Part shown: positions 1-30,237 of the stretch, in pieces
How the letters are laid out: each line of letters opens with the position of its first letter
Numbering within the stretch: position 1 is the stretch's first letter
Origin: a virus
Length of the DNA: 30,237 bases
Virus record (IMG/VR): IMGVR_UViG_3300022871_000079
Span: 1 to 30,237 of that record
Direction: 5' to 3' (one strand)
Program-made: the position numbers and the translations under genes
The notes under the pieces: generated by a model
The model's input: the letters and a program-made list of their open reading frames with translations, nothing else
What the model was told of the DNA's origin: nothing
The model's database searches: none

Positions 1-34
1 TCCCGAACATTGTCTGCATATTTTTTTCAGTCAC
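1..34 (-). CDS. Start of a gene cut by the window edge
   Basis: A GTG codon at 34-32 follows a purine-rich AAAGGTGGG site and overlaps the end of the HNH gene by 4 bases (GTGA), the arrangement used throughout this operon. Eleven codons are visible, reading MTEKNMQTMFG. An N-terminus with an MQT-x-FG pattern resembles phage PD-(D/E)XK or VRR-NUC type nucleases, but eleven residues cannot support a name. The rest of the gene lies outside the window. Confidence 0.4.
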   Translation of the reverse strand, partial: MTEKNMQTMFG

Positions 35-291
35 ACTTCCCACCTTTCCAATATCATTGTTCCTATCTTGAGATTCTTTAAAACTTTACCATCTAAGTGG
101 TGCTTGCGACATAAAACAGAGCAATTTTCCAAAGTCTGAATATTGTCACCGTACTTTTTCCTATTCATAATGCTATTACTTTTGCAATGGTGGAAATCTA
201 GTATATCGTTATTACCACATATCTCGCAACACCACCCTGCTCTCTCTAACGCTTCTAGCTTTGTATCATCACTAAAATTTGGTTTCTTCAT
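31..291 (-). CDS. Small HNH-type zinc-binding nuclease-like protein
   Basis: This 86-residue protein has the treble-clef layout of HNH nucleases: C22-x2-C25, the His pair H34-H35, N56, and C61-x2-H64-H65. The paired cysteines and the last Cys/His group would hold a structural zinc, while H34/H35 and N56 match the metal and phosphate-binding positions of the motif. It is a minimal HNH domain with no extra DNA-binding region. In phages such proteins are terminase-associated nickases, homing nucleases or replication-associated nucleases. Here it sits in the replication operon, not beside terminase, and overlaps its upstream neighbour by 4 bases (ATGA), so a DNA-processing role is likelier than packaging. 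That role is inferred. Confidence 0.75.
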   Translation of the reverse strand: MKKPNFSDDTKLEALERAGWCCEICGNNDILDFHHCKSNSIMNRKKYGDNIQTLENCSVLCRKHHLDGKVLKNLKIGTMILERWEV

Positions 292-419
292 TTCTTATCC
301 TCATCTGCAACCATTAACATCTGATGCCTTAACGCATAATCTGCCACTTCATACTTTGTGCCTGTCTTATAACTAATCTCTCCGTACTTGTCTACTAGCT
401 TCCATTCTTTTTGTTTCAT
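288..419 (-). CDS. Small hypothetical protein (43 aa)
   Basis: This short ORF has an excellent ribosome binding site, AAGGAGGAACA directly before ATG, and ends with an ATGA overlap into the HNH gene. Both features argue that it is translated. The protein starts MKQKEWKLVDKYGE and is basic at the front and acidic at the end (VADEDKK). No motif or membrane segment is seen. Its role is unknown. Confidence 0.6.
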   Translation of the reverse strand: MKQKEWKLVDKYGEISYKTGTKYEVADYALRHQMLMVADEDKK

Positions 420-428
420 TGTTCCTCC

Positions 429-569
429 TTAAAATGTTACGCATATCGTTAAAATACTCGCCGCAGCCCAATAAATTACTTTTCTTATATCTCCACTACA
501 CATATATCCTACACTTGCACACATATCTAGTATTATTAATATTGTTGGGAATATTTGTTGCTTATTCAT
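429..569 (-). CDS. Tiny predicted membrane protein (46 aa)
   Basis: ATG is preceded by AAAGGGG at good spacing. The protein has two hydrophobic stretches, residues about 6-23 (FPTILIILDMCASVGYMC) and 31-46 (VIYWAAASILTICVTF), separated by a short polar turn SGDIRK. This suggests a two-pass inner-membrane hairpin. It lies 10 bases after the zinc-ribbon gene and 9 bases before the next start. Proteins of this shape are common in phage early operons but their role is unknown to me. Confidence 0.6.
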   Translation of the reverse strand: MNKQQIFPTILIILDMCASVGYMCSGDIRKVIYWAAASILTICVTF

Positions 570-579
570 TTTACCCCTT

Positions 580-753
580 TCATCTCTCTTTACCTATAAA
601 CTTTTTATATCCTAGCTCTTTCTCGCTTCTACTATATATTAACCTTTTCTTTGCGTTATATGTGAACCTATCATTGCAATTCTCACAGTAACAGTTGACA
701 AATTCATAAAAGCTGTTCTCTACTAATTCTGATCCGCATTTTTTACATTTCAT
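580..753 (-). CDS. Small zinc-ribbon protein (57 aa)
   Basis: The start overlaps the stop of the replication gene as ATGA, implying translational coupling. The N-terminus reads MKCKKCGSEL, followed by CYCENCNDRF: two CxxC pairs about 18 residues apart, a classic four-cysteine zinc ribbon. The remainder is basic (YNAKKRLIYSRSEKELGYKK), suitable for nucleic-acid contact. No catalytic residues are seen. It may help replication or transcription, but this is inference from position. Confidence 0.65.
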   Translation of the reverse strand: MKCKKCGSELVENSFYEFVNCYCENCNDRFTYNAKKRLIYSRSEKELGYKKFIGKER

Positions 754-1379
754 TTAAACACCTTTTTCTTATTGTTTTTATGCCATTCTATATGTGCATA
801 TGATTCTACTATCTGATGTTCGCTATATGTTCCCTTCAATTTTTCTATGATCTCTCCCTTGCCTGTTATCCCTTGTGCTATCAATAAGTTTATATCTACA
901 TATATCTTCTTATTCTTCTTAGTTGTATTTACATCTTCAGTTACAAATTCATTTTCAATTTCATCTTCAGAGTTTGCTTGTGTTTTTGCTTTAGCAAATT
1001 GAGTAGTTTTACCACCTTTAGAACCAGCTTTTGCTCTTACAATACTAACATTATTATCGTGTATCATCCTCTTTTGTAATAACTTACAATCTTTTACCTG
1101 TAAAACGCCCTCATCTATAAGCTCATGTAAGCTCTTATGGACTATATCAAACGAGTAAGGCATATGCTTAGCAAGCTTGTAAGCAAAATTTTCAACTTGC
1201 TTGGATGTTTGCTTGTCTTTTTGCTTAAGCAAAATAGTGCCATATTCATCTGACTTGTGCATTATACACATGATTCTAATATATACTCCTGTTGATTCAG
1301 CAGAACACTCCATAAGCTTTTCATCTGTTAAAAAGTCTTGCACATATAAAGGTATGTAAGGTTGATTTCTTAAAGCCAT
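750..1379 (-). CDS. DnaD-like phage replication initiation protein
   Basis: The first 45 residues (PYIPLYVQDFLTDEKLMECS, then GVYIRIMCIMHKS and YGTILL) match the N-terminal winged-helix domain of phage replisome organiser and DnaD-like proteins. The middle (about 120-155) is a low-complexity Lys/Gln/Glu linker. The C-terminal tail (YVDINLLIAQGITGKGEI, then a helix with HIEWHKNNKK) is probably the region that binds helicase loader or DNA. These proteins melt or mark the phage origin and recruit the host helicase. At 209 aa it is slightly short for the family. It overlaps its neighbours by 3 and 4 bases, so it is translated as part of the operon that begins at the 1.75-kb promoter. The family is fairly sure, the mechanism inferred. 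Confidence 0.75.
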   Translation of the reverse strand: MALRNQPYIPLYVQDFLTDEKLMECSAESTGVYIRIMCIMHKSDEYGTILLKQKDKQTSKQVENFAYKLAKHMPYSFDIVHKSLHELIDEGVLQVKDCKLLQKRMIHDNNVSIVRAKAGSKGGKTTQFAKAKTQANSEDEIENEFVTEDVNTTKKNKKIYVDINLLIAQGITGKGEIIEKLKGTYSEHQIVESYAHIEWHKNNKKKVFK

Positions 1380-1552
1380 TATTCTTTATCCAATATAGAT
1401 TGTATTTTTTCTTTTAATTCACAAAAACTTGCTTCAACTATCCAATGTTGTGCTTGATCATCATCATCGCACCAATAGTTAACAGCAGATTCTATGGCAT
1501 TAACCAATAACCTAGCTTCTAGTTTTGAAATTGTTAGTTTTATTTTTTCCAT
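1379..1552 (-). CDS. Small acidic hypothetical protein (57 aa), first gene after the structured RNA
   Basis: The protein reads MEKIKLTISKLEARLLVNAI then an acidic patch CDDDDQ, and ends LKEKIQSILDKE. It looks all-helical with no known motif. The binding site is GAGGAACAC-ATG. This site and the start codon (1549-1559) can pair with a strand of the upstream folded RNA at 1640-1650 in 10 of 11 positions, so translation may be controlled by that RNA. Its stop overlaps the DnaD-like start (TAATG), so a block here could also lower replication protein synthesis. Function unknown. Confidence 0.6.
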   Translation of the reverse strand: MEKIKLTISKLEARLLVNAIESAVNYWCDDDDQAQHWIVEASFCELKEKIQSILDKE

Positions 1553-1569
1553 GTGTTCCTCAAATAAGA

Positions 1570-1734
1570 GTTATGGAAGGGCATAGGTCTATGCTATGCC
1601 CAGTTTAAATCTTTGGATTCCATAACATATGGACTAGGTGAAACACAAGGCTCGTCGAGAACGACGGGATTTGATCCTAATCCATAAAGTTTTAATATTT
1701 GTTTTTGCATTGATTTTTCCTTGTGTTTCATGTT
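1570..1734 (-). ncRNA. Structured pseudoknotted RNA, candidate regulatory leader
   Basis: From a start point about 7 bases after the -10 box, the transcript contains several nested and crossing helices visible by eye. Helix A: 1730-1719 with 1650-1639, 12 bp, perfect. Helix B: 1686-1676 with 1638-1628, 11 bp including one G-U. B begins inside the loop of A and its second strand directly follows that of A, so the order is that of a pseudoknot. Hairpin C: CGUCG-UUCU-CGACG inside the loop. Hairpin D: 1626-1618 with 1578-1570 (9 bp), enclosing 1601-1594 with 1586-1579 (8 bp, 7-nt loop) with a one-sided 16-nt insert. A 38-codon ORF (1594-1710) runs through it, but the helices fit RNA function better. 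No match to a known RNA class is claimed. Confidence 0.7.
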
Positions 1735-1740
1735 AAATAT

Positions 1741-1769
1741 ACTATACCATTTTAATGGCTCTTTGTCAA
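1741..1769 (-). promoter_or_regulatory. Sigma-70 promoter for the structured RNA and replication operon
   Basis: The -35 box TTGACA (1769-1764) and -10 box TATAGT (1746-1741) are 17 bases apart. The -35 overlaps the stop codon of the small gene upstream. Within the spacer an inverted repeat CCATT-TT-AATGG (1747-1758) could be an operator for a repressor such as the XRE protein encoded 0.7 kb upstream. The expected start is near 1734, only a few bases before the first helix of the RNA. Confidence 0.8.
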
Positions 1770-1879
1770 ACCTTTTCTGCTATCTTTTTTAGATACTTTG
1801 TCTGTTCTCTTAAATGAGAATGTACTGTTAATCCCCAAAAGAAAAAATACATAGCTGGTAACAATATTAATACTTCCAT
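1766..1879 (-). CDS. Tiny membrane-anchored protein (37 aa)
   Basis: AAAGGAG lies at good spacing before the ATG. Residues 2-18 (EVLILLPAMYFFFWGLT) form one hydrophobic segment, followed by a basic helix (LREQTKYLKKIAEKV). This looks like a single-pass membrane protein with a cytoplasmic tail. It is the last gene before the 1.75-kb promoter, whose -35 box overlaps its stop codon. Function unknown. Confidence 0.55.
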   Translation of the reverse strand: MEVLILLPAMYFFFWGLTVHSHLREQTKYLKKIAEKV

Positions 1880-1892
1880 TATAACTCCTTTC

Positions 1893-2015
1893 TTATCCTA
1901 AATCTTTGATTTTAATTACACCTAATACACATAGTATCACTACCAATAATGCTGATCCGCTTACTACTATTAAAAAAGCAGCAGTAAACCATAATGTTAA
2001 ATAAGTCTGTATCAT
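1893..2015 (-). CDS. Tiny membrane protein (40 aa)
   Basis: The start overlaps the stop of the winged-helix gene as ATGA and follows AAAGGAGATAAA. Most of the protein is hydrophobic (residues about 5-35, WFTAAFLIVVSGSALLVVIL), enough for one long or two short membrane spans. A short charged end KIKDLG follows. Paired with the next 37-aa gene, it suggests a small membrane-protein pair. Function unknown. Confidence 0.55.
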   Translation of the reverse strand: MIQTYLTLWFTAAFLIVVSGSALLVVILCVLGVIKIKDLG

Positions 2016-2242
2016 TTTATCTCCTTTCGTGTTACTTTCCAAACCTTTTGCTTCCTTATATTAGGAAACTTCTCTTTTTGTTCTTCCTTTGTCATTCTTT
2101 TTATATATCCTTGTTCTGCAAGACGTCTAGCTGTCCTTTCTGCTGATGTGAAATGATTTTTTAATCCATAGTTTATAATAGAAGCTGTATCTATATAATC
2201 GTGTCTTAATATAAATTCTAGTACCTGTTCTTGCTTTGTCAT
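2012..2242 (-). CDS. Winged-helix-like DNA-binding protein (76 aa)
   Basis: The sequence reads MTKQEQVLEFILRHDYIDTA, then a helix-turn-helix-like segment with HFTSAERTARRLAEQGYIKR, then a basic C-terminus (KQKVWKVTRKE). The LAEQGYIKR stretch is typical of the recognition helix and wing of winged-helix proteins. It probably binds DNA as a regulator within the early operon. The fold is inferred from the pattern only. Its spacing (1 base to the upstream stop, 4-base overlap downstream) indicates co-translation. Confidence 0.55.
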   Translation of the reverse strand: MTKQEQVLEFILRHDYIDTASIINYGLKNHFTSAERTARRLAEQGYIKRMTKEEQKEKFPNIRKQKVWKVTRKEIK

Positions 2243-2243
2243 A

Positions 2244-2450
2244 TTACCTCCTTTTAAACTGGTTACTTAAATGGATCCCTGTTTTCCTTTGGTACATACC
2301 CCACAAAATCTTTTCTTTTTCAGAATCTATTCGTGTTTCAGTTTCTAACTGCTTTTCCAAGTTTTTAATATAGTCTTTTTCATAGCTTTGCAGCCTTTTC
2401 TTCGCCCTTTTGATAAAACCTATTACAATTAAAACATCTTTTTTCAGCAT
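2244..2450 (-). CDS. Small basic coiled-coil protein (68 aa)
   Basis: I place the start at the ATG at 2450, not at an upstream in-frame codon at 2480, because AAGGGG lies 7 bases before it and the upstream gene ends only 4 bases away. The protein begins MLKKDVLIVIGFIKRAKKR and continues as a charged helix with heptad-like leucines (IKNLEKQLETETRI). No motif is recognised. It is probably a small accessory protein of the early operon. Confidence 0.55.
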   Translation of the reverse strand: MLKKDVLIVIGFIKRAKKRLQSYEKDYIKNLEKQLETETRIDSEKEKILWGMYQRKTGIHLSNQFKRR

Positions 2451-2454
2451 AATA

Positions 2455-2676
2455 TTACCCCTTGTTAAAAATATCCTCAAAATCCCACGATATCCCTACT
2501 AAAGAATATAGAAAACTCTCTATCCTTTTCCTATTGTTCACACTCACAGGATGTACTCTATGCTTCCACCTTGATACAGTAGCTTGCTTTACTCCTATTT
2601 GCTTTGCAAACCTACCCTGCGTGATGTTCTTCTGTGCTAGGATATGCCATAGGTTTTCTGTTATATAGTATTTCAT
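2455..2676 (-). CDS. Cro/C1-type helix-turn-helix regulator (73 aa)
   Basis: Residues 9-40 carry an XRE-type helix-turn-helix: WHILAQKNITQGRFAKQIG followed by VKQATVSRWKHR, in which the QGRFAKQIGVKQATVSRWK core matches the Cro/C1 pattern. At 73 aa it lacks a C-terminal dimer or cleavage domain, so it is Cro-sized. It could bind the palindrome in the 1.75-kb promoter or the repeats at 4.85 kb, both within its own operon; neither link is shown. It has an AAAGGAT binding site and lies between recombination and replication genes. Confidence 0.75.
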   Translation of the reverse strand: MKYYITENLWHILAQKNITQGRFAKQIGVKQATVSRWKHRVHPVSVNNRKRIESFLYSLVGISWDFEDIFNKG

Positions 2677-2686
2677 TTTATCCTTT

Positions 2687-3022
2687 CTACAGTATCTTTG
2701 CTTTTTGCTTCTCTAATGATAATAACGATCTCAACGTTTCCTGTTGAGCTTTCCACCTTTCAAAGACTGCTCTTGTCTTTTGCTCATCTGTTATCGCTTC
2801 GGCTGCTGCAAGAATTTGGTTTATATAGTTTTCACTTGTTTTAGCTTCCATTTCCTTATGTGCATTTGAGCCTAGATGCCTTTTCATCTCCTGTGCTAAC
2901 ACGACTTCTCTCATCTTCTGCATTTGATATGCAATTCCCTTTGCTACAGCATACTCAACACCGTACTTCTCTATGTTTGTTACTGCTTCCATTAGCTTTT
3001 TTTCTATCATTATCTGTTCCAT
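2687..3022 (-). CDS. Helical hypothetical protein of the recombination operon (111 aa)
   Basis: The start has AAAGG with 6-base spacing. The protein is mostly helical and charged: a KYGVEYAVAKGIAYQMQKM segment, then KTSENYINQILAAAEAITD, and a C-terminal coiled-coil-like end (LRSLLSLEKQKAKIL). I do not recognise the family. It lies 2 bases after the coiled-coil protein of the ERF cluster, so a role with annealing protein or nuclease is possible, but this is inference by position. Confidence 0.6.
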   Translation of the reverse strand: MEQIMIEKKLMEAVTNIEKYGVEYAVAKGIAYQMQKMREVVLAQEMKRHLGSNAHKEMEAKTSENYINQILAAAEAITDEQKTRAVFERWKAQQETLRSLLSLEKQKAKIL

Positions 3023-3024
3023 AA

Positions 3025-3633
3025 TTAACCTTTCAACACTTGTCTTGTTACGAGTTTACATCCTGCTACCTTGAAATCCCCTTTTAACGCACTTGCAATC
3101 TTGTTCAACCTTATCGTATCAGGTATAAGATATTCCATAGGTAACTGTGTTTTGTCTGTCACTTCTACTGAATAATACGTTGTCATACCTTTGACTTTCA
3201 CCGTTTCAGTAGGTTTTTCAAGCTCTGTTTTCTTCACATCTATCGCTATGCTTTCGGATATATCTACTGTTTTCTCCTGCTTCTGCTCTAGTTCTACAAG
3301 CTCTTTAGCTTTCTGCTCATCAATAACCCTTTGCTTTTCTGCTTCTGCGTTTACATAGGCAACTACAGGATCGTTTATTTCCTTTATCTTGCTGTCTATC
3401 TTGGCAAGCATAGGATTAAAAAGTGCCTGTACTTCTGATTTTGCTTCGTTTAAAGGCTTCACAATACCTTTTCTCCTGTCATCTACTTGCTTTTTTAACC
3501 CTTTCAATGCAGTTATATTCTGCCTCCAGAAAGAACAATCTTCTTCACATTTTACTATTACTGGCTGACTCATCAATCCCTTGTCAACTACTTCTACCTC
3601 AAATCCTTCTATTTCTTGTTTATCATAGTGCAT
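3025..3633 (-). CDS. Coiled-coil protein of the recombination module (DUF1351-like)
   Basis: This 202-residue protein has a long charged central helix (about 50-125: LKKQVDDRRKGIVKPLNEAK, AEKQRVIDEQKAKELVELEQ) and a small C-terminal domain with PDTIRLNKIASALKGDFK. That layout resembles phage DUF1351-type proteins found beside single-strand annealing proteins and exonucleases. The gene overlaps the nuclease gene by 11 bases. It probably assists recombination or replication, perhaps as a scaffold. The family assignment is moderate and the function inferred. Confidence 0.55.
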   Translation of the reverse strand: MHYDKQEIEGFEVEVVDKGLMSQPVIVKCEEDCSFWRQNITALKGLKKQVDDRRKGIVKPLNEAKSEVQALFNPMLAKIDSKIKEINDPVVAYVNAEAEKQRVIDEQKAKELVELEQKQEKTVDISESIAIDVKKTELEKPTETVKVKGMTTYYSVEVTDKTQLPMEYLIPDTIRLNKIASALKGDFKVAGCKLVTRQVLKG

Positions 3634-4177
3634 TTTCTGCCCTTTCGGTTAGCTTGGTTATTAAATTCTCCTGTATCAATTCTTCTATCTTCTCTTTTTT
3701 AGGCTTCAATCCATCTTTATTTAAGTGTATTCTCCACACTTCTTCAACGTCAAAGTCACATAAAAGAGCATATATTCGCATAGCCCACATATGTCCTGTC
3801 GTGCCACTTTTCCAATCGCCCATTATGATTTTGCCATCTATCTCTGCAATAAAGTCCGGAGTTCCTGCAATCTTCCAGTTTAAAGCATATACTGGCTTCT
3901 CTATTGCCATGAATTTAGGCTTGTATTCTTGCAGAAACGCCTCTATTCTGCGATAATATGGTATGAGCCTATCATCTATGCTCGCTTCATCTAAAGTACC
4001 CTTACAAGCCAACTCGGCGATTTTATGGATTGCTTTTCCCTTTGTAGCACACTCATCAATATATGGAGTTCTTATCATAGGCTTCACTATGCCTAATTCA
4101 ACCAACACGTCATTTACTGGTGTTAGTTCAACGCCATCTAATATATACTGATGAGTTTCTTCTATTACTTGGATCAT
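3623..4177 (-). CDS. PD-(D/E)XK exonuclease (Cas4/RecB-like)
   Basis: The 184-residue protein shows the RecB-type nuclease core: H51 in KGKAIHKIAEL, E93 in MAIEKPVYA, D108 in GTPDF, and D121-x-K123 in GDWKSG. These bind the metal ions that cleave DNA. The usual Q-x3-Y motif that follows is altered here (GHMWAMRIYALL keeps the Tyr but has no Gln). In phages such nucleases resect double-strand ends for the partner annealing protein, and the ERF gene overlaps it by 4 bases. A role in end processing for recombination is therefore likely. Direction of resection cannot be told from sequence. Confidence 0.75.
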   Translation of the reverse strand: MIQVIEETHQYILDGVELTPVNDVLVELGIVKPMIRTPYIDECATKGKAIHKIAELACKGTLDEASIDDRLIPYYRRIEAFLQEYKPKFMAIEKPVYALNWKIAGTPDFIAEIDGKIIMGDWKSGTTGHMWAMRIYALLCDFDVEEVWRIHLNKDGLKPKKEKIEELIQENLITKLTERAENAL

Positions 4178-4824
4178 TTGTTTAACCCTGTATATATAGC
4201 TGTTAATTCTGCTTTCGTACAGTTGTTAAAATCTTTTTTGAAATGCTTTTGTGCTAAACTATCAAGCCCTGCTGGACTAAAACCTTTGTCACTAGCTTTT
4301 TCTTTGATGCTCATTACTAGGTCAAGCACTTCATTTACTTCTGCTGTTGGTATCTCTATCTGTTTTTCTGTAGGCTTCTTATAAGCAACTGGCCCTGGAG
4401 ATTGCTGTGTGTAGTCCATAGTATCTGTATCCTTAGTATCATCTATGCAGAATAACCCATTAAGTGCATACTTACGAGCATAAGAACTCGCTGAACCTGT
4501 AATCTGTGCCTGATCCATTGTAGGCTTGCCTTCTCTATTTAGCTTATCTTCTTGCTCTCTTGCATAACCGTCTACTTTTAGCAAGTTCTCGCCATCTGAT
4601 ATTTTAGCTGTTGCCTTTACATAACACCTGCCTCCAACCTCTACCATTTCGTCACTTAATGTTAGTATCAAACTACCCTTTTTCAGTAACGGTTTTACTG
4701 CTTCTAAAATATCCTCGCAAGACCTGTACTTGTAATGTCCGAATTTGTTTTCTCTATTTTTCGGAGCTACAAGCCCTTGTTGAATTCTTCCCAACTTCTC
4801 TGATATTCCGTTCATGTTTTCCAT
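4174..4824 (-). CDS. erf: ERF-family single-strand annealing protein
   Basis: Residues 1-135 match the ERF domain: FGHYKYRSCEDILEAVKPLL near the front, LILTLSDEMVEVGGRCYVKA, and the highly conserved block QITGSASSYARKYALNGLF followed by CIDDTKDTD. ERF proteins form rings on single-stranded DNA and anneal complementary strands, allowing phage recombination and genome circularisation. The C-terminal 70 residues are a linker and small helical domain. The gene is first in an operon with its own near-consensus promoter and a GAGGTGACAAA binding site, and overlaps the nuclease gene that follows. Confidence 0.88.
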   Translation of the reverse strand: MENMNGISEKLGRIQQGLVAPKNRENKFGHYKYRSCEDILEAVKPLLKKGSLILTLSDEMVEVGGRCYVKATAKISDGENLLKVDGYAREQEDKLNREGKPTMDQAQITGSASSYARKYALNGLFCIDDTKDTDTMDYTQQSPGPVAYKKPTEKQIEIPTAEVNEVLDLVMSIKEKASDKGFSPAGLDSLAQKHFKKDFNNCTKAELTAIYTGLNK

Positions 4825-4846
4825 TTTGTCACCTCTCTTTTACTTG

Positions 4847-4866
4847 TTACGATAATATTACGATAA
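4847..4866 (-). promoter_or_regulatory. Two direct repeats after the ERF promoter, candidate operator
   Basis: The 9-base sequence TTACGATAA occurs twice (plus-strand 4847-4855 and 4858-4866), 11 bases apart, which puts both copies on the same face of the helix. They lie between the -10 box and the ERF start, covering the expected start of transcription. This is a good place for a repressor. No regulator is proven; the XRE and ribbon-helix-helix proteins are local candidates. Confidence 0.5.
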
Positions 4867-4870
4867 ACTC

Positions 4871-4899
4871 ATTATAACACAATGCCATATTATTGTCAA
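4871..4899 (-). promoter_or_regulatory. Consensus sigma-70 promoter for the recombination operon
   Basis: TTGACA (4899-4894) and TATAAT (4876-4871) are separated by exactly 17 bases, a perfect match to the consensus. The 83-base gap between the transglycosylase and ERF genes is otherwise non-coding. Such a strong promoter suggests immediate early expression unless repressed through the adjacent repeats. Confidence 0.88.
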
Positions 4900-4907
4900 C
4901 TGTTATT

Positions 4908-5375
4908 TTATGATTTCACTCTCTGCCCGTAATCTCTATATGGTTTTTCTCCGTTCTTCTCTAAATATAGTCGTTTGTATTTCACTATATAATTGCTTGA
5001 TTCTGTAGGATATATACCTTTCTTGGCATATAAGATACCTGCGTTATAAGACAATATCCTTGTTTCCAATTTGTCTTCTATTTTGAAATGTGCGAGCATC
5101 TGTGGGATTCTTACGTTAAAATACCATGAAGCTACTTTGAAATTCTTTTTAGGATCGTACATTTCTTCTAGTTTATACTGCTTTTTATGATACTCGTTAT
5201 AGTCCTGTAAGCATATGCTTGTTATCTGATACAAGCCCACAGCACCACTTATTCTATTATAAGCATCTGGATTATTGCTACTTTCTATTTCTGATATTAT
5301 ATTCATATCTATCATGTCACTACCTTTCGCTTGTGAAGAAATCAATACTAATATTATAAACAGTATACTTCTCAT
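4908..5375 (-). CDS. Secreted lytic transglycosylase (SLT fold)
   Basis: Residues 1-18 form a signal peptide (MRSILFIILVLISSQAKG). The mature part carries the goose-type lysozyme/SLT motifs: catalytic E31 in ISEIESSNNP, G44-A45-V46-G47-L48-Y49-Q50, and N111-A112-G113 in LSYNAG. Such enzymes cleave peptidoglycan to form 1,6-anhydro-muramyl ends. At 155 aa it is a minimal single-domain enzyme. Oddly it lies in an early-type operon, 4 bases overlapping a ribbon-helix-helix gene, and far from the late genes. It could serve in lysis or in modifying the cell wall. No other cell-wall hydrolase is seen in the window. Confidence 0.8.
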   Translation of the reverse strand: MRSILFIILVLISSQAKGSDMIDMNIISEIESSNNPDAYNRISGAVGLYQITSICLQDYNEYHKKQYKLEEMYDPKKNFKVASWYFNVRIPQMLAHFKIEDKLETRILSYNAGILYAKKGIYPTESSNYIVKYKRLYLEKNGEKPYRDYGQRVKS

Positions 5376-5554
5376 TTTCTCCCCTTTCTCATCCTAAACT
5401 CTACATCAGCAACATATAATTCTATGCCTTGTTCTATTGCATTTGTTCGTGATCTTCCGTCTTTTTTCCTTGCCTTATCAAGTCTATCCTTTAACTTTTG
5501 AAACACTCTTATTGGCAAAGGTGCTTTTTTAACTTCTTTCATATCTTCTTTCAT
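5372..5554 (-). CDS. Ribbon-helix-helix-like protein (60 aa)
   Basis: Residues 13-52 read LPIRVFQKLKDRLDKARKKD, then GRSRTNAIEQGIELYVAD. A short strand with basic residues followed by two helices and the turn GRSRTNAIEQGI is the pattern of Arc/CopG ribbon-helix-helix proteins. It should dimerise and bind DNA. It is joined to both neighbours by 4-base overlaps, with no paired toxin gene evident, so it is likely a transcription regulator. Target unknown. Confidence 0.65.
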   Translation of the reverse strand: MKEDMKEVKKAPLPIRVFQKLKDRLDKARKKDGRSRTNAIEQGIELYVADVEFRMRKGRK

Positions 5555-5739
5555 ATCTTCTTTTCTCCTTCCTTTACATATTCCATTGATAAAAATTCTG
5601 TTAAGTTTTTTGTCATAACTTTAGCAGTTAAATTGGCAACCTCTTTCGATAGTTCATTATCTCCCATTACTCTGAAAACCTTTTTTAAGTTATCGAGAAC
5701 TCCTACTATTTCTATTCTTGCGTTAATGTTTGTTTTCAT
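5551..5739 (-). CDS. Small hypothetical protein (62 aa)
   Basis: The protein reads MKTNINARIEIVGVLDNLKK, with a C-terminal helix (KNLTEFLSMEYVKEGEKK). A strand followed by helices gives no family clue. It overlaps both neighbours by 4 bases and so is certainly part of the operon. Function unknown. Confidence 0.6.
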   Translation of the reverse strand: MKTNINARIEIVGVLDNLKKVFRVMGDNELSKEVANLTAKVMTKNLTEFLSMEYVKEGEKKI

Positions 5740-5927
5740 ACTGCTTCTACCTCCGTATTATCAAATTCTTTATCGCAATGAGTACATACCCAATCACAAT
5801 GACAACCCTCAACCTCTCCCTCTACAAGCTCTCTTTTACAAATCGGACATCTCGGTTTGTATTGAGTAGCAACTTCTTCCTCGTCAAACAATTCAAAATC
5901 TCTTGCTAAATAATTATCTATCTCCAC
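5736..5927 (-). CDS. Zinc-ribbon protein (63 aa)
   Basis: The acidic N-terminus (ARDFELFDEEEV) precedes a cysteine-rich domain: CPIC, then CHCDWVC and THC, giving C-x2-C ... C-H-C-x3-C-x2-C. This fits one or two bound zinc ions. It is likely a protein- or nucleic-acid-binding ribbon. It overlaps the next gene by 4 bases and starts 1 base after the GIY-YIG stop. Confidence 0.65.
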   Translation of the reverse strand: MEIDNYLARDFELFDEEEVATQYKPRCPICKRELVEGEVEGCHCDWVCTHCDKEFDNTEVEAV

Positions 5928-5928
5928 G

Positions 5929-6546
5929 TTAGCCTCCTTTGAAATAATCTTTCATTTCTTTTTCTTCAACAGTCCATAAATGATTTTTAGTTATTTCTTG
6001 ACCTGTAAAAGGACAAAATTTTGGGTATTCTCGAGTTTCACATTTTATAAAACAGCTTTCTGTACAATAGTTACATTCTACTATCATAGTTACTTTTTTT
6101 TCTTTCAATCTTTTTTTATATATTTTTCGTGTCTTTTCCTTCCTTTTTTCTTTATCATTAGGCGAAGAAGCTCTTTCATATTTTTTATTAACTTGGTTTC
6201 CATTAAAATATGGATTCAATTCTATGAAATATTCTGCCTCTAATTCTTGTTTTTCAATATTATTTTCATTATGAAAATATATATTTGTTGTGATTTCAGA
6301 TCTTGATAAAAATAAATGAGATAAGATAACTCGAAACATCCAATTAGTATCGCAACAGGTATAATTAAGCATAATGCTATCGTAAATTCTTCTAACCCTA
6401 ACGCTTAAATCCGTAGATTTTCCTACATATAAACATTTACCTCTTGCCCAAACTGCATAAATACCAGATTTCTTTACTAATCTTTTCTTTTGCATCTTCC
6501 ATTGTCTTGTAGAAATAATTATATCAGGACTTTCTTTTATCTTCAT
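5929..6546 (-). CDS. GIY-YIG nuclease with a C-terminal cysteine cluster
   Basis: I choose the ATG at 6546, which has GAGGAG 10 bases upstream, over an in-frame GTG at 6585. The N-terminal domain begins KKSGIYAVWARGKCLYVGKS, carrying the GIY and YVG motifs that place the catalytic tyrosines, then a basic helix (LSVRVRRIYDS). An Asn-rich region (YFNGNQVNKKYE) and a lysine-rich linker follow. The C-terminus holds a cysteine cluster (VECNYCTESCFIKC and KFCPFTG) likely to bind zinc. Free-standing GIY-YIG enzymes include homing nucleases and repair or restriction enzymes. The 23-base overlap with the upstream gene argues for a settled operon member. Confidence 0.75.
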   Translation of the reverse strand: MKIKESPDIIISTRQWKMQKKRLVKKSGIYAVWARGKCLYVGKSTDLSVRVRRIYDSIMLNYTCCDTNWMFRVILSHLFLSRSEITTNIYFHNENNIEKQELEAEYFIELNPYFNGNQVNKKYERASSPNDKEKRKEKTRKIYKKRLKEKKVTMIVECNYCTESCFIKCETREYPKFCPFTGQEITKNHLWTVEEKEMKDYFKGG

Positions 6547-6667
6547 TTTTCTTAAACTCCTCTTTTTTTTCTGTCTTATAACCACATCTTCTACACACTC
6601 TAAATAAACTTGTAGTCAATACATTTGACGACTCACATTCAGGACAACTTAATACTAATTTTTTCAT
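6524..6667 (-). CDS. Zinc-ribbon protein (47 aa), first gene of the early-type operon
   Basis: The start at 6667 has AGGAGG 8 bases upstream; in-frame codons further upstream lie in the promoter and are rejected. The sequence MKKLVLSCPECESSNVLTT then CRRCGYKT gives two CxxC pairs, a textbook zinc ribbon, followed by a Lys/Glu tail. Such small ribbons may act on RNA polymerase or nucleic acid. It is the first gene after the promoter, so is made earliest. Confidence 0.7.
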   Translation of the reverse strand: MKKLVLSCPECESSNVLTTSLFRVCRRCGYKTEKKEEFKKNEDKRKS

Positions 6668-6690
6668 ATTCATCACCTCCTTTCTAATAG

Positions 6691-6719
6691 AGTATAGCAC
6701 ACACGCACACACTTGTCAA
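6691..6719 (-). promoter_or_regulatory. Sigma-70 promoter of the early-type operon
   Basis: TTGACA (6719-6714) and TATACT (6696-6691) are 17 bases apart. The spacer is almost wholly an alternating GT/GC tract. The promoter lies between the late-operon terminator and the 47-aa zinc-ribbon gene, marking an operon boundary. Confidence 0.85.
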
Positions 6720-6729
6720 GTCTTTAGAC

Positions 6730-6760
6730 AAAAAAATACCACCCTTTTTATCAGGTGGCA
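6730..6760 (-). terminator. Intrinsic terminator of the late operon
   Basis: In the minus-strand RNA, UGCCACC (6760-6754) pairs with GGUGGUA (6743-6737) around a 10-nt loop, 7 bp with one G-U, followed by a run of seven U (6736-6730). It closes the long block of structural genes and insulates the next promoter. Confidence 0.8.
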
Positions 6761-6798
6761 CTTCTTTCCATATGCTACACACATACGGTGGTGACAAA

Positions 6799-6930
6799 TC
6801 AGTCTAATTTATTCATCTTCTTTTCAAATCTTTTTATTCGTTGTTCAAAGTCTGATCGTGGCACATCCCCAAGTAAGTATCTATACACTAATCTTATCAA
6901 AGCTCTTAATAAATGCTTTCCTGTTGACAT
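6799..6930 (-). CDS. Small basic hypothetical protein (43 aa)
   Basis: GAGGTGG precedes the ATG by 3 to 4 bases. The protein is strongly basic and helical (KHLLRALIRLVYRYLLGDVP, then FEQRIKRFEKKMNK). An amphipathic first half might associate with the membrane. It is the last gene of the late operon, 38 bases before the terminator. Function unknown. Confidence 0.55.
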   Translation of the reverse strand: MSTGKHLLRALIRLVYRYLLGDVPRSDFEQRIKRFEKKMNKLD

Positions 6931-6938
6931 GATCCACC

Positions 6939-7208
6939 TCATCTTCCTTCTACGAACCTATCCCGCAATCTCCAATAGTTAGGATGTGATTTTCTCGGCT
7001 TAAACAGTCCGTCTGTTCCTGCAAAAGAATCGTCACCAAACCACATAGTATCGCCTTTTCCTATAAAGATTTGTTCTGCTTTTTCTTTGCGTTTCGCCAT
7101 TTTTACATAGCTTTTAACAAATAATCTCAAAGCCTTTTTCTCTACGCTTGTCGCATTATCTATTATTGAAGCTACAGCAGAGGCTAACTGCAATCCCTCT
7201 TTAATCAC
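6939..7208 (-). CDS. Hypothetical protein (89 aa)
   Basis: The reading frame begins with GTG at 7208, overlapping the previous stop by 8 bases with no clear binding site, so the start depends on coupling and is uncertain. The first 45 residues are helical with a basic patch (YVKMAKRKEKAEQIF); the rest reads GDTMWFGDDSFAGTDGLFKP and looks like a small structural tail. No family recognised. It lies in the set that follows the tail fibres. Confidence 0.5.
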   Translation of the reverse strand: MIKEGLQLASAVASIIDNATSVEKKALRLFVKSYVKMAKRKEKAEQIFIGKGDTMWFGDDSFAGTDGLFKPRKSHPNYWRLRDRFVEGR

Positions 7209-7461
7209 TTTTAACTTTTATAACAGTATCTACTAAAAGATTAAGAAGTTCTTTTGCTTCTTCTCCTGTTAAATCCTGTATTTCTGCTTTGATTTTTCCT
7301 GCTCCTGCAAAGCCCTCTTTAATTACAGAAAAGTTTCTTGCCACATCTGTTCCAATAGATATTACATCTTTCCCTTGAAAACCGTCTTTTGTAGCTGAAA
7401 TTACTGATTCGGCTATGATCCCCACACCGATTATCAGTTCTTTTGTTTCTTTAACTTCCAT
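7201..7461 (-). CDS. Hypothetical helical protein (86 aa)
   Basis: The ATG at 7461 has AAGGA at 6-base spacing and follows the stop of the 35-aa gene by 1 base, so the longer frame reaching 7572 is rejected. The protein reads MEVKETKELIIGVGIIAESV, then KDGFQGKDVISIGTDVARNF, and ends in a helix with LTGEEAKELLNLLVDTVIK. It looks soluble. Function unknown; related-looking pattern to small proteins beside phage lysis genes, but this is weak. Confidence 0.6.
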   Translation of the reverse strand: MEVKETKELIIGVGIIAESVISATKDGFQGKDVISIGTDVARNFSVIKEGFAGAGKIKAEIQDLTGEEAKELLNLLVDTVIKVKSD

Positions 7462-7462
7462 A

Positions 7463-7570
7463 TTATTTCCTTCCTTTTCCTGTTTTTTTAGTGGTAGAAC
7501 ATCCGCCTCTGCCTTTATTGGCTCTGCTTCCTTGTCCTGACCCATCTCTTTTTGGTACACCTTTTGCCAC
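7463..7570 (-). CDS. Tiny Gly/Lys-rich protein with GTG start (35 aa)
   Basis: AGGAGG lies 5 bases before a GTG at 7570, and the frame reads MAKGVPKRDGSGQGSRANKG, then RGGCSTTKKTGKGRK. This RDGSGQG...NKGRGGC pattern is one I associate with very small phage proteins of unknown role. It is in a different frame from the longer open frame that covers the same bases, which lacks such signals. The composition (glycine, arginine, lysine) suggests an unstructured, possibly nucleic-acid-binding peptide. Confidence 0.65.
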   Translation of the reverse strand: MAKGVPKRDGSGQGSRANKGRGGCSTTKKTGKGRK

Positions 7571-7579
7571 ACTATCCTC

Positions 7580-8068
7580 CTAGATTAGTACCTGTAGTGA
7601 TAGAATACCCCACACGAGCATCTCATTCCACATTGCACTTTTGATAAACGTTCCACATATAGGTATCAATATAACACCTACGACATAGTAAATAAGCCAC
7701 CCTGTTATGCCAAAGAACACCGAAAACAAGATACTAGGCAAACACCAAGTCATTGCACAAAGTAGCCTTGTGACGTACTCTACTGGCTTATATGAACCAT
7801 CTGCACCCTTGCCTTTAAACAGTTTAACTGCGAATTTATGAAAAGGAGCTGATAAACCATAGCTGAAAGCCTGTATCATTCCCCATTGCCACACGATATA
7901 TAAAGGTATTATGATAAAAGCAAGTAAGAAACCGCCAACATTTTCCATAGATAGACATTGAACATATGCTATTTGTACAGGTATCCCAAGTGATCTGAAC
8001 CCTTGAGAATCGGATCCGCCAATTCTACCCCATGCTGAACCAAGTAATATTGCTAATAGTTTCATCAT
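7580..8068 (-). CDS. Multi-pass membrane protein, possible holin or envelope protein (162 aa)
   Basis: At least three hydrophobic segments are visible: residues about 44-66 (VGGFLLAFIIIPLYIVWQWG), 98-125 (LLCAMTWCLPSILFSVFFGI) and 126-140 (TGWLIYYVVGVILIP). The N-terminus has GSAWGRIGGSDSQGFRSLGI. No known holin motif is clear. Placement after a lipoprotein and a single-pass membrane protein in the late operon makes a lysis or envelope role likely, but superinfection exclusion is possible too. Start overlaps the lipoprotein stop by 4 bases. Confidence 0.55.
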   Translation of the reverse strand: MMKLLAILLGSAWGRIGGSDSQGFRSLGIPVQIAYVQCLSMENVGGFLLAFIIIPLYIVWQWGMIQAFSYGLSAPFHKFAVKLFKGKGADGSYKPVEYVTRLLCAMTWCLPSILFSVFFGITGWLIYYVVGVILIPICGTFIKSAMWNEMLVWGILSLQVLI

Positions 8069-8280
8069 ATTCCTTTCAAAGCATTAACATCAACTTCAAA
8101 GAGTTTAAGATCAGCTTTGTTATTTACTTCAACAACATCATTCTTAACGTCTATTTTAGCCATTTGATTGCCTGAATACTGGACTTTATTGATACGACCT
8201 ATCTCATCTCTATATATCTCTGTGTATGAAGCACAGCCGGATATACACAACAATATTAGTATCGCTATGAACCTAATCAT
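8065..8280 (-). CDS. Small lipoprotein (71 aa), possible spanin or exclusion protein
   Basis: A hydrophobic signal MIRFIAILILLCISG is followed by the lipid-attachment cysteine C16 in the lipobox ISGC. The mature part is short and polar (SYTEIYRDEIGRINKVQ, then DVKNDVVEVNNKADLKLFEV). A lipoprotein beside a single-pass coiled-coil membrane protein recalls the two-part spanins that fuse the membranes of Gram-negative hosts, but the mature part lacks the usual proline richness. A surface exclusion lipoprotein is the main alternative. Confidence 0.6.
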   Translation of the reverse strand: MIRFIAILILLCISGCASYTEIYRDEIGRINKVQYSGNQMAKIDVKNDVVEVNNKADLKLFEVDVNALKGI

Positions 8281-8633
8281 GTTTTATACCCATTTACTCT
8301 GCCAAGACCTTTTGTAACTTCGTCTAAACTATTACTTACTTTTAGATGATCCTCTGTGTTCTTCTCTGTCATAGTAGTTATTATAGCCATTTGAGCAAGA
8401 TGTTCTGTCTTAACAAAAGTCATATAACTTTTCTGTCCATTAGTATTGTTGTCAATAGATTCTGATAATTTGTTTATAATCTCAACAGTATTTTCAATAG
8501 CCTTTGAATTTTTATCTAAACCAAGATTAAAGCGGTTAGTATTGTTTATTACCATCCAAGTTAATAATGCGAAAGCTCCTACTCCTAAACCAACCTTACT
8601 TATTGCTTCAAGACATTGTATTATTACTGCCAC
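8277..8633 (-). CDS. Single-pass membrane protein with coiled-coil tail (118 aa)
   Basis: It starts at GTG (8633) after AGGAGG at 5 bases. Residues 12-29 (KVGLGVGAFALLTWMVIN) form one membrane span. The rest is a polar helix (LDKNSKAIENTVEIINKLSE, then LKVSNSLDEVTKGLGRVN). This shape fits a small holin of the BhlA type or the inner-membrane half of a spanin pair; it overlaps the lipoprotein start by 4 bases, which favours a joint function. The evidence is topology and context only. Confidence 0.55.
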   Translation of the reverse strand: MAVIIQCLEAISKVGLGVGAFALLTWMVINNTNRFNLGLDKNSKAIENTVEIINKLSESIDNNTNGQKSYMTFVKTEHLAQMAIITTMTEKNTEDHLKVSNSLDEVTKGLGRVNGYKT

Positions 8634-8702
8634 CTTATCCTCCTTATGTCATTTCGACTGTTTTGATTGTTATATCTGCCATAATATTTTATTATTTATA
8701 AT

Positions 8703-10991
8703 CTACTTCGTTCCTATCTGTCTTGAACCAATAGTATCAATCTGATAATGAAGTCCTGCGGTTGCAAGGAGAGCATCTCCTGCATAAGCATCTCCTGTTG
8801 AAGCTACTCTCTCTAAAGTAAATAAGAACTGGTCACCTATTAAAGTATTCGTTCCAGTTATCGCTGTGAAATCACAACGACTTGCCTCATACTGTGTATC
8901 TATCGGACAATCGGCACTGTCTATTGTTGTGGTAGCATCTAGTGTCGCTCCATCTCTCATTAAGGTATAGGTTAATCTAAATTGGACATTATCTGTTCCA
9001 GATGGTGCTGTGATTCCCTGCCAATGTACATGAAAAATAAAATCTGAACCTTGCTTATAGTCATGCTGTATTTCAAAAGAACCATGAACTTTTTCTCCAA
9101 CTGCAAAGGCAAGAGTTTCTATTCCTGTATCAGCTCCAGCTTCATCTACAAAGCTGTCTGTATCTGGCTGACTTGAGGATGGTTTACTTAATTGTGCGGC
9201 ACCTAAGTTTATATCTTTCCATACTGTTTCTGCTAATTCAATAGTTTTATCTGTACCACAATCTACAATAAGGTCAGAAGCTCCAACGGCGTCAGTAAGT
9301 ATTCTCATATCTGTGCCGTCATACTCTATGTAAGCATCATCTCCTGCACCGAAGTAGGTTTTTCCCGAATCGGACTTATTGTAGTAGTCTATTGAGTAAG
9401 TATCAGTAAACCTTCTATTAGACAATCCTATTGAGGTAACATTGTCAGCATTTGGCCAGAATGAATTACCACTGACAACAACCCTGGTTGTTCCATAAAG
9501 CTTAAAATAAATTCCTGCAACAGAGTCCAAATTCAAACCACCTGTACTGTTGTCAATATATCCATTAATGCCGTTATGATATATTTCTAAATCATTATCA
9601 GCACCAAGATACAACTTACCTGTAAGAAGGCTTATGTCTCCACCAACTGTTACATCATTATTGAATCTATGTGCTGTAGTTGCTCCATAGTCCATATACC
9701 CATCAGCAAGTGAATCTATATACTCATTGCCATCTGTTTGGGTGAACATCACTTTATCTGTAGCAAGTATTTCTCCATCTACTTGAAGATAACCTGAACC
9801 AACTTCTTTAGGGTCTATTAATAAATTTGTGCCATCATAGGTTATTGAAGCGTCATCTGCTGCACCGAAGTAGAGTTTCTTACCATCAACATTTATCTTA
9901 AAGTCTTGGTCTGTTTCAGTATGGCTATAAGGGTCTAATTTAATATAACTTCCTGCTCCTTGTGTTAAAAATTGAAGTTGATTACTAGCTGAAATAAAAG
10001 ATAATAAACCAGTGTGTTTGTCAGTAGGAAAATTTTTATTAGGAATAAAAATAACCCCATCATTTGTATGACTTATATCTTGTACATAAAGATAATAATC
10101 TATAACACCTAATCCATCAAATGCCCCACCTTTTCCAAAATGCAAAACAGGAATATAAAAAGGAGCTGTTGCGTGAACTTGAAAATATTCAAAAGTAATA
10201 TCTGGATTTTGAACCTCAAACATAGAATAAGGACTTTCTACTTGCAATCTTACGTTTGTTCCATCAGAGTATAACTTTCCATCAGAACCCAAAGCCCCGC
10301 TTAACCCACCAACACCAATTTCAATGGGCTCATTATCTCCGACAACAATGCTTGTAGCTGTTAATTCTCCACCAGTTAAAGTTGCTGTTCCATCTGTGAG
10401 AGTTCCACCTGAAAGAGTTCCTGTAGTAGTTAAGCTAGTAGTCCAACTATAGTCTGCTGTAGGTACATTAGTACCATTTATATGTAAAGATAATGGATCT
10501 GTTTCTGTTTGTATTGCACTATCAGCTAAATCAAGGCTTGCGTTTACACTTGTATCTAGCTTTGTTTCATCAATGCTTCCTGCTTTTAATGTTGCAGTTA
10601 AATCTTGTCCTGTCAAAGTTAAATCAAGCTCATCTGAATCGGTTACTGTGACATCACCAGTATTTGTTCCACTCGTGTTTACTATTACTGCTTGTTGTGC
10701 ATCTGTTACATAATTCTTGTCTGTTGCTTCTGTGAAGTTTGTATTGGTAAAGGTAGGAGTTGAACCACTCGTAACGTCTTGGTCAATATAAGTATGGTCT
10801 TCTCCTGTTGAACTTCTATGTGTAGTATTCAAGTCAAGTGCTGTTCTGTTCTCCTGTAACGCACCCTCAACCTCTGTGGCTGTGATAATGCTTCCTGCAT
10901 CTGCAAGTCGTATCTTGTCTGCTTTCGGTGCTACTGCAAAAGCTGATGTTACAATTAACCCTGATAATAATAGTATTATTAGTTTTTTCAT
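8703..10991 (-). CDS. Tail fibre protein with Sec signal peptide (762 aa)
   Basis: Residues 1-19 (MKKLIILLLSGLIVTSAFA) form a classic signal peptide ending in an AFA cleavage site. The rest looks like a phage fibre: an N-terminal DKIRLADAGSIITATEVEGA segment, long Thr/Gly-rich beta repeats, and three or more related units such as YFGAADDASITYDGTN, YLGADNDLEIYHNGIN and YFGAGDDAYIEYDGTD. The C-terminal 150 residues (DYKQGSDFIFHVHWQGIT to IDTIGSRQIGTK) are a beta domain seen at fibre ends. The start overlaps the upstream gene as ATGA, and no other Met occurs for hundreds of residues, so the signal is not an annotation error. A secreted tail protein is unexpected. Confidence 0.75.
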   Translation of the reverse strand: MKKLIILLLSGLIVTSAFAVAPKADKIRLADAGSIITATEVEGALQENRTALDLNTTHRSSTGEDHTYIDQDVTSGSTPTFTNTNFTEATDKNYVTDAQQAVIVNTSGTNTGDVTVTDSDELDLTLTGQDLTATLKAGSIDETKLDTSVNASLDLADSAIQTETDPLSLHINGTNVPTADYSWTTSLTTTGTLSGGTLTDGTATLTGGELTATSIVVGDNEPIEIGVGGLSGALGSDGKLYSDGTNVRLQVESPYSMFEVQNPDITFEYFQVHATAPFYIPVLHFGKGGAFDGLGVIDYYLYVQDISHTNDGVIFIPNKNFPTDKHTGLLSFISASNQLQFLTQGAGSYIKLDPYSHTETDQDFKINVDGKKLYFGAADDASITYDGTNLLIDPKEVGSGYLQVDGEILATDKVMFTQTDGNEYIDSLADGYMDYGATTAHRFNNDVTVGGDISLLTGKLYLGADNDLEIYHNGINGYIDNSTGGLNLDSVAGIYFKLYGTTRVVVSGNSFWPNADNVTSIGLSNRRFTDTYSIDYYNKSDSGKTYFGAGDDAYIEYDGTDMRILTDAVGASDLIVDCGTDKTIELAETVWKDINLGAAQLSKPSSSQPDTDSFVDEAGADTGIETLAFAVGEKVHGSFEIQHDYKQGSDFIFHVHWQGITAPSGTDNVQFRLTYTLMRDGATLDATTTIDSADCPIDTQYEASRCDFTAITGTNTLIGDQFLFTLERVASTGDAYAGDALLATAGLHYQIDTIGSRQIGTK

Positions 10992-11296
10992 TTAGTTGCT
11001 TCCTTTGTAATCGCTACTTTTTCTGTTACCAATGTATTTAACGCTTCTTTTCTATCAATCACATCTTGTTTCGCTGTATCTATAACTTGTTTCTTCACAG
11101 CATTAACCTTTATCTTCTTTTCAGTTTCGTCAAATTCCCAAGCATCACGATCGCTTCTATCAGCCAGAACATCTTCTTTAGGTATGTTTGCCCAAGTACA
11201 ACCTGCATATGGTTTTAATACTTTGTCATCATCATCTTTTATAGCTCTACTGCATATTGATATGCCACCATCTACTCTTTTAATTATTCCTATCAT
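10988..11296 (-). CDS. Fibre-associated small protein (102 aa)
   Basis: The protein has a beta N-terminus (MIGIIKRVDGGISICSRAI), the central segment DVLADRSDRDAWEFDETEK, and a helical C-terminus (KKQVIDTAKQDVIDRKEALN). The ADRSDRDAWEFD stretch resembles a motif found in small phage proteins linked to tail fibres. It may be a fibre assembly or linker protein. It lies between two fibre genes, overlapping the next start by 4 bases. Confidence 0.5.
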   Translation of the reverse strand: MIGIIKRVDGGISICSRAIKDDDDKVLKPYAGCTWANIPKEDVLADRSDRDAWEFDETEKKIKVNAVKKQVIDTAKQDVIDRKEALNTLVTEKVAITKEATK

Positions 11297-11307
11297 ATCT
11301 CCCCCTT

Positions 11308-12126
11308 TTATTGGTTTCCTATTGCTGTTATACTTACCGAATCTGCGTCTGTTCTTGTTCCGGCATTATTTTGTGTTATAATATCAATATCGCCTGCTGT
11401 TTTAGCTGCTGCTCCACCAGTATCTAAACTTACGAATGAACCTTCTGCATACCCACCTGACCAGGAATAAAAGGCATTCGCAAAGTCTATATCCCAAGTT
11501 ATCGTATAATCTCCTACACCATTATCTACTATAGCATCAACATTGTAACTATCTTTTATTGCTATTGTTCCTGTACCGTCAAAGTTTATCCAACCTTGTA
11601 CTGGATTATTTGGTACAGAACTTTTCTGTGTTGAGGATATATCTCCACTACCATCATTATACATTCTTCCTATTAGTTTGCCATACGTCACCCCATCAGG
11701 AGCAGACGCACTCAAAGAAAATACTGCTGTATACGTTGTGCTTGCTCCATCTCCAACTAACCAAACATAATACCATGTTGAATTAGCTTCTGCTCCTGTA
11801 TCTAAATTTGCCGATAGAGTTATTTGTAAGGCAGAAGAATTTCTTTTTATTACATAATCATTTCCACTATACATAACCAAAGTCTTGGCTTCTATCTCTA
11901 TTGTATCTGCATCAATCCACGTTATTTTTGGAACAGGGTCTAACATATCCCTAAACAAGTTAGTCAACGCAGAGTTCTTGCTCTGTGCATTACCACTCGC
12001 ACCTAAATAAGTCTGTATTGCTTCTGTTTCGTCATATACTGTATTCCATAATACAGCTTCTACATACGTTGTACCATCTACAACTTGCGTAAACGTCTTT
12101 TTACTTAATGGAAAACTTGCTGCCAT
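11308..12126 (-). CDS. Tail fibre or receptor-binding-type structural protein (272 aa)
   Basis: The N-terminus (FPLSKKTFTQVVDGTTYVEA then WNTVYDETEAIQTYLG) is typical of phage fibre attachment regions. The C-terminus carries GWINFDGTGTIAIKDSYNVD and DNGVGDYTITWDIDFANAFY, a domain common at the tips of many tail fibres. It is rich in beta residues with no enzyme motif. It probably binds the baseplate and a surface receptor. No signal peptide is seen, unlike the next fibre gene. Confidence 0.7.
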   Translation of the reverse strand: MAASFPLSKKTFTQVVDGTTYVEAVLWNTVYDETEAIQTYLGASGNAQSKNSALTNLFRDMLDPVPKITWIDADTIEIEAKTLVMYSGNDYVIKRNSSALQITLSANLDTGAEANSTWYYVWLVGDGASTTYTAVFSLSASAPDGVTYGKLIGRMYNDGSGDISSTQKSSVPNNPVQGWINFDGTGTIAIKDSYNVDAIVDNGVGDYTITWDIDFANAFYSWSGGYAEGSFVSLDTGGAAAKTAGDIDIITQNNAGTRTDADSVSITAIGNQ

Positions 12127-12133
12127 ATTATAC

Positions 12134-13414
12134 CTACCTTTGTCTTACGCTGTCTAGTAACAGCTCTATTTGTTTTATTCGTGCTGATGATTCCGATATT
12201 GTTCCACCAAAAGTGATGTCAATATTGAACCTCTCATCTGTATTACTCATCTTATATTTTATCAATTCTATCTGGTCTTTAAAGATACCACCTACAATAG
12301 CGTTGCTTCCACCTGCTGTTATCCTACCTACTATTAAATTACTGCCACCACTTGCTGTCTTTCCTACGATATTTATGTTCTGGTCATAGTCTGCATCTGC
12401 TACTGCTACCTTACCCAAAGGGATACTGTCTTCTAATCGTATATCTGTATTGGCTATGCTTACTCTCATCTCAAGCTGTGGTTTACTTTTATCTCTTAAA
12501 ATTGAGCCTAGATATTGGTCAGCTACACTACTTGTTGTTATTGATGAGTTGCCCTCTATCTTTTCTGCTAAAAAATAACTATCTTGACTATCACTTGCCT
12601 CTGCTGTTTTTATATATTTACTTCCGTCAGAAAGCTCGCCACCCTCAAAGTATATCTTGTTTACCAACGCATCCCAATTTATTCGTCTTTCAAACTTTGT
12701 CACGTTATTACCAACAAACCATTTACGCACTAAAACGTCACTTTGATTAGTCCAAAAGAAGTTTAAGTCCTCATCAACTCCATACTCTACTTGACCTTCC
12801 AAATCTGCCAACGTTCTCAACGCTGCTTTTACCGAAGTTTTAAATGTAATCGTATCAGGAGAATAACCTCCTGCATCTATTGTGCCTTTTGTTATATCGC
12901 TATTTGGTGTCACATAAGTGTCAACCAAATCTGTCACTATGTTTAGTATATTATAGTTTTCATACACCTTATCAGCACCGTTATCTTGTACCATTAACTT
13001 GATTAACTTATCAAAATAACCTCTTACATCTAGCTTTATTTGTTGCCCTATCTTTAATGACGGTGTTATCTTTGCTATCCAACCACGATAAACTAACTTT
13101 GACGTTGTGCCACTTCCTATGCGTATCTGTATATCATCATCTGGTCCGAAGTCTATCTTACGATAATCCATATCAAGCGTTATACCTGCTCTACCACATC
13201 CACCGATTCTACGCCATTCCCAAGATACCTTTGAAACAAACGGAGTTAGATATTGCCTTAGATTACCGTCTTTATCCCTTAACTCAATCTTATACCCTTT
13301 ACTCTCGACATCAGTTTCAACTAAGTTTACAATAACATAACTTCCATCTTCGGCTATTATATAATTAGAACTTTCATCTATGACATGATCGAAATCGATT
13401 TTTGTTATACTCAT
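12134..13414 (-). CDS. Tail hub/baseplate protein (426 aa)
   Basis: The protein has the pattern of siphovirus tail-hub proteins of the gp27/gp37-like group: an N-terminal beta domain (YKIELRDKDGNLRQYLTPFV, then VSWEWRRIGGCGRAGITLDM), an oligonucleotide-fold-like part (VYRGWIAKITPSLKIGQQIK), and a large central domain with TDLVDTYVTP and LRTLADLEGQVEYGVDED. It would form the ring at the tail tip linking distal tail protein to fibres. Position after Dit and small fibre genes supports this. No peptidase or lysozyme domain is visible. Confidence 0.65.
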   Translation of the reverse strand: MSITKIDFDHVIDESSNYIIAEDGSYVIVNLVETDVESKGYKIELRDKDGNLRQYLTPFVSKVSWEWRRIGGCGRAGITLDMDYRKIDFGPDDDIQIRIGSGTTSKLVYRGWIAKITPSLKIGQQIKLDVRGYFDKLIKLMVQDNGADKVYENYNILNIVTDLVDTYVTPNSDITKGTIDAGGYSPDTITFKTSVKAALRTLADLEGQVEYGVDEDLNFFWTNQSDVLVRKWFVGNNVTKFERRINWDALVNKIYFEGGELSDGSKYIKTAEASDSQDSYFLAEKIEGNSSITTSSVADQYLGSILRDKSKPQLEMRVSIANTDIRLEDSIPLGKVAVADADYDQNINIVGKTASGGSNLIVGRITAGGSNAIVGGIFKDQIELIKYKMSNTDERFNIDITFGGTISESSARIKQIELLLDSVRQR

Positions 13415-13427
13415 TAGTTCCCTTGTT

Positions 13428-13685
13428 TTATTTTTCTGCGATTACAGGATTAAGCTCAGCTTGTTTAGCCACATAAGCACTCTTACACTCAACTGTATGT
13501 ACTGCATCAGCAACTAGCTTTACGTTACCTGTTTCAGCACTCGTGTCATCTCCTGGTGCTATTACTTTTCTATGGTTAGTGGCAGCAATCTCTTTACCAT
13601 CTTCCATTATCTTGGTAATCTCTAATACCTGTAGCTGACCATCAGCTAATACTGTAACTTGTTTTTCTATTTGTTTTGTTATCAT
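13428..13685 (-). CDS. Small hypothetical structural-region protein (85 aa)
   Basis: The ATG at 13685 has AAGGAG 5 bases before it, so an upstream in-frame start is rejected. The sequence (VTVLADGQLQVLEITKIMED then HRKVIAPGDDTSAETGNVKL) looks like a small beta protein, ending in VAKQAELNPVIAEK. Small proteins of this type occur beside fibre genes in many siphoviruses. Role unknown. Confidence 0.6.
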   Translation of the reverse strand: MITKQIEKQVTVLADGQLQVLEITKIMEDGKEIAATNHRKVIAPGDDTSAETGNVKLVADAVHTVECKSAYVAKQAELNPVIAEK

Positions 13686-13698
13686 TGTTTCTCCTTGT

Positions 13699-14334
13699 TT
13701 ATATGAAGTATGTTGCACTAAAAAATATACGACTATTATTTACAAAATCTGTATTATCAAGATTAGTAACAGCACCTGCATTTGTAGTTTCTGACAATAG
13801 TATAGTTGTGCTATTTATTCCAACTCTACCCATAAGAGCATCTTCAAAATCTATACCTGAAGTATAATTTGATGTAACAGAATAATAAGCATTTCCATTA
13901 GCACAAGTAAAGGGTAAACCAGTTATTGTAGCATCACCAGTTGATGAACCTTTAGCAGTAAGTAATAATTGAGCTGTGACTGTAACTTTGTTCCCTACTT
14001 TTGTATATGCTCCATCTTGTACTGAATATGTCTGACCAACACTTGCACCACCGAATCTAATAAGAGGTGTCCATGTACCCTCTTCATAATCATCAAGTGT
14101 ATTAGCATCTGCACTAGGGTTAGCTGTAGCTGGGAATTTTATTTGTCCCCCATTTGCACTTATTAAGCCACTTGCTACTAATGCAGCGAAAGCGGCGTCT
14201 GCTGGAGTCGTCCCTCCTATCGCACCCGGAGCGGATAATAAATCATCTGCTCCACCAGCTTTATGACCTGCTTGATGCCCTTTTGGTTCATGCAAATCTG
14301 TGCCTGTTAAATCTTTATGCTGAGTATTACCCAT
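13699..14334 (-). CDS. Minor tail / fibre-like protein (211 aa)
   Basis: The N-terminal part (HKDLTGTDLHEPKGHQAGHK, GGADDLLSAPGA) resembles flexible attachment segments of phage fibres. The central YEEGTWTPLIRFGGASVGQT and YTKVGNKVTVTAQLLL sequence is a beta domain seen in many tail and virion decoration proteins. It probably forms a trimeric spike or fibre at the tail tip. It sits directly between Dit and the hub gene, which is an uncommon spot for a fibre. Confidence 0.6.
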   Translation of the reverse strand: MGNTQHKDLTGTDLHEPKGHQAGHKAGGADDLLSAPGAIGGTTPADAAFAALVASGLISANGGQIKFPATANPSADANTLDDYEEGTWTPLIRFGGASVGQTYSVQDGAYTKVGNKVTVTAQLLLTAKGSSTGDATITGLPFTCANGNAYYSVTSNYTSGIDFEDALMGRVGINSTTILLSETTNAGAVTNLDNTDFVNNSRIFFSATYFI

Positions 14335-14345
14335 TTTCCCTCCTT

Positions 14346-15104
14346 TTAATAGTTTCCTGCTTTAAATGTTACTTTAACGTCTGTTGATGGTGTTCCTGTG
14401 AACTCAAGAGCATTAACTCCGGGTTCAAGTGTTATAAAATCACCTTCAAAGTTTGCGTGGTCATCAACTCCATTATTCAACACCTGAAAATCGTCAGTAT
14501 CATACCTGTTATCAACTTCTAAATCTTCTGTTGCTACTACATCACCTCTATACTTCATCAATTCACCATTAGTAGTATTCTCAAATTGTATTGCATCACT
14601 TATACCACCTACTGGTGCTGTGAACTCAACTTTAGCTCTTACAGATGCGTTACCTGCGTTATTTACAACATAACCAACACCGCTCACAGGTGTCCTATCA
14701 TCTACTGTTGCTGTTTCAGCTAACCATAACGGATCGTCACACACAAACGAAGCACTCCAAGTACACATACGTTTTAAATGCACTACTGTTTCTGTAAAGT
14801 TCTTTAACTGACCCATGATATATCTATCGTCATCTAAAGTAAACTTCTGCTTGCCATTCTGTAGTCCTGCTTTTAACGTATCTAAATTAGTCCTCAAATC
14901 ATCATAATCTGAACCTATTATATCGCCTTTAACTGTTACGGTTAAACTGTTACGTCTTGCTGTTTCTGCAACTGACCTATCAGCTTTCGGTATCTTTGAA
15001 ACCTTAACGTCTTTGTTTTCTTTAATTGATATAGCTGATATAGTTATTTCGTTTGTACTGTTTAAGTTCAAACTCCCAAAATCTATGCTTATTTCATTAG
15101 CCAT
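14346..15104 (-). CDS. Distal tail protein (Dit-like)
   Basis: The protein shows the general features of SPP1 gp19.1-type Dit: a beta N-terminal domain with strands (ISIDFGSLNLNSTNEITISA), a TARRNSLTVTVKGDIIGSDY region with an LRTNLDTLKAGLQNGKQKFT helix and hairpin, a TWSASFVCDDPLWLAET segment, and a C-terminal galectin-like beta domain (ITLEPGVNALEFTG). Dit forms hexamer rings joining tail tube to hub. It lies straight after the tape measure, sharing one base, as usual in siphoviruses. Confidence 0.75.
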   Translation of the reverse strand: MANEISIDFGSLNLNSTNEITISAISIKENKDVKVSKIPKADRSVAETARRNSLTVTVKGDIIGSDYDDLRTNLDTLKAGLQNGKQKFTLDDDRYIMGQLKNFTETVVHLKRMCTWSASFVCDDPLWLAETATVDDRTPVSGVGYVVNNAGNASVRAKVEFTAPVGGISDAIQFENTTNGELMKYRGDVVATEDLEVDNRYDTDDFQVLNNGVDDHANFEGDFITLEPGVNALEFTGTPSTDVKVTFKAGNY

Positions 15105-17125
15105 TATAACCTCTCCGCTTCTCTGTTTATCATATCACTTAATTGCTCAAGCAATAATTCAATGTCGTCTTCGCTTCTTACTTGCGTGTTATTCATCTCT
15201 ATATTTATGTTTACACTTTTCATTCCATTTGAACCGTTCAATGGCACTACTGCCTCTGGCCCTGCTTCTCCGATTAACGCTAACGTTGGTCTGTTTACTA
15301 TCCCACCTTCTGCTAATGCGGGTATTTTTGATAATCCTAGTGCTACACCAACAGATGTTGCCATTCCTGATATAGCTGATATAGAGTTTGTTCCAAACGT
15401 TGCCAATGATACCATTGCTGCTGCCGGAGCCCATGCTGTTGCTACTGCTGGACCTGAGACATTTGCCATTGCTATTTGTTGTCCATGCGTTGCTAATGCT
15501 AGTGCGTTGTTCACTAATATTTGAATACCATAATCTATTAGAGTCTTAACCATACTCCATCCTAAATCTTCAAATGCTTTTGCTGTATCGCCTGTGCCTT
15601 TTATGATTGTCATTAATGATTTTGATAATCCGCTTGAAAATTGGTTACTTAAAGTTGTTGCTTTTGACCATAAATCAGCATGAGCTTTCTTTTGCACATC
15701 TATGAAGAATTTATTTCTTGCTATTTCTGACTGATTTGCTGCCATTTGAGCAGCACTTTTCTCATCTAACCATAAACTCATGTTCTCTCTTAAAGCATCA
15801 ATGGTTTCTTGGTCTTTATTTAAAATTATACTTTGTATTTCTGTTTGAGCTTCTTCTACAATTAATTTCTTTTCTTCTTGCTTTTCTCGTTCTATCTCTA
15901 TGCTTTCGCCAGCTATTATTCTTTCTTCTTCTAATCGTTGCTTCAAATAATCTGTAGCTTCTCCACCACCTTGACCAACAAGAAAATCTTGCATCTTCAT
16001 TGACGCTGTTCCTACTGCATGAGCTGCTTTTTCTATCCACCCTATCATTATGCGATAACCTTCGGAAGCATCTCTTATTATAGGAAGTAATATATCTCCC
16101 ATTACTACAGACATCTTTGAAAATTCGTTTTTAAGAAGTGTCACTTTTGATGCTGTTGATTCTGCTCGTTTTGCAAACTCTATTGATAACGCTGAATTTT
16201 CTGCATACGCTTCATTTGCTATACCTATTGTTTCTTCAAGTTTTCCACCTGCTGACGCTAATGATAAAAAGGCTCTTTTTACTCTTTCATTATTAAAACC
16301 CAAAGCCTCTAATGTTTTACTTGCTCCATCTCCTGCTTCTTCCAACTCTCTAACAAAACCTATAAAAGCACCAATACCCTTTTTGCCTTTACCCTGTAAA
16401 TCTAACAATATCTTTTGTACTGCTGTTCCACCAAGCTCTGCTTGTATACCTACACTTGTCATTGCAGCACCTATAGCAAAGATGTCTTTACTTGATAATC
16501 CTGCAACTTTACCAGCACCAGATATTCTTTGTGCAAAAGTCACTATCTCTGCTTCTGTTGTGGCTATTTTATTACCTAAATCAACAACTACGGAAGCCAT
16601 TTGGTCTACGTTCTCTATCGGCTCACCTATAACATTTGATATACGAGCAAAACTTATCGCTGCCTGTTCAGAAGACAAATTTGTTGTAGCTCCTATCTTT
16701 GCTACTATCTCTGTGAACTTTGTAAGTTCTTTAACTCCCCTTATACCTAACTGTCCTGCTATTTCCTGTATTTTCGCAAGCTCTGTGGCTGCAATAGGTA
16801 TTTTTGTAGACATTTCTATTAAGTTTTCTCTTAATTTAACAAATTCTTTCTCTGTTGCATCAACTGTTTTTCTTACACCTACAAAAGCTGATTCAAAGTC
16901 TATTGCGACATCAACCATCTTCTTGAAAGCAAACAGCATACCTGTAACACCTATTATTTGAGTTAATCTTTGAGCTGACATACCCATTTTATTGAACGAA
17001 GAAGTAACCTTTTTCTCTGCAACCTTACCTTGCACACCAATATCTTTAAAAGATTGTTTTATCTTAGCGGTAGCTTCATCTCTAGCAGTTAATAGTATTT
17101 GTAGTTCGTTTTTATTTAGAGCCAT
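15104..17125 (-). CDS. Tail tape measure protein (TP901-type)
   Basis: This is one of the longest genes in the window (673 aa). Residues about 55-300 match the TP901 tape measure core (FESAFVGVRKTVDATEKEFV, IAGQLGIRGVKELTKF, SISSERISNVIG-like repeats, GGTAVQKILLDL). Helical, coiled-coil-rich regions flank it, with hydrophobic stretches near 520-600. Near the C-terminus is GGIVNRPTLALIGEAGPEAV, typical of tape measures. At roughly 0.15 nm per residue, the family's rule of thumb, the tail would be about 100 nm. No peptidase or lysozyme domain is seen. Confidence 0.88.
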   Translation of the reverse strand: MALNKNELQILLTARDEATAKIKQSFKDIGVQGKVAEKKVTSSFNKMGMSAQRLTQIIGVTGMLFAFKKMVDVAIDFESAFVGVRKTVDATEKEFVKLRENLIEMSTKIPIAATELAKIQEIAGQLGIRGVKELTKFTEIVAKIGATTNLSSEQAAISFARISNVIGEPIENVDQMASVVVDLGNKIATTEAEIVTFAQRISGAGKVAGLSSKDIFAIGAAMTSVGIQAELGGTAVQKILLDLQGKGKKGIGAFIGFVRELEEAGDGASKTLEALGFNNERVKRAFLSLASAGGKLEETIGIANEAYAENSALSIEFAKRAESTASKVTLLKNEFSKMSVVMGDILLPIIRDASEGYRIMIGWIEKAAHAVGTASMKMQDFLVGQGGGEATDYLKQRLEEERIIAGESIEIEREKQEEKKLIVEEAQTEIQSIILNKDQETIDALRENMSLWLDEKSAAQMAANQSEIARNKFFIDVQKKAHADLWSKATTLSNQFSSGLSKSLMTIIKGTGDTAKAFEDLGWSMVKTLIDYGIQILVNNALALATHGQQIAMANVSGPAVATAWAPAAAMVSLATFGTNSISAISGMATSVGVALGLSKIPALAEGGIVNRPTLALIGEAGPEAVVPLNGSNGMKSVNINIEMNNTQVRSEDDIELLLEQLSDMINREAERL

Positions 17126-17441
17126 CTTTTTTCATCCTATCGTTTATTTTATTGACTTCTGCATTTATCGTGTCAATGATTTCTATAACTTTATTCGGCT
17201 GATCTAACCATGCTCCTTTATTGGGTAAAAACCCGTTCTTATAATTGTTATAAATCTTGAAACTTAATATAACCTTTTCATCTGTCAATAACCTTGCTGG
17301 ACATCTTGCACTACTAAATGTGCTATATACCCAATGTTCACCTGCTGGACTATCTCTCTTGCATCCTCTGAAATCCTTTAGGCTATCTATGCACTTATTA
17401 CAATCCAATCCATAATACGATACCCAAACAGCCTCTATTAG
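17112..17441 (-). CDS. Downstream tail assembly chaperone frame, made by -1 frameshift
   Basis: This frame is open from the slippery site at 17447-17441 to its stop at 17112, with no good start codon or binding site of its own (only a TTG at 17408). After slippage the sequence continues LIEAVWVSYYGLDCNKCIDS and ends NEINDRMKKDGSK-like basic residues, adding 109 residues to the upstream protein (231 aa in total). This is the gpG-T layout of lambda: the long form binds the tape measure and the short form recruits tube protein. It overlaps the tape measure start by 14 bases. A four-cysteine-containing segment (CNKC ... GC ... C) may bind metal. Confidence 0.75.
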   Translation of the reverse strand, partial: LIEAVWVSYYGLDCNKCIDSLKDFRGCKRDSPAGEHWVYSTFSSARCPARLLTDEKVILSFKIYNNYKNGFLPNKGAWLDQPNKVIEIIDTINAEVNKINDRMKKDGSK

Positions 17442-17806
17442 TTTTTTCTTTCAGGTTCCGTTTCTTTGTTCTGTGCTAATATCTCTGTGCCTAGCTCAAT
17501 GATTATATTTGTTGGTATGCAATCAAGTATGTTTATATCAAGCACATCTCGTTCCTTGCCATACAAAATCTCTTTAACTGTTTTATATTCAACTTCTTTT
17601 TCGTCTATCTTGAAATTATTCCAACCCTTTAACGCTATCCTAACAACCTTTGATAAGAACACAAGAAAGTTTGCACCTTTAGAATCGTCTGTCATTGCAA
17701 GTAACGTTGTTGAATCCATTACACCTATTTTCCATATAGTAGGATTCTTCTTATCTTCTTTAATTGTATAATCACTTATGTAATCTAATTTTATACCTTG
17801 TATCAT
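17438..17806 (-). CDS. Tail assembly chaperone, short form (122 aa)
   Basis: It has a GAGGTGACAAA binding site before ATG. The protein is mixed alpha/beta (IKLDYISDYTIKEDKKNP, then WKIGVMDSTTLLAM, FLSKVVRIALKGWNNF) and ends EPERKN, where the slippery site lies. Position between major tail protein and tape measure, and the frameshift, identify it as the gpG-type chaperone; sequence alone would not. Chaperones of this type coat the tape measure during tail building and are not in the finished tail. Confidence 0.75.
   Translation of the reverse strand: MIQGIKLDYISDYTIKEDKKNPTIWKIGVMDSTTLLAMTDDSKGANFLVFLSKVVRIALKGWNNFKIDEKEVEYKTVKEILYGKERDVLDINILDCIPTNIIIELGTEILAQNKETEPERKN
17441..17447 (-). promoter_or_regulatory. 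-1 ribosomal frameshift heptamer A AAA AAC
   Basis: In the minus-strand mRNA, A AAA AAC lies exactly in the zero frame of the upstream chaperone (codons AGA AAA AAC) and is followed at once by the stop codons TAA TAG. Slipping back one base opens the downstream frame. This heptamer is one of the canonical bacterial -1 slippery sequences, and its location before the tape measure gene is where such shifts occur. No clear pseudoknot or hairpin is seen just downstream. Confidence 0.85.
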
Positions 17807-17863
17807 TTTGTCACCTCTTTTGTAGTGCTGATTTTATAAGGAAAACCAGCAAAACCTTTATTA

Positions 17864-18802
17864 CTATGTCAAACTCAAAGAAATTTCGTCATCACCTGCG
17901 TTTCGTGCTATCTGAAACGCTAACTCATTTGTCCTTACACCATCTCTATCGGCATATTCAGGAGCTTTGAAATATATCTTTGGTAAAGTAATAGTGCCTA
18001 TGTTTCCTGCTGTCGCACCTATTACAAAAGATACATCTTTCGCTGTTTGACTATGGAAATAACTCAAGAAGTCAGCGTTACTTGTTGCTCTCAACACAGC
18101 TTCTATTGTCATTGTTCCTTCTGGGTTTCTTCCTGTAATAGCAAACAACGATCCCTCATCTTGATTGAAGTCAGGTCTATCTGCTACTTGATTACCCATT
18201 TTTATTGTTAGCTTCTCAATTACTGCTGAATAACCACCCACTGTCATTGTTATACCTTTGACTATCTGTGGTACTGTTGTGTCAAACGTTGGGTCTACAA
18301 TAACCGAATCTGTCGGTAGTGCATACTGCCCTTTCAGATTATACGTTTCTTTTGCGAACTCTCCTGCTGTCAAATCAAGCTCATAGTCGCCTACACACCC
18401 TAGTATCTGCATTAAGATACCATCTATGTAAGTTTCAACTGCACAACTCTCAAACCCTGATGATCGTGGCGTATACGTTACGCTTGTTGCACTCACTATG
18501 GTTTCTTCAAATCCACAGGCTTTTAACAATGGACTTGTGCGTGGTGCTGTTCCGGCTGTTCCAGAACCTCTTAGAAATGTGCTTATACTAAACTCAAACG
18601 AAGTTTTACCTCTCACTTGAGGATGCATAGATAAGTCACTATTTCCCGGATTTCTCTCTTTCATATCAGCAGTTATTTTAGGTACTGTAATCTCTAGTGC
18701 TTCAATAGCATTTTCTGATGCTACTAAAGTTGGATCTTCACCATAGGCAGATTCTACCTTTGCTAATACTACGGTTTTCTTTGTTTTTAATGGATTCGGC
18801 AT
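17864..18802 (-). CDS. Major tail tube protein (312 aa)
   Basis: A strong AAAGGAG site precedes the ATG. The protein is beta-rich: VVLAKVESAYGEDPTLVAS at the start, ITADMKERNPGNSDLSMHPQ, EFSISTFLRGSGTAGTAPRT with SPLLKACGFEE, and GFESCAVETYIDGILMQILG. The run TAPRTSPLLKACGFEE is typical of siphovirus tube proteins of this length class. Many copies stack to form the tail tube. It comes just before the chaperone pair, the normal order. Confidence 0.8.
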   Translation of the reverse strand: MPNPLKTKKTVVLAKVESAYGEDPTLVASENAIEALEITVPKITADMKERNPGNSDLSMHPQVRGKTSFEFSISTFLRGSGTAGTAPRTSPLLKACGFEETIVSATSVTYTPRSSGFESCAVETYIDGILMQILGCVGDYELDLTAGEFAKETYNLKGQYALPTDSVIVDPTFDTTVPQIVKGITMTVGGYSAVIEKLTIKMGNQVADRPDFNQDEGSLFAITGRNPEGTMTIEAVLRATSNADFLSYFHSQTAKDVSFVIGATAGNIGTITLPKIYFKAPEYADRDGVRTNELAFQIARNAGDDEISLSLT

Positions 18803-18820
18803 TGTTTTATTCTCCTTTTT

Positions 18821-19243
18821 TTAATATTGATATTTAACTTGTACTTCTATCTCCATTGTTAATAAATAATAATTATCAGTTTCCTCAACTGACCACCTCT
18901 TATATTTTAAAATCCTTGCAAAAGAACTCCAGTTGCTAGGATTATCCAAGTCTTTTATAATTGCGTCTTTCTTTCTGTGCATATCATCTCTTGTTATAAT
19001 ATCGTTATGTGATGACTTGCTAAAGGCTATCTGTATCTCCCAATCTTGAAAGTCATAGAACCTATCGCATATTGTTTCAGAACTCTCATCATCCATTTCG
19101 CCACTCTTACAATTCAAGATAAATGCTCTGTCATACTCTGTGCTTGCAGCATTATCAAAGTCAAATGGCTGTTTAGACTCTTTAAACCCTTGACCTGCTA
19201 ACCTTGTGACTATTCCGTTTTTAGTTGTATCGTATTGACTCAT
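18821..19243 (-). CDS. Tail terminator / tail completion protein (140 aa)
   Basis: The protein (YDTTKNGIVTRLAGQGFKES, then AFILNCKSGEMDDESSETIC, YDFQDWEIQIAFSKSS) has the alternating strand and helix layout and about 140-residue length of tail terminators. These cap the tail tube at the head end. It lies directly before the tube gene, in the standard position. No strong motif is seen, so the call relies on size, order and pattern. Confidence 0.6.
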   Translation of the reverse strand: MSQYDTTKNGIVTRLAGQGFKESKQPFDFDNAASTEYDRAFILNCKSGEMDDESSETICDRFYDFQDWEIQIAFSKSSHNDIITRDDMHRKKDAIIKDLDNPSNWSSFARILKYKRWSVEETDNYYLLTMEIEVQVKYQY

Positions 19244-19446
19244 TTTTTATCCAATCTTTCATTTATTTTCTTGATATCGCTTTTTAAATTGTCTATTTGA
19301 TATGTTCGTGCTATATTGCCATTAGAATAATCATCTGCACACGCAAATAAACTTCCTAACCGTACTATTGTTGCTATGGCTAATGCTAGAATAATAAATA
19401 CAAAAAACCCCAGTGATAACCCTTGCGTAAATTGATTCCATATCAT
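19240..19446 (-). CDS. Small membrane protein within the head-tail module (68 aa)
   Basis: Residues about 9-32 (GLSLGFFVFIILALAIATIV) form a single membrane span, followed by a polar part ending in a short coiled coil (NLKSDIKKINERLDKK). It overlaps both neighbours by 4 bases, so it is firmly part of the late operon. Membrane proteins are unusual between a neck protein and the tail terminator. It might be a holin-like or exclusion protein, but there is no evidence beyond topology. Confidence 0.6.
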   Translation of the reverse strand: MIWNQFTQGLSLGFFVFIILALAIATIVRLGSLFACADDYSNGNIARTYQIDNLKSDIKKINERLDKK

Positions 19447-19940
19447 TTTGACCTCTTTTCTCTCTTTATTGGTTTTACCATTTCTGTTGTCTTTGGATCA
19501 GATAACACACACTTACAATAACCTTTGCATACTGTCTGCCCTGCTCTTGGCAATCCTGCTACTTCCCATTCTGCAAATGTCTTAACTTGACCATGCCTTG
19601 CTTCACAATCAGGACAGGTATTTGACAATACTGCCACCCATCTATAATCTTGTGTATTTACTCCTCTATCGTTGAACTGTGCTACATCAGAGAACCTGTT
19701 TAATGAGCCTGTGCCTGTTGCTCTTACAGCGTTCCTAAACTCACCGAATATTCGCCCTCCTGTTTCTAAATCGTTCAGCAGAGAGGCTTTGATGACTTCT
19801 TTTGATACCCCTTGAGCTATGCTTGCTGTTATATATTCCTGTAAACTAACGGTACAACGCATTGAAGCACCCCAAAGATATATCTCTAGTGTTTCAAGCT
19901 CTCTTTCAACCATTGCTGTCAATTCTGTTTCTTTAGACAT
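19443..19940 (-). CDS. Mu F-like minor head protein C-terminal-type domain (165 aa)
   Basis: The C-terminal half, YRWVAVLSNTCPDCEARHGQ and FAEWEVAGLPRAGQTVCKGY with a final CKCVL, matches the head morphogenesis domain of phage Mu gpF / SPP1 gp7 proteins, with cysteines arranged C-x2-C and C-x3-C-x-C that may bind zinc. The N-terminal half is helical (LEIYLWGASMRCTVSLQEYI). At 165 aa it is about half the usual length, and it is placed after the neck genes instead of next to the portal. It is probably a minor head or connector component. Confidence 0.65.
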   Translation of the reverse strand: MSKETELTAMVERELETLEIYLWGASMRCTVSLQEYITASIAQGVSKEVIKASLLNDLETGGRIFGEFRNAVRATGTGSLNRFSDVAQFNDRGVNTQDYRWVAVLSNTCPDCEARHGQVKTFAEWEVAGLPRAGQTVCKGYCKCVLSDPKTTEMVKPIKREKRSK

Positions 19941-20361
19941 TTTGTATCGCTTTCCTTATTCTGTTTTCCATATATTTAACTGCCAACTTCTCGGCTGCTT
20001 TCCTTATCCCGAAAAACTTAAACTTCTTTAATCCTTGCTTGCTTCTTATGCCCTCAAGCTGTAAATATCCGCCTATGTTCTTTCTTATGTTTTTAAGACT
20101 TATAACCACGTTAAACTTACCCTTTGTCTTACTCTGAAAGCTATTCAACAGCTTCCCTGTATCAACCAACACTTTAGAGCCTCGTTTTCTGCTTATTGTT
20201 CTATAATCATTAGCTGGAAACGCTTTGTCATCTATGTCTGTGCCTGAATGTATGCCCTTTATCATATCAGGTATAATTATATCCTTTGCAATGACTTTTA
20301 AATCATCTTGAAAGTTTATCTTTGGCAATCTCAACGTTCCTTTGAATCTCATGTTCATCAT
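19933..20361 (-). CDS. Neck / virion morphogenesis protein (Mu gpG or HK97 gp10-like, 142 aa)
   Basis: The sequence IAKDIIIPDMIKGIHSGTDI, DDKAFPANDYRTISRKRGSK, VLVDTGKLLNSFQSKTKGK and a basic C-terminal helix (AEKLAVKYMENRIRKAI) resembles phage virion morphogenesis proteins, in which LVDTGKLLNSF is the typical core. These build the head-tail joint and complete the tail attachment site. It overlaps both neighbours, and gene order (before tail terminator) supports the role. Confidence 0.7.
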   Translation of the reverse strand: MMNMRFKGTLRLPKINFQDDLKVIAKDIIIPDMIKGIHSGTDIDDKAFPANDYRTISRKRGSKVLVDTGKLLNSFQSKTKGKFNVVISLKNIRKNIGGYLQLEGIRSKQGLKKFKFFGIRKAAEKLAVKYMENRIRKAIQNV

Positions 20362-20645
20362 ACTACTATATCCTTGTTTAAATCTTCATCTGTACTATCA
20401 GCTACCTTTATTGTTCGTGTCTTCATCTCTTGAGCAAACTTATCACCCTGTTTCATTGCATCTAACGAGTATTTCTTCTCTATTACACCTTTAACTGATG
20501 CTGCAACTTCCATTATCTCTTTTTTCGGTGCGTTAAACACATTGTCAATATCAATAGCCTGTATCAAAGTATCTATGTTCTTATTCAAAGATTCTTCGAT
20601 TATATTCATATCATCTAGGTGTTTCAGTACGATCTTATCTAACAT
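20358..20645 (-). CDS. Hypothetical helical protein of the neck region (95 aa)
   Basis: It is helical and acidic (LKHLDDMNIIEESLNKNIDT, then PKKEIMEVAASVKGVIEKKY). No motif is recognised. It overlaps the glycosyltransferase gene by 11 bases and the neck gene by 4, so translation is coupled. It could be a head-tail connector component by position. Function unknown. Confidence 0.55.
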   Translation of the reverse strand: MLDKIVLKHLDDMNIIEESLNKNIDTLIQAIDIDNVFNAPKKEIMEVAASVKGVIEKKYSLDAMKQGDKFAQEMKTRTIKVADSTDEDLNKDIVV

Positions 20646-21366
20646 TTCTATACTTCTTTTCTTTTTTACCCCACTTCTTTACGAAGTCGGCACGTCTTTC
20701 TTTTGAACTTGTCATATACTTATCGTGACCCATTTCTCTGATAGATGAGTTCACTTCGTGATAATACTTGCCACTTGCTGTATTCATTCCAACAACCCAT
20801 TGCTTTATCTTAGCTTCACACATCTGCATATAAAAGTCTGTTTCTTCCCATCCATATCCTGCTTTATTAAAACATCCGTATTCAGGAAACCTTATATCAT
20901 GCTTATCTAATACATTTTTTCTAAATATACCATAATATGCTATTGACTGCTGTTGTACCTGTGGCTCAAACAACGTATGACAATATATCTCATGGTGTGT
21001 AGCTTGTCCTTCTCGATTCTTCTGGTTCGTGTATTTATTAGCATAGAACCCTATCGCATCACAGTCTTCATGTTCATCAAGATATTCTATTAGCTTATTT
21101 ATGCTATTTGGTACTGGTACTGTGTCGCCATCTAAAATCAACACATATTCGCCTTGACTTAGCTCGAGTGCTTGGTTCTTTCCTACTGATACACCTTTAT
21201 TCTCGAAATTACAGACTGTAGCCATTTCACAACATCCGTCAGTTGATCCGTTATCTACTACAATTATCTCGTTATGTATATCTCTCAAATCTTCTTTCAA
21301 TATAAGCAACGTATCAAACAACGTTGACATATTGTTCCATGTTAGTATATTAACTGATATTTTCAT
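20635..21366 (-). CDS. Family-2 glycosyltransferase inside the connector module (243 aa)
   Basis: The GT-A fold is clear: SVNILTWNNMSTLFDTLLIL at the start, EIIVVDNGSTDGCCEMATVC (nucleotide-binding DNGSTDG), GVSVGKNQALELSQGEYVLI and the metal-binding LDGDTVP (a DxD). Later YGWEETDFYMQMCEAK supplies the usual acceptor-site acidic pair ED/E-T-D. It transfers a sugar from a nucleotide donor. It is full-length. Its genes overlap by 4 and 11 bases with connector genes, so it is expressed as a late structural-operon protein. It may glycosylate virion proteins, DNA or the host surface; the target is not shown by sequence. Confidence 0.88.
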   Translation of the reverse strand: MKISVNILTWNNMSTLFDTLLILKEDLRDIHNEIIVVDNGSTDGCCEMATVCNFENKGVSVGKNQALELSQGEYVLILDGDTVPVPNSINKLIEYLDEHEDCDAIGFYANKYTNQKNREGQATHHEIYCHTLFEPQVQQQSIAYYGIFRKNVLDKHDIRFPEYGCFNKAGYGWEETDFYMQMCEAKIKQWVVGMNTASGKYYHEVNSSIREMGHDKYMTSSKERRADFVKKWGKKEKKYRNVR

Positions 21367-22265
21367 GCTCTCTCCAGTTTAAAAGTGTTTAAGTTTATAC
21401 CTTCTTCATCTTGTCCTACTATACTACCTGATTCGTCTAGGTCATACTCAACTTTCATTCCACTAAACGCATCAGAAAACCTTTTATCGTATATTATACT
21501 TAATCTATCCCATTTGTCGCCCTCATCTGAACTCAAGTCTAATGCGATTTTATACAACGTTAAGAATATCAATGGAAACTTTAACTGACTGCTCTCTAGG
21601 ATTAAGTTGTGTCTATTCCCTTTGTTATATATCATAGTGCATAAATCGTCAAATGCCTGTGCTATCTTATCGGTATATGCTTTCTCAACTACATATATAC
21701 TTGTCGTATCTATGGCAGATGTGAATATTGGTGTTACTGTTATCGTGCTTGTTGACTTAACGAATCCTGAAATAACTCGTTCTTCTCCAACGTTTGTTCC
21801 TGATATAACACTTACCTTGCCACCTTTCCAATAATCATCCATTTCTTTCCTGCGTGCTGTATCTACTACTGTTGCTGTTGTTCCGGCTGTTGCTGTGCCT
21901 TGCTCTTGAACATTCTGCTCTCTCAAGCTCTCTAGCTCATCATACAGGTCTTTGTCTACTATCGGTATTGATAATAGGCTCTTATATACATCAAACAGTT
22001 GCGTTTCGTAATATGTCACCGAGTTTGATACATATTCCCATACTGCTTTATAATTTACGTTATTTGAGGCTGTATGAACTGCTGTAAGGCTATAAGTCAT
22101 CTCTCCTGTGTCAGCGTTTACCGTTGCTGTAGCTTGTGCCTGTAACTCGCCTCCAGTTGGACTATATAACGTTACCTTTGCACTTGTAGGCACTATATAT
22201 CTATTGTCTTGATATACTGTTAATCTAATCGTTCCTGTCTTAGCTTTTAGAAAATCTTGTTTCAC
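21363..22265 (-). CDS. Head-tail adaptor-like protein with N-terminal beta domain (300 aa)
   Basis: It begins with GTG (22265), 1 base after the previous stop, with weak binding-site sequence. Residues 1-100 form a beta domain (TGTIRLTVYQDNRYIVPTSA, VTLYSPTGGELQAQATATVN) like an Ig-type module. A linker follows, then a second beta part (WKGGKVSVISGTNVGEERVI) and a helical end (TDKIAQAFDDLCTMIYNKGN, then LTLYKIALDLSSDEGDKWDR). The C-terminal helices resemble connector adaptor proteins. The domain order suggests a fusion of a decoration-like and an adaptor domain. Assigned mainly on position and pattern. Confidence 0.5.
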   Translation of the reverse strand: MKQDFLKAKTGTIRLTVYQDNRYIVPTSAKVTLYSPTGGELQAQATATVNADTGEMTYSLTAVHTASNNVNYKAVWEYVSNSVTYYETQLFDVYKSLLSIPIVDKDLYDELESLREQNVQEQGTATAGTTATVVDTARRKEMDDYWKGGKVSVISGTNVGEERVISGFVKSTSTITVTPIFTSAIDTTSIYVVEKAYTDKIAQAFDDLCTMIYNKGNRHNLILESSQLKFPLIFLTLYKIALDLSSDEGDKWDRLSIIYDKRFSDAFSGMKVEYDLDESGSIVGQDEEGINLNTFKLERA

Positions 22266-22266
22266 T

Positions 22267-22677
22267 CTACACCGCCTTTATATAATTAGCTTTTAAATGT
22301 TCATCAGTATCAGGTGCATCTTGCCCTGCTACAAACTGAAACGTTCCTAATGCTGGGCTTACTTCTTCCCACTCTGTTATCTTCGTATATGAACTGCCAT
22401 CTACAAATATCTCTAATAATCCTGATACATATGGTAATGCTAACGTAAATAGCTTTGTTACGCCATCTGTGACTATCGCTTCTCCATATACAAATCTTGT
22501 TGTGTCCATAATATCTGACCTCATCTTTGAATTTACTACTTTTACTTGTGCGTTTGCTTTCGCTATCTTATTGTCCTGCTCTGCTTTTATAACCTTTGTG
22601 TCACCATTTGCCATTGTTACATGAGATATATTATTAGCTTTAACCACTTTACTTGTGTTATCTACTCTGCTAATCAT
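22267..22677 (-). CDS. Hypothetical virion-region protein with KxxKA repeats (136 aa)
   Basis: The first 50 residues contain short repeats of the type KVVKANN, KVIKAEQ, KIAKANA, KVVNSK about 10 to 17 residues apart, suggesting a repetitive strand or fibre. The C-terminal 80 residues (VYGEAIVTDGVTKLFTLALP, LLEIFVDGSSYTKITEWEEV) look like a beta domain often seen in virion proteins that sense an edge (a phage jelly-roll or Ig-like unit). It may decorate the head or neck. No enzyme motif seen. Confidence 0.55.
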   Translation of the reverse strand: MISRVDNTSKVVKANNISHVTMANGDTKVIKAEQDNKIAKANAQVKVVNSKMRSDIMDTTRFVYGEAIVTDGVTKLFTLALPYVSGLLEIFVDGSSYTKITEWEEVSPALGTFQFVAGQDAPDTDEHLKANYIKAV

Positions 22678-22679
22678 TT

Positions 22680-23075
22680 TTAACTACCATATAAACGTTT
22701 TATATTTCGTTCCCTTACTATTCCATATCCCTCTTTACATCTTCCCTTGCATTGTAGTACACATATGGGATTTTTTGGATCCCATACATGCTCTATTGCA
22801 AAGGCTCTTGTGATAAATGGCTGTATTACATTTCCATTTCCTTTTTTTTCCTCTGCGTATACCTTTCGCCAATCTACTATCTTATTACCAAACATATCCT
22901 TTTTAACACGTTTATTGTTCGCCCTACCTGAATCAATTAGATGTTGACTGATATGCTTTAGCTCTGGAACTATCTCACGTTCAAACACATCAAACATAGG
23001 ATTGATTAAGAAGTGTCTTGGACACTTTATCTTTGTGATTGACTTTGGAGCTCCTTTGATAATAGTTTCTTTCAT
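22680..23075 (-). CDS. Hypothetical protein of the head module (131 aa)
   Basis: Read MKETIIKGAPKSITKIKCPR, then NPMFDVFEREIVPELKHISQ and PITRAFAIEHVWDPKNP-like motifs, with cysteines at the end (CVLQCKGRCKEGYGI, C-x3-C-x3-C). The Cys group may bind metal. It overlaps the upstream gene as ATGA. No family recognised. Possibly a capsid or completion accessory. Confidence 0.5.
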   Translation of the reverse strand: MKETIIKGAPKSITKIKCPRHFLINPMFDVFEREIVPELKHISQHLIDSGRANNKRVKKDMFGNKIVDWRKVYAEEKKGNGNVIQPFITRAFAIEHVWDPKNPICVLQCKGRCKEGYGIVRERNIKRLYGS

Positions 23076-23527
23076 TTCTTTTTACCTACTTCATTTTGTT
23101 TCATTATATTGGTCAACTCGCTTATCGGTTTACCTATCTCTTTAGCCATTGTTTGTGCCATTGCTTCTGCTGCACCTTTTCTCTTTGACTTGTTCTTTAC
23201 TGTTCTGCTTGCATCTGTCTTCTCTTTTGCTACCTTACCTGCTTTGCTCGCTTTGTATGCGTCTACTTCTTCTTTACTTGGCTGTCTTGTACTTAACAAA
23301 ATGCCTTTCTTTCTAAACATATCTAAAGCTCTCTTTGCGTTCTTCGGATGCATAGGTCCTTTTCTTTGACCGTCTTGTGTCCACAAAGATATATTCTTAT
23401 GATCGTGCATCTCTTGAAGCACTACTATATTAGAATCATCCTTACCTAGTCTATCTATCTCGTTCATTTCATGCTGATATTTATCGAAAGTTGTATCTGT
23501 CACCGTTTTATCTCCTTGATTATTCAT
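23072..23527 (-). CDS. Hypothetical basic protein after the capsid gene (151 aa)
   Basis: The central part (NIVVLQEMHDHKNISLWTQD, GPMHPKNAKRALDMFRKKGI) is a small domain, and the C-terminal third is strongly basic (KAGKVAKEKTDASRTVKNKS, KRKGAAEAM). This could contact DNA inside the head or scaffold the shell. It has AAAGGAG before its ATG and follows the capsid gene's hairpin. Family unknown. Confidence 0.55.
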   Translation of the reverse strand: MNNQGDKTVTDTTFDKYQHEMNEIDRLGKDDSNIVVLQEMHDHKNISLWTQDGQRKGPMHPKNAKRALDMFRKKGILLSTRQPSKEEVDAYKASKAGKVAKEKTDASRTVKNKSKRKGAAEAMAQTMAKEIGKPISELTNIMKQNEVGKKK

Positions 23528-23545
23528 TTTGTTTCTCCTTTTTTC

Positions 23546-23589
23546 CCTGTTATGTATAGTGGGGAGTTGTTTCTCCCCACATATACAGG
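23546..23589 (-). other. Strong hairpin after the capsid gene, without U-run
   Basis: In the intergenic gap, GTGGGGAG and CTCCCCAC form an 8-bp perfect stem with a 6-base loop, extended by TGTATA/TATACA (one bulged base) and CCTGT/ACAGG further out. The minus-strand sequence after it is purine-rich (AACAGGGAAAAAAGG), so it lacks the U-run of an intrinsic terminator. It is best read as a 3' end-protecting or processing hairpin that boosts capsid mRNA relative to downstream genes. That role is inferred. Confidence 0.65.
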
Positions 23590-23595
23590 TATTCT

Positions 23596-24453
23596 CTAAG
23601 CAGTATCGAATTGCATTTCGTTACCATGCTTATTTCTAAGTATAGCTTCTCCATGTATTTCTGTACCTACTATCTTATTCGCTACCTCTGCTGTATCTCT
23701 CTCTATCTCAAATTGCAAACCTCTTTTGCGTACGAACTTGATTGCATCTCTACTGAACGCTGCTCCACTTCCGTTTGAAGAAGTAAGAGTTATATTTGCG
23801 TCTGCATAAAGACTAAATCCTAGTGCCATACCTGCCCATCCATTTCTCGCCCAATCCTCTCCTACTGTTCCCGGACCTTGCGTTTGAATAGCGTCTGCTG
23901 AATTATCGAATAAAGAAATCAACCCTACTGAACTCCATATTTGCTGTGGATGCATTACCAAATTATATGGTAATGGTGCAAAATACGTTCTTAAAGAACC
24001 ATAAGCGTCATACAAGTCAGCTGGAGTAATATTCGTACCAGCCGCACCTTGATTAGTTGTCAATGAAGCAAATAGAGTTACTAAATCTAAATCCCATCTC
24101 TTAACTATACATTGTGCGATTAGCTTCCCTGCAATAGCAGCCATATCATCTACTGAACCTAAGTTCGCTATGTCCTTTAACTGAACATAAGCACCATGCA
24201 CACCTACTGTCGCTTCACTAGGAGAAGTCTCCTCATCTGTAGTCGAATCTAACGCTTGTGCTGTAAGTGAGTCATCAGCCTCTGACGTAAGTTTCTTAAC
24301 AAATGGAGTCTGGTGAGTTACTCCGGGTTGACCAGAAAAATCTATCTGGTTAACTAACGGTCTAACTATATCACCTTCATCTAGTTCTAGCATAGCAGAA
24401 GCTACAATTGTTGGTATACATTCCGCTAGCGTGGTTGTTGTTGTATCAGTCAT
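23596..24453 (-). CDS. Major capsid protein (HK97 fold, 285 aa)
   Basis: The start has AAAGGAGGTGAT, one of the best binding sites in the window. The protein shows typical HK97-type coat features: CIPTIVASAMLELDEGDIVR, then VTHQTPFVKKLTSEADDSLT, an SPSEATVGVHGAYVQLKDIA segment, and the peptide-hinge and A-domain region PLPYNLVMHPQQIWSSVGLI, ending GTEIHGEAILRNKHGNEMQF. No protease domain is present; scaffold is separate. It is highly expressed by context: strong ribosome site and a stabilising hairpin just after. Order is portal, scaffold, capsid. Confidence 0.85.
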   Translation of the reverse strand: MTDTTTTTLAECIPTIVASAMLELDEGDIVRPLVNQIDFSGQPGVTHQTPFVKKLTSEADDSLTAQALDSTTDEETSPSEATVGVHGAYVQLKDIANLGSVDDMAAIAGKLIAQCIVKRWDLDLVTLFASLTTNQGAAGTNITPADLYDAYGSLRTYFAPLPYNLVMHPQQIWSSVGLISLFDNSADAIQTQGPGTVGEDWARNGWAGMALGFSLYADANITLTSSNGSGAAFSRDAIKFVRKRGLQFEIERDTAEVANKIVGTEIHGEAILRNKHGNEMQFDTA

Positions 24454-24492
24454 CTTAAAATCACCTCCTTTCGTTTAAAACATTCCTCTTGG

Positions 24493-25164
24493 TTACATAT
24501 TACGATTGATGCCACTTGCTTTTAAAGCAGCACTAATCTTAACCTTGAGTGCTTCTGCCTCTTTATAGTTTCCACTATTGCGAGCTTGACTTAACTGCGA
24601 ATTTAACTGATCGAGTGTTTCAGTTCCGCCTTGCTCTCCACCTGTATTTCCGGCGTTGGTGTTTGTGCCGTTGACTTTTTGACCTTTTACCAAGTATGGT
24701 TTATCAGCCAAAAACTTTTTAACTCCCTCATCTAGGTCTATCAGCGTATCATTTCCTACGCTGTCTTTACCCATCATTTTAGGCATCCCATGTTCATCTA
24801 GTTTAACTAGAGCTTTCACAGTATGCTTTGCTTCTGGGTATGCGTTATTTACATTTATAATATTCTCTAAAGCATTGTCTATCTTGATGTCTTTAATCTC
24901 AACATCTTTATCTGCTATAGCCTTGTTATAGTTACCCTTTTCAGTTTCCCATCCTTTTTTAAGTTCATCATACTTCTGTGCTTCTTCAAGATTCTTGTTC
25001 TTTGCTTCATCTTGTTTAGCCAATTGCTCATCCTTGAACTTCTTTAATTCGTCATAGTCACCATACTTAGACCGTTCCCTTGATATCCTGTCGCTTACGA
25101 TCTTGTCAACATCTTCCTGCTTGAATGTCTTTACTTCTAGCTCTTTTTTGTCATCTTCTGCCAT
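24493..25164 (-). CDS. Capsid scaffolding protein (DUF4355-like, 223 aa)
   Basis: The protein is highly charged and helical: KTFKQEDVDKIVSDRISRER, LKKFKDEQLAKQDEAKNKNL, with coiled-coil heptads through residue 110. A Gly/Asn/Thr linker (NGTNTNAGNTGGEQGGTETL) precedes a short helical tail (LNSQLSQARNSGNYKEAEAL). This composition and its place between portal and capsid fit scaffolding proteins, which guide shell assembly and leave before packaging. No protease motif is seen. Confidence 0.8.
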   Translation of the reverse strand: MAEDDKKELEVKTFKQEDVDKIVSDRISRERSKYGDYDELKKFKDEQLAKQDEAKNKNLEEAQKYDELKKGWETEKGNYNKAIADKDVEIKDIKIDNALENIINVNNAYPEAKHTVKALVKLDEHGMPKMMGKDSVGNDTLIDLDEGVKKFLADKPYLVKGQKVNGTNTNAGNTGGEQGGTETLDQLNSQLSQARNSGNYKEAEALKVKISAALKASGINRNM

Positions 25165-25175
25165 GATTCCTCCCT

Positions 25176-26681
25176 TTATACCGTCTTGTCAGACGTTAAT
25201 TGTGTCGTAAGTCTATCTGCTAAACTGCCACCAGCAGTCTGCCCTTGCGACGTTTCCATATCCTTTACCATTTCTTCTAACTTCTCATCTGGTAATCTTG
25301 AGAACTTCTTCTTTATAATAGTCTTCTTAAGCTCTTTTTCAAACTCGTCACCTATCTCAAGTTTCATAGCCTTTTCTGCTTCGTCTAGGTCTTCAAACAA
25401 ACTCTGTACGTTGAAATCCCTGTCATATGCTACTGAACCCTCAAACTTCTTGCTTTCCCAATCTGCCATTATCTGCCATACCTTCATCTCGCCATCTTGC
25501 ATATTCATAGCCTTTTCTGAAAGAGCTTGATTAGTTTCGTTAAAATCATACGCTTTACTGATACCTGATTGCTGTGTGCCTTGCTGACCATTGAACTTTG
25601 CACTTGCACCTTCCAATTTGGCTAACCTAAACATAGCTGATACCTGATTTGTTATGTGTTTGAAATACGTTTCTGCATTTGCAGCATCTGGACTTATAAA
25701 CGCTGGCTGATTAGAGTCAATCGGATATATCAAACCTCGTTTCGTTCCTACTTGTTGTTCCGGGAAATCCTTTGCTTTACCCTGTATAGTCAACAACGCA
25801 AACGTCTGATCCCTTAATATCTGCTTCAACTCTGAACATGAGTTATATACATCTCTTGCTATAAACGCTATGTCTGCAAGTACCGACACACCTAGAAAGT
25901 TCTGTACTTTCTTGCTTCTCTTGTTATAAAATGGCACTATTGGTACATACCCTAGTTGATTCGTTCCTGATGTCTGCAGAACTCCGTCTGCATCATATAG
26001 AAACCACGCATCTCTCATCCATAGCTTATAATTATACACTTCAACGTTCTCTTTGTTATATGCAAACGGGTCAGTATTAGTATCTTTGCTCTCTCTTATC
26101 AATACCCAGTAAGGCTTACCAAACTCATCAAGTGACCAGTTTATTATGTCTTGTGGATGTTTGATTACCATATACGGATAGTTGTCTTGCTCTATCTTGT
26201 CTAGCTTGCTATATATGGGAAGTTCAGTGTAAGGTGCATCGACTATAACAAAACAATGACCATATATTTGAGATATATCGATTAACTCTTTCCTGAACTC
26301 ATCTATTGAACTACCCATACGGTCTATGTTCTCTGCTCTTATGTCTATGATGTCATCTATGCCTTTCCAATCGCTTATAATAGGCTTCTTAAACAAGTGA
26401 CTGGTGTATATATCTACTATCGGAGCACAAAAGTTATAGTAATAACTCATCTTGATTCTTGACTTATAATCCTTTGCTGTTTCCTTTGTATGCCTGAAAA
26501 GATGCTCGTTTTGTATGCCTTTTATCTCACTTGAACCTGCAAATACCTGGTGTGACTTCACTAAATCAACTCCGATATAGTCTTTGCCACCCTCATAACT
26601 GTTTAATAAGAAGTTCCAGCAATTATAGTTGTTCTTATATACTGGATGCGGTGAATCTATTAAATCTTTTATCTTTCCCAT
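25176..26681 (-). CDS. Portal protein (501 aa)
   Basis: The sequence follows the SPP1/HK97-type portal: NCWNFLLNSYEGGKDYIGV, FRHTKETAKDYKSRIKMSYY, CAPIVDIYTSHLFKKPII, a central LGYVPIVPFYNKRS crown-domain region and a C-terminal acidic helix (LEDLDEAEKAMKLEIGDEFE-like). DYKSRI and YKHPQ-type segments and Thr/Glu-rich clip are consistent. Twelve copies would form the DNA entry vertex. It follows the large terminase by 10 bases, as usual. Confidence 0.82.
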   Translation of the reverse strand: MGKIKDLIDSPHPVYKNNYNCWNFLLNSYEGGKDYIGVDLVKSHQVFAGSSEIKGIQNEHLFRHTKETAKDYKSRIKMSYYYNFCAPIVDIYTSHLFKKPIISDWKGIDDIIDIRAENIDRMGSSIDEFRKELIDISQIYGHCFVIVDAPYTELPIYSKLDKIEQDNYPYMVIKHPQDIINWSLDEFGKPYWVLIRESKDTNTDPFAYNKENVEVYNYKLWMRDAWFLYDADGVLQTSGTNQLGYVPIVPFYNKRSKKVQNFLGVSVLADIAFIARDVYNSCSELKQILRDQTFALLTIQGKAKDFPEQQVGTKRGLIYPIDSNQPAFISPDAANAETYFKHITNQVSAMFRLAKLEGASAKFNGQQGTQQSGISKAYDFNETNQALSEKAMNMQDGEMKVWQIMADWESKKFEGSVAYDRDFNVQSLFEDLDEAEKAMKLEIGDEFEKELKKTIIKKKFSRLPDEKLEEMVKDMETSQGQTAGGSLADRLTTQLTSDKTV

Positions 26682-26691
26682 TTATAACTCC

Positions 26692-27984
26692 TTAAATATT
26701 TGTTCCATGATATTTACTGTCAACTAAACTAAATTCTTCTGCATAGAAGTACCCTGCTGAATCACTTGCGTGAGTTAGCTCTTTGTTCTTCATCTTATCT
26801 ATCTTCGGTGTACCCTCTTTATATGGTACTTGCTCAAAATCTCTCATTAAATGCGTACACGTTTTAGGATTAACAAACGTTTTAACCTTGCCTTTAGAGT
26901 TCCTTATCATAGCATTGACAGCGTTTATCCTGCTTCGTTCAGGAGGATTGCTTGTAGGCACGTTGTTTACTGGCATATATAACTGTAATTCGTTCTCTAT
27001 TATCTGCCAATTCGTTACGTTACTTGTTGTTGACCTGTTCTTTCCTGTTGCGTCACCATATAAATATAACCCTGATTTGTGGTTTCTATACCGTTCTTTG
27101 AACTCTTGGCAACACTCAAGCGTGTTTGAGTTCTTAACATATATCTCATCTATCCAATATACCTCTACTTCGCCATCTTCATTCTTGCCTGTTTGACACA
27201 ATTCCCATGCCATTGGGTCAACATTAAAGTCACAACATAGGTTAATAGGCTTATCTGGGTCATATTGAGCTTTCTTAAATGCTAGTTCACTTGCGTTCTT
27301 ATGCCTATCAAACGTATAATATACCTGTCCTTCAAAGACTACAAACTCGCCATATATCTCTTGTCGCATGAACTTCTCATCATACTTACCTGCAAGGTCG
27401 TCTATCGCTTCCTTTGATATAGATGTGTTCTCATAGGTGCTAAATCGTATCATTAAATAGTCTTTCATCTTCTTTTCTACAAATATCCTGTGTAAATCGT
27501 CATATCCGTTCGGACTTGATGTCACTATCCCTTTACCGCCTGTTGATAACACTCTTCCCATTAGCACGTTCCATAGGCCACTAAAGCACTTTGCTTCTCT
27601 TGCTTCATCTACCCAAAACCCGTTTAACGTTACATTTCTTATTGAATCCGGGTCTTCTGCTGTGAAACCCATTATCTCTCTACCATTTTTAAGCGTGATT
27701 ATATGATCAGACTTGTTCTCGTTCAATATCCATGGATCAGCAGCCATTTTAAACTCTCTCCATGTAGTTCTTTTCAACATCTTATATGTAGGTGCTATGA
27801 TACCGAATACGCCCGGACCTTTTGAGTTCCAAGACATTTTCAACGCCTGACGTGAACCGCTAAAAGTTTTCCCGCCTCGAACTCCACATATCATAGCAAC
27901 AAATCGTGCTACCTCATCTATTGCGTAATGAAACGCTTTCTGCCCATTATGGGGTTTATACCCTTTTTCCCTTGAGATTTTCAT
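26692..27984 (-). CDS. terL: Large terminase subunit
   Basis: All packaging-motor motifs are visible. Walker A is G34-V-R-G-G-K39-T40. Walker B is W124-V-D126-E127-A. The coupling motif is V154-T155-S156-S157-P. The C-terminal RNaseH-like nuclease has D252 (CCDFNVDP), a second Asp in LYGDATG near 310, and a third in HASDSAGY near 405. It pumps DNA into the head using ATP and cuts concatemers. Length (430 aa) suits the family. It overlaps TerS by 4 bases. The cutting type (cos or pac) cannot be told from this. Confidence 0.92.
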   Translation of the reverse strand: MKISREKGYKPHNGQKAFHYAIDEVARFVAMICGVRGGKTFSGSRQALKMSWNSKGPGVFGIIAPTYKMLKRTTWREFKMAADPWILNENKSDHIITLKNGREIMGFTAEDPDSIRNVTLNGFWVDEAREAKCFSGLWNVLMGRVLSTGGKGIVTSSPNGYDDLHRIFVEKKMKDYLMIRFSTYENTSISKEAIDDLAGKYDEKFMRQEIYGEFVVFEGQVYYTFDRHKNASELAFKKAQYDPDKPINLCCDFNVDPMAWELCQTGKNEDGEVEVYWIDEIYVKNSNTLECCQEFKERYRNHKSGLYLYGDATGKNRSTTSNVTNWQIIENELQLYMPVNNVPTSNPPERSRINAVNAMIRNSKGKVKTFVNPKTCTHLMRDFEQVPYKEGTPKIDKMKNKELTHASDSAGYFYAEEFSLVDSKYHGTNI

Positions 27985-28439
27985 TTAGTAAATTCCTTTA
28001 AGAGCTTCTCTGCCTCTATATTGTCTTTAGTATCAAGTATTTCATATGTTGATTCTTTTATCTTTTCATCTCTTTCACCAAAATAATGATCTCTGTTGTT
28101 CTTCCATTCGTCTGTTTTAAGATTAGATAGTGAGAATATGAGTGCTGCTATGTTTGGTGCTGCTGTTTGGATAGTTTCTTCGCTTATTAGCCCTTTTAAA
28201 TTATACTTTTTCGTTACCTTTGTAGAAAATCCACCTAATGCACATACTTGTAAAGCGTTCTCTAGTGCTGATGTCTTATAAAATCTCATTCTTTCTTTAA
28301 GATGCTTGCTCTCTTTACACCATCTATGCAATGTCATAGCTGAAATACCTGCTTCTGTGCATATATCTTTAATCAGCTTACCTTCTTGTAGGCTTTTAAG
28401 TATTTTCTTTAGTCTTGCTTGGCTTTTCTTTATATACAT
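27981..28439 (-). CDS. terS: Small terminase subunit
   Basis: An N-terminal helix-turn-helix (LIKDICTEAGISAMTLHRWC) is followed by an oligomerisation helix set (MRFYKTSALENALQVCALGG) and a charged C-terminus that contacts TerL. These recognise the packaging site. I choose the ATG at 28439; an in-frame codon at 28475 lies within the terminator hairpin and is rejected. No good ribosome site is seen before 28439, so translation may depend on the leader. Confidence 0.75.
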   Translation of the reverse strand: MYIKKSQARLKKILKSLQEGKLIKDICTEAGISAMTLHRWCKESKHLKERMRFYKTSALENALQVCALGGFSTKVTKKYNLKGLISEETIQTAAPNIAALIFSLSNLKTDEWKNNRDHYFGERDEKIKESTYEILDTKDNIEAEKLLKEFTK

Positions 28440-28461
28440 AACATTTATAACATTTGAAGAC

Positions 28462-28497
28462 AAAAAAAGACACATTACTCTGTTTAAATAATGTGCC
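28462..28497 (-). terminator. Intrinsic terminator just before the small terminase gene
   Basis: The minus-strand RNA pairs GGCACAUUA (28497-28489) with UAAUGUGUC (28477-28469), 9 bp with one G-U, around an 11-nt loop, then a run of seven U (28468-28462). It stands between the promoter at 28.6 kb and the first late gene, so RNA polymerase must read through it to express the late operon. Confidence 0.8.
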
Positions 28498-28510
28498 TAT
28501 TTCGGTTCAT
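28484..28510 (-). CDS. Possible 8-codon leader peptide overlapping the terminator
   Basis: AAAGGAAC lies just upstream of ATG and the frame reads MNRNRHII then TAA. The last codons and stop fall on the 5' arm and loop of the terminator, so a translating ribosome would block hairpin formation. Such an arrangement is used in attenuation leaders. Evidence is position and binding site only, so this is tentative. Confidence 0.35.
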   Translation of the reverse strand: MNRNRHII

Positions 28511-28522
28511 ATACGTTCCTTT

Positions 28523-28558
28523 CGTTAGTGTGCATGTCTTTCGACGTTCATGCTAACG
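28523..28558 (-). ncRNA. Folded leader segment with a GNRA tetraloop
   Basis: The leader RNA from the 28.6-kb promoter can fold as CGUUAG (28558-28553) with CUAACG (28528-28523), CAUG (28552-28549) with CAUG (28536-28533), and an inner alternative GUC-GAAA-GAC (28545-28536). The right arm has a 4-nt insert. It lies between promoter and terminator, where antitermination or regulatory signals occur. Function is inferred. Confidence 0.5.
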
Positions 28559-28581
28559 GTTATCAAAATTTTAATACTTCT

Positions 28582-28610
28582 ATATTACACTATATATTGT
28601 GCTTTGTCAA
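28582..28610 (-). promoter_or_regulatory. Candidate late-operon promoter
   Basis: TTGACA (28610-28605) is perfect; the -10, TAATAT (28587-28582), matches the consensus in four positions, with a 17-base spacer. Transcription would begin near 28575, giving an RNA of about 114 nt to the terminator unless read through. It lies just after the stop of a 68-aa gene. Confidence 0.7.
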
Positions 28611-28613
28611 GTT

Positions 28614-28820
28614 TTAGTCAATATTAACTTTACCAATTAGCTTTCCTACCTCTGCTGTGTATAGTGCTAAAGCTCCTTGATTGAGTGTTTTCTTGCCTAT
28701 ATCTTTGTTACTGTATATAAACAATTCACCGAAATCTTTTTTGTTCGATTCCTTTACTGCTGACTTAATATCATCTAACTGGTCTTTGATCCTTTTAGCT
28801 CTTACTGTTAATTCTGCCAT
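28614..28820 (-). CDS. Small hypothetical protein (68 aa)
   Basis: AAGGAG precedes the ATG at 28820 by 6 bases; a longer upstream frame is rejected. The sequence (MAELTVRAKRIKDQLDDIKS, then FGELFIYSNKDIGKKTLN) is helical then basic, with no motif. Located just before the late promoter, it could be a regulator, but there is no direct evidence. It ends 4 bases before the -35 box. Confidence 0.55.
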   Translation of the reverse strand: MAELTVRAKRIKDQLDDIKSAVKESNKKDFGELFIYSNKDIGKKTLNQGALALYTAEVGKLIGKVNID

Positions 28821-29152
28821 TATTTGCTCCTTCTTCTTAATGCACAACTTGGAATATTGTCGTACTGCTTTTGTTGTCTTTTTAACCAACTTAATTTTCC
28901 TGCACATCTATTCCTTGATAATGTTAATCTTTCTATTTGCAAATCCTTCTCTTTTATACGTTCTTGTAATTGTTCCTTTTCAGCTTTTACTTTATTAACT
29001 ATATGGTCACAAGTCAACTTCATTATTGAACACATTTCTTTAACCACTATCTCCATACTAACTTTTTGAGCCTTTTCAAAAACTCCATAAAATTTTTTAG
29101 AATAATATTTTAACTTAAGCTCTTTTTCACTTATTAATCTATATCCAAACAT
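28820..29152 (-). CDS. Coiled-coil hypothetical protein (110 aa)
   Basis: The ATG at 29152 follows AAAGGA. The N-terminal half is basic (MFGYRLISEKELKLKYYSKK) and the C-terminal half a strong coiled coil (KAEKEQLQERIKEKDLQIER). It ends in CALRRRSK and overlaps the next start by one base. No family recognised. A long coiled coil next to a packaging operon may point to a structural or regulatory adaptor. Confidence 0.55.
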   Translation of the reverse strand: MFGYRLISEKELKLKYYSKKFYGVFEKAQKVSMEIVVKEMCSIMKLTCDHIVNKVKAEKEQLQERIKEKDLQIERLTLSRNRCAGKLSWLKRQQKQYDNIPSCALRRRSK

Positions 29153-29166
29153 TATATTCCTTTCAT

Positions 29167-29232
29167 TTATTCTGATGTTGCAATCCATTCTATTGGTTTA
29201 CTTTTTTTTGGTGGTATATTATTATCACTCAT
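29167..29232 (-). CDS. Very small hypothetical protein (21 aa)
   Basis: The frame has AAGGGG at 6 bases before ATG, overlaps the previous gene's stop by 4 bases, and reads MSDNNIPPKKSKPIEW and ends IATSE. Its good binding site and tight fit in the operon suggest real translation, but 21 residues give no function. Confidence 0.4.
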   Translation of the reverse strand: MSDNNIPPKKSKPIEWIATSE

Positions 29233-29423
29233 ATCCTTCCCCTTAATATCTTCCAAGCCATTATACATCTTTGCTTAAGAGATAGTTGTTGTAAGTTTAA
29301 ACGTGCTTCTAGTTTCAGTTGCTTCTTTGTGTCTACAACGTGTTCTTTTAAAGCATTTTTAAGCTCTTTTTTCTTTGACTTTAGTCTTTTACCCTTAGTT
29401 CCTCCTTTTAAATTCATCTTCAT
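29229..29423 (-). CDS. Small basic protein (64 aa)
   Basis: The start is one of two Met codons (29423 or 29417) inside the end of the glycosyltransferase gene, so translation is probably coupled to it. The protein is strongly basic (KGKRLKSKKKELKNALKEHV, then LKLEARLNLQQLSLKQRC) and ends AWKILRGRI. Amphipathic helices are likely. It might bind nucleic acid or the membrane; function unknown. Confidence 0.5.
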   Translation of the reverse strand: MKMNLKGGTKGKRLKSKKKELKNALKEHVVDTKKQLKLEARLNLQQLSLKQRCIMAWKILRGRI

Positions 29424-29967
29424 CAGGTTTCCACAACTCCATTATATTCTTGCCTTTATGGTCATGGAATACTTTCGCTGTTTCACAGTACACATAACCC
29501 TTGTCTTTTGCTCTGAAATACAGGTCATCATCACAGAAGTAATGTTTAAACGCTGTATCATACCATATCCCGTTTAGCTTTTCTTCAATAAACTTCTTTG
29601 TTGTTAATGTCACGCACGCTTTTGAGCCTTTCCAATTACGCATCTCGTTTAAGCATACCATTCCATATCCATCTTTAAAAAACTTATCAAAACACATCTT
29701 TGCTTCTGTCAACCAAAACATTATAGGGAAATGGTCATCACAAAATGCTGTTACAAAGTCACCTTTAGATGCTTCATACCCTAGTTTTATCTGTGACGTT
29801 ATCATATCGCCACCGTTTACTATTGTCACATCTTCATATGGCTCTACTGGTAAATCTCCTGCATTGACTACTATTATCTCATACCTTACAAAGGTGTTCT
29901 TCTGTATTGTTGCTATGCACGTCTTTAACGTACTACTGTTTTTTGTTACTACTATTATTGATACCAT
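29395..29967 (-). CDS. Family-2 glycosyltransferase (190 aa)
   Basis: MVSIIVVTKNSSTLKTCIAT begins the nucleotide-binding half of a GT-A fold, with YEIIVVNAGDLP in place of the usual DNGSTDG, and FVTAFCDDHFPIMFW carrying the DD(H) metal site. Later YFCDDDLYFRAKDKG is the acceptor-side acidic motif. At 190 aa it is a short enzyme. It overlaps the previous glycosyltransferase by 35 bases. Together they may add sugars to virion protein, DNA or the host surface. The donor and acceptor are not shown. Confidence 0.8.
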   Translation of the reverse strand: MVSIIVVTKNSSTLKTCIATIQKNTFVRYEIIVVNAGDLPVEPYEDVTIVNGGDMITSQIKLGYEASKGDFVTAFCDDHFPIMFWLTEAKMCFDKFFKDGYGMVCLNEMRNWKGSKACVTLTTKKFIEEKLNGIWYDTAFKHYFCDDDLYFRAKDKGYVYCETAKVFHDHKGKNIMELWKPDEDEFKRRN

Positions 29968-30237
29968 TGCATATATCCCTTTCTATCTTTTGATGACATT
30001 CCTTTTGTGCATTACGTTTCGCTACTGATATTTGGTCTTTGTGTTGCGTATAGAAATATACTGTTTCTTTCAGGCTCACTACTTTATGTCCTGCTTGCAC
30101 CATTTTTACCCACATATAGAAATCCTGTGCATACTGATATTTCCAACCACCTATCTCTTTCACGACTTCTGTCCTTACCATTGTGCCACCACCTGCGATT
30201 GAACCTGCTAATCTTTCTTGTGTCAACTTTTCCGGGT
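29933..30237 (-). CDS. C-terminal part of a glycosyltransferase, cut by the window edge
   Basis: The frame runs off the window (codons continue upstream of 30226 as PEKL). The visible part carries LAGSIAGGGTMVRTEVVKEI, then GGWKYQYAQDFYMWVKM and ETVYFYTQHKDQIS, matching the C-terminal acceptor half of family-2 glycosyltransferases (the G-G-W-x-(n)-D-x-x-x-W pattern). The N-terminal catalytic half is outside. The overlap with the next glycosyltransferase is 35 bases. Confidence 0.7.
   Translation of the reverse strand, partial: PEKLTQERLAGSIAGGGTMVRTEVVKEIGGWKYQYAQDFYMWVKMVQAGHKVVSLKETVYFYTQHKDQISVAKRNAQKECHQKIERDICNGINNSSNKKQ

Follow-up and report, generated by a model that had tools for sequence, protein, structure and literature searches.

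In the attenuators of the trp and pyrBI type and in the leaders of the IncB and IncIalpha rep genes, the translation of a leader open reading frame (ORF) decides whether a terminator or a pseudoknot forms ahead of the biosynthetic or replication gene. In phage P4, the expression of the replication genes is controlled through premature termination (PMC4825925). The P4 CI leader carries seqA (8651, just ahead of the ATG), which is complementary to seqB (8464), located inside a 17-bp stem-loop (8502/8441). The IsrK-orf45-anrP region of the Gifsy-1 prophage contains a short leader ORF whose ribosome site is paired with its own downstream part, and whose translation is coupled to that of the next gene through an AUGA stop/start overlap (PMC4825925). 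The amino acids of orf45 are variable and a terminator yields a short RNA; IsrK activates the antirepressor gene in trans, and its nucleotide sequence is conserved (PMC4825925). The ribosome sites of the Q-beta A2 gene and the MS2 maturation gene are open only until their complement has been synthesised, which limits expression to the nascent RNA (PMC6071253).

The locus described here lies in a stretch of 30,237 nucleotides of a virus (IMG/VR record IMGVR_UViG_3300022871_000079), referred to as the window. It encodes a leader RNA which, together with its counterparts in related loci, looks like a common RNA brake, previously unrecorded, on the replication of phage DNA.

The pseudoknotted leader of the window

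An initial annotation, made from the letters of the window, proposed a pseudoknotted RNA with helices of 12, 11, and 17 bp, and each of these was found on the minus strand at the positions given there. The first helix joins strand 1a (UGAAACACAAGG; 1719..1730, minus strand), at the 5' end of the RNA, to strand 1b (CCUUGUGUUUCA; 1639..1650, minus strand), through 12 Watson-Crick pairs (1730-1719 with 1650-1639). The second joins strand 2a (UAUGGAUUAGG; 1676..1686, minus strand) to strand 2b (CCUAGUCCAUA; 1628..1638, minus strand) over 11 positions (1686-1676 with 1638-1628), ten of them Watson-Crick pairs and one a U-G pair, in pseudoknot order, so that 1b, the anti-ribosome-site strand, is located in the loop of 2a:2b. 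A small hairpin between 2a and 1b (CGUCG-UUCU-CGACG; 1653..1666, minus strand) is part of the minimum free energy fold. The third helix is an interrupted 3' hairpin of 17 bp (1561..1626, minus strand; -20.8 kcal/mol), composed of segments of 9 bp (1626-1618/1578-1570) and 8 bp (1601-1594/1586-1579) and followed by UCUUAUUUG, which is a probable terminator.

The 1a:1b repeat is the only 12-bp inverted repeat of the window at a distance of 150 nt or less, and when the 186-nt region was shuffled, a helix of this length appeared in 3 of 1000 cases and the pseudoknot score was reached in none of 500. Shuffling of the 600 nt that precede the replication gene gave a pseudoknot as good in 0 of 40 cases, and the nested fold of 1734-1561 has an energy of -46.7 kcal/mol (z = -5.0).

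The element is preceded by a promoter (TTGACA-17 nt-TATAGT; 1741..1769, minus strand) that agrees with the consensus at 11 of 12 positions, with a TG ahead of the -10 box, and which predicts a transcription start near 1734. The leader ORF of 38 aa (MQKQILKLYGLGSNPVVLDEPCVSPSPYVMESKDLNWA; 1594..1710, minus strand) has its Shine-Dalgarno (SD)-like AAGG inside 1a, crosses 2a, 1b, and 2b, and ends at a stop codon inside the 5' arm of the 3' hairpin, 44 nt from the next start, a looser arrangement than in the relatives described below. The next gene is an ORF of 57 aa (1379..1552, minus strand), for which searches of Pfam and PHROG returned no matches. Its stop is overlapped by the gene of a DnaD-like replication protein of the primosomal or replisome-organizer type (750..1379, minus strand), whose PHROG matches are weak (E 9e-4 and 1.6e-3), and which has relatives with 50-73% identity.

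The 3' hairpin has an imperfect U tract and was not called in a simple terminator scan of the window. There is no U tract after 2b, and termination in the window would fall to this next hairpin, 3' of 2b. A trp-like antiterminator, 2b:3a (UCCAUA/UAUGGA), is possible in the window, but is much weaker than the terminator hairpin.

Elsewhere on the same strand, upstream of the leader, the window carries a recombination cassette (3025-4824, minus strand) with a Gp157-like protein, an exonuclease (phrog_298), and an ERF single-strand annealing protein. A protein with an Mtd second domain (PF21916), from a family that includes the targets of diversity-generating retroelements, is encoded at 11308-12126 (minus strand). 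Two family-2 glycosyltransferase matches, the second below the Pfam cut-off, were found within the phage structural region (20635-21366 and 29395-29967, minus strand), and are possibly involved in the modification of the DNA or the capsid.

Recurrence upstream of phage replication genes

Direct sequence searches recovered no homologues of the window's own RNA or of the 57-aa protein. Relatives were collected through the DnaD-like gene, and 100 such loci (numbered with the prefix L) were read over the 600 nt that precede it. The strand order 1a-2a-1b-2b recurs upstream of many of the related replication genes in unrelated letters, as in L053 (GGCTAGATACAC / AATCCTCCTCGG / GTGTGTCTAGCC / CCGAGGGGGATT-TTT) and L074 (TGTAATCATAAA / TTGCCCGTGCAG / TTTATGATTACA / CTGCACGGGCAA-TTTTTTTT). 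Of the 99 loci in which the replication gene is related, approximately 26 carry the element, directly behind a promoter; this list was curated by eye, and the scanner accepted G-U pairs. Roughly three in four loci of the dnaD type have no such element within 700 nt. The architecture was then tested with the requirement of an ORF close by and of a U tract, but not of a promoter. Shuffles predicted 0.27 loci at a threshold of -36 kcal/mol and 0.65 at -34 kcal/mol, and the numbers found among the 99 were 15 and 18. The window passed the pseudoknot test and failed the one with the U tract, since the hairpin that resembles a terminator is here the one after 2b. One apparent carrier, L063, proved to be a false positive that encodes a membrane protein, and was removed, and a single-stem test of the start sites was too noisy in the GC-rich loci.

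The layout of the relatives follows the order promoter-1a-ORF-2a-1b-2b. The promoter (of the sigma-70 or TAnnTTTG type, by eye) is just upstream, 1a lies over the start region of the leader ORF, and the terminator-like hairpin 2a:2b, whose loop carries 1b, is followed by U-rich tracts. In most of the relatives the leader ORF overlaps a putative intrinsic terminator, which is imperfect in the window. An ATG within -10..+25 of the end of 1a, with a frame that reaches 2a, was found in 28 of 36 leaders (13.6 expected), and the frame extends past 2b in 24 of the 36 (5.5 expected). The leader stops are located mostly 7-26 nt beyond 2b, and -8..+5 nt from the next start. Shorter leaders stop close to 2a in L055, L066, and L360, and no ATG leader was found near 1a in the carriers L071 and L118. 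L128 has a leader frame that continues into the replication gene as a fusion, and in L358 and L359, as judged by reading the sequence, the leader frame is open and in frame with this gene; in these three loci, the leader would be an N-terminal extension of the replication protein.

The association is not restricted to one gene family. A nearly identical copy of the L067 leader precedes a replication gene of another, DUF1376-like kind, and the same architecture was found upstream of the relatives of this gene in approximately 11 of 18 non-identical loci. A strict scan of the 2.66 Mb of collected sequence gave, among its strongest matches, loci of the DUF1376-like gene and L233, on a contig collected for an unrelated reason, in which the gene after the leader is a third family, the PHROG 2514 DnaD-like helicase loader (E 6e-31). 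The element therefore goes with three kinds of replication gene. In the L341-L348 clade, another conserved element (GTAATCGGGTTGCTTAGGCATAAGCGT...GCACGTT...AACGTGC) is found upstream of the DUF1376-like gene in place of the pseudoknot leader. The same leader architecture is found in L127, on the upstream side of the dnaD-like gene and 1474 nt from it, ahead of an operon that begins with a gene (MGELAKIKSFRT..., 300+ aa) containing a DPPWNYGRKY motif like that of the MT-A70-type methylases, which suggests that the operons behind such leaders can be longer.

The statement that no named RNA class has this layout was borne out, given that no Rfam family, including the C4 antisense RNA, matched above its gathering score, that a permissive Rfam search of window positions 1500-1800 returned chance-level matches only, and that no description of the layout was found in the literature. 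A search with the pattern ATCAGGTGGAG-N7-CTCC found only the two members already known. In eight cultivated phages whose DnaD-like loader is related, the element was absent (z from -0.9 to 1.3), and no laboratory phage that has it is thus known from the present work. Another sequence, MT837034, also has no element, and its upstream gene resembles an SSB.

The relatives also bear on the part of the initial annotation that concerned the 57-aa gene, in which 1b would alternate between 1a and the start site of this gene (1549..1559, minus strand) as a two-state switch, with the 5' end of the RNA acting as a decoy of that start. The count of 10 pairs in 11 positions, between 1650-1640 and 1559-1549, is correct, but at the level of chance, as 41 sites on the strand pair equally well or better, and the duplex is no better than in shuffles (z = -0.8). 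When a third pairing site at the start of the next gene, comparable to seqC of P4, was sought in 28 leaders, no convincing case was found in the relatives and the overall level was that of chance, and the candidate was rejected. The likeness between the 1a region and the 57-aa start region stems from the fact that both are A/G-rich ribosome sites, and in the relatives 1a is not a decoy, but the ribosome-entry region of the short leader ORF. Strand 1b would lock the leader ORF and not the 57-aa gene, and the two-state switch is considered very unlikely.

Compensatory change and proposed mode of action

Covariation was assessed in small alignments. Comparison of L067, L069, and L336 with L339, plus L108, gave five pairs in which both sides had changed (1.8 expected), three of them in 1a:1b. 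Eight such pairs were found among L351, L352, L353, and L355, four of them in helix 1, a total for the whole structure that was reached in 0 of 500 shuffles, with values of 1-2 in slid controls. In L360 and L362, which are otherwise 92% identical, GTATCCG/CGGATAC is replaced by GTGTCCG/CGGACAC, that is, A-U by G-C. In L054 and L104, the hairpin CATCAGGTGGAG...CTCC is kept, and its 7-nt loop has been replaced jointly with the upstream partner, 1a. The wholesale replacement of letters across unrelated leaders is a stronger argument than this covariation.

Alternatively, the 38-aa ORF could encode an ordinary small protein, with the pairing incidental, as its SD and start are good and the frame is open. 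The initial annotation held that its RNA would be refuted by codon-constrained substitutions in the 38-aa frame, with no compensatory changes in the helices, and the reverse was found. The helices are compensated, and the leader peptides are unconserved and unrelated between loci, with only the openness of the frame maintained; L353 and L355, for example, use different frames in the middle of the leader, both of them open and both ending in UGAUG, with the pairing kept. An ordinary gene is thus extremely unlikely. Replication genes are often found near origins, and inverted repeats can be features of the DNA as well, which would fit a replication origin or a set of protein-binding repeats. The pseudoknot order, the upstream promoter, the U tract that follows, and the in-frame ORF nevertheless point to an RNA of the transcript strand, as do the G-U pairs of this strand (23 interior G-U against 4 A-C, a selection-biased count), and a DNA element appears very unlikely.

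The most likely function is that of an attenuator which depends on translation and has a ribosome site that locks itself, and by which the synthesis of the replication protein is limited. Transcription would begin at or slightly before 1a. As long as 1a is unpaired, a ribosome may enter the leader ORF, trail the RNA polymerase through 2a, and hold the terminator-like hairpin open, passing to the next gene by coupling when it reaches the leader stop. Once 1b has been made and is free of ribosomes, it would pair with 1a and shut the ribosome site. The lock and the terminator can coexist, because 1b sits in the 2a:2b loop, and would form jointly as a single pseudoknot, leaving an untranslated leader both locked and terminated. 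Only the first ribosome or ribosomes on each nascent transcript would count, and the replication protein would be small in amount and self-limited. Termination, the race between the ribosome and the folding, the coupling, and the purpose are what we infer from the arrangement of the helices and frames. On balance, it is probable that the element is a cis-acting leader RNA, through which the expression of the phage replication gene depends on how promptly a short, disposable leader ORF is translated, and the design for translational control ahead of a replication gene put forward in the initial annotation is supported to this extent.

A trans-acting RNA would account for some of the same features. 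In this case, the terminated short RNA, or a processed fragment that contains 1b, would pair with the 1a of other nascent transcripts and shut them off, setting the copy number or excluding related phages, in the manner of P4 CI, c4, or plasmid copy control. The topology is equal to the seqA-stem-seqB-stem order of the P4 leader, and some members (L078, L128, L360, and L362) adopt a kissing form, in which both strands lie in hairpin loops. In the closest homologues, 1a and 1b are the fastest-changing part and remain complementary (6/16 against 8/82 in L336 and L339, p=0.010; likewise in L353 and L355, p=0.04), as expected of a site that determines specificity. Against this, no target copy beyond 1a was found, and 1b is already paired in cis. 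Tyrosine integrases were found in 1-2 of 28 carriers and in 13 of 48 non-carriers (p=0.013 or 0.04), and serine recombinases in 0 of 28 carriers, all counted on contigs that are fragments; this rarity of integrases disfavours a role in lysogenic immunity, on moderate evidence. Action in trans is considered rather unlikely overall. A broader proposal, of a widespread leader RNA class defined by topology, in which the fast-diversifying 1a:1b is a code for self-recognition in trans and the RNA of each replicating genome shuts the replication-gene leaders with the matching code, is doubtful, and would imply copy-number control and the exclusion of close kin in phages that have no integrases.

The cis-acting attenuator, if correct, would add a widely shared level of control to the replication of phage DNA. 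Such leaders are missed by sequence-based RNA family searches, given that only the pairing pattern is conserved, and further cases might be sought by the combination of a promoter, a ribosome site, a leader ORF, and a terminator whose loop is complementary to the ribosome site.

Comparison with known leader RNAs

Two further comparisons can be set aside. An HDV-like ribozyme has the same strand order, but helix 1 varies from 6 to 15 bp in the present elements, the joining stretches are long, and there is no conserved core or Rfam match. Programmed frameshifting at the overlap of the leader and dnaD is likewise rejected, as the junction is downstream of the pseudoknot.

The P4 CI leader is similar in being the leader of a phage replication operon with the 1a-2a-1b-2b order. 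It differs in having a third copy, seqC, at 8384, which is absent here, and a processed CI RNA that acts in the prophage, whereas the present carriers seldom have an integrase. In addition, stem 2 of the present element is itself terminator-like, its strands are closer, and there is no sequence similarity. The relatives share with IsrK-orf45 a leader ORF with a variable peptide, a stop at the next start (44 nt off in the window), and a self-paired ribosome site, but they precede replication genes, with no sequence conservation and no antirepressor target gene. The element is thus not a member of either the P4 CI or the IsrK-orf45 group, as it departs from each of them in some of the tested features.

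The loose parallel with the c4 RNA drawn in the initial annotation is fair, and extends to phage RNAs of the P4 type. The c4 RNA of P1 and P7 (Rfam C4 antisense RNA) likewise originates in phages and carries loops that are complementary to a ribosome site, although it acts in trans on the ant mRNA, and the present element has no Rfam match. The trp and pyrBI-type attenuators differ in their regulatory codons, none of which were found in the present leaders, and the IncB and IncIalpha rep leaders in that the present pseudoknot locks the leader's own ribosome site, rather than activating rep. The Q-beta A2 and MS2 genes have the same timing lock of the ribosome site, but belong to RNA phages, and have no terminator, leader ORF, or pseudoknot formed with a terminator. 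The cis-acting reading would connect the leader logic of P4 and IsrK, and the folding lock of Q-beta and MS2, to ordinary, probably non-lysogenic phages.
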